From Myxococcota bacterium (GTDB lineage Bacteria > Myxococcota_C > UBA6777), in the NCBI GenBank assembly GCA_023150835.1, contig JAKLKB010000041.1, positions 11,102 to 75,101 of the forward strand: 64,000 bases of DNA, given 5' to 3'. How positions within the stretch are numbered: the first letter of the stretch is position 1; each line of letters begins with the position of its first letter. Of this stretch, positions 1-64,000 are shown one piece after another. Made by a program: the position numbers and the translations under genes. Under the pieces are notes generated by a model, which saw only the letters and a program-made list of their open reading frames with translations, was not told the DNA's origin and did not search any database.

Positions 1-2
1 GC

Positions 3-2099
3 CGTGTCTGGAAAACCACCAACTATTGCGCCCCCCCGCAAACGTGTTCCGATGGAAAATGTATCTACGACTGCGGCACTTCTCCTTGCAGCCTCGGTGC
101 GCCCTACTGCTCGAACAACAACGTCGTCCAATGCGAAACCGACTCCAACGGCTGCCGCAAGCTCACCACCAAACAAACCTGTTCAGGCGGAAAGATCTGT
201 AAAAATCCCACCACAGGCGTGGCTTATTGCGAGTGCAGCCACAAATGCACCACCGAAGGCGAAAAACAATGCAATACCAACATGCCCCAAGAATGTCGTA
301 AAAATGCCTCGGGCTGCCGCGAATGGGTCAACCTCAACTATTGCGTCCCGCCCTACACCTGCTCCAAAGGGGCCTGTATCTACGGATGTAGCCACACTTG
401 CGAACTCGGGCCGATCTACTGCTCCAACAACAACGTCTCCCAATGTGAAGCCGATACCAACGGCTGTCGCCGCGTCGTGACGAAACAAGCCTGCGTCGGT
501 GGAAAAGTCTGCAAAAGCCCCACCACAGGCGTCGCTTATTGTGAGTGCAGCCACAAATGCACCACCGAAGGCGAAAAACAATGCAGCACCAACCAAACCC
601 AAGAGTGCCGCAAAAACGCCGAAGGCTGCCGTGAATGGGTCAACGGTACGTACTGCACCCCCCCCAATACTTGCTCCAAAGGCGCTTGCGTCTACAACTG
701 CACCCACACCTGCGAACTCGGCCCTGTGTATTGCTCGAACGGAAACGTTGTCCAATGCGAGGCCGACAGCAACGGCTGCCGCCGCGTCGTGACGAAACAA
801 ACTTGTTCGGGTGGAAAAGTCTGCAAAAGCCCCACCACAGGCGTGGCTTATTGCGAGTGCAGTCACAAATGCCCGACCGAAGGCGAAAAACAATGCAGCA
901 CCAACCAAACCCAAGAATGTCGCAAAAACGCCGACGGCTGCCGTGAATGGGTCAATGGCACATACTGCACCCCTCCCAATACTTGTTCAGGCGGCGTATG
1001 CGTCTACAACTGCAACCACACTTGCAGCCTTGGCCCCATACAATGCTCGAACAACAACGTCGTCCAATGCGAGGCCGACAGCAACGGCTGCCGTCGCATG
1101 GTCACCAAAGACACCTGTGGCTCCCGTCAAACCTGCAAAAGCCCCACCACAGGCGTGGCTTATTGCGAGTGTAGTCACGGATGCTCTAGCGCTGGAGCCA
1201 AACAGTGCAGCACCAATCAAGCCCAAGAATGCAAAACGGACGGCGATGGCTGCCGCTATTGGGCCAATACGACCTACTGCACCCCTCCCAATATCTGCTC
1301 AGGCGGAAACTGCGTCTACAACTGCAACCACACTTGCAATGCCGGCCCTGTATACTGCTCGAACAACAACGTCGTCCAATGCGAGGCCGACAGCAATGGC
1401 TGCCGCCGCGTGGTCACCAAAGACACCTGCGGCTCCCGTCAAACCTGCAAAAGCCCCACCACAGGCGTGGCTTATTGTGAGTGTAGTCACGGATGCTCTA
1501 GCGCTGGAGCCAAACAGTGCAGCACCAACCAAACCCAAGAATGTAAAACGGATGGCGATGGCTGCCGTTATTGGGCCAACGGTACCTACTGCACGCCCCC
1601 CTATACCTGTTCGGGCGGAAACTGCGTCTATAGCTGCAACCATACCTGTTCTCCCGCTGGAGCCAAACAATGCAGCACCAACCAAACCCAAGAATGCCGC
1701 ACCGACGGCAACGGCTGCCGCTCTTGGGTCAACGGTACCTACTGCACGCCCCCCTATACCTGTTCGGGCGGAAACTGCGTCTATAGCTGCAACCATCAAT
1801 GCAGCAGCGGTACAAAGCAGTGCAGCGGAAACACTCCCCAAGAATGCCGCACCGACGGCAACGGCTGTCGTTATTGGGCCAACCTTACGGCGTGCGGAAC
1901 AGGTTACACCTGTTCGGGCGGAAACTGTGTGTCGAGTTGCAATCACGCTTGCTCATACAACGGGCAAAAACAATGCGCAGGTTCGATACCCGCCTACATC
2001 CAAGAATGCAGAACCAACTCAAGCGGATGCCGCTACTGGTACACCACCACCACCTGCCCACCACCCCAGCGCTGCGTCAATCTCGGATGCACCTATTGA
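3..2099 (+). CDS. Cysteine-rich repeat surface protein, 5'-truncated by window edge
   Basis: The reading frame is open from the first bases of the window, so the N-terminus lies outside; about 698 residues are visible. The protein is a tandem array of 104-residue modules rich in Cys, Asn, Thr and Gly. Each module has two halves, one carrying a QCSTNQTQEC-type motif and one a QCEADSNGCRR-type motif, ending in SPTTGVAYCECSH. After about 1467 the modules shorten to roughly 50-residue half units (CSGGNCVYSCNH). The regular cysteine spacing implies many disulphides and an extracellular location, as in other large cysteine-repeat proteins of Myxococcota. No catalytic motif is visible. A stalk or adhesin role is inference. 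It converges on the minus-strand genes that begin at 2222. Confidence 0.8.
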   Translation, partial: RVWKTTNYCAPPQTCSDGKCIYDCGTSPCSLGAPYCSNNNVVQCETDSNGCRKLTTKQTCSGGKICKNPTTGVAYCECSHKCTTEGEKQCNTNMPQECRKNASGCREWVNLNYCVPPYTCSKGACIYGCSHTCELGPIYCSNNNVSQCEADTNGCRRVVTKQACVGGKVCKSPTTGVAYCECSHKCTTEGEKQCSTNQTQECRKNAEGCREWVNGTYCTPPNTCSKGACVYNCTHTCELGPVYCSNGNVVQCEADSNGCRRVVTKQTCSGGKVCKSPTTGVAYCECSHKCPTEGEKQCSTNQTQECRKNADGCREWVNGTYCTPPNTCSGGVCVYNCNHTCSLGPIQCSNNNVVQCEADSNGCRRMVTKDTCGSRQTCKSPTTGVAYCECSHGCSSAGAKQCSTNQAQECKTDGDGCRYWANTTYCTPPNICSGGNCVYNCNHTCNAGPVYCSNNNVVQCEADSNGCRRVVTKDTCGSRQTCKSPTTGVAYCECSHGCSSAGAKQCSTNQTQECKTDGDGCRYWANGTYCTPPYTCSGGNCVYSCNHTCSPAGAKQCSTNQTQECRTDGNGCRSWVNGTYCTPPYTCSGGNCVYSCNHQCSSGTKQCSGNTPQECRTDGNGCRYWANLTACGTGYTCSGGNCVSSCNHACSYNGQKQCAGSIPAYIQECRTNSSGCRYWYTTTTCPPPQRCVNLGCTY
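219..1466 (+). repeat. Four exact-length 312-bp coding tandem repeats
   Basis: The anchor GTGGCTTATTG (GTCGCTTATTG in one unit) starts at 219, 531, 843, 1155 and 1467, always 312 bp apart, equal to 104 codons. Four full units lie between these anchors and partial units flank both sides. Units differ by scattered substitutions but not by indels, so the frame is preserved. Confidence 0.9.
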
Positions 2100-2114
2100 T
2101 CGAACAACGGCTTA

Positions 2115-2212
2115 GCGGGTGTCCTACTCGGCCTTGTCTTTGCGCTTGGCGGCTCGATCCAGTAGCTCAAGGATATCTTCGGTGATATCCAAGGCGGGAT
2201 CGAGATACAACG
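2115..2212. repeat. Tandem duplication, outer copy (98 bp)
   Basis: This segment is identical, base for base, to 2213-2310, which holds the last 27 codons and stop of the Skp-like gene. The outer copy lies beyond the stop codon and is therefore a dead 3' gene fragment. Perfect identity suggests a very recent event or an assembly artefact. Confidence 0.9.
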
Positions 2213-2221
2213 GCGGGTGTC

Positions 2222-2626
2222 CTACTCGGCCTTGTCTTTGCGCTTGGCGGCTCGATCCAGTAGCTCAAGGATATCTTCGGTGATATCCAAGGCGGGATCG
2301 AGATACAACGTACGATCTTTGTGCAACACAGCCTTTGCACCGCGCTGGATCGCGATCGTTGAAGCAAAGAAAGCGGCTTTTTCGAGGACTTCGTGACGGA
2401 GCAGTTGGCGCTGTTCTTCGAGTTCTTGCATGACGAGACGCAAAGCCGCTTCGATCTCTTCCAAAGCGGCGGTGTAGAGGGTGCCTTGGAGGGTTGCGAT
2501 CTCTTGGCGTCGTTGCTCGGCAGCTTCTTTGTGTTTTTTCCAGCGCTTCTCCAAAGCCTCCGAAGCAAGGCGCGCTGCAAGGCTCTCCCCCAAGATCCTC
2601 GATACATCGACAAACAAGATATCCAT
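2222..2626 (-). CDS. Skp/OmpH-like coiled-coil protein
   Basis: A 134-residue protein. The N-terminus (ILFVDVSRILGES) matches the start of the mature Skp/OmpH fold, a charged coiled coil fills residues 20-95, and the C-terminus (LYLDPALDITEDILELLDR) matches the conserved Skp ending. Skp family members are periplasmic holdase chaperones for outer-membrane proteins, but no signal peptide is visible here, so this one may stay in the cytoplasm. A GGAGAGGG ribosome site precedes the ATG. The start lies 12 nt beyond the stop of the upstream ExbD-like gene, so the two are co-transcribed. The last 27 codons are duplicated in tandem downstream. The family call is moderately secure; the function is not known. 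Confidence 0.65.
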   Translation of the reverse strand: MDILFVDVSRILGESLAARLASEALEKRWKKHKEAAEQRRQEIATLQGTLYTAALEEIEAALRLVMQELEEQRQLLRHEVLEKAAFFASTIAIQRGAKAVLHKDRTLYLDPALDITEDILELLDRAAKRKDKAE

Positions 2627-2637
2627 CGCCCTCTCCG

Positions 2638-4344
2638 CTAAAGCTGCCAGATCACCCGCATCTCGCTGTAATACCGTTGATGTTCATCTTCGAGTCCTTG
2701 GGTCACAGCCAACGAACACTGCGCATCAAAGACGATCACATAGATCACTTCTGTGCTGCTTGAAACTTCGGTGGGCAGGCGTTTTTCAAGACGAGCAAAA
2801 GCCCGAAAACCGGGTTCTAATTTTCCGCGATACACCAAGCGGTCGGTCTTCGGCGCACGTCGTGAAAGCTCGATCGGCTCGCCAAACGGCGTCATCCTCA
2901 ACGCATGCAAGCGTTTGTAGCCGACAACTCGATCATTTTTGATGTACACAAAGATCACAGGGAAAAAGATCTGCATCCCTTTGACGATGCCGATCTGTTC
3001 GCGAGCTTCGTGATGACCGAAGATCTTGTAGGTCGACAACGCCGCTTGCATCTCTTTTTGGCGATCTTCGAGCCGCTTGCGTTCGGTGAGCAGTTGGGTG
3101 CGTTGCGCCTCGCCTGTTTGAAGCTGTTGTTTGAGTTGCGTAGCTTGAGCGTCGCTGCGGACTTTGTGGATCTCGTAGCGTTCGACCAAAAGACGCAGGC
3201 GCTTTTGATCTTCTCGCAGCGCAGCGATCTCTTTGTTGCGTTGTGCGGCAAGGGCTTCTGCTTGAAAACGAGCGCGTTGCGTTTCTTCAAAGCGGCTTTG
3301 CAAGGTCTTTTGTTGCTGTTGTTGCTTTTCTTCTTCACGCTGCGCGACAGAGACCTGTGTGCGAAGCGATTCATTCTGACGCTGAAGCACAGCCACCTGC
3401 TCACGCAAAGCCGCAAGCTCTTGTTGCAAACGTTGCAGCGCCCGCATCGAGGCTTGTTGTGATTTGTCGTGCTGAGACAGCCGATCTTCGAGCAAGATCG
3501 ACTTGGCAAGGCGCGCTTCAAGCGCTTTGATCTGCGCTCGCAAACGCACGTTTTCTTGTTCCAATACGCCCTGCGCAAGGGCCATCTTGCGTTGACGATC
3601 TTGTTCTTTGGCTTGTTGGGTGCGTAGCGCTTGGAGTTCGCTTTGTGCGACTTGTAGCGCCGCTTCTTTGCTTGCCAACTGCTCCTTCAAACGCGCCACT
3701 TGAACAGCCATCTCTCGGGCTTCCATGGTCGCGATGCGAAAGCGTGCGTCAGCGGCACGAAGCTGATCTTCAAGGCGTTTGCGTTCTTCATCGGCACGCG
3801 AGAGTTTTGCGGCGAGTGCTCTCGCTTCTTCGCGTTCCTTGCGGTGCATCTCTTCAAGAACGCGATGCTGTTCTTGCAGACGCGCAAGCTGTTGTTTGGT
3901 TTGACGGAGTTCCCGCTCCAACCGAGCGCGCAGACGTTCGAGGCGTTGCTTGTCCTGCCCCAACGCATCGCGCTGCTTTTGCGTCACCTGTAAGTCCCGC
4001 TCCATCGCGTCGATCTTGCTTTGCGTAGCTTCTCGCAAACGTTGCATCTCGGCTTGTTGCGATCGCAAACGCTCCATCGTCTGCTGTAGGCGCGACACCA
4101 ACACTTGTAAGCTCCGCATATCCGCATCGATCTGTGTTCGATCTTTGGTGAGGCGACTGGCTTTTTGATGTTGTTGATCGCGCTGTTGGCGCAAAGCACG
4201 GATCTGTTGTTGCGCGCTCGATATCTGCCGCTGGTGCGCCTTTTGGGCCGCGTCGTCTTTTTTTCGCAAGTTGATCGAAAAAGCAAACAGCAAGATCAAG
4301 ATGATATCCACCAACGGCAACAAATCGAGTCTGGATCGACGCAT
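2638..4344 (-). CDS. ExbD/MotB-like membrane protein with a giant coiled coil
   Basis: A 568-residue protein. Residues 1-26 (LDLLPLVDIILILLFAFSI) form one membrane helix with an Asp in the position of the proton-binding Asp of ExbD/TolR/MotB stators. Residues 30 to about 430 are an almost unbroken coiled coil rich in Gln, Arg, Glu and Leu. The last 130 residues look globular and beta-rich (SSSTEVIYVIVFDAQCS). There is no OmpA-type peptidoglycan-binding domain. The gene follows the ExbB-like gene by two bases and precedes the Skp-like gene, indicating one operon. By analogy with stator families it should pair with the ExbB-like channel and transmit force or a signal across the envelope; that is inference. 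Classical ExbD and TolR are about 140 residues, so the coil is exceptional. Confidence 0.65.
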   Translation of the reverse strand: MRRSRLDLLPLVDIILILLFAFSINLRKKDDAAQKAHQRQISSAQQQIRALRQQRDQQHQKASRLTKDRTQIDADMRSLQVLVSRLQQTMERLRSQQAEMQRLREATQSKIDAMERDLQVTQKQRDALGQDKQRLERLRARLERELRQTKQQLARLQEQHRVLEEMHRKEREEARALAAKLSRADEERKRLEDQLRAADARFRIATMEAREMAVQVARLKEQLASKEAALQVAQSELQALRTQQAKEQDRQRKMALAQGVLEQENVRLRAQIKALEARLAKSILLEDRLSQHDKSQQASMRALQRLQQELAALREQVAVLQRQNESLRTQVSVAQREEEKQQQQQKTLQSRFEETQRARFQAEALAAQRNKEIAALREDQKRLRLLVERYEIHKVRSDAQATQLKQQLQTGEAQRTQLLTERKRLEDRQKEMQAALSTYKIFGHHEAREQIGIVKGMQIFFPVIFVYIKNDRVVGYKRLHALRMTPFGEPIELSRRAPKTDRLVYRGKLEPGFRAFARLEKRLPTEVSSSTEVIYVIVFDAQCSLAVTQGLEDEHQRYYSEMRVIWQL

Positions 4345-4346
4345 GG

Positions 4347-5132
4347 TTATCCTCTCGATCCGCTCGATGCATCGGGCGATACAGCAGGCGTCGTTTCGCT
4401 CGATGGCTTCGACGATACAGAGGACGTCGTTTCGCTCGATGGCTTCGACGATACAGAGGACGTCGTTTCGCTCGATGGCTTCGGCGATACAGCAGGCGTC
4501 GTTTCGACCGATGGCTTCGGCGATACAGCGGACGTGACTTTGCTCGGTGGCTTCGGCGATACAGCAGATATCAAAGGAACAGGATCAGCGTCTTCGTCGG
4601 TAGCATGGGGTCGTGTGATCACATGAACCAACCGCGACACCACCTCACGATTTTGAAGGAGTTCCAAGACGTTATAAAACGATTCTTCGGCGGGGTTTTC
4701 GATCCACCAACGACCGAACAACGCTCCGATCAAGCCCATAATCGTGGTGTTCAGCGCAAACCCCAGCGTTCGTGTATCGAAGTCAAAAAATAGCGCGGCC
4801 AGCAGCAAACTGACGACTGTTCCGAGCAGACCGATCTGCGGCATCATCTCGATATACGCAGCCACCCGTTGTCGGGCGGATTGCGCACTTGCACGCCAAC
4901 GCGAGATCATATCGTGACGAGAGAGCGCATCACTGGCCTTCCAACCGCTTGCTTGCAGATAGGCCAAGGGCTCAAGATACGCTTCTTCGGGCGCTTTTTG
5001 ATAACTGCGACGCAAGATCTCTTCTTGTTCTCGCAGTTCGCGTCGGATACCCCGAGCCTTCAAAAACAAGAAGCCGATCCACAGCAACCAAAACACACTC
5101 AACACGACGGTGACAAAGTCTTCGACCCACAT
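4347..5132 (-). CDS. ExbB/TolQ/MotA-family proton-channel protein
   Basis: A 261-residue protein with a membrane helix near residues 7-27, a cytoplasmic stretch, then two helices containing the family hallmarks MPQIGLLGTVVSLL (about 97-117) and ALNTTIMGLIGALFGRWW (about 128-150). This is the MotA/TolQ/ExbB proton-channel signature. The last 70 residues are a low-complexity Ser/Pro/Thr tail made of 12-residue repeats (VSPKPSSETT). The gene sits between two ExbD-like genes with short spacing, consistent with one stator complex. The partner system (transport, motility or envelope tension) cannot be deduced from sequence. Confidence 0.75.
   Translation of the reverse strand: MWVEDFVTVVLSVFWLLWIGFLFLKARGIRRELREQEEILRRSYQKAPEEAYLEPLAYLQASGWKASDALSRHDMISRWRASAQSARQRVAAYIEMMPQIGLLGTVVSLLLAALFFDFDTRTLGFALNTTIMGLIGALFGRWWIENPAEESFYNVLELLQNREVVSRLVHVITRPHATDEDADPVPLISAVSPKPPSKVTSAVSPKPSVETTPAVSPKPSSETTSSVSSKPSSETTSSVSSKPSSETTPAVSPDASSGSRG
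4381..4560. repeat. Five 36-bp coding tandem repeats
   Basis: Five units of 36 bp, each beginning ACAG and ending TTCGRCGAT, encode the 12-residue Ser/Pro/Thr repeat at the C-terminus of the ExbB-like protein. Units differ by a few substitutions. Confidence 0.85.
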
Positions 5133-5195
5133 CCGAACGCGCCCTTTCTATTGCTCGCACCTCGCCCATTCCCCAAGCACCACCTATCGAACGCC

Positions 5196-5726
5196 TTAAA
5201 ATTCGTTGGCGACACTAAACGGAATGTTTTTTTGGGAGAGCGCTCGTTTGACATCCTGTACCCATTGGGCCTTGGCATCGCCCTGAACGCGCAACACCAG
5301 ATCGCGATCTTCGCGCTGCGCCTTTTCTCCCGCCTCCACCAACTGCGCCACCGTCAATGTTTCTGTTTCGATCTGCCCTTGCGCGGACACTTTGTGGATC
5401 GAACGGCTGCGCAACAGCACTTCGTAGCGAAGGCGTACACGCACCACAGGAGGCGTGGGAGTTGCCGCTTTTGCGCTTGTCCCGCCTTGGGGCGATGCCA
5501 CCGAAGCGCCCGTCCCACCTTGCTTTGAGGCTCCTGACGATCCAGTCGATGCGGTCTGATCTTGGCGAACGTCGAGCGCGGGAGATCGGCGATCTGAAAC
5601 AGAGGACATCTGCTGCGGATGTGTGGGCTTTTTCGGAGAAAACACCATCGTAAAATAACCGCCCACACCAACCACCAGCACCGAGATCCCACCGACCAAC
5701 GTCGTCATCATCTTACTATCCGCCAT
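5196..5726 (-). CDS. Second ExbD-like single-pass membrane protein
   Basis: A 176-residue protein with an N-terminal membrane helix (about 9-29), a Ser/Gly/Ala/Thr-rich linker (40-95), and a C-terminal domain of about 75 residues. The end (LVLRVQGDAKAQWVQDVKRA then PFSV) resembles the periplasmic ExbD/TolR fold, where a beta strand is followed by a helix and a short terminal strand. The transmembrane Asp typical of ExbD is not obvious, so the protein may be a regulator rather than an ion-conducting subunit. It is the first gene of the ExbB/ExbD-like block, 63 bp before the ExbB-like gene. The ExbD assignment rests on pattern only. Confidence 0.55.
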   Translation of the reverse strand: MADSKMMTTLVGGISVLVVGVGGYFTMVFSPKKPTHPQQMSSVSDRRSPALDVRQDQTASTGSSGASKQGGTGASVASPQGGTSAKAATPTPPVVRVRLRYEVLLRSRSIHKVSAQGQIETETLTVAQLVEAGEKAQREDRDLVLRVQGDAKAQWVQDVKRALSQKNIPFSVANEF

Positions 5727-5799
5727 CGCCTACTCCTCTCTCTCAAAACGCGCCTCTCTTGTGTATCGGGCGCGTGCCTTTGTTGGATCCGTTCTGTGG

Positions 5800-7245
5800 C
5801 TACTTGGTTGGCGTAAAAAGGTCGTTCATAAACGCCGTCAACAGGCGCTCCGTCAAGGCGGAAGGCATGGCGTCGAGCACTTCGTTCACTTCGGCCAGAC
5901 GTTCGGGGAGTCCGGCTTTTTGAATGCCCGCCATCCCAAGCATCCCTTGTAAGACTTCTTCGGTGATCTGATCGGGTGTGATCTGACCGAACATCTCTTT
6001 GACTTGGGCCACAAGTTCGCTTTCGGGTTGCTGTTTGGCAAGCTCTACGGCTGCGGCGAGATCCACAAGGAAGCCGTCGGCTTGCCCCCGATGCGAAGGA
6101 CTCACCAAGAGATGCAAACAAGCGCGGTGGCCTTGATAACCGAGCTGGGGCTGCACGTACCAGCCTTTGAACTTCATCTCGTCGATGACATGGAAGATAT
6201 TGACGGTGCGCGAGTCAACCGCGATCAACGGCATCTGCGGGATCACGGGCAGACAAAGATCCGGGATCGCTTGGATCCCTTGCACCAGTTTTTTCTGTTC
6301 CTCCAAGATCTCCCGAGCATAACGCATATAACCATCGTCACCGATAAAGTTCATCACAGCCCATGCTGCCGCCATCGGTCCCCCAGACTTGGAGCTTTGC
6401 ACCGCCGTATTGACGATGGTGTAGCCCGTCCACGAAGCGCACGCAAAGATCTGATACTTGCGCAAAGATTTGTTGCGGTGCAAGACCACGGATGCGCCTT
6501 TGGGAGCAAAAGCATATTTGTGCAGATCCATCGATATCGACGTCACACCGGGGATACGGAAGTCAAACAACGGGATCTCTTCGCCAAGACGCCGATAATA
6601 CTGCAACAAGAAGCCACCGATACAGCCGTCGACATGAAACAACAGATCGTGTTCTTGTGCGATCTTGGCGATCTCTTCGATGGGATCGACGACTCCCCAT
6701 GCGTAGCAAGTGGCCGAAGCCACGATCAACGCAGTACGTGGCGTGATCGCAGCGCGGATGGCCTCCACCTCTGCGCGCTTGGTGTCTCGATCGATCGGGG
6801 TTTGGACGATCTTGACACCGAGATAATGGGCAGCTTTGTAAAAAGCCGCGTGGGCCGAGATCGGCAAGATCATCTCGGGCTGTCCGACCTCGGGGTGCAG
6901 ATCGAAAAAGCGGTCACGGGCGGTCTTGAGCGCCAACAGGATGCTTTCTGTTCCTCCGCTCGTAAAGTTGCCCACCACCTCTTGGTCGCCGTGTAGATGG
7001 TCCCGCGCCATCGAGATGATCTGATTTTCCAAGATCGCAAGGCTCGGAAAAGAAGTCGGATCAAGGCCATTTTCGGACAGGTACATCATAAAGGCTTTTT
7101 TGGCGACCTCTTCGACTTCGCGGCCAGCATCATACACATAGCCCCATGCGCGGCCTTCTCGCCACTTGAGATCGTGTTGACGAAAAGACTCTAACTGGGC
7201 GAATAATTCTTCTTGCGAACGAGCGTGCTGTGGGATCTTCATCAA
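5800..7245 (-). CDS. PLP-dependent lyase/decarboxylase, sphingosine-1-phosphate lyase-like
   Basis: A 481-residue fold-type I PLP enzyme. NFTSGGTESILLALK and the motif DLHKYAFAPKGASVV (with the Schiff-base Lys after His) are closer to sphingosine-1-phosphate lyase and related group II decarboxylases than to glutamate decarboxylase. Phosphate and ring contacts (HVDGCIGGF) are present. Length is normal for the soluble family core, without the membrane anchor of eukaryotic enzymes. It would cleave or decarboxylate an amino-containing substrate. The actual substrate, whether a sphingoid-base phosphate, an amino acid or another, cannot be told. It lies between the PP2C gene and the ExbB/ExbD-like block, all on the same strand. 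Confidence 0.8.
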   Translation of the reverse strand: MMKIPQHARSQEELFAQLESFRQHDLKWREGRAWGYVYDAGREVEEVAKKAFMMYLSENGLDPTSFPSLAILENQIISMARDHLHGDQEVVGNFTSGGTESILLALKTARDRFFDLHPEVGQPEMILPISAHAAFYKAAHYLGVKIVQTPIDRDTKRAEVEAIRAAITPRTALIVASATCYAWGVVDPIEEIAKIAQEHDLLFHVDGCIGGFLLQYYRRLGEEIPLFDFRIPGVTSISMDLHKYAFAPKGASVVLHRNKSLRKYQIFACASWTGYTIVNTAVQSSKSGGPMAAAWAVMNFIGDDGYMRYAREILEEQKKLVQGIQAIPDLCLPVIPQMPLIAVDSRTVNIFHVIDEMKFKGWYVQPQLGYQGHRACLHLLVSPSHRGQADGFLVDLAAAVELAKQQPESELVAQVKEMFGQITPDQITEEVLQGMLGMAGIQKAGLPERLAEVNEVLDAMPSALTERLLTAFMNDLFTPTK

Positions 7246-7281
7246 AAGCCTCGCGTGAAAAGGTAGATGGATTTGAGTGGA

Positions 7282-8508
7282 TTAGAGTACAAAGACTTGG
7301 ATCTGTTCGTTGATCTCGTCGATGCGGTCGCTGAGCGTTTGGGTGATGCGCAACAACAGCTTGATCCCGAGTGAGGGTTCTTCGTGAAGCAGCTTCAAGA
7401 AGGGTTCGCGATCGATCACCACAAGGCGCGAGGCTTCGACGGCACGCACACTTGCGGAGCGGGGCTTTTTGCTCAAAAGCGCCATCTCTCCGACGTGATC
7501 GCCTTGGTTCAAGATCGCGATCTCGACTTCTCCGCGTGTCACCACCAGTTGCCCTTCGAGGGTGATGTACATGCAGTCGCTATCGCTGCCTTGTTCGATC
7601 AAAAGATCCCCCGCCTCGCAATGTTCGATGCGTGCGAGGCTCATCACTTTCATACGCTCGGAAAGATCAAGATCTTGGAACAGAGGAACTTGTTTGATGA
7701 TCTGGAGGCGAAGTGTCACTTCTTCGCCCCATGCTTGGGCTTCTCCGCTGACTTGCTCCGCGACGCGCAAAAGCACCGTTGTGATATTGTCCGAACCATC
7801 GCGCAAACGGGCCAGATGGATCATCTCACCCGCGATCCCTTCGAGGGTAGCACGACTCATCAGATCGTTCAGTTCATTTGGTTCAAACACCGATCCGCTT
7901 AGACCATCCGAGCAAAGCAAGTACGTATCACCCGGCATCAGATCAAAGATCAAACCATCCACGCGCACTTCGCGTTGCAAGCCGATGGCGCGTGTGAGGA
8001 TATTGGAGCGCGGATCGGTCATGGCTTTTTCTGGACTGAGAACCCCCGAAAAGACAAGCTCTGCAACCAAAGTGTGATCGTTGGTCAGCTTAAACACGCG
8101 ATCTTGGCGACGAACATACAGGCGACTATCGCCGACGTGTCCGACGGCTGCGACGTTATCGGCCACGACCATAAAGGTCAACGTCGTCCCCATCCGCGCA
8201 CAAGCAGGATGGGCTTGGCCGTGATCGAACACCACCTGACAAGCCTTCGCCACCGCATTGCGCACCAAAACCGTCAATTGTTCCCGATCTGCGGGACTTC
8301 CCGTAAATCCCTTCAAGAACGCTTTTGACTCACGCAACACTTGTTGTACTGTTTCAGCTGCCATCTGCGAAGCCACTTCGCCAGCGGCGTGTCCTCCCAT
8401 CCCATCGCACACAAGATACAAGCCCAAATCTTCATCGACGATGTAATAATCTTCGTTGTGTTCTCGCACCAAACCCACATCGCTTTTGCCCAAGGATAGG
8501 ACTTGCAT
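7282..8508 (-). CDS. PP2C-type protein phosphatase fused to a cNMP-binding domain
   Basis: A 408-residue protein. The N-terminal PP2C domain (about 1-235) has the metal motifs HNEDYY, VCDGMGGHAAGE, GDSRLYV and CSDGLSG. After a short linker, a cyclic-nucleotide-binding (CAP_ED) domain spans about 275-385 with the phosphate-cassette-like stretch GEMALLSKKPRSASV. The chosen ATG has an AAGGAG site eight bases upstream; a longer reading frame upstream adds only non-conserved residues. It should dephosphorylate Ser/Thr phosphoproteins under control of a cyclic nucleotide or similar ligand; the ligand is inferred. Two further cNMP-domain genes lie about 4-7 kb upstream. Confidence 0.85.
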   Translation of the reverse strand: MQVLSLGKSDVGLVREHNEDYYIVDEDLGLYLVCDGMGGHAAGEVASQMAAETVQQVLRESKAFLKGFTGSPADREQLTVLVRNAVAKACQVVFDHGQAHPACARMGTTLTFMVVADNVAAVGHVGDSRLYVRRQDRVFKLTNDHTLVAELVFSGVLSPEKAMTDPRSNILTRAIGLQREVRVDGLIFDLMPGDTYLLCSDGLSGSVFEPNELNDLMSRATLEGIAGEMIHLARLRDGSDNITTVLLRVAEQVSGEAQAWGEEVTLRLQIIKQVPLFQDLDLSERMKVMSLARIEHCEAGDLLIEQGSDSDCMYITLEGQLVVTRGEVEIAILNQGDHVGEMALLSKKPRSASVRAVEASRLVVIDREPFLKLLHEEPSLGIKLLLRITQTLSDRIDEINEQIQVFVL

Positions 8509-8660
8509 CGCTCTCGCTCCTTCGTGCCTTTTGCCAAGTTGTACCGCCTCGAAAACTTTATCGCCGCCTAGCCTAGCCGATCTGGGAACGAGCATCAAGA
8601 ACGCTGTGCGCAAACAAAACCTACCGATATGGGTCATCTCTCGCTCGGAAAGGGCTTACG

Positions 8661-8797
8661 CAGTAGGCAAAACCCCCCATGTTCGCGGCACTTCAAGCGG
8701 AGTCGCCATTGGTTTGAGCAACGTCGGCTCACACCGTCCATACGGGTCAAGGGAGCCGCACGAAGGCAGTGGAGCGTGGGGTGACACCCCACAAAAC
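8661..8797 (+). repeat. Dispersed repeat R1, copy A
   Basis: This divergent copy of a roughly 130-bp repeat is also found at 22321, 42136 and (inverted) 43648. Shared blocks are AAAACCCCCCATGTTCGCG, a central ACGGGTCAAGGGAGCCG, and a final GC hairpin (GTGGGGT-GAC-ACCCCAC, 8776-8792). It fills the gap between two minus-strand genes. Confidence 0.7.
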
Positions 8798-8805
8798 AAG
8801 AAGTG

Positions 8806-8823
8806 CCGATCCGAAGTCGGATC
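8806..8823 (-). terminator. Possible hairpin terminator after the VWA lipoprotein
   Basis: A perfect 7-bp stem GATCCGA/TCGGATC with a 2-nt loop lies 20 bp past the stop of the minus-strand gene. The downstream T content is modest, so termination is uncertain. Confidence 0.35.
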
Positions 8824-8843
8824 AAGAAAGAAGCCGAAGAGGA

Positions 8844-11843
8844 TTAGGGGGCGAGGCAGCGGGCTTTGTAGGTCACGGTGATGGTGGAGCCGACTTGGGG
8901 GGTCGAAGAGATAGAGAAAGAGATGCTGTTGGCGTTGGCGTTGAAGGTCCATCCTGACGCGCCTTGTGCAACGGTTTGGCCATCCACCTTGACTTGGAGG
9001 GTGGCAGGATCAGCGGGACGTGACAAGAAAAATTCGCTGCGCAGACCAAAGGTGACAGCCCCGAGTTGGTTGAGGGTATTGGCCCAGTTTTGGTCACAGA
9101 TCGAGGCTTGCACCCCCTTCATCAAAGAGGCGATCTCCCAATAACGCGGAGCGGCCTTGACTTTGGTTCCCGAGGGGGGAGTACAGCCATCGGGCATCTG
9201 CCCAACGACCGACGAGGCGCGCACATCGTCTCCACGAATTCCTTTGAGGGATCGGAAAAAATTAACATAGAACTGGACCGCTTCGGGCGAAGAGTCTGTC
9301 TCATCGGACACATAGATGATCGACAGAGCGGCTTCGCTGCGATAAAAACCCTTGTTGCATCCGCCGAGTCGGTCGGGTTGAAGCGCATAATACGAGGCGG
9401 TCAAGCCTTGTTCGGTCCCTGAACCTTGCAGACCGACTTTGACGTTATCTGCAAATTTTTGCGGTCCGTTGGGGGTTTGTGGAGTGACAACGGTCGGTGT
9501 TCCGCGAAAACAACCTGTGGCAGGGATGGCAGGGCGGCTGTCGCGTTTGCAAAGCCCGTCGCTTCCGAGTTTGTACTTGCTACCGGGGACGCCACAATCT
9601 GCATCGGTTGTGGTGACGGCGATGTGATAGTCGACTTGGAGACGTGAGGCCCATTGGAAGAAAGAGGAAAGGTTGGCGGAGAGGTTGTTTTGGTTGTCGA
9701 GCATCGAGTTGGAGTCGTCGATCACAAAAAGGATATCGACTTTGGGAGTGCCGATCTGCTTGAAGGTATCGGTCTGTTCGTCGGTATCAACCCCGCGTGC
9801 GCTGAGCGGCACGATATAAGGGGACTGCCCGGGGGCGGAGTTGATCACTTCAAGAGTCCGTTGATCGGGGCCCAAAGCGCTCGGAACATAGGCCAGTTTC
9901 ACGGTGGCGCTTTGCCCGTACAACAACGTCAGCGGAAGGTTGGGGGCTTGGCGCAAACGGAACTCTGTATCGTTGGTCTTTCCGTCGATTTGGAGCGCCG
10001 AGACGGTGAGAGGATCTTGGCAGGTATTGAGGATCTCCAGAGCGTAATCCAAGCCTCGGCAGCCTTGTTGTGTCGCGCCCATATCCAAGGGGGAAGGCAA
10101 GACTTCGATGCAAGCTTTGCCACTTGCACCGAGCAAGTTGACGTTCAATTGGGGGTTGACTTTGTCGCTAGAGAGCAAGGCCAAGGTGCCTTGGCTTTGT
10201 GCGGCCCCGCGAGGCGTGTACGAAAGATCCAGAACCAGCCGTTGTGCGGGTGGGATCACTTCGCCTTGGGGGTTGAGTGTGGTTTGGATCGAAAAGACTT
10301 GCGACGGATTGACGGTGAGGTTGGCTTGAAACAACGTGCAATCTTCGTAGCCGATGTTTTCGATTTGGACCTTGCCTGCGCGAGAAGCGCCTGTTGGGAC
10401 GAAACCAAAGTTTAAGGTCGAAGGGATGGCGCGAAGCTCACAAGGGCTGCTTGACGCATTGCGCGAAAGCAAGGGGATCTCCATCACAGGCCGCAGCGGA
10501 TCATCGGTCTCAAGCAACAGCTTTCCTTGATCGGCGTTATCGTCGGCTTTGGTGAAGCGGATCTTGAGGGTCAAGATCTTGCTTGGCGCGAGGGTGGCGG
10601 GAGTAGAGGGAGGTTCCACAAAGTCGAACTCGCGGCTGGTGGTGGCCGAAAACGAGGCTTTTTTGAGCGTGCAGTCTTTGTTGCCTTGGTTGCTCAGGGT
10701 GAGGGTCTTTTCTTCGCTGCGTAGAAAAAGAAGCTGCGTTGGCAAGGCACTAAGGATACACCCCGAGGGTTGAACTTCGAGCGCGACGATGGCCTTGGGT
10801 GTGTCGGGGTCGTTGCTTTCGACTTCCACGGCCCCCCCTGCGGGCTTGGGTTCAACGGCGTTGTAAGTGACGGTGATCTCTTGTGTGTTGGCGGGGGCAA
10901 GCGTCAAAGGCAGCGTCGGTAGGCTGTCTAGGCCAAACTCTTTGGGGGTGCTTGCCGAAAGCTTGATCGCCGAGACCAACAAGGGCTGAGCTCCTGCGTT
11001 TCGGATCACAAAGGTGCGTTTTCCTTGGCTTCCTGCGGGGACATCATCAAAGAGCAAACGCACAGGCTCAAGCAAAATGCGCGGCGCATCGCGTTCTCCG
11101 ACCACCCGCACCACAAGAGGCTGTGTGCTTGCGTCGTGAACAAAAGACAGGGCAGCTTCGGATTGGTGGCCTTTTGGAGTATAAGAGACATCGATCTTGG
11201 CGGACTCACCGGGTTTAAGCAATGCAGGATACGTCAGAGCCTTGACGATCGCAAAAGCGGCTTCGGCGTTGCCTTCCCATGCCCCCGAACGCACCTGAAC
11301 GTCGGCTTGTCCTTGGTTGGTCAGGGTCAAGGTCAGGGTCTTGCTGGTGTTTGGGGCGAATTTGCCAAAGTCAAGCGGATTTGGACTGGCTTGCAACACA
11401 CCGCTGACGAGACTCGAACGGATCGGTACACGTGTATCCCCCGTGTCTGCGACGTTTCGGCCCGTGTGGACGATGCTCAAATAGCCACTCGCTACTCCCG
11501 CAACTTTGGGCGTATAACGGATCTTGACACGCAGGCTCTGTTGGGGTTCTAACGCACGCGGTAGCCCCAAAGCTTCGACCCCCACAAGAGAAAAAGCCTC
11601 TCCTTGTTCGAGCGGTTTTAAGGTTAGGCTGCTCAAAGACAAAGCCACCTGCCCGATATTGCGTAACAACACTTCACGATCGCTGCTTTGCCCGATCGGA
11701 AGAGCCGGAAAGATCACGTTTTCGGGTTGTACCTCCAGTTCGGCATACGTCCCCGTCCCTGTGTTGTCGCACTCGCAAGCCGCCAATCCCATCGAAAACA
11801 ACAGCACCAAACAAACACCCACCATCCACACACGTTGCCGCAT
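8844..11843 (-). CDS. Lipoprotein with choice-of-anchor (ASH/HYDIN-like) repeats and a VWA domain
   Basis: A 999-residue protein. A signal peptide ends in the lipobox GLAAC (Cys 23). About six Ig-like modules of roughly 100 residues follow, with recurring strands such as LDFGKFAPNTSKTLTLTLTN and LNFGFVPTGASRAGKVQIEN, typical of ASH/HYDIN-type 'choice-of-anchor D' domains. From about residue 690 a von Willebrand A domain begins at KVDILFVIDDSNSM, with the MIDAS residues DxSxS. The C-terminus is another beta module. It is likely a surface lipoprotein that binds protein or carbohydrate ligands. GGGAGG precedes the ATG. Nearby cNMP genes suggest no specific partner. Confidence 0.8.
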   Translation of the reverse strand: MRQRVWMVGVCLVLLFSMGLAACECDNTGTGTYAELEVQPENVIFPALPIGQSSDREVLLRNIGQVALSLSSLTLKPLEQGEAFSLVGVEALGLPRALEPQQSLRVKIRYTPKVAGVASGYLSIVHTGRNVADTGDTRVPIRSSLVSGVLQASPNPLDFGKFAPNTSKTLTLTLTNQGQADVQVRSGAWEGNAEAAFAIVKALTYPALLKPGESAKIDVSYTPKGHQSEAALSFVHDASTQPLVVRVVGERDAPRILLEPVRLLFDDVPAGSQGKRTFVIRNAGAQPLLVSAIKLSASTPKEFGLDSLPTLPLTLAPANTQEITVTYNAVEPKPAGGAVEVESNDPDTPKAIVALEVQPSGCILSALPTQLLFLRSEEKTLTLSNQGNKDCTLKKASFSATTSREFDFVEPPSTPATLAPSKILTLKIRFTKADDNADQGKLLLETDDPLRPVMEIPLLSRNASSSPCELRAIPSTLNFGFVPTGASRAGKVQIENIGYEDCTLFQANLTVNPSQVFSIQTTLNPQGEVIPPAQRLVLDLSYTPRGAAQSQGTLALLSSDKVNPQLNVNLLGASGKACIEVLPSPLDMGATQQGCRGLDYALEILNTCQDPLTVSALQIDGKTNDTEFRLRQAPNLPLTLLYGQSATVKLAYVPSALGPDQRTLEVINSAPGQSPYIVPLSARGVDTDEQTDTFKQIGTPKVDILFVIDDSNSMLDNQNNLSANLSSFFQWASRLQVDYHIAVTTTDADCGVPGSKYKLGSDGLCKRDSRPAIPATGCFRGTPTVVTPQTPNGPQKFADNVKVGLQGSGTEQGLTASYYALQPDRLGGCNKGFYRSEAALSIIYVSDETDSSPEAVQFYVNFFRSLKGIRGDDVRASSVVGQMPDGCTPPSGTKVKAAPRYWEIASLMKGVQASICDQNWANTLNQLGAVTFGLRSEFFLSRPADPATLQVKVDGQTVAQGASGWTFNANANSISFSISSTPQVGSTITVTYKARCLAP

Positions 11844-11892
11844 TCAAACCTCCCATGCTTTCCAAGAGCGTTCCTCGCTCCGCCGCTCGACT

Positions 11893-12447
11893 TTATCTCG
11901 ACACAGAGGGTTCCGACAACGCACCCGAAAACGCCCGAAACAACATCCATGCACTCAAACTCATCCCGCTCCACATGGCTCCCGAGACGATCGCTTGGTC
12001 GATCTCTTGCGCGCTGCAAACCACGCTTTCGATCTCTTCGCCTTCTTCGGGCGATGGCGCGGCAACCTGTGTGGCCTCACGCGCCCAATACACCAGACTC
12101 CGCTCGTCCAACAACCCCACGCAAGGGGAGACGCTTCCTAACGCGATCCACTCCTGCGCGCAATAGCCTGTTTCTTCGCGCAACTCCAACATTGCTCTTT
12201 CTTCGGGCGAAGCCGTCGCATCGCACGCTCCCCCCGGAAACTCCAACCCCCAACCGCCCCACAAATAGCGGTACTGGCGCACCAACACAAAACGACCATC
12301 GCTGCGCTGTGGAACCACCAACACTGATCCCGGCGTCCGCGCATAATAGTAACGCCCCCTTCGCCCTGTTGGTGTCTCGTACTCTTCTTCGATCGAAGAC
12401 CAATACGGATTCTCATGCAAGATCTGTTGAGAGACTCGTTTCCACAT
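11893..12447 (-). CDS. NUDIX hydrolase, ADP-ribose pyrophosphatase-like
   Basis: A 184-residue protein with a NUDIX box near residues 72-95 (GGACDATASPEERAMLELRE then ETGY). The acidic metal-binding REEXG part is present (LREETGY), but the usual Arg before Glu in the box is Leu, a mild departure. An upstream strand reads LVRQYRYLWGGWGLEFPGG, typical of the ADP-ribose/NDP-sugar subgroup. It should hydrolyse a nucleoside diphosphate linked to another moiety. It starts 12 bp after the stop of the paired-cNMP protein gene and is likely co-transcribed. Confidence 0.8.
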   Translation of the reverse strand: MWKRVSQQILHENPYWSSIEEEYETPTGRRGRYYYARTPGSVLVVPQRSDGRFVLVRQYRYLWGGWGLEFPGGACDATASPEERAMLELREETGYCAQEWIALGSVSPCVGLLDERSLVYWAREATQVAAPSPEEGEEIESVVCSAQEIDQAIVSGAMWSGMSLSAWMLFRAFSGALSEPSVSR

Positions 12448-12459
12448 TGTTTTGCGGCC

Positions 12460-13779
12460 TTACGAACGGCTTTTTCCTGTGCGTTGTGTGTCGGACTGTG
12501 CTGTGCGTTGTGCGTCGGACTGTGTGTTGGGCAAGATCCAGCGGCTGTCTCGTTGGCTGGAAAAATCATCCAACGGATCAATTAATTCGGGAAAATGGCC
12601 GAGACGTTGCGCCAACAAACTTTGCAAGGCACGTTCGAGATCCGGGATCTGCTGACGCAAAGAAGTGTAATCTTCGACAGGAAGGTGCAGCAACAGTCCC
12701 CCCAAAGGCATCGAGACCGTCACTTGCGCAGGCAAGCCCATCAACAGAGAATACTCCCCCACGATATCTCCTTCCCCCAAGGTATCCACCCCACGATAAC
12801 CCTCTTGGGTGCTGCGAGCGTGTGCTTCGCCATGCAAGATCACAAACAACCCCGGGGATGGATCGCCTTCGCGAAACAAGATCTCTGCGGGTTGTGCAAC
12901 GCGAAGTCGGAACAAGTGATGAAACGTGTCATGCTCATCGATCTGAAATGCAGAAAGCCCGACTTTTAACAAGTTTTCGAGATAACGCTTTCGGATGATC
13001 TCTTGGAGTTGCTCTAAGATCGCGGGCTGTTTCTCCGCCAAAAACAAGAGATCTTCGGAGGCGATACGCCAAGCCATACTTTCGCAAGTGACGTACACGG
13101 TGGCACGGTGCGGGATATCCGTCAACAAGGACATCTCTCCAACATAGGTGGGCGCTTCGACCGTAGCCAACTCAACAAACTGACTGTCCGAGCGCTCTTG
13201 TTCAACGACAGCCGTTCCGTGTGACAACAAGTAAAAAGCTCGCTCGCGTTGGCCTTGTCGGATCAATTCCGTCCCTGCATGGAGGCTCAATGGTTCGATA
13301 TGCTTTGCAAAGGTCACAAAGTCCGCAAATTGGAGTTCGTGGAAGATCGGAACATTCGGAAGTTCATGTTCAGGAAGACGCGGAACCATCGAGATATCGA
13401 CGCCTGTTGCATAGGCCATCCGAACCAGCGCATAACGCTCGCTTGGCAAGCGCGCTTCGAGATCTTGAACCAAAGCTCGGCGACGCACTGGCATGACGGG
13501 AAAAAGAACGGGTTCTTGTTCACGATCTGCTTTGCGACAAAAACGTGCGGCCAATCGTTCGAGGGCTTCGTCTTGGGCTTTGCCTTGCAAATAAAGACGC
13601 GCCATCGCCAAGCCGCTAAAAAAATCTCCCACCCGCGCAGAGGCCCGTACAGACGCAAGGATCATATCTTGCGCAGCACGCAACCAACCATCCGCGATCA
13701 ACGCACGCGCCAACGCAAAACGCGATTGGATGGACGTGGGATCTTTCAAAACCCCCAACAGTGTCTCGCGCAAGTTCAT
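12460..13779 (-). CDS. Protein with two tandem cyclic-nucleotide-binding domains
   Basis: A 439-residue protein. Residues 1-110 are helical and TPR-like. Two CAP_ED/cNMP domains follow, at about 160-270 (GEMSLLTDIPHRATVY) and 290-400 (GEYSLLMGLPAQVTVSM). The second phosphate cassette lacks the Arg that normally contacts the cyclic phosphate, so only the first site may bind ligand. There is no helix-turn-helix or enzymatic domain, so it is probably a scaffold or sensor. The last 20 residues are a Gln/Ser/Thr repeat (SDAQRTAQSDTQRTG). It is a clear paralogue of the gene at 13889-15223, indicating a local duplication. Confidence 0.8.
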   Translation of the reverse strand: MNLRETLLGVLKDPTSIQSRFALARALIADGWLRAAQDMILASVRASARVGDFFSGLAMARLYLQGKAQDEALERLAARFCRKADREQEPVLFPVMPVRRRALVQDLEARLPSERYALVRMAYATGVDISMVPRLPEHELPNVPIFHELQFADFVTFAKHIEPLSLHAGTELIRQGQRERAFYLLSHGTAVVEQERSDSQFVELATVEAPTYVGEMSLLTDIPHRATVYVTCESMAWRIASEDLLFLAEKQPAILEQLQEIIRKRYLENLLKVGLSAFQIDEHDTFHHLFRLRVAQPAEILFREGDPSPGLFVILHGEAHARSTQEGYRGVDTLGEGDIVGEYSLLMGLPAQVTVSMPLGGLLLHLPVEDYTSLRQQIPDLERALQSLLAQRLGHFPELIDPLDDFSSQRDSRWILPNTQSDAQRTAQSDTQRTGKSRS

Positions 13780-13888
13780 CCGCCCCCCTGCCCATCAAAA
13801 GCTCGCACTATCAACGCAATGCCCCTTACATCAGAACTTTTCGCGCACACGATATCCGCACGCCCTGCCCTCTCAAAAACTCTCCGTC

Positions 13889-15223
13889 TCAAGATCGACC
13901 CTCCAATTTGGGTGGCCGCTTACCTGCTCCCACGGGAGTATCCGCATCGACTTCCCACCGTTCGGAAGGCAAGGCATCGGTATCTTCGGCAGGAATCAAC
14001 CAAGACGCATCAAGATGCTCATAGCTCAGCGGGATCGGGTTCACGATGTCGCGCAGGGCCTGCGTGCGCAACGTCATCAACTCGCGCAATGTGCTTTCCA
14101 AAGAAGGCTCCTCATTGCGCAACTGACGGTACGCATCGACCGGCAAGTGCAACACAATGCCCCCATCAGGCATCCAGATCCCCGCATTGGTCGGCTCGTT
14201 GTTGAGCAACGAAAACTCCCCGAAAGTATCGCCCTCCCCCAATGTCGCCAGATGAACACGCCGACCATCGGGCGTTTGCATCAAGACCACAGCTTCTCCG
14301 TGTAGGACCACAAACAAGCCGGGTGGAGGTGAACCTTGGGCAAACACTTGTTCGTCGACTTCGATCACCCGCACGCGAAAAGCCCGCAACAACCGCTCTT
14401 TGAAAGAAATCGCCGAGAATACAGGACTCAAGCGCATCAAGTTCTCGATCTGCCGTTGCCGAACGATCACACGGATCTGCTCAAGGATCTCAGGATGCCT
14501 TCGCCCCAACAAAGCCAACTGCTCCGCGCTGATCGACCACGCGATCACGTGGCTGCGCGCAAACACCGAAGCCCGATGCGAAACGGTCGTCAAAAGCCCC
14601 ATCTCTCCGACGTACGACGGTGCTTCCACCAACGCAAGGACAAAGCTTTGCCCGTTACTCCGCTCTTGTCGCACTTCCACCACCCCATGCGACAGCAGAT
14701 AAAATTGCTGCTCTTTCTCTCCTTGGCGCAGCAACAACTCTCCCGCAGACAACTTGCGCGGAACCAAGGACAACGCCATCTGGATAAATTCGCTATACGT
14801 CAGATCGCCAAACAGCGGAACATAGGGCATCGGTGTACCTTCTGGATAACCGATACCTGCGAGATCCGTCCCGATCTTTCGCGCAAAACGCACCTGTTCT
14901 TCCAACTCCAACGGCAGCGCGATCACTCGCGGCGAAGGCTGCGGCGGTGGTGGCACAAACCCTGCGACCCGTTGATCCACCGCAAAACGACGCGCCAAAA
15001 AAGACAACATCTCTTCGTGCAGATGTTCAGGAAGATGCAAGCGACACAACGCAAGCGCACTAAAAAACTCACCCCGCGAGGCCGCTGCATCGACCGCCGC
15101 ACAAGCGACTTCTTCCGCCCAGACCTTGTATCCCAACGCCGCCAACTCGTTCGACAACAGCAACCGCGACTTCACCGATCCCGGCTGCCTTGCCAACGTC
15201 AGAATCGCTTCTTGCAAGCTCAT
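13889..15223 (-). CDS. Paralogous protein with two tandem cyclic-nucleotide-binding domains
   Basis: A 444-residue protein with the same architecture as its downstream neighbour: a helical N-terminus (LLLSNELAALGYKVWAEEV), a Pro-rich linker near 95, and cNMP domains at about 170-275 (GEMGLLTTVSHRASV) and 295-405 (GEFSLLNNEPTNAGI). As in the paralogue, the first cassette keeps the Arg and the second does not. The 110-bp gap to its paralogue holds no obvious promoter. It probably acts as a regulatory adaptor; no output domain is visible. Together with the PP2C-cNMP protein, three cNMP-domain proteins lie within 8 kb. Confidence 0.8.
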   Translation of the reverse strand: MSLQEAILTLARQPGSVKSRLLLSNELAALGYKVWAEEVACAAVDAAASRGEFFSALALCRLHLPEHLHEEMLSFLARRFAVDQRVAGFVPPPPQPSPRVIALPLELEEQVRFARKIGTDLAGIGYPEGTPMPYVPLFGDLTYSEFIQMALSLVPRKLSAGELLLRQGEKEQQFYLLSHGVVEVRQERSNGQSFVLALVEAPSYVGEMGLLTTVSHRASVFARSHVIAWSISAEQLALLGRRHPEILEQIRVIVRQRQIENLMRLSPVFSAISFKERLLRAFRVRVIEVDEQVFAQGSPPPGLFVVLHGEAVVLMQTPDGRRVHLATLGEGDTFGEFSLLNNEPTNAGIWMPDGGIVLHLPVDAYRQLRNEEPSLESTLRELMTLRTQALRDIVNPIPLSYEHLDASWLIPAEDTDALPSERWEVDADTPVGAGKRPPKLEGRS

Positions 15224-15420
15224 CGATCACACTCCAACCACACCCAACCAACACAAACCCCGCTAGGCTACTTCTGTTCCGACCCAAACACAACAAGCCT
15301 CACCCGCTTTCCCACCCTCCGCCTCGTCCATTTTCCCCCCTCCTCTCACAAAGACCCCATACGATACACCGACGCCCCCGATTATGCGCACGTTTCGCAG
15401 CCACGTATGCACTCATGATC

Positions 15421-16737
15421 TCACAAAGGTCCGACACGATGCGCCGATGTCCCCGAGGCTTCGCCAAAACCTTCGCGGGTAAAACAACACTGACCGCGAA
15501 CAAAGGTCGCGATCGGCCAACCGCACAAGTTTTGCCCATCCCACGGGCTGATCCGCGACTTGGAAAAGAAGCCCATCGGCTCGACAGGACGAGGCGTATC
15601 CAGATCGAACAACACCATATCGGCGGCCTCACCTGCAAGCAGGCGCGGCTCTTTCCATCCCATGATACGGGCAGGTCCGCTTGTCCATAGCCCCAACAAC
15701 CGCTCGATCGTCAGCAAACGCGGCACAACCAAGGCCGTGTAAAGAACGGCCCAAGCGGTCTCCAATCCTGCGATCCCTGCGGGTGCTTGCACGAGGTCTT
15801 GTTCTTTTTCCGCCAGCGTCCAAGGCAGATGATCCGTCGTGATGCAATCGATCTTTCCGTCGATCAAAGCCTGCCGCAGGGCCTTTGCGTCGCTCGGTGG
15901 GCGCAACGGCGGAAAGACTTTGTAGCGCGGATCAAACGAAGCCATCGACTCTTCCGACAGCAACAAATGATGCGGGGTTGTTCCGACTGAGATCGGCGCA
16001 CCTTGTGCCCGCAACCACGCCAACAATTCAACGCTTTCGCTGGTTGTCACGTGTCCAAAATGGACTCTCGCACCCGTCATCCGAGCGATATCGGCGTCTC
16101 GGTACAAGGCCAGCCGCTCAGCGATCGCTGGCTGACCCGGCAAACCAAGCCGCTCGCTTACACGCCCCTCGTGCATGACTCCTGCTTGGCAGAGGTTGCG
16201 ATCAAGCCCGCCTCCTTGTACCAAAAGGCCCAACTCTTCAGCATATTCACACGCACGACGGAAAAGATGACCGTCCCGCACCGCCATCACACCGTCCGTC
16301 GCCAACACCACGCCTGCCTGTTGCAACGCTGCAAGATCCGCGATCTGCTCTCCATTCAGACCGCAACTCAACGCACCCGCAACGCGCACGCGCACTCCCC
16401 CCAAAGTCTCCGCACGCGCCTGTAGATGCGCCACTTGCGCAGCATCATCCAACACAGGCTCCGTATCGGGCATCACCACCACCGTCCCAAATCCCCCTGC
16501 TGCCGCCGCTTTCATCCCAGCAGCCAGACCCTCGCGCACCTCTTGGCCGGGATCACAAAAGTGTGCCTGTAGGTCAATCAACGCAGGAGCCAACAACGCC
16601 CCTTTCGCCTCCCACACCCGATCCACCTCGCCACCCACGCCTACGCCCTCGATCACACCCTCGCGCCAATACAGATCTGCAACCTCCGTCCCCTCGGTCC
16701 ATCCTGCAATTCGTGCATCCTTGATCACTTGTCTCAT
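15421..16737 (-). CDS. pyrC': Dihydroorotase-like protein PyrC', probably non-catalytic
   Basis: A 438-residue class I dihydroorotase homologue. The normal zinc motif DxHxHxRxPG reads DLQAHFCDPG, losing the first His and the substrate-binding Arg. The position of the His in a typical HCED motif reads QGGGLD. HFGHVTT and TTDHLPW retain the other His and the catalytic Asp. This pattern resembles the inactive PyrC' of pseudomonads, known to be needed for assembly of the PyrB-PyrC' dodecamer. The start overlaps the pyrB stop by 4 bp (ATGA), supporting a structural partnership. An active dihydroorotase should be encoded elsewhere. Loss of catalysis is inferred from residues only. Confidence 0.8.
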   Translation of the reverse strand: MRQVIKDARIAGWTEGTEVADLYWREGVIEGVGVGGEVDRVWEAKGALLAPALIDLQAHFCDPGQEVREGLAAGMKAAAAGGFGTVVVMPDTEPVLDDAAQVAHLQARAETLGGVRVRVAGALSCGLNGEQIADLAALQQAGVVLATDGVMAVRDGHLFRRACEYAEELGLLVQGGGLDRNLCQAGVMHEGRVSERLGLPGQPAIAERLALYRDADIARMTGARVHFGHVTTSESVELLAWLRAQGAPISVGTTPHHLLLSEESMASFDPRYKVFPPLRPPSDAKALRQALIDGKIDCITTDHLPWTLAEKEQDLVQAPAGIAGLETAWAVLYTALVVPRLLTIERLLGLWTSGPARIMGWKEPRLLAGEAADMVLFDLDTPRPVEPMGFFSKSRISPWDGQNLCGWPIATFVRGQCCFTREGFGEASGTSAHRVGPL

Positions 16738-17684
16738 CGCGCTCTCCCCACCAACAAACTGTACAACACCGCCATCCGCACAGGAACACCATTCGCCACT
16801 TGCTGCTCGATCACACTGCGCGGGCTATCCGCCAACACCCCTTCGATCTCCACATCCCGATTCATCGGCCCCGGGTGCATCACCAAAGCATCGGGATGAG
16901 CGTGTTCCATTACCTTTGCGGTCAACTGATACCGCGCTTGGTACTCTGACAACGAAGGAAACAATCCACTCTGCATTCGCTCTCGCTGCATCCGCAACGC
17001 CATCACGGCGTGCGCTCCTTCGACCGCTTCTTCCAAGCGAAAACAGCGCTGAACCCCCGGCCAATGCCCCAGTTCTGTCGGCAAGAGCGTACGCGGACCA
17101 CACAACACCACTTCCGCCCCAAGCTTCGTCCACAAGCCGATATTCGACCGCGCCACCCGCGAGTGCATCACGTCTCCAACGATCACCAAGCGCTTTCCTC
17201 GAAAACCATCAAATCCCCGAAAACCTTGGCGAAAAGTATATCCATCCAACAGCGCTTGCGTCGGATGAGCCCGACGCCCATCTCCTGCATTCACGATCGC
17301 AGCGTCCGTCCAACGACTCAATTGATGCGGCGTCCCTGCAACGCCATGACGCACCACATACAGATCCGCTTGCATCGCATCGATCGCCTTGAGCGTGTCC
17401 TTCAAAGATTCGCCTTTCGATAGGCTCGAACCACCCGCCGCAAAGTTCAACACCTCTGCACTTTGCGCTTTGGCCGCACGCTCAAAACTCAACCGCGTCC
17501 TTGTGCTGTTTTCAAAAAACAACGTCACGATCGTCAATCCCTGCAACGCAGGCACTTTCTTTACTTTTCGCTGCATCACCTCCACCATCGCGTCCGTGGT
17601 TCGCCACAACGACTCGATCTCCGAGGCTGACCAATCCTCCAGATCCAACAGGTGACGATGACGTATCTGCACCGCTTCCATCAT
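16734..17684 (-). CDS. pyrB: Aspartate carbamoyltransferase catalytic subunit
   Basis: A 316-residue enzyme that joins carbamoyl phosphate and aspartate in the first committed step of pyrimidine synthesis. The carbamoyl-phosphate motif ENSTRTRLSFE, the KGES loop (SLSKGESLKDT) and GDGRRAHPTQ are intact. The gene overlaps pyrR upstream and pyrC' downstream by 4 bp each, so translation is probably coupled. No pyrI is seen, consistent with the class of ATCase that binds a dihydroorotase-like partner. Length is normal. Confidence 0.93.
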   Translation of the reverse strand: MMEAVQIRHRHLLDLEDWSASEIESLWRTTDAMVEVMQRKVKKVPALQGLTIVTLFFENSTRTRLSFERAAKAQSAEVLNFAAGGSSLSKGESLKDTLKAIDAMQADLYVVRHGVAGTPHQLSRWTDAAIVNAGDGRRAHPTQALLDGYTFRQGFRGFDGFRGKRLVIVGDVMHSRVARSNIGLWTKLGAEVVLCGPRTLLPTELGHWPGVQRCFRLEEAVEGAHAVMALRMQRERMQSGLFPSLSEYQARYQLTAKVMEHAHPDALVMHPGPMNRDVEIEGVLADSPRSVIEQQVANGVPVRMAVLYSLLVGRAR

Positions 17685-18229
17685 GATCCACGCTCCAACA
17701 AATCCACGCCTTCTTGCCCATCCGTCGAATGAAATCGCACCTTGATCACTTCGCTGCGACTGGTCTGGATCGCTCTCCCCACATAATCCGCTTGAATCGG
17801 TAGCTCTCGATGCCCCCGATCCACCAACACTGCCAAACGGATCAACGATGGACGCCCTAGATCCATCAAAGCATCCAGCGCCGCACGCGCTGTTCGCCCC
17901 GTATACAGGACGTCATCACACAACACCAACTCCCGATCATGGATATCCACAGGAACCTCCGTTCGACGCACGATCGGCTGCACACCGATCTCCGTCAAAT
18001 CATCCCGATACAACGTGATATCCAACTTGCCAACAGGTAGCTCGACTCCCTCATAGTGCTTGATCAGCTTCGACAAATGCTCCGCCATCGGGATCCCTCG
18101 CGTATGAATCCCCACCAACACCACTCCCTCCAACCGATCGCTCCGCTCGATGATCTCGTGCGCCATCCGATTCACCGCACGATTGATCTCCCCTTCATCC
18201 ATCAGCCTCTTCTTCCAACGCAGTTCCAT
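17681..18229 (-). CDS. pyrR: PyrR bifunctional pyrimidine regulator/uracil phosphoribosyltransferase
   Basis: A 182-residue protein with the PRPP-binding motif VLCDDVLYTGRTARAAL and the family stretch GVVLVGIHTRGIPMA. PyrR binds pyr mRNA leaders in Gram-positive bacteria and has uracil phosphoribosyltransferase activity. The ATG at 18229 is chosen because GGAGGG lies seven bases upstream; a longer frame starting further upstream lacks conserved residues. It is the first gene of the pyrRBC' operon, with a promoter-like sequence at 18358-18385 and a U-rich leader between. Confidence 0.9.
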   Translation of the reverse strand: MELRWKKRLMDEGEINRAVNRMAHEIIERSDRLEGVVLVGIHTRGIPMAEHLSKLIKHYEGVELPVGKLDITLYRDDLTEIGVQPIVRRTEVPVDIHDRELVLCDDVLYTGRTARAALDALMDLGRPSLIRLAVLVDRGHRELPIQADYVGRAIQTSRSEVIKVRFHSTDGQEGVDLLERGS

Positions 18230-18290
18230 CAACTTCCCTCCAACATCGCCGATCTCTTCGCGATCTGATCCCTCCAACACCTCACATCAT

Positions 18291-18317
18291 CATAAAAACA
18301 AAAACAAAAACAAAAAC
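18291..18317. repeat. Hexamer repeat (CAAAAA)n in the pyrR leader
   Basis: Four tandem copies of a six-base A-rich unit. On the pyrR transcript this reads as a (UUUUUG)n tract just after the palindrome TATCGCGATA (18320-18329), about 60 nt before the pyrR start. Confidence 0.75.
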
Positions 18318-18357
18318 TTATCGCGATATCACCAGCCTCCCAAGCGATCCGCCGCAG

Positions 18358-18385
18358 AGTCTACCGAGCAGGATCTGAATGTCAA
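18358..18385 (-). promoter_or_regulatory. Putative sigma-70 promoter of the pyrRBC' operon
   Basis: On the minus strand TTGACA (18385-18380) is followed by a 16-nt spacer and TAGACT (18363-18358). A start near 18350 would give a leader of about 120 nt before the pyrR ATG. Confidence 0.55.
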
Positions 18386-19220
18386 TCTTCTTCTAGGGCA
18401 GTATCATTATGAGTCACTTGAGACAAGTGAGACGAACGCACGTATCACGTCCAGATGAAAACCTAAGTCATTGAAAAAAAATGTCTTTTTGTTTTTGAAT
18501 CGCTCATCCAAACAGAAATCGTGCGCTTGATCACACTCTGCGATCGCAGGATCGGCGGTGGCTTGTTTGCACAAGCAAAGATTGCTTCTTCATCGAATTT
18601 ATTTAGAAAAAATAAAAAATTCCATTCTGGTACAATTCATGCCCTATCGCCAAACGCCAGCAACGAAGCGGCCACATCAGCAACGACAAAACATACAAAG
18701 CAACACACCCAAACAACAACGGTTTGCGCAACGGTACAACAACAAGACTTCACAACCAAAGTACCCGCACCAAGAAAAACATCTGAGACTCCTCAGCACC
18801 ACAACAAGCCTTCACACCCGTATGTTTCGTCGTGCACCATATCGAAGCGACCCGCATCCACAACAGCATTTCACAAACCAAACACAACAGTGAAAACATC
18901 CGTGTCGCCTTCGTCTCCGCCCATAACAAAGCTCTCTGTTCTCAAACAGCCTGATCTTCTTCTTTGATCTTGACCTCCAGATGGATCAACAAAATTTGAG
19001 AACACAACCCAACATCCTCGACATCGGTTTCGGCAGTGCAAACTCAGCGAGAAAAACAACGCCGATCCAGATCACCCACAAACATCCCCATCCGATCGCT
19101 CCAAGTAGGGTTCTTTCTACAACAATCTCATTTTAAGAAAATTCCTTTCTCAAAGAGAAAGTGTCTCTTTCTTAAACATTCTCACAATGATATTTATCAT
19201 GTAGAGACGCCTTTCTGCGC

Positions 19221-20747
19221 TCATTTTAAGACAAACGTGTCTTCGACCCGAAGGAAGAGGCGATCCCATTGTTGGAGAAGGGTTTGGTGAGCGCGTTGGA
19301 GGGCGGAAGTCGTGTCATGCTGACCTTGTTCGATCTGCCAAACGCCAACTTCGCGAAGGATCATTTTGATCCATCGACCTTGGGGGGGTTCTGTGGCACC
19401 TTTTTCTGCAGCGATTTGAGCGGCGAGAGAACGGATCGCGTGTCCGTGTAGCAGGTAGGGGAAGAGTAGCGGTGCTTCTTTGGGATCGGGATGGGGGAAG
19501 CGGAGCTGATGAGCGTGATCGCTCACCCAAAAAGCGATCGGTTGATCGAGGGGAGGCCAAACGCTTTCGAGAGGAACAAGGAGAGCATTCAGCCACACGC
19601 TATTGGAAAGCGTCGTTCGTGCGCACATTGCGAGGTGTTGCAAGCGGCGCAGATGCTGGCGGGCCTGTTCTTGGGTTTGGAGCAGAGCGTGCTGTTGCGC
19701 CCACAAAAGATGCTCTTGTAAGACGGTGAGTGTGGATGTTGTGCTTGCCGAAGCAAGTTCTTCGTGAGAAGAGGTATGATCGGCGGGTGGGATCAGAGGC
19801 TTTGACAAAAAGATCTGGATCTCGTGGGGGGCGAGAAGGGGTTCGAGGCGTTGATCCCACCGCGCAAATTCCTGCTTGGCAAGCGCATAAAACTGACGCA
19901 TCAGCCGATCGTCGTTGTGGCCGGGTGCATGAGCCTGACGATCCGCGATCGCAAAAAGCGCCAGATCGGTGAGCATCTCAGCCCGCCGTTCGAGTTTGCG
20001 CAACAAGCCAAGCAGCTTCGGGGAAGGGGGTTCGACACGAAGATCAGCCTCGCGGATCTCCAAAACCTCGTCATGAAGCAGCACCAAGCGTTGGATATCA
20101 TGACGAAGCGCATCCGCCACCCCGAGGCGCGTCAGCGCATGGTGTGCGATCTCTGCGGAAACCTTGGGATGACCGACAAAACGGATCCCGCCGTCAGGTT
20201 TGTATTGGTGACCAAGGATCGGGACTGTTTTCCCTGCATCGTGGAAAAACGCAAGCAGCACAAGACGCAAGCGCGTGATCCGAGGGGTCTCCATCTCTTC
20301 AAAGAGAGTTTGTAGGCAGCGGATGACCGAGAGCGTGTGTTCCCAAACACTTTCGTGGTGATAAAGATTCGCAGATTGCTCCAGATCCCATCCCACCGAT
20401 GTCGGCGGCAGAGGAAACAAAAACGACAACAGCCGCGTTTTTCGCAGCCATCGCAAGCCGCTCTCGACACAAGGCGACGCAAAAAGCTCCGCGATCGCCG
20501 ACCACCATTGCGATCCGTGCGATACGTGTTCTTGATCCATCTGCTCGACGACTTCGGAAAATGCGTCAAGGACAAATTGCTCCAATCTTGCGTTGTGTTG
20601 TGCAGCAGCGTGGATCGCAACGATCATCGACCACGGCTCTTGCGCGATCCGCTCCCGCCATCCCTCTTTGACAGCGATCAACGATCTACTGTCTTTGTCC
20701 TCACTCCAGCCCCACCAAAGAGACCTTTCCGCGTTGTGTTTGTGCAT
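19221..20747 (-). CDS. HD-domain protein resembling the HD part of tRNA nucleotidyltransferases
   Basis: A 508-residue protein. An HD phosphohydrolase-type domain spans about 150-290 with ESVWEHTLSVIRCLQ, the metal pair in LAFFHDAGKTVP, a downstream VGHPKVSAEIAHHAL, and LVLLHDEVLEIREADL. This order is like the HD region of CCA-adding/RelA-type proteins, but no nucleotidyltransferase GSxxxD motif is present. The remaining C-terminal 220 residues are helical and unrecognised. The ATG at 20747 has GCAGGA upstream; a longer frame to 20966 is low-complexity and overlaps a hairpin. Substrate unknown. Confidence 0.65.
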   Translation of the reverse strand: MHKHNAERSLWWGWSEDKDSRSLIAVKEGWRERIAQEPWSMIVAIHAAAQHNARLEQFVLDAFSEVVEQMDQEHVSHGSQWWSAIAELFASPCVESGLRWLRKTRLLSFLFPLPPTSVGWDLEQSANLYHHESVWEHTLSVIRCLQTLFEEMETPRITRLRLVLLAFFHDAGKTVPILGHQYKPDGGIRFVGHPKVSAEIAHHALTRLGVADALRHDIQRLVLLHDEVLEIREADLRVEPPSPKLLGLLRKLERRAEMLTDLALFAIADRQAHAPGHNDDRLMRQFYALAKQEFARWDQRLEPLLAPHEIQIFLSKPLIPPADHTSSHEELASASTTSTLTVLQEHLLWAQQHALLQTQEQARQHLRRLQHLAMCARTTLSNSVWLNALLVPLESVWPPLDQPIAFWVSDHAHQLRFPHPDPKEAPLLFPYLLHGHAIRSLAAQIAAEKGATEPPQGRWIKMILREVGVWQIEQGQHDTTSALQRAHQTLLQQWDRLFLRVEDTFVLK

Positions 20748-20895
20748 CTTGTGTCCTGCTGTACTTGCAAAGGATGACAACCGACGGGCCTGATCGATCC
20801 CGCCTGTTCTTTTTTGCACACACTCCACCCCGCCGCCAAGCCCACAACCCCCTCCAGCCTCTTGCCATCGGCCACGCTGGGCCCCAAAAAAACGA

Positions 20896-20927
20896 AAGCC
20901 TTCTCCCATCAAAACAGGAGAAGGCTT
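20896..20927. other. 11-bp perfect hairpin
   Basis: AAGCCTTCTCC pairs with GGAGAAGGCTT across a 10-nt A-rich loop. It lies about 150 bp upstream of the HD-gene start. The loop side is A-rich rather than followed by a T-run, so it is either a weak terminator or an RNA element. Confidence 0.5.
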
Positions 20928-21159
20928 GCAGCAAGAAAAAGGAGGAGAGCACGCACGAGCAACCACCGCTCACCGCACCACAAGGAGGCCCTCGTGCGGC
21001 TCTAAGGACATTTGGGTCTATTGATGCCTGACAGCTTACCCCACGAAAGCCGCCGAAGCGAGACTCCTTATGCCCACATCCACGAGCAGGTCTACCCCAT
21101 AAAAATCCATTCGATGGCGTTCGTATCAAGCAAGCATTTGATCTCGATCAAGAGAAAAC

Positions 21160-21190
21160 AAAAAAGGCTTGTTCAACAAGCCCTTTTCTT
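21160..21190. terminator. Bidirectional Rho-independent terminator
   Basis: A run of A residues precedes GGCTTG, a TTCAA loop, CAAGCC and CTTTTCTT. The stem continues through A/T pairs with one mismatch. It is positioned about 110 bp after the stop of the minus-strand Spy-like gene. Confidence 0.7.
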
Positions 21191-21199
21191 CCGCAAACA

Positions 21200-21236
21200 G
21201 CATCTCGTGCTACCCATTCAGCACAACACGAGATGC
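21200..21236. other. 10-bp hairpin
   Basis: GCATCTCGTG pairs with CACGAGATGC over a 17-nt loop. An alternative inner pairing GTGCT/AGCAC is possible. Confidence 0.5.
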
Positions 21237-21256
21237 CGATCAATCCGAAGGATCAG

Positions 21257-21288
21257 ATCTCTGGCGACCTTTTTATCGCCAGAGATCC
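21257..21288 (-). terminator. 12-bp hairpin directly after the Spy-like gene
   Basis: GATCTCTGGCGA pairs perfectly with TCGCCAGAGATC across an 8-nt loop, 13 bp past the stop codon. No T-run follows, so it may stabilise the 3' end rather than terminate; the stronger terminator at 21160 follows. Confidence 0.5.
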
Positions 21289-21300
21289 GCGAAGCGACAT

Positions 21301-22050
21301 TTAGCGGCAGGCGTTAGCATAGCGGATTTGGCGTTTTTGCCAGCGTGTACGCCAACGTTCATAGCGTGCGCGCATCCATTGGAGGTTAGCAGCGAGTTGA
21401 TGGCGTTGGGCCGTATTCAGAGTCCGATGCGCCTTCAACACCGCATCTGTACGAGTGCGTGCGATCTGCTTGAAGCGTTCGGCCCATGCGTCGATCAAAG
21501 CGTCGACTTCTTTTTTGTTGGGATGATCTTTGCGCAGAAGTTCAAGCCCTTGATCTTGGAGCTTTCGGAGCGCGTCGCGATCTTTGTAAAAGTCTTTTTG
21601 CACATCAAAGTAGATCGCCCGCAGTTCGGCGCGTTGCGAAGGATCGAGATGCACTCCTCGGAAAGCTACGGCCATCGGATTGAAGAAGCGCGCCAACAAC
21701 AGCAAACAGCCGCCAAACAGCAAGACAAAGAACAAGAATCGAAGCCAGCGCCCACGACGGCAACGGTGCTTTTTCCCGTATCCTCCGCAAGGACCGCGAG
21801 AGCAACAGCCACCCTCACCTGAGAAGCCTTCTTGTTGCTGTTGCGAAGAAGAAGGCAAAGAGGGCGACTGTTGTGGAGGGGGCGGCATGATCACCACAGG
21901 CGGCACAACGATCACGGTGGCAGGACCCGCATTTTGTTGTGTAACGTGTGCGATCTGGGCGGGTAGAGCGAGAGCTCCTTGCTCGGTGACGATCGGTTGC
22001 CCAACAGCCGGGGAGTGGATGGTATGGGGGGTATATGAATTCTGGCTCAT
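21301..22050 (-). CDS. Membrane-anchored Spy/CpxP-like (LTXXQ) protein
   Basis: A 249-residue protein. Residues 1-75 are Pro/Gln/Ser-rich. A cluster GGCCSRGPCGGYGKKHRC (about 80-97) precedes one membrane helix (RFLFFVLLFGGCLLLLARFF, about 102-122). The C-terminal 120 residues are helical and carry a LNTAQRHQLAANL stretch equivalent to the LTxxQ motif of periplasmic Spy/CpxP/CnrX-like proteins. These sense misfolded proteins or metals, so a stress-sensing role is plausible but unproven. The Cys/His cluster on the cytoplasmic side could bind a metal. There is no regulator gene beside it. Confidence 0.6.
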   Translation of the reverse strand: MSQNSYTPHTIHSPAVGQPIVTEQGALALPAQIAHVTQQNAGPATVIVVPPVVIMPPPPQQSPSLPSSSQQQQEGFSGEGGCCSRGPCGGYGKKHRCRRGRWLRFLFFVLLFGGCLLLLARFFNPMAVAFRGVHLDPSQRAELRAIYFDVQKDFYKDRDALRKLQDQGLELLRKDHPNKKEVDALIDAWAERFKQIARTRTDAVLKAHRTLNTAQRHQLAANLQWMRARYERWRTRWQKRQIRYANACR

Positions 22051-22579
22051 GGCACGTCTCCTTCCTCATCGCGAGGAGTTGAGGGATACGATGGATCAAA
22101 AGACCACGAAAACACCCATCTGATGGGCGCGACCGCGTGTGCGCGCTCTCGTCGTCTTTCGTGAGCCAAAGCTACTCGGGGCTTGTTAGAAAAGTTTGTC
22201 GCAACCAAGCCTCATTTGTAAAAAAAGTTTGCGCAGCGAAGATCGAAATGACTGTTTGACGCAAACCCCGCATTCACGGCATTCACAGCAACACTGTTGT
22301 TGATTTCAGCATCCATTATCGGGAAAAACCCCCGTGTTCGCAGTATTCCAAGCGTCACCGTTGTTTGGGTGAAAAACGCCTGTTCGCCCCGCCAATACGG
22401 GGTCAAGGGAGCCGTGCTAAGGCAGTGGGGTGTGGGGCAATGCCCCACAAAATCCAACCCACAAGTCGATCCTGTACGCAAAAAAACGCGGGCAGACCCA
22501 CCTACGGCGAGAGAATTGACATCGCAAGATGGGTGGGTGATCTTGGGACGGACTCTTCACCGAGCAGAGGCAACAAGCG
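22051..22579. other. Intergenic region between divergent genes, containing an R1 repeat
   Basis: This 529-bp gap separates the minus-strand Spy-like gene from the plus-strand 1515-aa gene. It holds R1 copy B at 22321-22452. A TTGACA (22516-22521) lies 60 bp before the plus-strand start, but its -10 partner is poor. Confidence 0.5.
22321..22452 (+). repeat. Dispersed repeat R1, copy B
   Basis: This is the best preserved R1 copy. It reads AAAAACCCCCGTGTTCGCAG at the left, CCAATACGGGGTCAAGGGAG in the middle and the perfect hairpin TGTGGGGCA-A-TGCCCCACA (22431-22449) at the right. Confidence 0.75.
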
Positions 22580-25500
22580 ATGGCAGAAACGCAGCAAGCG
22601 CTCGAACGATTTTCCAAATCCGACTATTTGTTGGCCCGAGGGCAAGGCTCTTTTACGCGGCTGTTTCGGGCTTTTATGGATACGAGCATCGGCTTTTTCA
22701 TCCGATTGTGCGTCTTTGGCGCGCTTTTTTGGATGGGGTGGACTGCCGCAAACCTCGAACCCAACGGCGATCTCTCCTTCTATTTGTTGCCTTTTATTTT
22801 GTTTTCTATCCCTGTGTTGTTGCTTTCATCGGGCCGTTCGATGGTCGAAGCAGTACTCAACCGTGTGTTGACCTTGGCCCTCGTGGGCGTCTGGGTTTGG
22901 AGCGCACTTTGGTACTTCAAGTACCCCCAATTTGGCTATAGCGCAGTCTCCCTACTGACGGGCTTGATCTTGCTGTGTGTGCCGATCTGGCTGGCGTGGT
23001 TGCGCAAGCGCCAAGAAAGTTTTCACGCAGACAAGGCGATCTTGTTGGTCGCGTGGATTATCGGTCTTGTGATGTTGTTCGGGCTGTTGGGGCTTTTGGT
23101 GTATTATATCGGCATCCAAAAGGCCAGTCCCGAAGCCTCTAGCTCGATCCTTGTGGCTGTGGGAACGTTCTTGTTCTTTCTGACGATCACCATCGTTCGG
23201 CTCTTTTGGATGGATGATGCCCGCAACCGCCGCGCCATGCGCATCGATCACGTCCCCCGAGGGGATGCGCTTTTGTTGCTCGAATGGTTCATCCCCCAAT
23301 CGATGTACCTTGTGATCATGATCCCTTGCCTGATCTTCGCAGAGGCCCTGTTGTTCGACACGGTGTATCGTTTTACCCGACGCCCCCAAGAAGAAACCAT
23401 CCGTCGGATGTTGCAGATGCCCACCGTCCCCAACGCAAAGCATCTTGCGCCCCAAACCAAAGCGACCAAAGACACGCTCGAAGCCCCCCCGCCCACGACG
23501 CCGCCACGCAGCCAAGCCCCGCTTAAAGCACGTTTTGGGGAATGGGTGTTGTTTGGCAGCAAGCCTTATGTGTACCCAAAGATCCGTGGCGTCGAGATCC
23601 CCGCACCCTTTTGGTTCAAATACCTTGGGCGTCTACTGCTCGGTTTGATCTTGGCCTTTTTGATCACCCAACAGCGCAATATCTGGATGCTTTTTCGATA
23701 CACTTACGAATCTGCGTTGGAACTCAAACGCGCAGGCATGGAGCGCTCTCATTTTCACGAGTCTCCCGCACAACATCTGCATAAGATCCAAATGGATATG
23801 CGCGCCTTGTTGACTTATTACGGCAGCATCTGGCGGCGCATCTTTTTATACGCCACCAGCGCTCCCTTTTCGTGGCTGGGTTGGCGCTTGATCCTTGAAC
23901 CCGGCCAATCCTTTTGGTTGTTGCTCGCAAAGCTCCGACGCTTGCTTGCGCGGCGTTGGGAAAGTGGTCTGTTCTCTTCCGCGATCTTACTTGCCGCGAT
24001 TACCGGCTTTTTTACTTCGCTTCAGCCTTGGCTTGCGGGTGCGTTCTATCGCAGTTTTCTTCCCACCTTTTTAAGCGGCCTCTTCATCTTCGTAATGCAC
24101 CAATTCATCGGCCTTCGCCCACCTCGCCTCCAAAACAACTGGCTTTGGCTGATGCTTCCTACGCACATCTTGCTCGCGCTACTTTTCTTTTTTCTAGCGA
24201 TGGGCGTCGGAAATATGGAACATACCAGCCAACAATTCATCTGGTTTTTGTGCCAAGTGACAGCCCTTGCGTTTCCTGCGGTGTACCTGTTTGGAGGGGC
24301 GCGCCATGAAGGCCCTGCCGATCATGACGACGAAGCGGACGCCCCTGATACACGAAGAGAAGCCCGCCAGTTTTTGCTTGCGCAGCTCGCTTCGATCCCT
24401 TACCGCGATTGGGTGGTGTCTGCTCTCACTTACCGTTTGCACTCTGTCCGAAGTGAGATCCTGACCTTGATCCTCGTCTTGCCTTCTTACTTGATCGGCT
24501 TTGTCTTTTGGCTACGAGGCGTTGTCACCACCGTCGAGGCGCGTCGCCGATGGACGATGGCCACCTTAGGCCGCGCAAGTGCCGCGTGGATCGCGCTGTT
24601 CTCCGTCAGCATCATTGTCGCCATCACCTATGAAGCCCTACAAACACACCAAGTCCCCACCGCAGAAGCCTTTGTATTGCTGCTGTTGTTGTTGCCTGCC
24701 TTCCTTTCATGGGGTGCGGATACGCTCGTGGGACGGTGGATGCTCCGACGGCATGGGGCCTTGAACCTCTTTCAACAACAGCGACGTGATCAGATCGCCG
24801 CTGCAAGCATCGTGGCGATCTCGTTTGCGGTCGTTGTTGCACTGCACTTGTTGCGCGGTCTCGAAGCCTCGTGGGCCGCGATCGGGGGGATGCTTTTGTA
24901 TGTCCCCTTGGTCTTACCGTGGTTTACGTTGCTTGCTGTTTGGGAACGCCGCCGCGAACGCCTGCTGCACAGCCCCATTGAAACTGCATCCCACGACGAC
25001 CTCCCTCCCGCACTTTACGAATCCCCCACCGCTCCTCGCAATATCGGAGACAGCCTACTGAACCGCTTTCAACTCCTCCTCCAAGAACTCGAACAGTGGC
25101 TCCAAGCCAAAACCTACCAAGTCGCCGCTGCACTCGGAAGAACCGATCAAGCCACACGCGAAGGTATGATCGACGTACTTGTCCAGTTGTTGGATGAATC
25201 CCAAAAAGCCCTTGTCAGCGGGCGTTGGTATCTCGAAGAAGAACGTGAACTCGATCGCGTCTACCAAGAATGGCTGGTCCACAGCAAAGAAGCCCACGAT
25301 CACACCCAAGCCGCACGCGAACTCGCCGATTATTTCGCCCGAATACTCGACCTTTTTGGCTCGCTGATCTACGACTTGAGCCTCCCCGCCCGAAACAAAT
25401 ACCTCGATCAAAGCCCCACCCGTGAACATGTCCTCGCTGCCCTCGAACGCACCCTGCTGCTCCCACACAGCCTGCACGAAGACATACCCGATACGCTTGA

Positions 25501-27127
25501 TGCTTTGCGCGCCTTGATGATCCATCTGATCGAACGCGCTCCTGTCCCTCCCAAAGATGACCACGAACGCATCCGTATCTTTCGGATCATCGGCCTGATC
25601 GATGGAAAAGACAGCATCGCGTGGATGCGCGATTATCTCAAAACCAACGATGGGAAACGCCTCAAAAAAGAACTCTTGTCGGCCTGCCGTGGACAGGCTC
25701 GCCTCGCCGACTTGTTGTTTGAAGAACGCCAAAAAACCGATGAGGACGATCTGCGCCAAGCCATCGAACAAAGCCTCCTTCCGCTACGGCTTCCAACCCC
25801 TATCGCGCTCGCGTATCGGCGCTTTTTGGACGCCCAAACCCAAGAACAGCGCTTGCGTGAAACCCTCCAAACGCCCCTCCCCTCCGAAGAAGATCTCTGG
25901 GCACGCAATGTCCGCCATGATCCCGATCGCCTCCACCTCGAACGCCGTCGCCTCGAATCCCTTCAACGTCGGGAACGCAGCCACCTCGCTATGTGGGAAG
26001 CCATGCGCGATCTCTACCACAGCACCTGTGGCTTTTTGCTCTCCGCCCTCAAAGAAAGCGCTGGCCCACGCTTGCCCGCTCTGCTCAACTTGGGATGGGA
26101 AAACAGCCAAGAACTCGATCAAACCCGTCAAGCCTTCGAAGAACAAGCGTGGGATGGCTTTGTCGAACGCCTTTTGTCTTCTCTCTTTTTGCGCTTTCAC
26201 AACCCCCAAGACGCCGCCGCCTTCGACCCTCACACTCCCCCTCGCGCCCCTCGCGAGATCACTCGCCTTGCCCGACTCCTTGACAAAAAACACCTCTTGC
26301 TGATCGAAATTGGCCTCGATCAACTCCCCCTCGTCTGGCGACGCCCCCTCCACAACCGACTCGCACAAGTCCTCTGGATGGGTGAAACTCCCAACGTCCA
26401 ATTCTTCCCCCTCGACAACCCTCCCCCTCTACCCAACGATGCCGTCACTCTTTTGCGCGGCGTCCGTTGGGATCTTCACAATACTTTCCAGCCCCTTGAC
26501 AGCTACTCTTACCGTTGGGGACTCGAATGGCTCGAAAAACTCGCTCATGCCGATGCCTTGCTCAAACCCGACGCCGAAACCTTGACCCCTTCAACCCCCG
26601 AACAACCCCAGCCTCCTCTTCCTGCACTCCCGCGCATCCGACGCCTCGCCCGAGTCTTTAGCCAGATCCCCGCACCTCACGCTCCCGAAGACCGCCACGT
26701 CGCCATCGCTATCTTCGATCGGATCTGGTCTCGCCTCCGTCTCCTTGAAGCCCTCCACATCGAACAACGCCAAGCCGTCCGAGGAAACGACCTGCTCAAT
26801 TTCGACGCTGCCTGCACCCTCCTCGAAAACTTCTTACAAAAACACAAACAGCGCCAAATCCAGCACCTCCTCGATCTTCTCGAAGCCAACCTCCTCCCCT
26901 CCCTTCACTTCGCTTACCTCCAGCGCGAGGACGACAACCTCGCTTGGTACCGCAAAGACACGCCCCGCGAAACCCTCGTCACCCTCAAAACCCACCCCCT
27001 CCATTCCGCCGAAGAACAACACCACAACCAACACATCCCCACCCCCGACGAACCCTTCCAAGAATACCACCCCTTCACCATCGACCAGCTCCCCGCCCTC
27101 CCCACTTCTTCTCCCCTCCTCGACTGA
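22580..27127 (+). CDS. Large polytopic membrane protein of unknown function (1515 aa)
   Basis: A 1515-residue protein with two halves. Residues 1 to about 770 contain some 15-18 hydrophobic segments in clusters (for example 38-60, 66-88, 155-180, 190-210, 235-265, 350-370, 470-500 and 665-760) separated by Arg-rich loops. Residues 770-1515 are soluble, helical and acidic, without a recognisable catalytic motif; short repeats of LLDESQ/RLLDKK type suggest a helical-repeat scaffold. There is no signal peptide. Codon use drifts from G/T-rich to strongly C-rich in the last third. A weak GAGG site precedes the ATG. I do not recognise the family and infer no function beyond an inner-membrane protein with a large cytoplasmic domain. 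Confidence 0.75.
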   Translation: MAETQQALERFSKSDYLLARGQGSFTRLFRAFMDTSIGFFIRLCVFGALFWMGWTAANLEPNGDLSFYLLPFILFSIPVLLLSSGRSMVEAVLNRVLTLALVGVWVWSALWYFKYPQFGYSAVSLLTGLILLCVPIWLAWLRKRQESFHADKAILLVAWIIGLVMLFGLLGLLVYYIGIQKASPEASSSILVAVGTFLFFLTITIVRLFWMDDARNRRAMRIDHVPRGDALLLLEWFIPQSMYLVIMIPCLIFAEALLFDTVYRFTRRPQEETIRRMLQMPTVPNAKHLAPQTKATKDTLEAPPPTTPPRSQAPLKARFGEWVLFGSKPYVYPKIRGVEIPAPFWFKYLGRLLLGLILAFLITQQRNIWMLFRYTYESALELKRAGMERSHFHESPAQHLHKIQMDMRALLTYYGSIWRRIFLYATSAPFSWLGWRLILEPGQSFWLLLAKLRRLLARRWESGLFSSAILLAAITGFFTSLQPWLAGAFYRSFLPTFLSGLFIFVMHQFIGLRPPRLQNNWLWLMLPTHILLALLFFFLAMGVGNMEHTSQQFIWFLCQVTALAFPAVYLFGGARHEGPADHDDEADAPDTRREARQFLLAQLASIPYRDWVVSALTYRLHSVRSEILTLILVLPSYLIGFVFWLRGVVTTVEARRRWTMATLGRASAAWIALFSVSIIVAITYEALQTHQVPTAEAFVLLLLLLPAFLSWGADTLVGRWMLRRHGALNLFQQQRRDQIAAASIVAISFAVVVALHLLRGLEASWAAIGGMLLYVPLVLPWFTLLAVWERRRERLLHSPIETASHDDLPPALYESPTAPRNIGDSLLNRFQLLLQELEQWLQAKTYQVAAALGRTDQATREGMIDVLVQLLDESQKALVSGRWYLEEERELDRVYQEWLVHSKEAHDHTQAARELADYFARILDLFGSLIYDLSLPARNKYLDQSPTREHVLAALERTLLLPHSLHEDIPDTLDALRALMIHLIERAPVPPKDDHERIRIFRIIGLIDGKDSIAWMRDYLKTNDGKRLKKELLSACRGQARLADLLFEERQKTDEDDLRQAIEQSLLPLRLPTPIALAYRRFLDAQTQEQRLRETLQTPLPSEEDLWARNVRHDPDRLHLERRRLESLQRRERSHLAMWEAMRDLYHSTCGFLLSALKESAGPRLPALLNLGWENSQELDQTRQAFEEQAWDGFVERLLSSLFLRFHNPQDAAAFDPHTPPRAPREITRLARLLDKKHLLLIEIGLDQLPLVWRRPLHNRLAQVLWMGETPNVQFFPLDNPPPLPNDAVTLLRGVRWDLHNTFQPLDSYSYRWGLEWLEKLAHADALLKPDAETLTPSTPEQPQPPLPALPRIRRLARVFSQIPAPHAPEDRHVAIAIFDRIWSRLRLLEALHIEQRQAVRGNDLLNFDAACTLLENFLQKHKQRQIQHLLDLLEANLLPSLHFAYLQREDDNLAWYRKDTPRETLVTLKTHPLHSAEEQHHNQHIPTPDEPFQEYHPFTIDQLPALPTSSPLLD

Positions 27128-27181
27128 GACGAAAAACCCCCTCAAAAACAAACACCTCCCTCCACCTCGCGGCTGGCAAGA

Positions 27182-28615
27182 TCACCGACCCCGAAACAAA
27201 CACCTCCCTCCGCCTCGACACACACACGCATAACAACTTGTCTGGTAAGTCGGAAAACATTTGCGCCCCGAAAAGCCCGCAGCATCCGCAGCACTGCGCG
27301 CACAAACAAAGTATGTCCCTTCTCGGGCATAACTCTTGGGCTGCGACAACATACAACGGCAAAAATAGTGGCTCAGTCCTTCCTCTCGCTTGGGAACCAC
27401 GCTTGGGTCCATCGAAAATGTTTGTGGAAACAATGCCGGTAGATTCGGAGAGATCTTCTGGGCAACAAAGTTTGCTGAAAAATGGAAGCCATGCAACACA
27501 TTGAGGACAGCACTCCCTGCCTTCGTGGAAGACGAGATCACAAGATGCCCCCCGTAGGTCGGGACGATCCACACCCATCCATCCTTGCCGAACTTGTCTT
27601 TCCCAAACATCATCACAAGCACGTTGGCGTTGTTGAAATTGTACCATGCCGTCGTCGGCGTGTTGCCTGTGATCTTGCTGTACATTCCTTGGTAGTAGGT
27701 GGTGATGCGCTGAAGATCTTGTTGCGGAAAAGCCGAGCGTTTGATCGCGTGTGCAAGCATCACGTCACCTGAATCATGCGTGTACACCGACAAGTTCGCA
27801 TTTTGCTGAGGCTGTTCTTGGCGAAACGCCCGAAACGAGGACGGGTAATAAAGCGTATAAAAGCCCAGTTCGATATGAGAGTGCGTCCCCTCCGCTCTCG
27901 TCGGCGTCGGACTCGGCGGCGTCGGACTCGTCGGCGGAAATGCAACAGGAGGCGTCGGACTCGGCTGTGGCGTGGGGACCGATGGAGTGGGGCTTGGTTG
28001 CGGAAACGCGCTAGGCTGGGCCGCTGCTGTGGAGAAGATGGCTGGAAGATTCGGCGAGTTGGGTTGGTTTGCAGCAACCGTAAGAAACACAAAGCGATGC
28101 AGCAACTGCAGGGCTGGACTTCCGGGGCGATTGGTTCCTGACAACACCAGATTTCCCCCATGTGTCGGGACGATCCACACCCATGTTTCTTTGTTCGATT
28201 GGTTTTTTCCAAAGGTCATCACATAAACATTGGCGCGATTGAAGACATAAAACCCCGTTGCAGGCGCATTTCCAGCACTTTTGCTGTACAGCGCTTGGTA
28301 GTGCGCAACCACCCGTTGAAAGTCTTCTTCGGGAGAGGCCGTGCGTTTGATCGCATGAACGATCATCATGCTCCCTGATTTGTGCATATACGATGCTTCC
28401 ACCATGTTCTTTTGCGGTTGTTCTAGGCGCGAAAAGAAAAATTCAGACGGATAAGAAAGCGTGTAAAAGCCCGCTTCGGAGTGAGACTGCGCATGAACCC
28501 ACCCTCCCGCAAAACACATCCCAAGCACCACAAACAAACAGCCGCTCCAACGCACACAAACCCAAAGAAACAGATCCCAAATGTTTTTTCGCTGTTTCAT
28601 GATCCTCGATCCCAT
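27182..28615 (-). CDS. Secreted protein with two homologous domains and a cysteine-rich tail
   Basis: A 477-residue protein. A signal peptide ends near WVHAQS. Two related domains of about 150 residues follow, both opening GFYTLSYPS or GFYTLYYPS, with a shared HAIKR motif, a YQALYSK/YQGMYSK motif, a VWIVPTHGG/VWIVPTYGG motif and a SPNLPA ending. They are joined by a 55-residue Pro/Ser/Thr linker. The last 60 residues are unlike the rest and rich in Cys (HYFCRCM, SCYACVCRGG). The domain family is not recognised. The start at 28615 has GGGAGG ten bases upstream; ATG codons at 28600 and 28666 are alternatives. Confidence 0.65.
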   Translation of the reverse strand: MGSRIMKQRKNIWDLFLWVCVRWSGCLFVVLGMCFAGGWVHAQSHSEAGFYTLSYPSEFFFSRLEQPQKNMVEASYMHKSGSMMIVHAIKRTASPEEDFQRVVAHYQALYSKSAGNAPATGFYVFNRANVYVMTFGKNQSNKETWVWIVPTHGGNLVLSGTNRPGSPALQLLHRFVFLTVAANQPNSPNLPAIFSTAAAQPSAFPQPSPTPSVPTPQPSPTPPVAFPPTSPTPPSPTPTRAEGTHSHIELGFYTLYYPSSFRAFRQEQPQQNANLSVYTHDSGDVMLAHAIKRSAFPQQDLQRITTYYQGMYSKITGNTPTTAWYNFNNANVLVMMFGKDKFGKDGWVWIVPTYGGHLVISSSTKAGSAVLNVLHGFHFSANFVAQKISPNLPALFPQTFSMDPSVVPKREEGLSHYFCRCMLSQPKSYAREGTYFVCARSAADAAGFSGRKCFPTYQTSCYACVCRGGGRCLFRGR

Positions 28616-28954
28616 CGTTGCAAAACCTCCCGTATGTAGGATGTTTGGGTGCTGCCTCAGCGACACCTTTTCTCTCGCCTCGTTTGAAGATGTGGGGGTT
28701 TTTGGTTATGGCCTATTCGCCCGATCCCGTCAACTCCTGCCTTCTCTTCCATGTTCAGCCCATCCCTTGTGCGTTTGGAAACAACACACCGCTTAAACTC
28801 ATCTTTTGCGTCACATCGATCTGCCAGAGATATCACGTTCTTGCTGCCGCATCGTCACACAAAACATGGCTTTTAAGGCGCGCCAAGCCCACGCCTTCGT
28901 CGCTGACAAACGCGCTTCGATAGGCAAGACTCGAATCCCCAATCTCTTCGTCAG
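28616..28954. pseudogene. Probable decayed 5' half of btaA
   Basis: No intact gene. One plus-strand frame reads YHVLAAASS at 28831-28857 and another reads AFKARQAHAFVAD at 28866-28904. Together these resemble the missing SAM-binding motif I and the following acidic loop of BtaA, but they sit in different frames interrupted by stops. This supports frameshift decay, or sequencing errors, of the N-terminal half. Confidence 0.4.
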
Positions 28955-29638
28955 ATGGCGGGCCTTGATGCGCGATGGTTGCGCGACCTCGCCAAACTGC
29001 CTCCCCATGAACGAAAGCACCGCGCCAGCACTCTGCTCGCTCCCGTCCTACGCCGCCCGATGATCGCCGCCTACCTGCGATCACCCGTTCAACTCGTCGC
29101 TCTCGGCATCAACTTCGAACAACGTGATCGACTCCTTCACACCGAAGACACCGACATGATCTCTTTTTTCATCGAACACGCAGGACGTGTCGCCGCCACT
29201 CATATCGAGACCAACTGGTTTGCTTGGTTGTTTATCGCGGGACATTATAACCACGAACGCCCAGATGCTGTACCGCCCTATCTACGGAAAGATCGATACG
29301 AACGCTCCTTCAAAGCCCCCACCCGCGTTCGCTTTCACAACGCCAATCTTTTCGATATCCTCGCTCGTGCCGAGAAACAGACTTGGTCTCATTACACCCT
29401 CTGCGATGCACCCGATTGGCTCAACCCCCACCTCCAACGCCGACTACTCGACGAGATCCATCGCACCAGCCGCGATGGAGGCATCGTCCTCGTCCGATCT
29501 GTCGAAGATCAAACGATGGTCGAAAAGCTCCAAGATCACAAACGCTTTCAACTGATCAAAGATCGCTCTGCCATCGCTTCCCTTGAAGATCGCTCCCGTC
29601 AATACCGCCGCGTTCACTTTTACCGCATCGTGCATTAG
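28955..29638 (+). CDS. btaA: BtaA-like (DUF3419) betaine-lipid synthase, C-terminal half only
   Basis: A 227-residue protein, about half the usual 360-415 residues of BtaA, which transfers a 3-amino-3-carboxypropyl group from S-adenosylmethionine to diacylglycerol. C-terminal family features are present: NWFAWLFIAGHY, VPPYLRKDRYE, HYTLCDAPDWLN and GGIVLVRSVED. The N-terminal SAM-binding half is absent from this frame; fragments appear upstream in other frames. The ATG has no good ribosome site and the frame opens only at 28909, so this is likely a fragment of a broken gene. btaB follows 44 bp downstream. Confidence 0.65.
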   Translation: MAGLDARWLRDLAKLPPHERKHRASTLLAPVLRRPMIAAYLRSPVQLVALGINFEQRDRLLHTEDTDMISFFIEHAGRVAATHIETNWFAWLFIAGHYNHERPDAVPPYLRKDRYERSFKAPTRVRFHNANLFDILARAEKQTWSHYTLCDAPDWLNPHLQRRLLDEIHRTSRDGGIVLVRSVEDQTMVEKLQDHKRFQLIKDRSAIASLEDRSRQYRRVHFYRIVH

Positions 29639-29682
29639 AGTGATCGACCCATCTACGCACTCGAACCAAAGGATATCGCTCC

Positions 29683-30333
29683 ATGCACACACCTCAAGCT
29701 TCTCAGACTCCCATCGACGCTGCACGCCAAGCCCATCGGCATTTTTTGAACCGATACTACGGCATCTCGCGGCATTTCTACGATCTGACTCGAAAAGCCT
29801 TTCTGTTTGGAAGAGACAGCCTTCTGACCGAACTTGCGCTCGACACCACATGGCGCTCTCTTGTCGAGATCGGCGTCGGAACAGGCCGAAACCTCCGCGT
29901 CTTGCATCATCTCCGACCCGATGCAAAGTTCGGTGGCATCGACGCTTCCGACCAGATGCTACAACACGCACGCACCCGTTGCCCTTGGGCGACCTTTGCT
30001 CACGGATTCGCCGAAGATGTCGATTACCTCGCTGCCTTTGGCCAAGCCCCCGATCGGATCCTCTTCTCGTACTGCCTTTCGATGTTTCAAGATCCGCGCA
30101 CCGCGCTCGAACATGCACGCCAACAGCTCGCTCCCTTCGGCAAGATCGCGATCGTGGACTTTGCGGATCTCGGCGGCCTTCCTCGGATCGCTCAAGAATC
30201 GCTGCGTCGGTGGCTCAGCCTGTTTCATGTCACCCCCCTCCAAACCTCCCTATTCGACGGCCTCCCTCACACCTTACGCTTTGGACCCACGCGCTACTAT
30301 CTCTGCGCCACCCTCCCACGTGACGACCACTAA
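29683..30333 (+). CDS. btaB: BtaB-like SAM-dependent methyltransferase
   Basis: A 216-residue class I methyltransferase. YYGISRHFYDLTRKAFLFGR is the family hallmark near the N-terminus, SLVEIGVGTGRNLRVL is SAM motif I, and GIDASDQML and VDFADLGG follow in order. BtaB trimethylates diacylglyceryl-homoserine to give the betaine lipid DGTS, a phosphorus-free membrane lipid often made under phosphate limitation. It sits directly behind the btaA remnant as in other betaine-lipid operons. The gene is intact while btaA seems not to be, so pathway activity is doubtful. Confidence 0.8.
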   Translation: MHTPQASQTPIDAARQAHRHFLNRYYGISRHFYDLTRKAFLFGRDSLLTELALDTTWRSLVEIGVGTGRNLRVLHHLRPDAKFGGIDASDQMLQHARTRCPWATFAHGFAEDVDYLAAFGQAPDRILFSYCLSMFQDPRTALEHARQQLAPFGKIAIVDFADLGGLPRIAQESLRRWLSLFHVTPLQTSLFDGLPHTLRFGPTRYYLCATLPRDDH

Positions 30334-30337
30334 TCTT

Positions 30338-30460
30338 TATACGAGATCCGCAAGGTGTGTGATCGGAAACAGGGTGGGGCAGCCCTGTGTGGCAGCCCAA
30401 GAGTCAGGCGGTTCGCAAACCGCACCTACATCTTATGATCACACACCCTGCGGATCTCAT
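30338..30460 (+). repeat. Dispersed repeat R2, copy 1 (terminal inverted repeats)
   Basis: This copy of about 123 bp opens TATACGAGATCCGC and closes GCGGATCTCATA, giving roughly 25-bp imperfect terminal inverted repeats that continue through GTGTGTGATC. Inside are CAGGG/CCCTG and GGCGGTTCGC/AACCGC stems. The copy ends exactly where a 42-bp tandem array begins. Confidence 0.85.
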
Positions 30461-30670
30461 AGTGATCCTCGGAAAAGGCACTTCGATGTGCTTTTTGGGA
30501 GAAGTGATCCTCGAAAAAGGCACTTCAATGTGCTTTTTGGGAGAAGTGATCCTCGAAAAAGGCACTTCAATGTGCTTTTTGGGAGAAGTGATCCTCGGAA
30601 AAGGCACTTCAATGTGCTTTTTGGGAGAAGTGATCCTCGAAAAAGGCACTTCAATGTGCTTTTGGGGAGA
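30461..30670. repeat. Five exact-length 42-bp tandem hairpin units
   Basis: Units start at 30461, 30503, 30545, 30587 and 30629, each opening AGTGATCCTCG and ending GGGAGA. Each can fold: AAAAA-GCAC, loop TTCAAT, GTGC-TTTTT, closed by CTC/GAG. Units differ at only one to three positions. The array abuts R2 copy 1 and is separated from copy 2 by GTTG. Although 42 is a multiple of three, no credible protein is encoded. Confidence 0.9.
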
Positions 30671-30674
30671 GTTG

Positions 30675-30797
30675 TACGAGATCCGCAAGGTGTGTGATCG
30701 GAAACAGGGTGGGGCAGCCCTGTGTGGCAGCCCAAGTATCGGGCGGTTCGCGAACCGCCCCTACGTTATGCGATCACACACCCCGCAGATCTCGTAT
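30675..30797 (+). repeat. Dispersed repeat R2, copy 2
   Basis: This is a near twin of copy 1 in the same orientation. It begins TACGAGATCCGC and ends with GCAGATCTCGTA. The inner palindrome GGCGGTTCGCGAACCGCC is perfect in this copy. Confidence 0.85.
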
Positions 30798-31028
30798 AAA
30801 CCCACAACGCTGCTTGAACGATCGAGGACACGGGGTTTTTGTTCACAAGCCATTTGGCGAACCACCCATCCTCTCGATCACCACCTGCTTTTCTGCCTAT
30901 GCCGCTTGAAAAATCGCACACGAGAAAACAAAGCGTGGTATACAGGCCCCGAATATCTTCCCGTTCGCGGCCCTTCGGCTTTTGGAGCATAACGATACGC
31001 CGCAGCGATACAGGTAGGAGCGGCGCAG

Positions 31029-33212
31029 ATGCCAAGTTATCTCATCCGAACACACCGTGGTTTAGAAGCGGTCGTCAGCGAAGAAGTCCGTCGATTGGGC
31101 GGAGAGGTCCAAAAAGAACTCGCAGGAACCCTGATCATCGAAGCCGACGAAGAGGCGTTGTACCGTATCGCCTTGGAGATGCGAACCGCGCAACGCCTGT
31201 ATCTTCGGCTGCATAGCTTTCGCTGGAAACACGAAGACGACCTCTATCTCGAAGCCCAAAAAGTCGACTGGGGCCTTCATCTCAAAGCCAGTGGTCGGCT
31301 GCGCTGCGAAGCATATCTCCACGAAAGTGCGATGCAAAACAGTCACTTCGCAGCTTTACGGCTCAAAGACGCGATCGTCGATCAATTTTCCGACGATCAA
31401 GGCCGTCGCCCCGACGTCGACCGCGACAATCCCGATATCCTTGTCGTCTTGCAAGCACGCCATCAAGAAGCCGAGATCCTTCTGGATCTTGGAGGTGGGC
31501 CGTTGCGCTCATTTCCAAGCTGGCAAGGGCAGCTTCACAAAGGACAAAGCTGGCAGCACGCCGCAGCGATGCTCTCACAGGCAGGATGGGCCGATATCTA
31601 TCCTCACGGTGGAGCGGGGATCTTCTTGATCGAAGAAGCGTGGCCGCTTGCCGCAGAAGCCCTGCTCGAAGCGATCCACCTCACCCCCGGACTTTTGCGC
31701 GGAGAGATGGGGCTGCCCCGATGGTTGGGATGCAACAAGCCCCGTTGGCGCAAAGCATGGGAAGAGGCCGAAGAACGGCATAAACAAGCCCTCGAATCGT
31801 GGGAACACACGATCCATGCCTATGGCACATCTCACGCGGGTGTTCGGGGCTTACGCGACTTTTTGCGCGATCTCCGTCTGTCCCCCTTTCTTCGGCCTCG
31901 CTTCCTCGAATGGCCCGATCTTTCGTCGATTCTCGAACCTCACACCGATGCCTCCATCCCGGGCTACTTCTGCGCAGAGTTCCCTGCCTACGAAGAACTC
32001 CATCTCGCACAAGCCGTCCATCGGTACGCTTCTTTGGGCCAAGCCCTCAAACGCCACCTTCCCGGATGGAACGCCACGATCTACACCCCCCAACCTGATC
32101 TCGGCCATCGTCTGAGCCTTCGCGCCCACAAAACACGACGCCACGCATGGCAAGAGGCCGAATACACCGCCCTTTCCATCACCATCCCCGCCCACACCGA
32201 CGACGCGCAAAGCCAAGATCCCGCACCCACCTACGTTTGGCAACACCACGAAGGCGCACAGATGTTTGCCAACCGCTTGCGCAAAAATCTCGACGGCCTC
32301 AAAGGCTGGCGCAAACAGCAAGAGGTCACCTGTTATCGGGCTTATGACGCTGAGATGAACGAATACAACGCAGCCATCGACGTGTATGAAGATCACGCCA
32401 TCATCCAAGAATACCAAGCCCCCTCCACCATAGACGCCCGCCGCGCCGAACAACGCCTGCACGATATCTTGCTCGTTGCTCCCGATATCCTCGATATCCC
32501 ACGCGAACACATCTATTTCAAACAGCGCCGCAAACAAAAAGGCACAAACCAATACGAAAAACAGGCCGAAGAACAAGACTTTACCGAAGTCCGCGAAGGC
32601 GATCTGCGCTTTCTGGTCAACCTCACCGATTATCTCGATACCGGCTTGTTTTTGGATCACCGCACCGTCCGACGCTGGCTCCACAAAGAAGCCCAAGACA
32701 AGGACTTTTTGAATCTGTTTTGCTACACAGGCACCGCAACGGTCCATGCAGCCGCAGGCGGCGCACGCAGCACGTGCAGCGTCGACCTCTCCAAAACCTA
32801 CCTGTTTTGGGCGCGTGAAAATATGAAGCACAATGGCTTTACACGCTCGAATCACCGCTACATCCAAGCCGACTGCTTGGTCTGGCTCGAACATACCGAA
32901 GAAACCTACGATCTGATCTTCCTTGATCCACCGACCTTTTCGAACTCAAAGCGCATGGAACAAACCCTCGACGTCCAACGCGACCACATCGCACTGCTTC
33001 AACACGCGCTGCGTTTGTTGCGTCCCGACGGACTCTTGCTGTTTTCCACCAACAAACTCGATTTCCAACTCGACACCGACGCGCTTCAAGCCCTTGATAC
33101 CACCGTCGAAGATGTCACCAAAGCCTCCATCCCACGAGACTTTCAGAGATCACCCAAGATCCACCGATGTTGGCGCATCCGACACGCCCACTCTTCGACA
33201 CGTCGCAAATAG
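31029..33212 (+). CDS. rlmKL: RlmKL-type 23S rRNA methyltransferase with a degenerate RlmL half
   Basis: A 727-residue protein that aligns along its length with bifunctional RlmKL. Residues 1-155 are the ferredoxin-like/THUMP region. In the RlmL domain (about 160-400) motif I, normally DPMCGSGT, reads YPHGGAGI, and the catalytic NPPYG reads EFPAY; both are inconsistent with activity. The C-terminal RlmK domain (about 430-727) is intact: LNLFCYTGTATVHAA, CSVDLSKTYL and IFLDPPTFSNSKRM. It should therefore make m7G2069 but probably not m2G2445 (E. coli numbering). GGAG precedes the ATG. The loss of RlmL function is inferred from motifs. Confidence 0.88.
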   Translation: MPSYLIRTHRGLEAVVSEEVRRLGGEVQKELAGTLIIEADEEALYRIALEMRTAQRLYLRLHSFRWKHEDDLYLEAQKVDWGLHLKASGRLRCEAYLHESAMQNSHFAALRLKDAIVDQFSDDQGRRPDVDRDNPDILVVLQARHQEAEILLDLGGGPLRSFPSWQGQLHKGQSWQHAAAMLSQAGWADIYPHGGAGIFLIEEAWPLAAEALLEAIHLTPGLLRGEMGLPRWLGCNKPRWRKAWEEAEERHKQALESWEHTIHAYGTSHAGVRGLRDFLRDLRLSPFLRPRFLEWPDLSSILEPHTDASIPGYFCAEFPAYEELHLAQAVHRYASLGQALKRHLPGWNATIYTPQPDLGHRLSLRAHKTRRHAWQEAEYTALSITIPAHTDDAQSQDPAPTYVWQHHEGAQMFANRLRKNLDGLKGWRKQQEVTCYRAYDAEMNEYNAAIDVYEDHAIIQEYQAPSTIDARRAEQRLHDILLVAPDILDIPREHIYFKQRRKQKGTNQYEKQAEEQDFTEVREGDLRFLVNLTDYLDTGLFLDHRTVRRWLHKEAQDKDFLNLFCYTGTATVHAAAGGARSTCSVDLSKTYLFWARENMKHNGFTRSNHRYIQADCLVWLEHTEETYDLIFLDPPTFSNSKRMEQTLDVQRDHIALLQHALRLLRPDGLLLFSTNKLDFQLDTDALQALDTTVEDVTKASIPRDFQRSPKIHRCWRIRHAHSSTRRK

Positions 33213-33269
33213 CCTGATTTTTGTCGTCTTGTCCTGTTGTGTAGGATGGAGACGATAGAAGCGGATGCC

Positions 33270-33761
33270 CTAACTCTCCCATGATTCGCCAACTTGAGCT
33301 AAGGCATTTCGCAAAAAGGACTCTTCGAGATACAAACCTGCGCGGAGAATTTCTCGAAAAATGGGCGCAGCTTGCGGCACAACTCCTATCTTTTTAGCCA
33401 AGAGGATCAACCCGATCGTCCCAAGAACAGGCACGCCAAGAGCCTTGGCGCATTGCCTTGCTTTTGCATCGTCGAGTACGGCGATCCAACCCGCGTGTTC
33501 CAACACAAGGCTCAAGACAGAGGATTCGCCCACACCAAGCCCCCATTCAAGGATGGTTGTCGGGATGTTTGTCGAAGCACGTTGCCCCCATCCCGCAAAA
33601 ACAGCTCGAAAGGCAGGATCGTTCGGTGGGCCTTGCAATATCTCCGATGCAACAGCATCGGGAAGCCAACACTCCGACGCCAACAACAGCGCAAGATCAA
33701 GCCTTCCGATCTTTGCGAGAATGATCGTTGGTGACGCATCGAACACCAAAATGCGGCTCAA
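33270..33761 (-). CDS. DUF3368 PIN-like toxin
   Basis: A 163-residue protein with the DUF3368 pattern: LVFDASPTIILAKIGRLDL at the N-terminus, SEILQGP, GVGESSVLSL and VLDDAKARQCAKALGV. The acidic residues of a PIN nuclease active site are in place (Asp 8, Glu in SEI, Glu in GES, Asp pair in LDD). It is probably an RNase toxin. Its ATG overlaps the stop of the upstream antitoxin gene by 4 bp, the normal arrangement for UPF0175-DUF3368 pairs. Confidence 0.85.
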   Translation of the reverse strand: MSRILVFDASPTIILAKIGRLDLALLLASECWLPDAVASEILQGPPNDPAFRAVFAGWGQRASTNIPTTILEWGLGVGESSVLSLVLEHAGWIAVLDDAKARQCAKALGVPVLGTIGLILLAKKIGVVPQAAPIFREILRAGLYLEESFLRNALAQVGESWES

Positions 33762-34006
33762 AGACAGAGTTCCTTCGCGATGTCTTCTTCGTTGACTTGG
33801 AAAGGCGATACCTGAAAACGCCTCAACGCCTCAAGAAAAGCACTCCGAGAGAGTCCTGCGATCTCCGCAGCCCGTTCTTGCGAGATATTCTTCATCTCAT
33901 ACCATTTGACCGCAGCAGCCAAGCGCAATTCTTGACGGAAGCCTTCGGGATCTTCGCGCAGCGTTCCTAGCACGCTTTCAGGGAAATCAATTGTGATGTG
34001 TACCAT
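33758..34006 (-). CDS. UPF0175 antitoxin
   Basis: An 82-residue protein with the UPF0175 pattern: ITIDFPESVL at the N-terminus, AAAVKWYEMKNISQERAAEI and a helix-turn-helix-like AGLSRSAFLEALRRFQVSP. It neutralises the adjacent DUF3368 protein and probably autoregulates the pair. A strong GGAGG lies eight bases before the ATG. Confidence 0.85.
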   Translation of the reverse strand: MVHITIDFPESVLGTLREDPEGFRQELRLAAAVKWYEMKNISQERAAEIAGLSRSAFLEALRRFQVSPFQVNEEDIAKELCL

Positions 34007-34273
34007 TTATTTATCCTCCAAATCTGCTCCACCAAGAAGCCGATCGATGCGCTACCGCGCTTGGGTTGCTGTGGTGGTGCTCCTCTTTGCTCATTGCCCG
34101 CATACGGACCGATTTATCTCATTTCTCTAGGTCCTTGTCCAACCTATCCCGCTCGGTGGCGGGGTGTGGGGTGGAATCCCGCAACAACAAAGATCCCCTC
34201 ACAAAAAGATCGGGATTGTGGAAGAGTTGAAGGAGCGATGTGGCGGGGGAAGGCCGGGCGAAGGGGCTCTCGA

Positions 34274-34903
34274 TCAAGCGTGGAGATGTTCGCGGCGAAA
34301 GATGGAATGGAGGGGGACGACTTGTGGATGGTTTTGGTCGAGGTCACAAAGATGTTCGTAGTGTTCCCACGCAAGGCTCCAATCTTTGCGTTGGAGGGCA
34401 TAACGGCACCACATCCGATAAAAGGCGATGGCTTCGGTGGTATGGAAGTTTTGTTGATCTGGCGAAAGCAGTTGTAGATGCCGTTTTTTGCCAAAGATCA
34501 TCTCGAATTCTTCGAACTGTTCGCGGCGCAGCAACATCTCACCATAAGCACAAACACCGAACAAATAATGCGGAAACAACTCGTATGTCTTGATCACCCA
34601 ATAACGTTGAGAAGCGATGTCTCCGATGGCACCGTAGGCATGGGCCGTTGCATTGTAGATCTGAGGGACGTGAGGAAACTGTTCTCGCAAGGCTTCGAGA
34701 CGGGGCAAGGCCGCTTCAGGATCAGACGAAACGCTCGACAGGACCGAGACGATCGCTTCGCGGGTTTCCAAAGGAAGCTGTTCAAATTCGTGATCGGGAG
34801 CGTCGTCAGAGATACGTGGGGACAGAAAAGCACGCGGACGACGCGCAACAGACGGGGCAAGGGTTCGAGTTCTTGTTCTTTTCTGGGCTCTTTTCGACAA
34901 CAT
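34274..34903 (-). CDS. TPR-like helical protein
   Basis: A 209-residue protein. A basic N-terminus (KRAQKRTRTRT) is followed by about four helical-hairpin units resembling tetratricopeptide repeats: PEAALPRLEALREQFPHVP, IYNATAHAYGAIGD, YLFGVCAYGEMLLRREQFEE and WSLAWEHYEHLCDLDQNHP. It is probably a protein-binding scaffold; no enzymatic motif is seen. The ATG at 34903 has AAGGAGG seven bases upstream. It is transcribed away from the TRAP transporter operon. Confidence 0.7.
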   Translation of the reverse strand: MLSKRAQKRTRTRTLAPSVARRPRAFLSPRISDDAPDHEFEQLPLETREAIVSVLSSVSSDPEAALPRLEALREQFPHVPQIYNATAHAYGAIGDIASQRYWVIKTYELFPHYLFGVCAYGEMLLRREQFEEFEMIFGKKRHLQLLSPDQQNFHTTEAIAFYRMWCRYALQRKDWSLAWEHYEHLCDLDQNHPQVVPLHSIFRREHLHA

Positions 34904-35501
34904 CGCCAACCCTCCTTGTGTTAGACGGACGATCTACTTGGCACCAAATACCTGACTCCTTTACGTTTCCATCGACACGGTGTGTTGTCGCAAACCCAAA
35001 CACCCCCTACAGCGGGGCTTGGTGCGACCACACAAACGCCAAACAGGAACAGAAGCAACGACAAGCAAGTGTCGTTTGAGGAACAAAAAACCATCGGACC
35101 ATAAGTTAAGAACGCGGCAAGACCCAAAACGTTTCACTTCTGAAACAAGAAAACCATTGTCGCCCCTTTGCAGAGGCCGTACCACCCAGCGCAAAGGCAT
35201 CTCTTGAGCCTAGAGCAAGAAGACTCCCCTCCCCGATGCCCAGCCCAGAGGTATGGCACAGATCCAAATCGATGGCAAGTTTTCTTTTCAAAGGTGTGAC
35301 ATCTCTGTCTGATCCGTCGTATGTGCCTGCCAAGATGTCGCACATCAAAAACGCCAACCGCCGAGAAGAACGAAACGAAACAAGCTGAGTCTAAGCAATC
35401 CATGCGGACTTGCTTGACAGGTCGAGGCTTCTCTCTTTAATGTGGGAGGCCGATGAGGAAGGCTTGTTGTGCGCTTGAGGCGGTTGGAGACGAGGGATCG
35501 G
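34904..35501. other. Intergenic region between divergent genes
   Basis: This 598-bp gap contains the promoter at 35414-35441 and a small ACGACA/TGTCGT hairpin (35058-35075). No gene or repeat family is recognised. Confidence 0.5.
35414..35441 (+). promoter_or_regulatory. Putative sigma-70 promoter of the TRAP transporter operon
   Basis: TTGACA (35414-35419), a 16-nt spacer and TTTAAT (35436-35441) lie 60 bp before the first gene's ATG. The -35 is a perfect consensus and the -10 differs at one or two positions. Confidence 0.65.
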
Positions 35502-36434
35502 ATGAAACGAAGTGGTGTGTTGTTGTGGGTGGTTGGGTTGGGTTGGATGATGACGGGCTGTACGTCTTTTTTGGTCAACTCGACCAAGCCCGTGATGGCG
35601 ACGATGATCATCAAGCCCGCATTTAAGACCTTTTTGCAAGAAGAAGATCTGGATCTGGCGAAAAGCGCGATTGGAGGGCAGATCAAACTGGCCGAGATCA
35701 TGCGCGAAAATATGCCCGAAGATCCGGACTTGGCGTTGCTGTTGTGCCAAGGCTTCGCCAGCTACGGACAATTGTTCGAGGCGGATCGCGATCTGCTGAA
35801 GTTCAAGGGCGACGAAAAATCGGACAAAGAAGCCAAAGCGATGACGAGTCGGATCCGACGGTATGCCATACGTGGCCGCGCTTTTTGTTTGGAGATCCTC
35901 GAAAAGCGCTTCAAAGGCTTTACAGACGCAGCCCTCAAAGGCAGCGCGGATTTCAACAAGCTGCTCGAACAAGCGCGTCTGGAGGATGTGCCGTTTTTGT
36001 TTTGGCTTGGCTATGCGTGGGGATACGCTGTGATCAATGGCTTGACAGAGCCCGAGTTGGTGGCCCAAATCCCCCAAATCAAGGCCGTCATGGAGCGCGT
36101 CGTTCAATTAAAAGAAGATTATTTTCATGGAGCGGGGCATCTGTTTTTGGGGACGCTGTACGCGCAATCCAAGATGTTTGGGGGCGATTTGACCAAAGCC
36201 GAGACGCACTTTGACAAGGCCGAACAGTTTTCTCAAAAAAAGATGCTATTGTTGTACTACTTTAAGGCTCGGTTTTTTTCGGGGCAGAAGAACGATACGG
36301 CTGGTTGCAAAAAGATGATCAAAGATATCCAATCCACCGACTTGTCCATCGCCCCAGACCTCAAGTTGGTGAATCAGCTTGCCAAAAAGCAGGCCGAAGT
36401 CGCACAAAAACACATCGACGAGTTTTGCCCCTAA
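35502..36434 (+). CDS. TatT-type TRAP transporter accessory lipoprotein
   Basis: A 310-residue lipoprotein: signal peptide and lipobox MTGC. The rest is helical with TPR-like units (LALLLCQGFASYGQLFEADR, GAGHLFLGTLYAQSKMFGGD and AETHFDKAEQFSQKK), the pattern of the TatT family described in Treponema pallidum, where a trimeric TPR protein docks with the solute-binding protein. The ATG at 35502 has GAGGG just upstream. It heads a four-gene operon with the binding protein and both permease subunits, which strongly supports the assignment. Confidence 0.8.
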   Translation: MKRSGVLLWVVGLGWMMTGCTSFLVNSTKPVMATMIIKPAFKTFLQEEDLDLAKSAIGGQIKLAEIMRENMPEDPDLALLLCQGFASYGQLFEADRDLLKFKGDEKSDKEAKAMTSRIRRYAIRGRAFCLEILEKRFKGFTDAALKGSADFNKLLEQARLEDVPFLFWLGYAWGYAVINGLTEPELVAQIPQIKAVMERVVQLKEDYFHGAGHLFLGTLYAQSKMFGGDLTKAETHFDKAEQFSQKKMLLLYYFKARFFSGQKNDTAGCKKMIKDIQSTDLSIAPDLKLVNQLAKKQAEVAQKHIDEFCP

Positions 36435-36477
36435 CATCAAGTAAAAACAGATCAAAGATCGAGGAGGTTTTGAGTCC

Positions 36478-37476
36478 ATGAAGAAAGTTCTGTGTTTGTT
36501 GGGCCTTGTGGCGTGGATGTGGGGAGCGCAAAGCGCACACGCCAAGAAATACACGTTTCGGATCGCAACACTCGCCCCGGGAGATTCGAGTTGGGGCCGC
36601 GTGTTTATCAAGATGCGGCGAGATCTTTTGCGCGAAAGCAAGGGCCAAATCCATATCAAGTTCTATCCCGATGGGCGGATGGGGGATGAAAAGCTGGTGG
36701 TCAACAAGATGAAGCTCGGCCAGCTACATGGGGCATCGATCACCTCGATCGGCTTGGCGCAGATCGTCCCTTCCGTGCTTTTGCTGCAACAACCCGCTCT
36801 GTTTCGTAGCTACAAAGAACTCGATTATGTGCGCGAAAAGATGGATGCGGAGCTGCGCGCCCAGTTTGTCGAGAAAGGCTTTGTGCTGCTCGGTTGGGGA
36901 GATATGGGCTATGTGTACCTGTATTCCAAGCAACCGATCGACAGCGTGGAAAAGCTTAAAAGCACCAAGATCTGGGGATGGACCGACGATCCGATTACCA
37001 AACAATTCAGCGAAAGCTCGGGGATCACGCCACATATGCTCGGGATCTTGGATGTGCGATCTTCCCTTCAGACGGGCGCCATCGATACCGTGATCGGAAC
37101 GCCTTTGTCGATCATCGCGATGCAATGGCACTCTTATCTCAAGTATCGCGTCAAATACCGCTTTGCGATCGGCGTCGGCGCAACGGTGATCACCAAAAAG
37201 AGTTTTGATCGCCTGCCAAAAGAACTCCAAGACATCGTGTTACGTGTCTCCCAAAAACACCACACCAACTTGATCCAAGTGATCCGCCGCGACAACAACC
37301 GCGCCCTCAAAGTCCTCACCAAGCGCGGCTTGGAACACATCACCGTCCCCGCCGCCGAGAAAAAGCTGATCCGCCAGCTTTCTCGAAAAACGTGGGATTA
37401 CTTCACAGACAAACTGTTCTCCAAAGCCGATCTCGACAAAGTCAAAGGCTTGCTCAAAGAGTTTCGCAAAAAATAA
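36478..37476 (+). CDS. dctP: TRAP transporter solute-binding protein (DctP/TatP family)
   Basis: A 332-residue periplasmic protein with a signal peptide cut after AQSAHA. DctP features include FRIATLAPGDSSW, FYPDGRMGDEKLVVNKMKLGQLHGASIT and GYVYLYSKQPI. In most DctP proteins a conserved Arg after the LKGLKI motif binds the substrate carboxylate; here the equivalent reads LKSTKIWGW, with no Arg. The ligand may therefore not be an organic acid, in line with the TatT/TatP type. GAGGAGG precedes the ATG. Ligand identity is unknown. Confidence 0.85.
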   Translation: MKKVLCLLGLVAWMWGAQSAHAKKYTFRIATLAPGDSSWGRVFIKMRRDLLRESKGQIHIKFYPDGRMGDEKLVVNKMKLGQLHGASITSIGLAQIVPSVLLLQQPALFRSYKELDYVREKMDAELRAQFVEKGFVLLGWGDMGYVYLYSKQPIDSVEKLKSTKIWGWTDDPITKQFSESSGITPHMLGILDVRSSLQTGAIDTVIGTPLSIIAMQWHSYLKYRVKYRFAIGVGATVITKKSFDRLPKELQDIVLRVSQKHHTNLIQVIRRDNNRALKVLTKRGLEHITVPAAEKKLIRQLSRKTWDYFTDKLFSKADLDKVKGLLKEFRKK

Positions 37477-37557
37477 CAGCCCTTCTGGATATCCCCCACA
37501 GACCTCGGTATCCACACACCCCAGCACCCACACTCTACGACAAAAGCGGCAAAAACG

Positions 37558-38211
37558 ATGAAAACATGGTTACAGCGATGGAGTCAGGCGGACGCGATCG
37601 TGCAAAAGATCGAGCGAAGCATCCTTGTATGGGGGATGTTGACGATCTTGTTGACGGGCGTCATGGACATTGGTTTGCGTTTGGCATTGGGCTGGGGTCT
37701 GGGTTTTGCGGACACACTCGCTCGCCAGATCACCGTATGGCTCGGGTTGTTTGGTGCAGCGTTGGCAACAAGCCACGTTGAACACATCAATATCGACGCA
37801 TTTAGTCGGATATTGCGACGACGCGGACTCCAGATCAACCAGATCGCGGTCGGCTTGGCCTGTGTTTTCATGAGTGGGGCGCTAACCTATTACGCGATCA
37901 AGCTGGTGCAGTTTTATCGAGGCAACACCAGCAGCGTCGTCACACTCGGATACATCGACATCGCGACATGGTGGTTGCTGTTGGCGTTCCCGATCAGCTT
38001 TGGTGTGATGACGTCGCGTTATCTGTTGCACACGCTCGAATACCTGTATGCCTTACGCGGCGATCCGTTGCCTTGGTCTTACGTCACAACACGGATGGAA
38101 GAAGAACTTTCTCGGCGCGAAGGCACGGAGGTATCGCCTTCAACGCAAGCCGCATCCGCTTCGGCTTCTTCTTCGGCCTCAGCCCACCGCGCAGAGGGAG
38201 GTGACGCATGA
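37558..38211 (+). CDS. dctQ: TRAP transporter small permease (DctQ family)
   Basis: A 217-residue inner-membrane protein with four membrane helices in the first 165 residues (about 22-42, 55-77, 97-118 and 140-160) and the family-typical LARQITVWLGLFGAALA then SHVEHINIDAF. The C-terminal 30 residues are a Ser/Ala-rich tail. It pairs with DctM to form the membrane complex. Its stop overlaps the dctM start by 4 bp. Confidence 0.85.
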   Translation: MKTWLQRWSQADAIVQKIERSILVWGMLTILLTGVMDIGLRLALGWGLGFADTLARQITVWLGLFGAALATSHVEHINIDAFSRILRRRGLQINQIAVGLACVFMSGALTYYAIKLVQFYRGNTSSVVTLGYIDIATWWLLLAFPISFGVMTSRYLLHTLEYLYALRGDPLPWSYVTTRMEEELSRREGTEVSPSTQAASASASSSASAHRAEGGDA

Positions 38212-40043
38212 TCGCTTTGTATCTCTTGCTGTTGGTGTTGGCGCTGTTTGGCTTGCCGCTGTATATGGTGATCGGCGGTTTTGCGATGTTGATGGGGATT
38301 CAACTCGGCCAAGATCCAGCGACCTTTTTTACCCAAGGATACGGGATGTTGGCGGATTCACCAACACTGGTCAGCATCCCGTTGTTCACCTTTGCGGGCT
38401 ACTTGATGGCCGAAAGCAAGACGGGTGAGCGGCTGGTGCGATTGTTCGATGCGTTGCTCGGCTGGCTGCCGGGGGGACTGACGATCCAGATCGTGGTGGT
38501 CTGTTCGTTCTTTACGATCTTTACGGGTGCATCGGGTGTAACGATCATCGCGCTTGGGATGTTATTGTATCCTGTATTGCTCAAGTCGCATTATCCCGAA
38601 GAATACGCCTTGGGGCTGTTGACCGCGTCGGGCTCGCTCGGCCTGCTGTTGCCGCCCAGTTTGCCGCTGATCATCTACGGCGTGATCGCCAAAACCGATA
38701 TCCGTGCGCTGTTTTGGGCGGGGATCCTCCCCGGGATCTTGATGATGGCGGTGTTGGTGTTTCACGGGATCTGGGTCAACGTCCACCATACCCCCGGAAA
38801 ACAAGGCGGAATGATCGCTTATTTCAAAGCTGTAGGCGAAGGCTTGTTGTTGCTTGTGTTGGTGGTGGGCGTGGGAGGGTTGGCCTTTAGCTTTGTTCCG
38901 ATCCGATGGTTAATGGGCGGTGTGGCTGGGGTGACAGTGCTTTTTTTCGCATGGAGTATCTTTCTGCCCAAGCATCCGCTGTTTGAAAAATACACCTTGC
39001 TTGGTGCGCTGCGCGAGTCCAAGTGGGAAGCTGCATTGCCCCTATTGATCGGCTTTTTGCTACTCAATCAAGTCGTGGGGATCCCTGAGATCGCCTTGTT
39101 GACGACCGCTTACATCTTTGTGGTCGAGGTTTGGATCTATCGGGATCTTGGGATCGTGCGCGATATCCCCCGTGTGAGCTTCCTTTCGCTCAAACTGGTG
39201 GGTTCGATCATCTTGATCCTGATGAGCGCGCTCGCCCTGAGCAACTTGTTGATCCTCCAAGAAGTCCCCGACAAACTCTTTGAAGCCATTAAGCCCGTCA
39301 TTACGAACAAATGGATGTTCTTGTTGGCCCTCAACCTTTTTCTGTTGTTGGTCGGGTGCTTGTTGGATATCTTTTCTGCGATCCTTGTGGTGGTTCCGTT
39401 GGTCGTGCCGCTGGCCAATCGCTTTGGCGTGGACCCCGTTCATCTCGGCATCGTGTTTCTCGCCAATCTCGAACTCGGCTACATGACGCCCCCCGTCGGA
39501 ATCAACTTGTTTATCTCCAGCATGACCTTCAAAAAGCCCGTCCTTGCGCTCTATCGGATATCGCTTCCGTTCTTGGGGCTGTTGGGCATCGCCTTGGTGC
39601 TGATCACCTACATCCCCGCGCTCAGCTTGTGGTTGCCTCAAGTCACAGGAGCCACACAACGCGCCCTCCCGAACCTCGATCAAAACCAACCCTCCCAACG
39701 CCGCAACGAGATGATGGATCTGCTCAAAGATGACGACGACAAAGACGGAAAGAAAGACGGAAAGAAAGACGGAAAGAAGGGCAAAGCCAAAGACGACACA
39801 AGCGATATCGACGACGAAGAAGACAGCCCCGCTTCGCCCAAAAAACGAGGCCCAATACCACCTGCCCCCACCCCCGCAAACGACGGTGGCATCGCCCCTG
39901 ACACTACGCCCGCAAACGGCGGTGGCATCGCCCCTGAGACCGCTCCGTCCGATGCGGCTTCACCCAAAGAAAAAGCCTCCCCACGTAAGCCTCCACCCAC
40001 CCGTAAAAAAGCCAAAAGTAACGAGGACGACGAAGAACCTTGA
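38208..40043 (+). CDS. dctM: TRAP transporter large permease (DctM family) with extended tail
   Basis: A 611-residue protein. The polytopic DctM core has hallmark segments such as FTIFTGASGVTIIALG, GSLGLLLPPSLPLIIYGV, LLVGCLLDIFSAILVVVPLV and LELGYMTPPVGINLFI. It catalyses Na+-driven uptake with DctQ and the binding protein. The core is interrupted by an extra charged region around residues 200-310 containing further helices. After about residue 490 there is a 120-residue acidic/basic low-complexity tail with DGKK repeats. Typical DctM is about 430 residues, so this is unusually long. The tail's role is unknown. Confidence 0.85.
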   Translation: MIALYLLLLVLALFGLPLYMVIGGFAMLMGIQLGQDPATFFTQGYGMLADSPTLVSIPLFTFAGYLMAESKTGERLVRLFDALLGWLPGGLTIQIVVVCSFFTIFTGASGVTIIALGMLLYPVLLKSHYPEEYALGLLTASGSLGLLLPPSLPLIIYGVIAKTDIRALFWAGILPGILMMAVLVFHGIWVNVHHTPGKQGGMIAYFKAVGEGLLLLVLVVGVGGLAFSFVPIRWLMGGVAGVTVLFFAWSIFLPKHPLFEKYTLLGALRESKWEAALPLLIGFLLLNQVVGIPEIALLTTAYIFVVEVWIYRDLGIVRDIPRVSFLSLKLVGSIILILMSALALSNLLILQEVPDKLFEAIKPVITNKWMFLLALNLFLLLVGCLLDIFSAILVVVPLVVPLANRFGVDPVHLGIVFLANLELGYMTPPVGINLFISSMTFKKPVLALYRISLPFLGLLGIALVLITYIPALSLWLPQVTGATQRALPNLDQNQPSQRRNEMMDLLKDDDDKDGKKDGKKDGKKGKAKDDTSDIDDEEDSPASPKKRGPIPPAPTPANDGGIAPDTTPANGGGIAPETAPSDAASPKEKASPRKPPPTRKKAKSNEDDEEP

Positions 40044-40093
40044 TCCCTTTCGTCCCAAAGCAATTTGGATACCGAACCAAGGCAGGTTTTCGT

Positions 40094-42076
40094 ATGGAAT
40101 GGCTCTCCCTTGCGCAACTCCTCCCGGACTTCCCCAAAACCTCGCTGCATGGGCATATCCACCTGCGCGTCGATCAGCTTGCTCCGCTGTCCCTCGAAGG
40201 ATGGGCATTTCTCGCGATCCAGCCTACCCATGAAACACAAGCCAAACGCTGGATGGCCGAACACTCCGACGCTTTCCAGCTCTTCTTTCGTATGCTCTAT
40301 GGCGAAGAGATGCCCCACACAGAACTGGAGGCGGATCGGCTGTATCTCTGCCTTGAGATGCAGCGCCGCCGCCTCCACCAGTCTTATCAAGCGGTATTAC
40401 AAGCCCTCGCACAACTGGCCCCTTGCCTTGAAGCCTCGGCCTTTTTCCTCAAAGAAGAACACTCTCCCACACTCGACTTTTTCCACACCACAAACGGCCA
40501 GATCTTCGGTACACGCCACACCTGCGCAAGTGATTGCGAAGACGATATCCTCCGCACTTACGATGCGATCGTCGAGCAAGCCCCCGACGATCAAGCCCTA
40601 CGCGAATTCGTCTCTTTGCGCCGCCTGCGGGTCGTCTCCGACTTTATCGACCAACTCTTTGCACAACACAGCGAGGGCCTCTCCCTCACCTCTCCTGTTC
40701 CCCCTGCCCTCGAAGTCAAGCTGTATGTGATCGCCGAAGGACTTGAGCGCGCCGCAGCCCATACCCCCGATGCAATCGACGTGTGGCACCAATGGGCGCG
40801 TTTTGCAGTCTGGTTCGGTGATCCCACCACCATCGAACAAGCCTTTGAATCCGTCTATCGGCTCGATCCTTCGGACCCTTGGGTTCACTTCGATCATGCC
40901 GTCTACCTCTGGCAACAAGGCCGCCTCCAAGAAGCCATGTCCCACCACCATCACTTCCTCGCCGCCGAGCCCCAAGACCCCCTTGGCCTGCTGTTTGCCG
41001 GCTTCCTCTACACCAAAGAAGCCATGCACGAAGACGCTTATTCGATCTGGCAAGAACTCGATCAACAAGTCGACAGCCTACTTTCCGACCTCTCCCGTTG
41101 GAAAGATCTCCAACGACCCGAATACGCCGCCGATCTACTGGCCCTCTGGCTCCAACACGCTCACCACTTCCTCAAGCCACAAACCCACGCAAAAGCCTAT
41201 CTACAGGCCGCCTTGCTGTTGCAAACATGGCAGCCTTGGGAATCTCTCTCCGCTACCCACCGCGAGATCGTCGCCCTCTGGCTGCAACAAGCCCGAATCC
41301 TCGACCCCTGCGATCCGCAGATCGCCCTCCACAGCGCACGCACTCTCCGAAAACAAGGCCAGATCGAACAAGCCCACCACACCTTGCAACAGGCCCACCA
41401 ACAACATCCCCTTGATACGGATATCCTCTTTCTCCTCGCACAGATCTGCACACAACAAGAGCGCCACCAAGACGCTGCGCGTTATCTGCGCCGCTTGCTC
41501 ACACAAACCAAACAGCGCGACGATGCCAACACCGATCTCTACAAAGCCCAACTTGCCGCCGTTTTGGAAAGCGAGGCACAGCGCTTCTGGATCGAAGAAG
41601 AGTACGAAGCCGCCGAGTCCGTTTATGACCAGATGCTCGCCATCTACGAAGACTCCTTTATCCCCCCCGGGCTTGAAACCCCTTGGCTTCAAAAAGCCCG
41701 ATTGCGCCTGCGCGAAGACAAAAAAGGTCTCGCCCTCGCTTGCGCTCGAAAAGCCCTTTCCATCCACCCCGCTTCCGTTTCTGCCAACGCTCTCGCAGCC
41801 TATCTTCTCGCCCACCTCGATCGCTTTTCCGAAGCCCTGCCCCTTGCCCAACGCGCCGTCTCACAAGGCCCTCACGATCCCTTTGCCCTTTACGCGCTCG
41901 CCTGTGTCTTTGCCATGACGGGCCGCCGAAAAGACGCCCTCCCCCTCCTTGAGCGCGCCCTCGTCGCCAACCCCTCCCTCCGCCAAGAAGCCGCCCAAGA
42001 AGCCTTGCTCCAACGCCTCCACGCGCTCTCCCTCTTTTGGCGGCTGCTCGACGAACCCGAACATCCTTCTTCTTGA
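40094..42076 (+). CDS. TPR-repeat protein
   Basis: A 660-residue protein starting at an ATG with AAGGCAGG upstream (a TTG overlapping the dctM stop is an alternative). The first 200 residues are unassigned. From about residue 230 come tetratricopeptide-like units: WVHFDHAVYLWQQGRLQEAM, GLLFAGFLYTKEAMHEDAYS, IALHSARTLRKQGQIEQAHH, DILFLLAQICTQQERHQDAA and FALYALACVFAMTGRRKDAL. No signal peptide is present, so it is probably cytoplasmic. It is the last gene of the TRAP operon, but a role in transport is only suggested by position. Confidence 0.75.
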   Translation: MEWLSLAQLLPDFPKTSLHGHIHLRVDQLAPLSLEGWAFLAIQPTHETQAKRWMAEHSDAFQLFFRMLYGEEMPHTELEADRLYLCLEMQRRRLHQSYQAVLQALAQLAPCLEASAFFLKEEHSPTLDFFHTTNGQIFGTRHTCASDCEDDILRTYDAIVEQAPDDQALREFVSLRRLRVVSDFIDQLFAQHSEGLSLTSPVPPALEVKLYVIAEGLERAAAHTPDAIDVWHQWARFAVWFGDPTTIEQAFESVYRLDPSDPWVHFDHAVYLWQQGRLQEAMSHHHHFLAAEPQDPLGLLFAGFLYTKEAMHEDAYSIWQELDQQVDSLLSDLSRWKDLQRPEYAADLLALWLQHAHHFLKPQTHAKAYLQAALLLQTWQPWESLSATHREIVALWLQQARILDPCDPQIALHSARTLRKQGQIEQAHHTLQQAHQQHPLDTDILFLLAQICTQQERHQDAARYLRRLLTQTKQRDDANTDLYKAQLAAVLESEAQRFWIEEEYEAAESVYDQMLAIYEDSFIPPGLETPWLQKARLRLREDKKGLALACARKALSIHPASVSANALAAYLLAHLDRFSEALPLAQRAVSQGPHDPFALYALACVFAMTGRRKDALPLLERALVANPSLRQEAAQEALLQRLHALSLFWRLLDEPEHPSS

Positions 42077-42135
42077 TCGGCCACACCCGACGACCCGACC
42101 TCTTTCGATCTCCCAACATCAGGATTTTGTATGAG

Positions 42136-42266
42136 GCAGCAAAACCCCCATGTTCGCGATGCCTCATGCGGAGCCGTCGCCCGTCTGAAAAACCTGCCAT
42201 CACCCCGCCAACACGGGGTCAAGGGGCGACAGTCCCTTGTGGGGTATGGGGCAACGCCCCATCAAA
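42136..42266 (+). repeat. Dispersed repeat R1, copy C
   Basis: GGCAGCAAAACCCCCATGTT at the left, CGCCAACACGGGGTCAAGGG in the middle, and the hairpin ATGGGGC-AAC-GCCCCAT at 42246-42262. The hairpin arm GGGGCAACGCCCCATCAAAC recurs at 42313-42332 as a solo partial copy. Confidence 0.75.
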
Positions 42267-42375
42267 CAAACCCCAAACCGTCACGAACGACACCACACGC
42301 AGTCAAAAAGGTCTGGGGCAACGCCCCATCAAACCAACCCCCACCCGTTATCCCCCTACCGAATCGGAGGTTATG

Positions 42376-43371
42376 ATGAAGAAACGTTTTGCGATTACCG
42401 GTGCCAGCGGGCTTTTGGGTGCCAATCTCGCGATCGCTCTGCTCCAACAAGGGCACACCGTCGTCGCGACTCGCCGTGGAAAAAGTCGTACCGATCATCT
42501 CTCCGCCTACCCGATCCAATGGATCGATGCCGCCCTCGATCAGCCTGATGCCCTTCAATCGGCGTTTTCTGGCTGCGATGGTGTGTTTCATTGTGCCGCC
42601 GCTGTCAGTGTCCAATTCAAGATCGAGCCGTGGATCTACGCAGCCAACGTCGAAGGAACACGCAACGTCCTCCAAGCCGCCCAAGCTGCCGATGTCCCAC
42701 GACTGATACATTGCTCCACCACCAGCGCACTCGGACTCTCCACCGACGGCCTCCCAAGCGATGAAACCGTGCCGTTCAACTTCGCGGCCTACGGCCTCGA
42801 CGACGCTTATGTCCAAACCAAACGCCAAGCCCAAGACCTCGTCCTCCAAGCCGCCTCCGATGGAATGGACGCCCTCGTCGTCAATCCCGCATTTATGATC
42901 GGTCCCTACGATGCCAAACCTTCCTCGGGCTCGCTCGTTCGCAGCCTGCTGCTGGGCAAGATCCCCGCCTACACCCTCGGAACCAACAACTTTGTCGATG
43001 TTCGAGACGTCGCACGCGGGATGTTGCAAGCCTACGAACGCGGAAAAGCCGGTGAGATGTACATCTTGAGCGGCGAGAATATGACTTACAAAGGCTTCAT
43101 GGATCGCGTCAGCCAAGTGACAGGATGCCCCAAAGTCCGCTTCCGTGTCCCCGCATGGACCGCCCGAATCGCAGGTTGGTGTGGCGATCAATGGAGCGCC
43201 TTGACGAGCCGAGACACCGAACTCAACAGTGCCACCGTCCGCTGGAGCCTCAACGACCGCTACCTCTTCCGCTGTGACAAAGCCATCCGCGACTTGCATT
43301 ACACGATATCGCCCCTTGATTCCGCCATCGCCGACTGCGCCGCATGGTTCCAAGAACACCGTATGCTCTAA
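42376..43371 (+). CDS. NAD(P)-dependent epimerase/reductase, extended SDR family
   Basis: A 331-residue protein of the extended short-chain dehydrogenase family. The Rossmann motif GASGLLGAN and the catalytic YVQTK (YxxxK) are intact, and NPAFMIGPYD and NFVDVRDVARGM are typical of dihydroflavonol-reductase-like and HpnA-like proteins. It probably oxidises, reduces or epimerises a sugar or steroid-like substrate; which one is not clear. The ATG at 42376 is five bases from GGAGG; an overlapping ATG at 42373 is too close to it. A longer frame upstream runs through the R1 repeat and is not coding. Confidence 0.85.
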   Translation: MKKRFAITGASGLLGANLAIALLQQGHTVVATRRGKSRTDHLSAYPIQWIDAALDQPDALQSAFSGCDGVFHCAAAVSVQFKIEPWIYAANVEGTRNVLQAAQAADVPRLIHCSTTSALGLSTDGLPSDETVPFNFAAYGLDDAYVQTKRQAQDLVLQAASDGMDALVVNPAFMIGPYDAKPSSGSLVRSLLLGKIPAYTLGTNNFVDVRDVARGMLQAYERGKAGEMYILSGENMTYKGFMDRVSQVTGCPKVRFRVPAWTARIAGWCGDQWSALTSRDTELNSATVRWSLNDRYLFRCDKAIRDLHYTISPLDSAIADCAAWFQEHRML

Positions 43372-43473
43372 CTCTCCTCACTCTTCCCATTTCCTGTAGG
43401 GCGCTGCCCCATACGCGCCTTGTTAAGGTGGAAACACCGAATAGTCTAGCCTGATCGCCGTTTCTTTTTCTAC

Positions 43474-43624
43474 CCCCCCCTCAATCCCCCCGTGAACGGG
43501 GGGAAGTTGGAACGGGCAGCGTCTGCGTCTCGTGCATACAGCGTGCGTCACGAAAAAACAAAATCCCCGATGCTTCCGACTTTCGCTCCCTCCCCTGTTC
43601 ACGGGGGAGGGCGGGGTGGGGGGC
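43474..43624. repeat. Dispersed repeat R3 with GC-rich inverted ends
   Basis: The left end holds AATCCCCCCGTGAACGGGGG, the right end CCCTCCCCTGTTCACGGGGG. The two ends are inverted copies of one another, each itself a hairpin, about 150 bp apart. This form resembles miniature inverted-repeat elements. Confidence 0.65.
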
Positions 43625-43647
43625 TTTCCTCCGCTTCACCTAACGCC

Positions 43648-43776
43648 TATGGGGCGCTGCCCCACACCCCGCAAGGGAGCTTTGCCCCCTTGACCCCGTG
43701 TTGGCGAAAAGATCATCGTTTTTCAAACAAGCAACGGCTCCGCTTGAAGCCTCACAAACATGGCTTTTTTTGTGAG
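43648..43776 (-). repeat. Dispersed repeat R1, copy D (inverted)
   Basis: On the minus strand it reads CATGTTTGTGAGGCTTCAAG, then CCAACACGGGGTCAAGGGGG, ending GGGTGTGGGGCAGCGCCCCA. It is in opposite orientation to copies A-C. Confidence 0.75.
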
Positions 43777-43976
43777 CTGCGTCACTCTTTTTTGAAACGT
43801 GAAATTTTGATCTTGTGGAGTGCCGAACACCCCGTTGATCTGCGATCACAGTTTTTTGATCGATTTTGGAACCTTCTTTTTTGTTTGCTTACTATTGCAG
43901 CATATCGGCGCTTGTGCGCAGGCGTCAAATCCTTCAAAAAACAGCCTTCTATCTAAGACAAATCAAGATCTTATGT

Positions 43977-44006
43977 TTGATCATTTTTATTTTCAATTAA
44001 TATAAG
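43977..44006 (+). promoter_or_regulatory. Possible promoter upstream of the FHA gene
   Basis: TTGATC (43977-43982), an 18-nt A/T-rich spacer and TATAAG (44001-44006). It is 285 bp from the next gene with an R2 remnant in between, so the link is tentative. Confidence 0.3.
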
Positions 44007-44008
44007 AC

Positions 44009-44204
44009 TTATACGATATCCGAGCGATGTGTTCCCGTAGGATAGTGTGTAGACGCCCGATTGTTGGGCAGCCACAGGGGTCACTTGGACCAACTCATGC
44101 CATTCGTTTGCGATCATCCTTCCTACAATATCCGTCAAAAGCGTATCCATAAGCGTCGATGCGGTTTGTTGTAAACGCCCTGTGATTGGGCAGCCACAGG
44201 CTGC
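44009..44204 (-). repeat. Degenerate R2 sequence
   Basis: ACGATATCCG at 44012 and the core GTAGACGCCCGATTGTTGGG followed by CAGCCACAGGGG (44049-44080) match the reverse strand of the R2 copy at 57940. A second core, GTAAACGCCC...GGGCAGCCACAGG, follows at 44171-44200. Terminal inverted repeats are lost. Confidence 0.6.
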
Positions 44205-44238
44205 GAACACGTCTTTTTTTGGCCACTACGTAAGTCCT

Positions 44239-44275
44239 ATTCCTAAAAAGATCGAATTACTTTCTTCTTTTTAGG
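44239..44275. other. 10-bp inverted repeat before the FHA gene
   Basis: TCCTAAAAAG and CTTTTTAGGA are perfect inverted copies separated by 17 nt, ending 15 bp before the ATG and overlapping the AGGAAAGAG ribosome site. Folding would hide the ribosome site, so translational control is possible. Confidence 0.45.
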
Positions 44276-44290
44276 AAAGAGAGAAAAAAC

Positions 44291-45619
44291 ATGAAAAAAG
44301 AAAATCAACATCAGTGTCTTCGTTTGGGTGTGATCGAGCGTGGAAAACTTGTGGAGGAGCGGGTATTTAAAAAAGGAGAAGAGATTACGCTTGGGCGCTC
44401 TAGCCAAAATACATGGGTGATCGAGGACGAACAATTTCCCGCCAAGCACCGACTTTTTCAATGGAAAGACGGAAGCTACACACTCCACTTGCCTAACCCT
44501 TCACGAGCCAAGATTTCTTCCTCCGAGGGAATTCAAGAATTAGGGACATCTTCGATCGAGAACTCCGTTGGGACGCCTGAGTCCGAGGCGTTTGTGCTTT
44601 GCACAGAGATGCGGGGCAAGATCCAGATCGGTAAAACGACGCTGCTGTTTCAATTTGTTCCTGCTCCTGTCGAGGCCAAAGAAGCCCCGCTTCCTGTGCA
44701 ACTTCGCGGATGGCGCTTGAAGTCGGACTGGATCTATGCCTCTGCGATGTTGCTGTCTTTGGTCGGCCACAGCGGCGCGATCACTTATATTTCTTTGCAT
44801 GGTCCTTCGCCCGCAGAACTCTCGGAGTCCTCGCGCTTTCAGCCCAAGCACACCGAAGCACCGGTTTTGTTGGTGGTTCCCCCCGCCCCAACCAAACCGA
44901 GCATCCCAAGCATCGTTCCAAACAAGCCCACGCCGCGCCCAACGAACCGCCCAAGACCAAGCAACACCAAACCTCATCCGTCCCGAAACATCCAAGACAA
45001 AAAAACACAACAAGATAAGATATCAAAACACGTCTCGGAATTTGTCTCGGGCAACAACTCTTCCGTTCATCAGATGCTCGCCCCCCAACAAGGCGATCCT
45101 TTTCTTCGGCGCTTCGATCAACTCAAACAGACGACAGCAAGCCAAGATCACGGTCGCCTGCTCGGAACACGCGGAGAGGGCGTCAAAACGGACATTGAAA
45201 CCAACCGCCACAATGGACTCCCTTACACGGTTCCGAGCGGCCCTTCTGCACCCAAAAACGCGAACAGCGGGCGAACAGCCGCAGAGATCAAGTGCCCCCG
45301 ATTCACCGTAGAACCTATCCCATCGGTTCCAATCCAAATCAACGAAGCGAGTCTCCAGCGTTTTCTACAACGCCGCAAAAAAGCGATTGTCCACTGTTAC
45401 GAAAAGGATTTGCGCCACGATCCAGATCAAAAAGGACGGATCGAAATCCGCTTGACGCTCAAAACAAACGGGACCATCCACACCGAGATCGAACGCAACG
45501 AACTGTCCAAATCGACGGCAGCATGCATCCAAAAAACACTCAGCCGCCAACGTATGCTCCCCTCCCCCAAAGAAGAAGTCGAAGTCGTCGTCCCCTTCTT
45601 GTTCGAGCCACAACGCTGA
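44291..45619 (+). CDS. FHA-domain protein with AgmX-like TonB C-terminus
   Basis: A 442-residue protein. Residues 25-95 form an FHA domain (GEEITLGRSSQNTWVIED, with PAKHRLF in place of the usual SxxH), which would bind phosphothreonine. A single membrane helix follows near 155-175 (YASAMLLSLVGHSGAITYIS), then a Pro-rich linker. The last 100 residues are a TonB-C/AgmX-like domain (RKKAIVHCYEKDL and GRIEIRLTLKTNGTI). This FHA-TM-TonB layout is typical of Myxococcota and links Ser/Thr phosphorylation to the envelope. It is likely a cell-envelope regulatory protein. Confidence 0.8.
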   Translation: MKKENQHQCLRLGVIERGKLVEERVFKKGEEITLGRSSQNTWVIEDEQFPAKHRLFQWKDGSYTLHLPNPSRAKISSSEGIQELGTSSIENSVGTPESEAFVLCTEMRGKIQIGKTTLLFQFVPAPVEAKEAPLPVQLRGWRLKSDWIYASAMLLSLVGHSGAITYISLHGPSPAELSESSRFQPKHTEAPVLLVVPPAPTKPSIPSIVPNKPTPRPTNRPRPSNTKPHPSRNIQDKKTQQDKISKHVSEFVSGNNSSVHQMLAPQQGDPFLRRFDQLKQTTASQDHGRLLGTRGEGVKTDIETNRHNGLPYTVPSGPSAPKNANSGRTAAEIKCPRFTVEPIPSVPIQINEASLQRFLQRRKKAIVHCYEKDLRHDPDQKGRIEIRLTLKTNGTIHTEIERNELSKSTAACIQKTLSRQRMLPSPKEEVEVVVPFLFEPQR

Positions 45620-45657
45620 TCTCCTGCGAAAGCGCTTGGTTTTCGATGGAGTGTTTG

Positions 45658-45696
45658 AAAAGCCCCGTCCTGAGATGCGATCAGGTAGGGGCTTTT
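45658..45696. terminator. Bidirectional terminator
   Basis: AAAAGCCCC pairs with GGGGCTTTT, with a second inner stem CCTGA/TCAGG. It lies between the ends of two convergent genes and would serve both. Confidence 0.8.
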
Positions 45697-45821
45697 AAGC
45701 TTTGGGAGGTTGTTGCGAGGTTGGGAAGGGACGCCAAGGCTGAAGACGGCGGGTGGGAGCGGGTTTATTGCGAGGTCGGGAAGAGGCGACATAGGCCGAA
45801 AAAGACGGGCGGGAGCGGGTT

Positions 45822-48377
45822 TTAGGCTTTGGGATGTTCGCGGCGGAGCCAAGAGAGGGCGAGCATGACAAAGAAGGCCAACAAGAGAGAAGACAAGACA
45901 CCAGAGCCATCGCTCGCAGAGCAAAGACAGCCCGAAGCGCGCCCACCACCGCCCGTTTTTCCATCAGGAGCATTGCTACCTTCGGTGTTCACCGAAGAAT
46001 CAGGGTTTCCGTTGTTGCCATCGGGATTTCCGTTGCTACCGTCGGGATTTCCGTTGCTACCGTCGGGGAGATCTCCACCGTCGGGGTTAACCACACCGTC
46101 GGGGAGGGTGGTTCCGTTTTTGGAGATGCAATCGCCTTGGGGACGACGGCAGACCTCGTTGGGGCCGCAACGAACGGAGTCACAAGGATCATCGACACAT
46201 TGCCCCCCCGCGCAAGTTTGCCCGCCACGACAAGCCACCAACGCACAAGGATCCGCCACGCACTGTCCAGCGTTACACACCTGATCGACCGCACAACGCA
46301 CACGGAAACAAGGGTCGTTTTGACACTGGCCATCACGGCAGCTTTGATCGGGTGGGCAAGATTTGTTGGCACAGGTAGGAAGGCACTGGCCATCGCGGCA
46401 GAACTCGCCTGCGTTACAGGTCACGGCATCGCATGGATTGTTAACGCACTGACCACGCCGGCAGATTTGACTACTTGGGCAGGCTTTGCTCGGTTGGTAG
46501 CAATCGTCAGGGGCGCAAAGACCCTTTTCACAGAGATAACCGCTTGGGCAAGAAACATTGGCACAAGGGGCTTGGCAGATCCCGTTGCGGCAGACTTCAC
46601 CTGCGGCGCAAGTGAGCTTGTCACAGGCAAGGACACCCACGCAGACTTTTTGGCCGTTCATGTCTTGGCAGGTTTGACCGCCCGGGCATTCGGTGGTGCA
46701 GGTGCGCAAGCAAGCCCCGCCAACGCACAAGGAGTTGCTTCCGCAATTGCTGTCGCCTTCGTCGATTTTTCCATCGCAATCGTTGTCGATCCCATCGCAG
46801 ATCTCGAGGGTTGGGAACGGTGCAGAACAGACAACCCAGTCCCCACGACTACAAGAAGTCGTGCCTTCGCCGCACTCGGTTTGGCATTTTTTGGTGATCG
46901 GCTTATTGGTTCCCGGGATGTTGTCGATCAATCCGTCGCAATCGTCGTCGATGCCGTTGCAGATCTCGACGCCTGCGCCATCATAGTTCACGAGCAATTC
47001 CGTCACAGCGGGCGTCACTTGAGCATCAAACGTTTTGAGCGTCACTTTGATCTCGATCCAAGGGTGATCCACAACAGCGGGTTTTGCGCCGTTTTGAACA
47101 GGAGCGCTCCAATTGGCGGTCGCAAGGGCGGCTTGTGTTGGGGCTGTGCGTGCAGTGACTTCGACGGAAGTTCCGGGGGGTGCGATCTCTTGCCAAGAGA
47201 TGGTCTTCCAGCGGGAGGGGCATTGTGTGCCATGAACGCCCGTCCAATGGCCACTTGCAACGCGAGCGATGCTTTGGAATTGAAAGCCCGTCATATCCGA
47301 ATAAGTGTAGGGGCCTTGGCCGTGTGTGGGGTACTTGCCTGCGAGTTGGCCTGTGCGAGCGTTGATCTTGGAGGCGGTGGCATCGCCTTGTGCGACAGCC
47401 CACACAAAACCATCCGCGTCAACGGCCATCCCAACGCAGCCTTGACCGACCTGTGTGTTGTTGCCGACCACTTGGCCGTTTGAATCGACTTTGACGATGA
47501 GAGGCGTGTTGGAACAAGCGACCCAAGCATTGCCATCACCGTCGACTGCGACACCACGAGCATTTTGACAACCACTCCCGAGGGGGATGCAGCCCATACT
47601 TCGGCCATCGTTGAGAAAACGGTACACACAGCCGCTGCCATAATTCGCAACCCAGACCTGACCAAGGCGATCGGTCGCGATCCCGTATCCATCATCCGCA
47701 GAGAAGATCCCCAAGACAGTGCCATCAGAGCGGATCTTGGTGAGCTTTCCTTGGCATCGGTTGACGGCCCAGATATTCCCAAAAACATCGGTTGCAAGGC
47801 CATAAGGGCATCCCACAGAGATCTCCTGAAGTTTGTTTCCCGTGACCCCGTCAAGTTTTGTGACCGTGTCAACGTCGTGGTTGCCGACCCAGACGTTGTT
47901 TTGAAAGTCGATGGTGATGGCGCGTGGGCGCTTTCCCGTTTGGACGACTTTTTTGATCTGGCCTTGCGCGCTGATCCAGACGACTTTGTTGGTATTGCGA
48001 AGTCCGACCCAGACATCTTGGTTAACGTCGACGGTGGTTCGGGAGGGATCGCCATCTGGGAAGACAGAATCCAACGAAACCGTCCAGTTTTTTTGACCGG
48101 TTTTGGTGGACAATTGGGTGACGTTGTTGGAGACCGAGTTAGGGATGTAGATATAAGGCGTGCTGATGTTGCGGGGTGGGTTTTTGATCAGTTGGATCTG
48201 GCCCTGAACTTCGGTCCACGTGACGTCTTTGGAATTTTTTGTGGAAGCCCAGTCGGGTGTGTCTGTCCACTTTTTCTGGCCTGCCCACGCAGAAGACAGA
48301 CCTCCAAGAAGGCAAAACACCAGCCCCATCCAAGTCACTCGAAAGTGACCCCGCAGGGTGCCTCTTTGATATGCCAT
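45822..48377 (-). CDS. MYXO-CTERM surface protein with NHL/Vgb-like propeller and MopE-like motifs
   Basis: An 851-residue protein. After a signal peptide (AWAGQ), residues 75-360 form a beta-propeller with repeats such as GNIWAVNRCQGKLTKI and GQVWVANYGSG, like Vgb/NHL proteins. Two MopE-type metal-binding motifs follow (CNGIDDDCDGLID and CDGIDNDCDGKIDEGD), then about eight short Cys-rich modules (CRDGQC type). The end is a Gly/Asn/Asp-rich NPDGSNG repeat and a sorting signal: GCLCSA, a membrane helix and an Arg pair (LRREHPKA). That tripartite end is the MYXO-CTERM type and is the best lineage clue in the window. Function: surface-anchored, probably metal-binding. Confidence 0.85.
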   Translation of the reverse strand: MAYQRGTLRGHFRVTWMGLVFCLLGGLSSAWAGQKKWTDTPDWASTKNSKDVTWTEVQGQIQLIKNPPRNISTPYIYIPNSVSNNVTQLSTKTGQKNWTVSLDSVFPDGDPSRTTVDVNQDVWVGLRNTNKVVWISAQGQIKKVVQTGKRPRAITIDFQNNVWVGNHDVDTVTKLDGVTGNKLQEISVGCPYGLATDVFGNIWAVNRCQGKLTKIRSDGTVLGIFSADDGYGIATDRLGQVWVANYGSGCVYRFLNDGRSMGCIPLGSGCQNARGVAVDGDGNAWVACSNTPLIVKVDSNGQVVGNNTQVGQGCVGMAVDADGFVWAVAQGDATASKINARTGQLAGKYPTHGQGPYTYSDMTGFQFQSIARVASGHWTGVHGTQCPSRWKTISWQEIAPPGTSVEVTARTAPTQAALATANWSAPVQNGAKPAVVDHPWIEIKVTLKTFDAQVTPAVTELLVNYDGAGVEICNGIDDDCDGLIDNIPGTNKPITKKCQTECGEGTTSCSRGDWVVCSAPFPTLEICDGIDNDCDGKIDEGDSNCGSNSLCVGGACLRTCTTECPGGQTCQDMNGQKVCVGVLACDKLTCAAGEVCRNGICQAPCANVSCPSGYLCEKGLCAPDDCYQPSKACPSSQICRRGQCVNNPCDAVTCNAGEFCRDGQCLPTCANKSCPPDQSCRDGQCQNDPCFRVRCAVDQVCNAGQCVADPCALVACRGGQTCAGGQCVDDPCDSVRCGPNEVCRRPQGDCISKNGTTLPDGVVNPDGGDLPDGSNGNPDGSNGNPDGNNGNPDSSVNTEGSNAPDGKTGGGGRASGCLCSASDGSGVLSSLLLAFFVMLALSWLRREHPKA

Positions 48378-48659
48378 AGCTCGACTCCTTTTTGTGCGAT
48401 GTATGCGGTCTCTTCGCTTGATGCGGTTCGGAAAAGCTGTGTTCGACGCATAAAGTGAAGAAAAATCATGCAGATGTTCGGGTTGAGGCTACTTTGTTGA
48501 GGAGACGGTTGTCAAGCCGCACCACAACAAAACAGCCACGATCGTTCTCAGACCCCAGCACCTAGAAGTTTATCTCGGTTTGTTGTGGAGAGAGGATGCA
48601 GGCAAAGCCGCAGACCGCATTCGCGGAGGGATACGAGAGAAGCCACCTCCGCAGCCATC

Positions 48660-49544
48660 TCAACGGGGGCGGACAGGGCATTCGGGAGCAAATTCACAAA
48701 AGCGACATTTCCATGCGTCTTGGTGGGAAACACCGAGGGGAGAGCGTTCGCCATGCCAAAAGGGAAGGCTGTTTTGGAGGTGCTTCTCGAACCAGTCGGC
48801 ATCAAAGGAGAAGGAATCGATGCCAAGGAGACTGTGATCTTGTTGCCATTCGTAAGAGATGCACATCTGCGGATCGAGCGGGAGAGCCTGAGCAAAAGCA
48901 TCCAAGGCGTACTGGAGCATCTCGAACGGTTTGGGCGAAGGCAAGGTATGTTCGGACAATTGGGCGACAAAAGAGGGAGAAGCCTCCACATCTACAGGGA
49001 GGGAGATCGCGTCAAATACTGCGTAATGATCGGGCTTTTGAGCAAGCTGAGACCACAAACGATGGTAAAGCATCATCTGCAACTGAGTGGTTCGCTTTTG
49101 GGCTAGAGTCGGCAGGGACGGCTTTTTACGGGTTTTGGTGTCCGACAAGACCAGTCTGTGATCCTCGTTGGATTGGACTTGATCGATCACACCCACCACC
49201 CAAAGATCGCCGAGATTCCCGAATACAGGGATCTCTCGACAAATGCCTTGCTGTTGAAGTTGTACCAAAGCGGCCCAAGCATTGAAAAAATGCAAAAGCC
49301 AGATATCGGCCCGTGTTTCGGGGCGGACGCGCACGATCTCCGTGATCTCTTCGTGGAGGGCTTGGTGGCGCTCTTTGCCTTGCTTCATCTCGGAAGTTTC
49401 TTGTTTTCCCCGCGCAAGAGACAACGCAAGGCGCTGTTCACACCAAAGCTGATCGCTGAGATCCGTGACGCGCAAACCATAACGGCGAAACTGTTGGAGC
49501 GGAGAAGGCGGAACAACCGCCAAAATGGACGGAGAAGAAGACAT
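48660..49544 (-). CDS. Exonuclease V (Exo5/Dem1-like) PD-(D/E)xK nuclease
   Basis: A 294-residue protein with RecB-like nuclease motifs: VTDLSDQLWCEQRLAL near the N-terminus, GVIDQVQ (motif Asp), LVLSDTKTRKK (DxK) and QLQMMLYHRLW (Q-Y motif). Four Cys (one in WCEQ and three in CRFCEFAPEC) fit the iron-sulphur cluster of Exo5, a single-strand DNA exonuclease best known from eukaryotic DNA repair. The ATG at 49544 is chosen for an AAAGG site; ATG at 49580 and TTG at 49604 are alternatives inside a duplicated stretch. It is unlinked to a helicase. Confidence 0.75.
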   Translation of the reverse strand: MSSSPSILAVVPPSPLQQFRRYGLRVTDLSDQLWCEQRLALSLARGKQETSEMKQGKERHQALHEEITEIVRVRPETRADIWLLHFFNAWAALVQLQQQGICREIPVFGNLGDLWVVGVIDQVQSNEDHRLVLSDTKTRKKPSLPTLAQKRTTQLQMMLYHRLWSQLAQKPDHYAVFDAISLPVDVEASPSFVAQLSEHTLPSPKPFEMLQYALDAFAQALPLDPQMCISYEWQQDHSLLGIDSFSFDADWFEKHLQNSLPFWHGERSPLGVSHQDAWKCRFCEFAPECPVRPR

Positions 49545-49555
49545 CGATTCAAGCC

Positions 49556-49695
49556 TTTGCTTTAGGTATGTTGGCCACATCGCCCTATCTGTGGGTGAAA
49601 ACAATCGTTGTATAAAACATGGGCATTTGCTTTAGGTATGTTGGCCACATCGCCCCATCTGTGGGTGAAAACAATCGTTGTATAAAACATGGGCA
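49556..49695. repeat. 70-bp tandem duplication upstream of the Exo5-like gene
   Basis: Two units (49556-49625 and 49626-49695) starting TTTGCTTTAGGTATGTTGG differ at one base only (CCCTA vs CCCCA). They fill almost all the space between the nucleotidase stop and the Exo5 start. Confidence 0.9.
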
Positions 49696-49701
49696 TTTGC
49701 A

Positions 49702-52554
49702 TTAGATCTGCTGGCCCCGTGCGCCCCATGCGTAGCGGATGGAAAAGCGAGGTTCAAGGCGAAGCGCGGGGGGGCCTTCGACAAGAGCCGCGTTGGGGTC
49801 GCTGGTATTGGCGCGATACGCACCTTTAAAAAACGTCATCCGAAAGCCGATCACAAACTCCAAACCACCGACGACGGTAAAAGCGATCTTGTTGTCCCAG
49901 TTGAGTTCGTGCAAGGCAAATGTCGCTTGGTTGGAGCGCCCTCCCACGATGAAGGTCAGGAGATAGTTGGCCGTCGACTCATAATTGATCGGCGTGTCGG
50001 CGACTTTGAATAGCGGGATGGTCGTCAGTTCCAAATCGACGGAAGCTCCGATGGTATGGTCGAGGTTGACAAGGGGTTGTTTGCCTTGTTGAAGCACCAA
50101 TTCAAGCGCCCATTGCTTGCGCCATGCAAAGCCGATCTTGAGTGTCAGCGGATCAAGCAGCTTAAAGCTCAAGCCCGCTTTGGCGCGGGTTTCAAAGTGC
50201 CGAAAAAGCTCGTTGTTGTCGGTGAGGAATTCTTTTTCCGTCAGGTTCGGTTTACTGCCGCGTGTAAACTCGGTCTCAAGCTGCAATTCGACGAATGGAC
50301 TGGTGTGATACCACTTGGTGTCGTTGGGAAAAAGCGCGCTAAAATAACGGAAGTGGTATTCGGTGCGCAGTTGGATGCGGTCGGTGTTTTCTTGGAAGAT
50401 CTGTGGAAACTGGTTGGTATTTTCTTTGTACTGGGTGTTGGTATCGGCCTCGTATTCGAGGCTGACTTTGGTGATCCACAGATGGATGCGGGTGTCGAGT
50501 TGGAATTCGAGCTTGAGGCTGCCACTGATCTGGAGCTTTTGAAAAAATCCCCCGTTAAACGTGTCTTTTTGGTTGTACACCGTCGAACTGTTGATCGGGC
50601 CGATAAAGATCGAGGTAAAGTTGAGGTTGTTTTCATTGCGAAAAGACCAAGCGACTTCGTCTTCGAGCATGACGATGCGGTGCTTGTAGGGGATCTCGAC
50701 ATTTCCGTCTTTGTCGAGCTTTTTGACGGCGCGTTTGCCCAAAAAAGTTTTGCGGTACGGGATAAACAGGCTTTTGTCGAAGTGTTCGTCGATCATAAAG
50801 CGCAAACGCAAGGGCCAACCACCCGGTCCGATGGGGATGGAGAGTTTGTGTTTTCCTTTTTTGGGTTGTTCGATCCAACCTTCGGCCCCTTCGGCAATAA
50901 AGCGAATGGTACTCACCGAATAGAGGGCGTCTTCGGCGATCGGGCGTCCGTTGATCTTGCCGTCCGCGATCCCGGCAAACAGCAGTTTGATGCGTTTGTC
51001 TTTGGGGTCGTTGTATTTTTCGGCGATCTCTTTCAGTTGGGAGCCTTTGAGACGCAGCGTCACGATCGGCTCGTTGAAGGGCATGGCGCGAAAAAGATCG
51101 TCGCGTGTGATGTAGCCTTTGATCGGAAAGGACAGCTCTTTGACAGCCTTTTGGTTGATCAAGGCCACTTCGGTTTTGGTGAGATAGCGCATGGTGTCGA
51201 GTAGGTACGTCATGAATTGTTCGTGGGTCATGCCGTCCGCCTCGACCACACGGCCTTTTCCAAGAGGGGTTCCCCACCGGTCGCAGTATTTTTTTTCCCA
51301 AGCCAACAGTTGATCACGCAGGCTTTGATCGAACTTTTCGGGTTCCAACGGAAACCATTTGATCTGGAAGTAAGTTTGAACGACTTTGCCTTCGCTGTTG
51401 CGGCGCAACTTGATCCGTGCGCTGCCTAGGTGGGTTCCGTAGCGATAGCCGCCCATGACTTGGATGTTGCCCGTTTTTGGATCCGCAACGGTGATACTCA
51501 TCGGGACACCATCAGCCCGTAGTTCGTTCGAGATCATCAAGTCGATGCCTTGGACTTCTTTGAGATACTCTCGAACCACTGTGCCGCTTGAGTTGCGTCC
51601 TTCGAGGTGCGAGAGAGCGATCACAAAGTCGACTTTTTCTTCTTCCCGCAGCTTTTTAACGATCTCTTGGCCGACTTCTTTGGGATCTTTGAAAGAGATA
51701 CCTTTGACGCGGTGTTGAGAGACTTGTTTTTCCATCTCGTTGGGGACGACATGAAACACGCCGATCTTGAAGCCTGCACGCTCAAGGATAAAATAAGGGC
51801 TTTTCTTTTTTCCGTCATGGTTGGTGTACTTGGCGATGGGATGTTCAGGATCTTTGGCAACAAGGTTGGCAACAGAAAAGCGCAAGCCCTGCTTGTGCGC
51901 ATGTTTGAGAAAGGGGCGCAAGCGCTTGGTTGAGACGGAAAACTCGTGGTTTCCGACCCCGATCAGATCGTAGCGAAATCGCTTCATGACCTCGACAAGA
52001 AAACGAGACCCCTCTTTCTTTTTTGTGTCTTCGAGCAAAAAGCGCGAAGCAAGCGAAGTGGCGAGGTTGTCGCCCGTATTGAAGAGCAAGGCATCGGGTT
52101 CGCCGCGTTCGAGAGCCATCTTGCGGTGTTGCTCGACCAAATGCAGAAGGTTGGAAAAGTCCTTGTCTACGGGTTCATAGTTAAAATCTTTGACATTGGG
52201 GCGATTGCAACGAAACTCACGGACTTGGCCGTAGAGATCGTTGGTAAAGAGGATCGTGAGGGCTGTTTTCACACCCGGGACGTACTTGGGTTTGGGGCTG
52301 TTGGGGGCAGGCGTTGTGGTGGGTTGAGAGGTCGCAGAAGCAGTGGGTTGGGAGGTTGAAGAAGGATCGGGCTGAGAGACCGAAGGTTCGCTGGATGGGG
52401 AGTTTGAAGGCGTGGTCGGTTGAGAGGTCGATGGTTCGTTGTTTTTGGGGGGCGGATTGTCGGGGGTTTGAGCATAAGAAACCAAAAAAGGGGCAGAGAA
52501 AAAGAAGCAAGCAAGCGAGAGCGAGAAAGCGAGAGAAGTCCGTTGGTGCAACAT
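49702..52554 (-). CDS. 5'-nucleotidase/UshA-like protein with a C-terminal beta-rich (barrel-like) domain
   Basis: A 950-residue protein: signal peptide, Ser/Thr/Pro linker (40-95), a metallophosphatase domain (about 100-400), a 5'-nucleotidase C domain (about 420-600) and a 300-residue C-terminal region of alternating aromatic beta strands (LKLEFQLDTRIHLWITKVSL) ending in a charged, aromatic strand (RFSIRYAWGARG). It resembles an outer-membrane barrel. Among metal motifs, GNHEF and GDN are kept, but TNDxHG reads TNDLYGQV and the GHxH motif is missing (GGYRYGTHLG), so activity is doubtful. The ATG at 52554 follows AAGGG. A fusion of this kind is unusual. Confidence 0.75.
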   Translation of the reverse strand: MLHQRTSLAFSLSLACFFFSAPFLVSYAQTPDNPPPKNNEPSTSQPTTPSNSPSSEPSVSQPDPSSTSQPTASATSQPTTTPAPNSPKPKYVPGVKTALTILFTNDLYGQVREFRCNRPNVKDFNYEPVDKDFSNLLHLVEQHRKMALERGEPDALLFNTGDNLATSLASRFLLEDTKKKEGSRFLVEVMKRFRYDLIGVGNHEFSVSTKRLRPFLKHAHKQGLRFSVANLVAKDPEHPIAKYTNHDGKKKSPYFILERAGFKIGVFHVVPNEMEKQVSQHRVKGISFKDPKEVGQEIVKKLREEEKVDFVIALSHLEGRNSSGTVVREYLKEVQGIDLMISNELRADGVPMSITVADPKTGNIQVMGGYRYGTHLGSARIKLRRNSEGKVVQTYFQIKWFPLEPEKFDQSLRDQLLAWEKKYCDRWGTPLGKGRVVEADGMTHEQFMTYLLDTMRYLTKTEVALINQKAVKELSFPIKGYITRDDLFRAMPFNEPIVTLRLKGSQLKEIAEKYNDPKDKRIKLLFAGIADGKINGRPIAEDALYSVSTIRFIAEGAEGWIEQPKKGKHKLSIPIGPGGWPLRLRFMIDEHFDKSLFIPYRKTFLGKRAVKKLDKDGNVEIPYKHRIVMLEDEVAWSFRNENNLNFTSIFIGPINSSTVYNQKDTFNGGFFQKLQISGSLKLEFQLDTRIHLWITKVSLEYEADTNTQYKENTNQFPQIFQENTDRIQLRTEYHFRYFSALFPNDTKWYHTSPFVELQLETEFTRGSKPNLTEKEFLTDNNELFRHFETRAKAGLSFKLLDPLTLKIGFAWRKQWALELVLQQGKQPLVNLDHTIGASVDLELTTIPLFKVADTPINYESTANYLLTFIVGGRSNQATFALHELNWDNKIAFTVVGGLEFVIGFRMTFFKGAYRANTSDPNAALVEGPPALRLEPRFSIRYAWGARGQQI

Positions 52555-52616
52555 CGCGATCCCTTTCTTTGGAGAGAAAAACAAGCATCGTTGGAGTGAT
52601 TCAAAGTTGTTGAATT

Positions 52617-54218
52617 CTAATCGACCGCAGGTCTAGCCTTTGGCGGAGACAAAGACGGAGGTGGAATAGGCGAAACAGCGCGATTCGGGGTATTCTGCCT
52701 TTCTTGATTTTTGGAGGGATACCGCGAAGTAGAGCGCAAAACAGGCCGTTGCTTCGAGGTCTGTGATGGGAGCGAAGTTCTCGCATTGTGGGGCGGGACA
52801 GTTCGCGGCGGGCTACGTTTGGCAGGAGGGAAAAAGTAGCGCCACAAGCGCAGCGTGACGGGTAGATTTTTCTTTTTGCGGCGGACGATCGGTTGGCCGG
52901 GCTTGGCTTGGCTGGCGACAGCAGGTTTGCGGAACCATGAGAGAATCTTGGTGCCTCCTCCGAAAAGCATCCCCACCACCATCCCGACGATGAATAGGGA
53001 CTTTCCAGCGATGCGCAACACACGTTTGGCCCACACATCACGACGTGCGTTGGCGGCTTGAAGCTTTCGATCGATCACTCCCTTGGCTGCGACCGAAGCG
53101 CTCTTCATCATCATCCCAAAGATCTCTTTGACCACGATCTCGACGATCTCGCTGGCGAGGGTCGGATCAGGCCCAAGAACACCTCCACCCACACCACCGC
53201 CGCCCGCTGGAGCGCCACGCATCCATCCCATCGTCTTTTTCAACGCTTCTTTGGTCACGCTTTTTCGTAAGAAATCCACCATCTCCTCTTGGATCTTTTT
53301 TCGGGCCTGTTGGAGTGCCGAGGGTGGGGGCTGCTCAGGATCGTTTCGGGTTTTCTTGAGGTCGTCCCAAAAATCTTCGAGGGTCTCGTGGCGATCCAGC
53401 GGGTCGTCTTCGAGAGCCTCACCCAGAACCTCTTGTAAGCCTGACCACTCATACGCCTTAAACCTCGGATCTTCGGGTGCGAAGCACAGAGGCTTGCTGA
53501 AATACTGTTGTGTCAAGATCTCATAAAAGATGGCTGCAAGCAGATAGATATCCGAACGCACACTGGGCGGCTCACCGCGCAACAGTTCAGGCGGTGTGTA
53601 GCGCGTAATCGGTGGCTTGGTGGTCGGTTCTGCGGTCGAAGGCGTTTTCGAGGCATCGCCTTTTTGCGACGGATCGGCTGTTTCGTCGGGCTGGTTTGTT
53701 TGCCCTTGTTTCGCGTTTTCGTCAGGCTGGTTTGCCTCGGTAGATGGGGCTGTTTTGTCAGACTTGTTTGCTTCGGTAGATGGGGCTGTTTTGTCAGACT
53801 TGTTTGCTTCGGTGGATGGGGCTGTTTCGTCAGGTTTGCCTTGCGTGGGCTTATCATCTTTCTTGTCGGTTTTCAACCCTTCAACTTCGGCGAGTTTGGG
53901 CATTTGAAAGACGCGGATCTTTTCGGTGTCAAGGCTGAGATGGAAGACTTCTTTGTCGTGAAAGGCTTGAACGGCTTCGCAGATCTGAGAGAACAGTTCG
54001 ATGCACCAGTCAGCAGAGAAATCGGCGGTGGGTTGAAGGTAGTGTGGCAGGGGCAAGCCTTCGACTTCATCTGGATCTTTCGGCTTTTTTGCCTCCTCGC
54101 TTTTTCCGCCCCCCAAGGAGATATCGCCCCCGCCTCCTCCCGAAGCATGGCCGAGTGCGCCTTCTTCGGCTTGGGTCGAAGAAGCAGGTCCAAGAGGCTC
54201 TTTTTGGCGCGTGTTCAT
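52617..54218 (-). CDS. C-lobe-only pseudokinase with a membrane segment (1)
   Basis: A 533-residue protein. A Ser/Thr-kinase-like segment spans about 55-280, with no N-lobe (no G-loop or VAIK Lys). The catalytic loop HRDLKPEN reads HLSLDTEKI, losing the catalytic Asp and Asn. The later YTPPELLRGE and DIYLLAAIFYEILT regions are kept. A 110-residue Lys/Asp/Thr linker with SDKTAPSTEAN repeats interrupts the fold. Near 420-450 a Gly-rich membrane helix (SLFIVGMVVGMLFGGGT) occurs, then a basic tail. It cannot phosphorylate by the normal mechanism; a binding or scaffolding role is likely. ATG at 54218 has GGGAG upstream. Confidence 0.75.
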   Translation of the reverse strand: MNTRQKEPLGPASSTQAEEGALGHASGGGGGDISLGGGKSEEAKKPKDPDEVEGLPLPHYLQPTADFSADWCIELFSQICEAVQAFHDKEVFHLSLDTEKIRVFQMPKLAEVEGLKTDKKDDKPTQGKPDETAPSTEANKSDKTAPSTEANKSDKTAPSTEANQPDENAKQGQTNQPDETADPSQKGDASKTPSTAEPTTKPPITRYTPPELLRGEPPSVRSDIYLLAAIFYEILTQQYFSKPLCFAPEDPRFKAYEWSGLQEVLGEALEDDPLDRHETLEDFWDDLKKTRNDPEQPPPSALQQARKKIQEEMVDFLRKSVTKEALKKTMGWMRGAPAGGGGVGGGVLGPDPTLASEIVEIVVKEIFGMMMKSASVAAKGVIDRKLQAANARRDVWAKRVLRIAGKSLFIVGMVVGMLFGGGTKILSWFRKPAVASQAKPGQPIVRRKKKNLPVTLRLWRYFFPPAKRSPPRTVPPHNARTSLPSQTSKQRPVLRSTSRYPSKNQERQNTPNRAVSPIPPPSLSPPKARPAVD

Positions 54219-54294
54219 CAGAAAAAAACTCCCTCGTGTAAAAAGCCTGTTGCAGCGGCTTGGACGTGTGCGTTGTCGATCGAGATCCGCCGAA

Positions 54295-56391
54295 TCATCG
54301 TGGATCTTCCTTGTCTTTTTCAAGACAATAATCGGGCGGTAAGATCTGCATCTGTTCTTTTTGCATCGAAAGAACGAACGGCCCCGTTTGTCGGCGAGTC
54401 ACGCGAAAGACGCAGCGCACAAAGTCTGGGTGAGACACAAGGATCTGTCCTGATCTTGCGGGCAAACAGAACCCAAGCGGAATCTTCTTGGCTTGGCCTT
54501 TTTCCGAAGTGATCGTGATCTGTTCTGCCTGCTCTTTCAGAACTTTCAAGCGGATCTTTGGCGCAGGGCAAGCCTGCTGGGCTTTGCGCTCTTCTTCGGC
54601 TTGGGCGGCTTTCACCGCCTCGGCCTTACGCTTTTCCTCGATTTGAGCGGCTTTCACCGCTTCGGCCTTACGCTTTTCCTCGACTTGGGCGGCTTTCACC
54701 GCTTCGGCCTTGCGCTTTTCCTCGACTTGAGCGGCTTCAAGAGCGATCTGCTCGGGCGTTTTGATCGCTCGCGAGGACAAAGCCGCCTCTCCACGAGCGC
54801 GTTGGATCACGCGCTGAACCGCAGGCACTTCGGCGACAACATCCGCTGCTTCGCCCCCTCCCATCGCCCCAATCGCCACCCCAGCAGCCAACAAAGCCGC
54901 TTTTGTAGCCACCGCAATCGACGTAGAGATCACCGCCGATGTCGCCGCCGATGAGATCGCCGCTGATGTCGCTGCTGTAGCCGCTGCTTGCGCCGCAGCC
55001 GCCGAAGCCGCGACCGAAGTTGCGGCTGTTCCCGCTGCTTGCGCCGCTGCCGCCGAAGCTGCGACCGAAGTTGCGGCTGTTCCCGCTGCTTGCACTGCCG
55101 CCGCCGAAGCTGCGACCGAAGTTGCGGCTGTTCCCGCTGCTTGCGCTACCGCCGCCGAAGCTGCGACCGAAGAAGCGGCTGTTCCCGCTGCTTGCGCTGC
55201 GACAGCACTTGCGACCGAGGCAGCGGCGCTCGAAGCGGCTGCTGCGGTGGAGGCAGCAGAAAGAGAAGAGGCCGCAGCAGCGGCAGATTTTGCAGCCGCT
55301 GTGCTGTAAGCAACGGTTGCTGCTTGACGGACAGCGGCTTGGGCGGCTTGTTTGGCGATCTCCTGCATGGCTTGTTGGGCGGCTTGCTTGGCGACTTGTT
55401 TGGCAGCTTGTTTGGCGGATTCTCGGGCGGCTTGCTTGGCGGCTTGTTTGGCACTTTGCTTGGCGGCCTGTTTGGCAGATTCTCGGGCGGCTTGTTGAGC
55501 CGAATCTTTGGGTGCTTTGGGTCTGGCGAAAAGCTGCTTAATGTAAAGAGAAAGCTCTTTGATCACGAAGCTCTTCATCTTTTTCTTGAGATACTTGACG
55601 AGCTTCTTTTTGACGGTTTTGCGAAAGTCTTTCCATTTGAAGGACTTGGGGCCTTTGGCGATCTCGTGTGCTTCTTTGAGCGCGGTCAGGAAGTGGGCGA
55701 CGCTTGGATGTCGGTCTTCGCGGTCCGCCTCGACAGCTTTTTGGAGAACTTCGTCGAGTCCATCGAAGTATTTGCGTTCGGGGCAGATCTCCGCGAGCGG
55801 AGGAGGCGGGATCTGCAAAGGGATCTGTCCTGTAAGGGCTTCGTAAAAGATGATGCCAAGAGAGTAGACGTCGGCACGTCCATCGAGAAGAACGTCGGGA
55901 TCGGCAGCTTCGGGGGGAGCGTAAAGTGAATCGGGCGGGTGGAGCGGTTTGGGGGGAGGCGGGAGGGCGTCTGGGTCGTTGGGATCGTTTTTTGGGGGCG
56001 GTTCGAGGTCGATCACGTCGGTGAGTTTGGGTTCGGGAAGAAGGCGGATCTTTTCAGGAGTGAACGCCGCATGGATGAAGTCATTTTTATGAGCTTCTTC
56101 GACTTTTTTGCAGATCTGCTCGAAGAAAGCATAGCACCACAGCGCGGGTTGAGGTTGCTTCATCCACTCCGATAACGGCTTTCCTTTGGGCTTTTTAGGG
56201 GGGTCTTCTTTGGGGGCATCTGGTGTTTGGGCGGTCTCTGCGACGGTGTCGGATGTGGTGTGGCTTGGAGGCGCTTGGACGGGATCGTTGTCCGCGTGGG
56301 TGCGGGGATTTGGCGATTGGATGGGGTCGTTGTGGGTGTGGTGGGTTTGACCTTGTGGGGGGTTTGCGGAGGATGGGGGCATTGAGGTCAT
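54295..56391 (-). CDS. C-lobe-only pseudokinase with Ala-rich repeats (2)
   Basis: A 698-residue protein with the same plan as its downstream neighbour. Residues 70-245 match the kinase C-lobe (FIHAAFTPEKIRLL in place of HRDLKPEN; YAPPEAADPDVLLDGRADVY and SLGIIFYEALTG kept). There is no N-lobe, and the catalytic Asp is absent. Then come helix-breaking Lys/Ala repeats, a 17-residue Ala/Thr/Ser repeat (AAGTAATSVAASA) four to five times, a possible membrane stretch (KAALLAAGVAIGAMGGG), four 14-residue AAQVEEKRKAEAVK coiled-coil repeats and a PEGA-like beta end. Its start overlaps the upstream gene's stop by 4 bp. Confidence 0.75.
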   Translation of the reverse strand: MTSMPPSSANPPQGQTHHTHNDPIQSPNPRTHADNDPVQAPPSHTTSDTVAETAQTPDAPKEDPPKKPKGKPLSEWMKQPQPALWCYAFFEQICKKVEEAHKNDFIHAAFTPEKIRLLPEPKLTDVIDLEPPPKNDPNDPDALPPPPKPLHPPDSLYAPPEAADPDVLLDGRADVYSLGIIFYEALTGQIPLQIPPPPLAEICPERKYFDGLDEVLQKAVEADREDRHPSVAHFLTALKEAHEIAKGPKSFKWKDFRKTVKKKLVKYLKKKMKSFVIKELSLYIKQLFARPKAPKDSAQQAARESAKQAAKQSAKQAAKQAARESAKQAAKQVAKQAAQQAMQEIAKQAAQAAVRQAATVAYSTAAAKSAAAAASSLSAASTAAAASSAAASVASAVAAQAAGTAASSVAASAAVAQAAGTAATSVAASAAAVQAAGTAATSVAASAAAAQAAGTAATSVAASAAAAQAAATAATSAAISSAATSAVISTSIAVATKAALLAAGVAIGAMGGGEAADVVAEVPAVQRVIQRARGEAALSSRAIKTPEQIALEAAQVEEKRKAEAVKAAQVEEKRKAEAVKAAQIEEKRKAEAVKAAQAEEERKAQQACPAPKIRLKVLKEQAEQITITSEKGQAKKIPLGFCLPARSGQILVSHPDFVRCVFRVTRRQTGPFVLSMQKEQMQILPPDYCLEKDKEDPR
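54580..54747. repeat. 42-bp coding tandem repeats
   Basis: Four copies of a 42-bp unit (GCGGCTTTCACCGCTTCGGC and following) encode the 14-residue charged helix repeat of the second pseudokinase. Unrelated in sequence to the 42-bp array at 30461. Confidence 0.8.
54985..55205. repeat. 51-bp coding tandem repeats
   Basis: About four copies of a 51-bp unit containing GACCGAAGTTGCGGCTGTTC encode the 17-residue Ala-rich repeat of the second pseudokinase. Confidence 0.75.
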
Positions 56392-57800
56392 GGGGCGCTC
56401 CGTGTCGAGAGAGAAGAAGAAAAAGAGTGACTATCGAAGAGCAGACGAGCGTTGGGAGCAGGGATGGGCGGAGGTGCGGGCGGATCGGGCTTGTAGGTTG
56501 CGCGTTGGACAAGATACCAGATCAAGCCGGCTCCCCCGATGGCGGCAGCGGCCCCGACAACGATCCACCCGACCACGACTTGTGTTTCGAGGTTGCCGAG
56601 GCGTTGTTGGAGTTGGGCAGCGGAGAGGCCGCTTTTGGTGGCGAGGATCTGTTCTTCGGGGGTGCGCTGGTCCGCATCTTTGCGCAAAGCCTCGATGGTT
56701 TGGCCGACATCGGAGATCTGCCCATAGCCCAGCCCCATCGCGATCCCTCCGCCGATCAACGCCGCTCCACCAATGCCCATGAGGATGGCAGGCCCCACCA
56801 CAGAAGGCGGTGGATTGGGCTTTTTGGGCGGTTGTTTTCGAGCCATCGCGATCTTCTTTTCTTCGCGTTTTTTGGGCGGCTTGACAACCGCTTGTGTGGT
56901 GGGCGGATCGCCCCTTCGAGGCGGAGGTTCGGGTTCGGTGCGCTTCGGAGGTTCAGGTTCGGTGCGCTTCGGAGGTTCAGGTTCGGTGCGTTTCGGAGGT
57001 TCGATAGGTTGCGAAACATCGCGTGCTTCGGGTTCTTTGGGGGTGGGTTCTTTGGGGGTGGGTTCTTTGGGAGCGGAAGCACCGTCCGAAGGCAGAGCAG
57101 CGAGGCGAGTTCTGCGGGTGCGCGGCTTTTTGCGAGGGGTGCGAGCGGTTCGTTGTTCTCGCTGCATTTCGGAGGCTTCGTCGGCAGGGATCGGCAAGAC
57201 CACCCGAAGGGGCGGCGCATCGGCTTTTTGTTCTTCTTCGACGGCGAGGGCATGGCGTCGGGTTTTTTGTTTTGCGGACTGGTAAAGCAGCGTGTACGGG
57301 CCCGGGCGAACGCGCCCGACCCACGGGGTGTAATGTACTTCGCGGAAGCGGTATCCTTGGATCACGACGCGGGTTCGGACACCTTGGGGGGCGGCCACTT
57401 CGAGTTTCTTGTAGAGGATGGATTGTGCGATCTGTTCCATGCGTTGGCGGACTTGGGCGCAATGCCCTTCGCCGCTGCAAAGGCGCTCAGAGAGAAAACG
57501 CCGCAAAGCCCTAACAGCCCGCTCTTTTCGATAAGCGCGAACGGCCTGATCTTTTTCTTTTTGGGCGGCCCGATAATAGGCCAACGCGCTATTGCGAAGA
57601 TGGTTTCCACGAATCGAACGCTGAAAAGGATCTTGGGCGGACGCAGGGATGCGATCTGCGGCGCGTTGAAAACAACGAGCCGCTTTCAAATCTTCGCCTT
57701 TGGCAGACCACTGAAAACAATTGGTTGAAGCCTGCACTCGGGCGGTCAAGCCCAAAAAAGCAGCCAACAAAAACCACAGGCATCTTGATGGATGGGACAT
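56388..57800 (-). CDS. Secreted/membrane PEGA-like protein, partner of the pseudokinases
   Basis: A 470-residue protein. A signal peptide (LLAAFLGLTARVQAS) is followed by a helical region (about 30-120) and a PEGA-like beta module (RTRVVIQGYRFREVHYTPWV, then RPGPYTLLYQS). A Pro/Lys/Glu-rich linker carries three TPKEP and three PKRTEPEP repeats. Two Gly-rich membrane helices near 330-350 and 400-420 enclose an acidic loop. PEGA proteins in Myxococcota often sit beside Ser/Thr kinase genes. The ATG at 57800 has GAGGG upstream. It is the first gene of a three-gene operon with both pseudokinases. Confidence 0.7.
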   Translation of the reverse strand: MSHPSRCLWFLLAAFLGLTARVQASTNCFQWSAKGEDLKAARCFQRAADRIPASAQDPFQRSIRGNHLRNSALAYYRAAQKEKDQAVRAYRKERAVRALRRFLSERLCSGEGHCAQVRQRMEQIAQSILYKKLEVAAPQGVRTRVVIQGYRFREVHYTPWVGRVRPGPYTLLYQSAKQKTRRHALAVEEEQKADAPPLRVVLPIPADEASEMQREQRTARTPRKKPRTRRTRLAALPSDGASAPKEPTPKEPTPKEPEARDVSQPIEPPKRTEPEPPKRTEPEPPKRTEPEPPPRRGDPPTTQAVVKPPKKREEKKIAMARKQPPKKPNPPPSVVGPAILMGIGGAALIGGGIAMGLGYGQISDVGQTIEALRKDADQRTPEEQILATKSGLSAAQLQQRLGNLETQVVVGWIVVGAAAAIGGAGLIWYLVQRATYKPDPPAPPPIPAPNARLLFDSHSFSSSLSTRSAP

Positions 57801-57939
57801 GATGAAGCCCTCGTCTTCCACAGGAAACCAACCGCCGCAACCAAGACGTACACGGCAGGTCGATGTCCAAACTTGAAGGTGTACACAAATGTGCCATACT
57901 CGATCCAACGATGCAAAATCCTCCGTTTGGAGCGTCTAA

Positions 57940-58053
57940 TACGAGATCCGCTCGTTGTGTTACCGTAAAAACGTAGGGGCATCCCCCTGTGGCTGCCCAA
58001 GAATCGGGCGTCTACAAATGATGCTTTGTGTACACCTCTCACGGATATCGTTT
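57940..58053 (+). repeat. Dispersed repeat R2, copy 3
   Basis: It opens TACGAGATCCGC and closes CGGATATCGTTT, with the inner GGGGCATCCCCCTGTGGCTG and CCCAAGAATCGGGCG. It is about 114 bp and more diverged than copies 1 and 2. It lies between the stop of the cysteine-repeat lipoprotein and the start of the PEGA-like gene. Confidence 0.75.
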
Positions 58054-58073
58054 AAAGCCCAACGCTCCCAAGA

Positions 58074-61000
58074 CTACGGCATCACAAGCCAAACAAACAT
58101 CCCGTTGTTCGTGGCGGTACGAGTCTTTGAAGCAAAGGTGGCTTGTTGAAGAAAAGTCCCGACGACATGAAAGCGTGTTCCCCATGTGGTGGAATGGATA
58201 CCGTATCCGATATCATCGTTGGGACCACCCGCTCTTTCCGCCCAAACCAAGCGCCCGTCCGATTCAAGCACCGCAAAATAGATATCGCGGCCACCTTGTG
58301 AGATCAGCGAAACCTCATCCAACGACCATGTACCTGCAAAGTCGCCCACCAAATAAACGCGACCGTTGTTGTCCTTGCTGATGCCTCGGATCGCATCGTT
58401 GTCTGTCGAACCAAAGCGCTTGGCCCAGATCAAGTTTCCGTTGCTGTCGAACTTTGCAAGAAAAGCATCCGTTCCACCGATCGCTGTAAGGGTTGTGTTT
58501 TCGATCGTGATCGTTCCAGAAAAAGTACCCGAAGTATACACAAAGTTTCCGTCCACCAACACGGGCCCCATCGTGACAGCGTTGGGACTATGCAGACCTT
58601 TGGCCCATTGAAAAACGCCCGCGTCCGTCAAACTGACCAGCGCACCGTCCCAATCGCCCAAGGATGTTAAGCTAGTGGTGCCAAAGACGCCCGTCGATTT
58701 GAACATCACGCTGACATACACACGCCCTGCACCTACGCCCACACCACCGACTTGGTCGTCGTCTGCCAACGTTCCAAACGTGCGCAACCACAAGCAGGTT
58801 CCGTTGTTATCATGGCGAACCACATAAGCTTCGGTATTCGAGTCCGCAAACGTGTGACCACACAACGTCGACGGGCCTGCCATCCAACCGACCGCGTAAT
58901 TGTCCGTAGCATCGGCGGTCATAAAATAGCCCCACTCGTATTTCGTTCCACTAATAGGACTCACCCACGCCCCAACGCCTGTGGTATGGTTCAACCGCAG
59001 GACATAAGCATCGTACGCTCCGCTCGGTGTGAGCGTGGTGGGCGTGGCTGTGGGGAAAGTTGCTGTCGTAGAGGGTCGGCCAAAATAACCCGTCAGATAC
59101 AAGTTTCCTGTCGCATCCATCGCGATACCGTTAGCGCGATCTTCGGCGGCCCCTCCCGCGCTCACCGCCCAAGACACTACGCCTGTTGGGCCGATCCGCG
59201 CCCCAAAGATATCGTCTTGACCTGCGGAGGTCAGGATCGTACTTCCAAACGTCGCTGTACCCGTGTAATAACCGCCGATCTTGAGCTCTCCTTGGGGGTC
59301 CATAAACACGCCTCGCGGGATCAACGTTCCTGTCGAAGAAAATGACGAGATCGCCCCACAGCCCGATGTACAGTCCTTGCACACACCAAAACTACACGAC
59401 TGTCCTGTGGAACACTCGCTACTGGTGCGACAATCCACGCAAGCTCCGACACGGCAGACCTTCCCTGTCGCACAGGCATTCCCACAAGCCCCACAATGCG
59501 CAAGATTCGATTGCAGATTCGCGCAAACGCTGCTGCATTGGGTCTCTCCCGCTTGGCATGCCAGTCGACATACACCCGAAACACACGCATACGAAGCAGG
59601 GCAGATCGTCCCGCAGGCTCCGCAGTTTTGCGGATCGCTTTGTGTGTTGGTGCATCCTGTCGGACAAAGGTTCGGAACGTTCGGCAAACACGCACACGCC
59701 CCACTCGAACAATACGCTCCTGCACCACAAGGGGCCGAACAGCCCCCGCAATGAGAGGCGTCTGTTTGCGTATCCACGCACAAGGCTCCGCACAGCGCAC
59801 GACCACTCCCACACGTTGCTGAGCAAGTCCCTCCCGAGCAAACTTGACCCGTCGCACACACCGTCCCACAGCTTCCACAATGCGCGGGTGAATAAGTCTT
59901 GTCGACACACAGCCCGCTGCATTCGGACAATCCCGCTGCACAAACACAAGACCCCGCAACACAGATCTTGCTCGCGCCACAGACCTGCCCACAACCCCCG
60001 CAATGATCTCGGTTATTTTGCAAGTTGACGCACGTCCCACCGCACGGCGTTTGGCCTGTCGGACAAGCCAACACACAAGAACCCGCCGAACACAGTTGCC
60101 CCATCGTACAAGTATTCGCACACGCACCGCAATGTTGGCGATCCGTCGCCGTGTCCACGCAGATCCCGAAACAACCCGTCAAACCGCTCGGACACGCACA
60201 CGCCCCCCCAGAACAGACCATCCCGCCCGTACAGGCGATACCACAGCTTCCGCAGTTTTTGTTGTCGGTCTGATACGAAACGCAAGCTCCGTTGCACTCG
60301 GACTGACCCACAGGACAGGATACCGCACACACACCCCCTACACACAAAGACCCGACAGCACAAGCGTTGTTGCATCCCCCACAATGCGCACGCCGCAACA
60401 TCGTATCCACACAAGTTCCCCCGCATTTGGTGAATGTTCCCGAACAGCCGCACGATCCAGCCACACACACCTCTCCACCCGCGCAAACCACGCCGCATCC
60501 GCCGCAATGGTTGTCATCGCTTTGCAAGCTGACACACGCCCCGCCGCAATCGCTCTGACCGCTCGTGCAGGCCGTCACACACGAACCACTCGAACACACT
60601 TTCCCGCTCGCACATCCCTGACCGCACGCCCCACAATGCGCCCGATTCGCAGTGGTATCCACACACGCTCCCCCACAATCCGTCAAACCGCCCGAACACG
60701 CGCATACGCCCGAAACGCACGTCTTTCCGTTCAAGCAGCGCGCTCCGCACGCCCCACAATGAAAGTCATCGCTTTGCAGATCAAAACACGCTCCGCTGCA
60801 CTCGCCTTGACCCGTCGGACAGGACAACACACACAAGCTGTTGGCGCATACTTGGCCTTTTGCGCACGACGTCCCGCACACCCCGCAATGCGCTCGATCC
60901 GCCGTCAAGTTCACGCAAACCCCGCTACAATCCGTCCAACCGCTCGGACAGGCACACGCTCCCCCCACACAGGCCTTTCCACCCGAACAAGCCACACCAC

Positions 61001-62099
61001 AGGCCCCACAATGCAGATTGTTGGTTTGTCGATCGACGCAAACGCCCGAACATTCGTTCTGTCCCGTTGGGCAAGACACCGCACATACACCACCGTTGCA
61101 GATCTCTCCTTTGTTGCAGGCTTTCCCACAAGCCCCACAGTTCGCCCGATCCGACTGGAGTTTTGTACAAAGCGTCCCGCACTTGTCCACTCCTTCCGGG
61201 CAAACAAAGTCGCAGATCCCCATGTTGCAGACTTCTCCTTGCGCACAGGCTTTTCCGCACGCTCCACAATGAAAACGATCTTTTTGCAGATCCACACACG
61301 CCCCTCCGCACGCCGACAAACGGCTCGCGCAAGCCACTTTGCACGCCCCTGTCGAACAAAGCTGACCGCTCGGGCAGGCCGTCCCACACGCCCCGCAGTG
61401 CGCGTTGTCCGTCTGTGTGTCCACGCATCTCCCCGCGCACTCCGTCAATCCGCTCTGGCAAGTGAGCTGGCATTGCGCATTCGAACAAACCAACCCGTTC
61501 GCACAAGCCGCTTTGCATGCCCCACAATGCGCTCGATCGGTCTTGAGGTTCACGCACACGCCCTCACAAGGCGTCGTCCCTGCTTGGCACGAAACCTGAC
61601 AAACCCCTTGTGAACACACCTTTCCGCTTTCACAGATCGTCCCACACGATCCGCAATTTCGGATATCCGTTTGCAGATCCACGCACACGCCCGAACAATC
61701 GTTGCGTCCTACCTGACACGACAGCTTGCACGCGCCATCCACACACGCTTCTTCGGGCTTACAAGATCTCCCACAAGCCCCGCAGTTCGCCACATCCTTC
61801 TTGAGATTTTTGCACACTTCGCCACATAAAGCTTCGGGTTCAACGCAGTTCAGCAAGCAACGACCGCTCTTACAGCGCTTTCCCTCTCCACACGGGCGAC
61901 CACACGCGCCGCAGTGCTCGACGCTCGAAAAGGTGTCCACACAAACACCGCCACATTCCAACAGCGTACCCTCACAACGCGATGTCTTGGGCGGATCACA
62001 ACCCAACACGCCTTGCAACAACAACCCACTCACCAACACGCAAAGGTACAAAGACACCCCACTTCTCGGAGGCTTCGCTTGTTTGATTCGAAGGTGCAT
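58074..62099 (-). CDS. Lipoprotein with about 20 Stig1-like cysteine modules and a C-terminal beta-propeller
   Basis: A 1341-residue protein. The ATG at 62099 (AGGA upstream) gives a signal peptide with lipobox LQGVLGC. Roughly 20 modules of about 41 residues follow, each with eight Cys, of the form ECSGVCVDLQTDxxHCGACG, then GKVCSxGxC; this is the Stig1-like pattern seen in Myxococcota surface proteins. One ending module (CRTSSECSTGQSC) caps the array. The last 390 residues are SBBP-type beta-propeller repeats (GNLYLTGYF, DAYVLRLNH and WAVSAGG). It is probably an outer-membrane-anchored stalk with a propeller head. The propeller matches the next gene upstream. Confidence 0.85.
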   Translation of the reverse strand: MHLRIKQAKPPRSGVSLYLCVLVSGLLLQGVLGCDPPKTSRCEGTLLECGGVCVDTFSSVEHCGACGRPCGEGKRCKSGRCLLNCVEPEALCGEVCKNLKKDVANCGACGRSCKPEEACVDGACKLSCQVGRNDCSGVCVDLQTDIRNCGSCGTICESGKVCSQGVCQVSCQAGTTPCEGVCVNLKTDRAHCGACKAACANGLVCSNAQCQLTCQSGLTECAGRCVDTQTDNAHCGACGTACPSGQLCSTGACKVACASRLSACGGACVDLQKDRFHCGACGKACAQGEVCNMGICDFVCPEGVDKCGTLCTKLQSDRANCGACGKACNKGEICNGGVCAVSCPTGQNECSGVCVDRQTNNLHCGACGVACSGGKACVGGACACPSGWTDCSGVCVNLTADRAHCGVCGTSCAKGQVCANSLCVLSCPTGQGECSGACFDLQSDDFHCGACGARCLNGKTCVSGVCACSGGLTDCGGACVDTTANRAHCGACGQGCASGKVCSSGSCVTACTSGQSDCGGACVSLQSDDNHCGGCGVVCAGGEVCVAGSCGCSGTFTKCGGTCVDTMLRRAHCGGCNNACAVGSLCVGGVCAVSCPVGQSECNGACVSYQTDNKNCGSCGIACTGGMVCSGGACACPSGLTGCFGICVDTATDRQHCGACANTCTMGQLCSAGSCVLACPTGQTPCGGTCVNLQNNRDHCGGCGQVCGASKICVAGSCVCAAGLSECSGLCVDKTYSPAHCGSCGTVCATGQVCSGGTCSATCGSGRALCGALCVDTQTDASHCGGCSAPCGAGAYCSSGACACLPNVPNLCPTGCTNTQSDPQNCGACGTICPASYACVSGVCRLACQAGETQCSSVCANLQSNLAHCGACGNACATGKVCRVGACVDCRTSSECSTGQSCSFGVCKDCTSGCGAISSFSSTGTLIPRGVFMDPQGELKIGGYYTGTATFGSTILTSAGQDDIFGARIGPTGVVSWAVSAGGAAEDRANGIAMDATGNLYLTGYFGRPSTTATFPTATPTTLTPSGAYDAYVLRLNHTTGVGAWVSPISGTKYEWGYFMTADATDNYAVGWMAGPSTLCGHTFADSNTEAYVVRHDNNGTCLWLRTFGTLADDDQVGGVGVGAGRVYVSVMFKSTGVFGTTSLTSLGDWDGALVSLTDAGVFQWAKGLHSPNAVTMGPVLVDGNFVYTSGTFSGTITIENTTLTAIGGTDAFLAKFDSNGNLIWAKRFGSTDNDAIRGISKDNNGRVYLVGDFAGTWSLDEVSLISQGGRDIYFAVLESDGRLVWAERAGGPNDDIGYGIHSTTWGTRFHVVGTFLQQATFASKTRTATNNGMFVWLVMP

Positions 62100-62176
62100 A
62101 TTCAAGTCCTTTACCACTGTACTTCTTTTGAAGAGTGAATCCTGCGCTGTGTGAAGTTTCCCAAGCATCGGTCTCT

Positions 62177-64000
62177 CTAAGGCCCAAGACGCCAAACAAA
62201 GATATCCGTGTTTCCGTTGGACGTACAACTCAAGCTTTCAAATGTGCTCGTGTTATTGAAATATCCCGACACAACAGGCGTGTTCGTGCTATCATAGATC
62301 ACTGAACCCACCCGATCGTTTCCGGTTCCACCCGAAAGACGCGCACGAATCGCAGTACCAAGGCTATCGTACTCCACAAGAAACACATCCTCCGCCCCCT
62401 TCGACGTCAGCGAAAAAGAGCCGAACGTCCCACCTCCAACAACATACCCTCCAACAGCCACCCGGTCTGTGCTGCTGACCGCGATCCCTGTCCCTTCGTC
62501 GTCGCCTGTTCCTCCGCCAGAACGCGCCCACAGGATGGTTCCGCTGCTACTTAATTTCACAACGAACATATCCAGCCCTCCAGCCGATGTAAGCGTGCTT
62601 GGACCGTAGGTCGGAGTTCCTGAAAAAGTACCCGCAACATAGGCTTCGTTGTTGCTGTTGACGGCGACACGCTTGGCGTAATCCCGCGCCACGCCACCGA
62701 TCCGCGTGGCCCATAGATGATTCCCGTTCTGATCCATCTTAAACACCATGCCGTCCGCCCCCCCCGCAGAAGTCAACGTGGTGGAGCCGATCGTCAGCGG
62801 AGAATAGAAATGCCCTACCGCATAGAGACCGTCATCTTTGTCCACCGCCAAAGACTCGACGTAATCGGAACTTGCACTGCCTATCGATTTGGCCCAGACA
62901 AAAGCACCTGTGCTTTGGCTCAAGCGCGTGACGTAGATATCGTTCCCTCCGACAGGCGTCAGAGTTGTCACCCCAAGCGTCATCGACGCGGTATACTCAC
63001 CCAAAACATACACCTGCGAAGAACCTACACGCACAGACATCGGGTGGCTGCTTGATGTCCCGATCTGTGTCGCCCACAAAAAACTCCCGTTTGGATCGAG
63101 CTTTGCCACAAAACCACCCAAACCAAGGCTCGATGAACCGAGCGTCGCCGCTCCCCCTAGATTGCCCGCCACGTACAAATTCCCTCCCGCATCTCGCGCT
63201 AGGCTCGGAACTGTATCACCCGATGCGCTGCCCCCTCGCACAGCCCACACTGCGGTTCCCGACGCATTGAATTTCGCCACAAAAAAATCGGCCCCCCCCA
63301 GCGAATTCAGCGTGAAACTCCCGATCTGTATGCTCCCTGAAAAAACACCCGAAAGATAAAGATTCCCCGCAGAGTCCGAAGCCAACCGCCCCGAACTATC
63401 CGCCAACGTCCCCCCCACACAGAGCACGCTTGTGGGCAACGGCGGAACATAGCGCCACACAAAGATGTCCTCGAATCCTCCACTTGAGAGCGTGGTTCCA
63501 CCAAAGGTCGCCGAACCCGTAAACGCACCGACGATCACCACCCGTCCATCGGCATCCAACGCGAGATCCATTCCGATATCGCTCGTGGCTCCGCCCCCTG
63601 ATACCGCGTGGGTCACTGTCCCCGCCGTGTTAAAGATCACCCCGTACACGTCCGACGCACCCGCCGAAGTCAACGTCCCACCCGCCAACGTCACCGAACC
63701 TTGGAAATGTCCTGCCGTGTAAATTTGACCTGCCCCCCCAAAACGGATCGCGCTTGCGGTGTCATTGCCCGTTCCACCCGCTCTCTTGGCCCACAACACA
63801 TCTCCCCCCACATCCAAGCGCAACACAAACACATCCGACCCTCCCGCCGAAGTCAACGTGGCCGCCGCAAAGTTGACCGTCCCCCAAAATGTCCCTTGCA
63901 CATAACTCGACCCTCCGCTTTCTACCGCCACCCCCCCGCTTCCTTCCGCCCCTGCACTCCCCCCAAAACGCAACGCCCAAGACAGCACACCCGCGCTGTT
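62177..64000 (-). CDS. SBBP beta-propeller repeat protein, N-terminus beyond the window
   Basis: The frame runs open to the last base of the window, so only the C-terminal 607 residues are seen. It consists of about a dozen repeats of roughly 50 residues with the SBBP pattern: LTSAGGSDVFVLRLD, VLWAKRAGGTGNDTA, IYTAGHFQGSVTLAG and variants. There is no Cys array in the visible part. The last repeat ends at GNTDIFVWRLGP. It lies 77 bp upstream of the cysteine-module lipoprotein on the same strand and shares its propeller type, suggesting one operon and duplicated origin. Confidence 0.85.
   Translation of the reverse strand, partial: NSAGVLSWALRFGGSAGAEGSGGVAVESGGSSYVQGTFWGTVNFAAATLTSAGGSDVFVLRLDVGGDVLWAKRAGGTGNDTASAIRFGGAGQIYTAGHFQGSVTLAGGTLTSAGASDVYGVIFNTAGTVTHAVSGGGATSDIGMDLALDADGRVVIVGAFTGSATFGGTTLSSGGFEDIFVWRYVPPLPTSVLCVGGTLADSSGRLASDSAGNLYLSGVFSGSIQIGSFTLNSLGGADFFVAKFNASGTAVWAVRGGSASGDTVPSLARDAGGNLYVAGNLGGAATLGSSSLGLGGFVAKLDPNGSFLWATQIGTSSSHPMSVRVGSSQVYVLGEYTASMTLGVTTLTPVGGNDIYVTRLSQSTGAFVWAKSIGSASSDYVESLAVDKDDGLYAVGHFYSPLTIGSTTLTSAGGADGMVFKMDQNGNHLWATRIGGVARDYAKRVAVNSNNEAYVAGTFSGTPTYGPSTLTSAGGLDMFVVKLSSSGTILWARSGGGTGDDEGTGIAVSSTDRVAVGGYVVGGGTFGSFSLTSKGAEDVFLVEYDSLGTAIRARLSGGTGNDRVGSVIYDSTNTPVVSGYFNNTSTFESLSCTSNGNTDIFVWRLGP

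Follow-up and report, generated by a model that had tools for sequence, protein, structure and literature searches.

Probable meeting of two independent intergenic repeat families, a miniature inverted-repeat element and a 42-bp minisatellite, in a Myxococcota genome

In the window (the whole 64 000-nucleotide stretch of DNA analysed; contig C196, 11102-75101), a methyltransferase-like gene (29683-30333) is separated from an rlmL-like gene (31029-33212) by a region that contains two copies of a short repeat, R2, with a tandem array between them (Table 1). A repeat search reports the R2 copies as direct repeats of 125 nt, 89% identical, in the same orientation and with a spacing of 335 (30337-30461 and 30672-30796). 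Each R2 folds strongly (z -6.7 to -9.1 against shuffles). In the array, TRF finds 5.0 copies of period 42 at 97%, with near-identical units lying head-to-tail. The preliminary description of this locus had five 42-bp units between two R2 copies of one orientation, with the array starting at the last base of the first copy and ending 4 nt (GTTG) before the second; this is confirmed, and all of its coordinates are correct. The source genome, G000, is a 7.56-Mb draft in 239 contigs, G001 is a second genome of the same genus, and the comparison set comprised five genomes of the phylum. Statistics for R2 and for arrays were obtained from 1.24 Mb of G000, read as a sample.

Table 1. Features of the R2-array-R2 locus, and the further R2-family copy in the window
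Feature	Position	Strand	Remarks
TNA-type flank TTA	30337..30339	.	Outer end of R2 copy 1; partner flank differs
R2 copy 1, 122-bp-type miniature inverted-repeat element	30340..30461	+	TIR TACGAGATCCGC...GCGGATCTCATA
R2 copy 1, internal hairpins			GGGGCAGCC...GGCAGCCC and GGCGGTTCGCAAACCGC
42-bp minisatellite, five tandem units of AGTGATCCTCGRAAAAGGCACTTCRATGTGCTTTTTGGGAGA	30461..30670	+	Same family at G000:C123, C55, C180 and G001:C513
GTTG spacer, last unit to R2 copy 2	30671..30674	.	Not a TNA
R2 copy 2, 122-bp-type miniature inverted-repeat element	30675..30796	+	
TNA-type flank TAA	30797..30799	.	Outer end of R2 copy 2; differs from TTA at 30337
Third R2-family copy in the window	57940..58052	+	113-bp type, lone, without array

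The ends of R2 are conserved elsewhere: the terminal inverted repeat (TIR) TACGARATCCGC has 432 exact matches in G000 and 107 in G001, against two in each for the reversed control. BLAST searches with the composite region likewise find dozens of R2-like places in both genomes, and three genomes that represent two other genera of the family contain no match to R2. The 1.24-Mb sample contains 100 TIR pairs up to 600 bp apart, mostly 110-129 bp. R2 copies are mostly 112-122 bp long and non-coding, with inverted arms of approximately 25 nt that are 86-92% complementary, and their interiors fall into two types of about 113 and 122 bp. In this sample, 64 copies have a TNA triplet on both sides, and the two triplets are identical in 50 of these (17.4 expected; P = 4e-17), while the next base beyond the TNA shows no matching (18/100 copies). 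R2 has therefore transposed, as a non-coding unit, with duplication of a 3-bp TNA target. Short and non-coding, with TIRs, a target-site duplication and many dispersed copies, it has the features of a MITE; statistically, R2 is shown to be a non-autonomous, TIR-bounded MITE that duplicates its TNA target. Chains are common, in that 19 of the 93 extracted copies lie head-to-tail with another copy, sharing a TNA or directly abutting, and some neighbouring copies in such chains are local duplicates (99% and 93% identical).

Correia and ERIC/IRU elements are small TIR repeats of the same kind as R2, and RUP and Correia elements are tied to IS630-type TA targets. R2 differs from these last two in duplicating TNA (3 bp). 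Its likeness to RUP extends to a length of about 110-125 bp, long TIRs, the lack of coding capacity, hundreds of copies, restriction to a genus and a strong hairpin (PMC3049150). The interior of R2 contains two REP-like hairpins, GTAGGGGCAGCC...GGCTGCCC and GGGCGGTTCGCGAACCGCCCCTAC. These resemble GTAG-tagged REPs (PMC3733652), with GTAG-GGGCAGCC...GGCTGCCC and an inverted counterpart, GGGCGGTTCGCGAACCGCCC-CTAC; a 26-bp part of the second hairpin is also found alone in G001 as exact matches. Unlike those REPs, R2 is bounded by its own TIRs, and there is no clear RAYT in the genome, since a search for one returns just two marginal, partial Y1_Tnp matches. No autonomous R2 transposase or parent insertion sequence was found among the five DDE_Tnp_1 loci, none of which is bounded by R2 TIRs, or among the long TIR pairs of the 1.24-Mb sample, where the two longest examined with equal TNA (L115 and L219) enclose ordinary host genes. 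R2 itself is a MITE family of an ordinary sort, newly seen here, whose hairpins resemble GTAG-REPs. Its description is the more useful by-product of this analysis: the family is confined to the genus, numbers hundreds of copies, clearly duplicates its TNA target, carries REP-like hairpins inside and often shows tandem expansion of its interior.

In the five phylum genomes, searches by sequence and by covariance place the 42-bp family at four G000 loci and a single G001 locus; no further array loci rise above noise in these genomes, whether the covariance search uses structure or sequence only. Searching for the unit alone thus finds three further arrays in G000, at C123, C55 and C180. The C123 array begins about 66 nt after hsdM and runs off the contig end. 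That in C55 runs off the contig start and lies upstream of a calcium/sodium-exchanger-like gene, and in C180 about 1.6 diverged units lie between an APP1-like and a deaD-like gene whose ends converge. (Gene names at the array loci were assigned by reading translations, not by family search.) The diverged units of G001:C513 lie at the APP1-like locus orthologous to C180, and the family therefore dates back at least to the divergence of the two species; the two orthologous arrays differ in sequence. There is no R2 at the visible edges of the C123, C55 and C180 arrays, of which the first two run off contig ends, so the 42-bp family exists without R2. The G001:C513 array has an oppositely oriented R2 copy at its left edge, and this copy is flanked by a TTA duplication of its own. 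Sequence similarity between the unit and R2 is not above that of shuffles. The 42-bp array is a separate, low-copy minisatellite, independent of R2.

Searches for the exact unit pattern in database contigs gave no match, although this genome or very near records may be left out of that set, and blastn found no match to the region in plasmids and phages. A single 19-base match to the unit pattern in viral contigs, without tandem copies, is attributed to chance. Coding use of the unit (14 codons, open in two plus-strand frames in the window) is not supported, because the C55 variant stops one frame and the units differ between orthologous loci. The APP1-like gene ends in ...RYITH* at the array in G000 (C180) and in ...RYIAQHLRQ* in G001 (C513), where R2 and another repeat follow the stop. 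It seems that this gene lost part of its 3' end, together with intergenic repeats, through a deletion or exchange at the array.

In G001, the methyltransferase gene (C456; 95% identical DNA) is followed by other intergenic repeats, as the rlmL-like gene (C104; 98% identical protein) is preceded by them. The two orthologues are on different contigs, with synteny broken in that draft, and the composite is not seen beside either. With synteny broken and other repeats at both places, no clean empty site can be read in G001. Around 30801-30850, the window also contains a further dispersed intergenic repeat, GTGGGGTTTCACCCCACACCCCACAAGGGAGC...AACACGGGGTTTTTTGT, present again at L102:100-260, L106:2150-2330 and L071:1360-1500. 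This repeat adjoins R2 copies in both species and lies at the synteny break of the two flanking genes in G001.

The arrangement is best explained, with good probability, as two independent kinds of intergenic repeat, the R2 MITE and the 42-bp minisatellite, having met at this locus without forming a new element; in crowded intergenic space, such a meeting looks like an ordinary accident. R2 copies 1 and 2 are sisters on the tree (support 0.90), and are 89% identical to each other versus at most 82% to other copies. They agree throughout their first 62 nt, and the 13 differences between them are confined to the last 60. On either side the array meets R2 at one and the same unit position, at or beside a TGA that is one of the two TNA sites in each unit, so that a whole number of units separates the copies. 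Slippage and unequal exchange may have altered both the number and the sequence of units in the 42-bp block. R2 would then have inserted at a unit's TGA, within the array or at its edge, as the shared phase of the junctions suggests. The second R2, which has the same orientation and unit phase as the first and is its closest relative, is most likely a local duplication generated by unequal exchange between units, or the product of gene conversion after a second insertion. Unequal exchange following one insertion would leave R2, a whole number of units and R2 in a single orientation, and gene conversion could have produced the identical 62-nt half. The flanking TNA duplications may later have decayed, or vanished with outer units. 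Two R2 insertions into homologous TGA sites, instead of duplication, are a possible variant of this route. The composite is probably without function beyond that of any intergenic repeat; if transcribed, it would fold into stable hairpins where the methyltransferase-like gene has its 3' end. The locus represents a small case of intergenic repeat pile-up, in a genome that is large and rich in repeats and belongs to a poorly sampled lineage.

Several observations weigh against this explanation. No array units lie outside the two R2 copies, and the duplication route thus needs a later loss of outer units. Divergence is 11% between the R2 copies and a few percent between the units, so the explanation has to assume that the array was homogenized. 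At the inner junctions the sequence reads GTG and TTG, neither a clean TNA. R2 touches an array three times over the five array loci (twice here and once at G001:C513), and within the 42-bp family alone these contacts look like more than chance, in a count made post hoc. Finally, the genome is a draft of 239 contigs, and for two of the other arrays the contig stops before the array does.

It is unlikely that the array instead serves as a functional multi-hairpin RNA or, beyond the upstream gene, as a tandem transcription terminator at the 3' end. Each unit is able to fold (-15.1 kcal/mol on the plus strand), as the preliminary description had noted, and does so better than shuffles (z -3.3); its layout of A-tract, GCAC...GTGC and T-tract also speaks for such a role. 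Arrays lie at the 3' ends of the methyltransferase-like gene, of hsdM (C123) and of the APP1-like gene facing the deaD-like gene (C180), and a terminator role at gene ends is possible. However, the stem is not maintained among relatives. In the few sequences available, no pair is changed on both sides, 5 of the 12 stem pairs depart solely by unpaired cells, and several are broken in the C55 and C180 units, while the G001 units favour a different hairpin, TGATCTGC/GCAGATCA. The proposal of a multi-hairpin RNA is thus without covariation support. Rfam and tRNA searches gave no match, and a simple scan finds no terminator-like site in the window region versus 1.6 in shuffles; the same scan of C123 returns just two sites, both on the minus strand. 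The C55 array, moreover, is upstream of a gene.

It is also improbable, at about one chance in ten in our judgement, that a single 42-bp spacer between two R2 copies of a head-to-tail chain expanded on the spot into the array, which was later copied elsewhere. The frequency of direct abutment between R2 copies, and of tandem expansions within R2-type TIR pairs (nine in 1.24 Mb), would suit such growth. The units are not R2-derived, however, and their family is also present at loci without R2 and at the orthologous G000/G001 locus.

It is very doubtful that the two R2 copies jointly mobilize the 42-bp array as a composite miniature transposon, in the way that paired insertion sequences do. The copies share an orientation, their outer TIR ends are intact, TNA-like triplets occur at both outer edges and the G001:C513 array also has R2 at its left edge. 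Those outer triplets differ, however (TTA on the left, TAA on the right), so there is no target duplication outside the composite, such as flanks both elements of a composite transposon, whereas the two triplets agree in 78% of the R2 copies that have TNA on both sides. Taken alone, copy 1 (TTA/GTG) and copy 2 (TTG/TAA) also lack one. No second R2-array-R2 occurs among the 359 array loci of the 1.24-Mb sample, and there is no R2 at the C180 array or at the left edges visible for C123 and C55. In the sampled placement test, for which genes were called by a simple long-ORF rule, intergenic arrays are no closer to R2 than under random intergenic placement: the array edges near R2 number 2 (1.2 expected) within 12 bp, 6 (3.9) within 50 bp and 8 (6.7) within 100 bp. 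Of the single composite miniature element suggested in the preliminary description, what stands is R2 as a terminal-inverted-repeat miniature element and the 42-bp tandem family at other loci; the composite as one element does not.

That description knew of no element with this structure, but two described elements have tandem repeats between flanking modules. BOX of Streptococcus pneumoniae, boxA-(boxB)n-boxC, has a variable boxB array between boxA and boxC, which are different half-modules, and recurs whole about 125 times (PMC3049150). BrickBuilt of Porphyromonas gingivalis is a MITE with an internal minisatellite and an element-specific leader and tail, at 19 loci (PMC4596501). Points in common with BOX are the intergenic position, a tandem array of variable make-up with a module on either side, MITE-like TIRs and target duplications, and frequent clustering with other repeats; the composite differs in that each of its flanks is a complete TIR element that exists by itself in hundreds of copies, and in that the arrangement was observed a single time (PMC3049150). 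With BrickBuilt it shares an intergenic, spacer-free tandem minisatellite bounded by repeat-element sequence, but here the array family and R2 occur separately (PMC4596501). Both are defined by recurring as a unit, and the composite does not do so; a flank-array-flank arrangement is not repeated at several loci, as it is for BOX. That R2 preferentially enters 42-bp arrays and then spreads or amplifies them, R2-(42 bp)n-R2 being a young, forming BOX-like element whose ends at C123 and C55 would also be R2, is highly improbable.

Tandem arrays also occur inside R2-type TIR pairs, with nine in 1.24 Mb. At L119:1139-1590, L126:11365-11807 and L119:15942-16355, the interiors are expanded (26 bp x14, 58 bp x4.9 and 66 bp x3.5, respectively), and these are MITE-internal minisatellites derived from the REP-like hairpin. 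Tandem-repeat density is very high throughout the 1.24-Mb sample, in which the 359 array loci cover 47 kb and many lie inside coding sequence.
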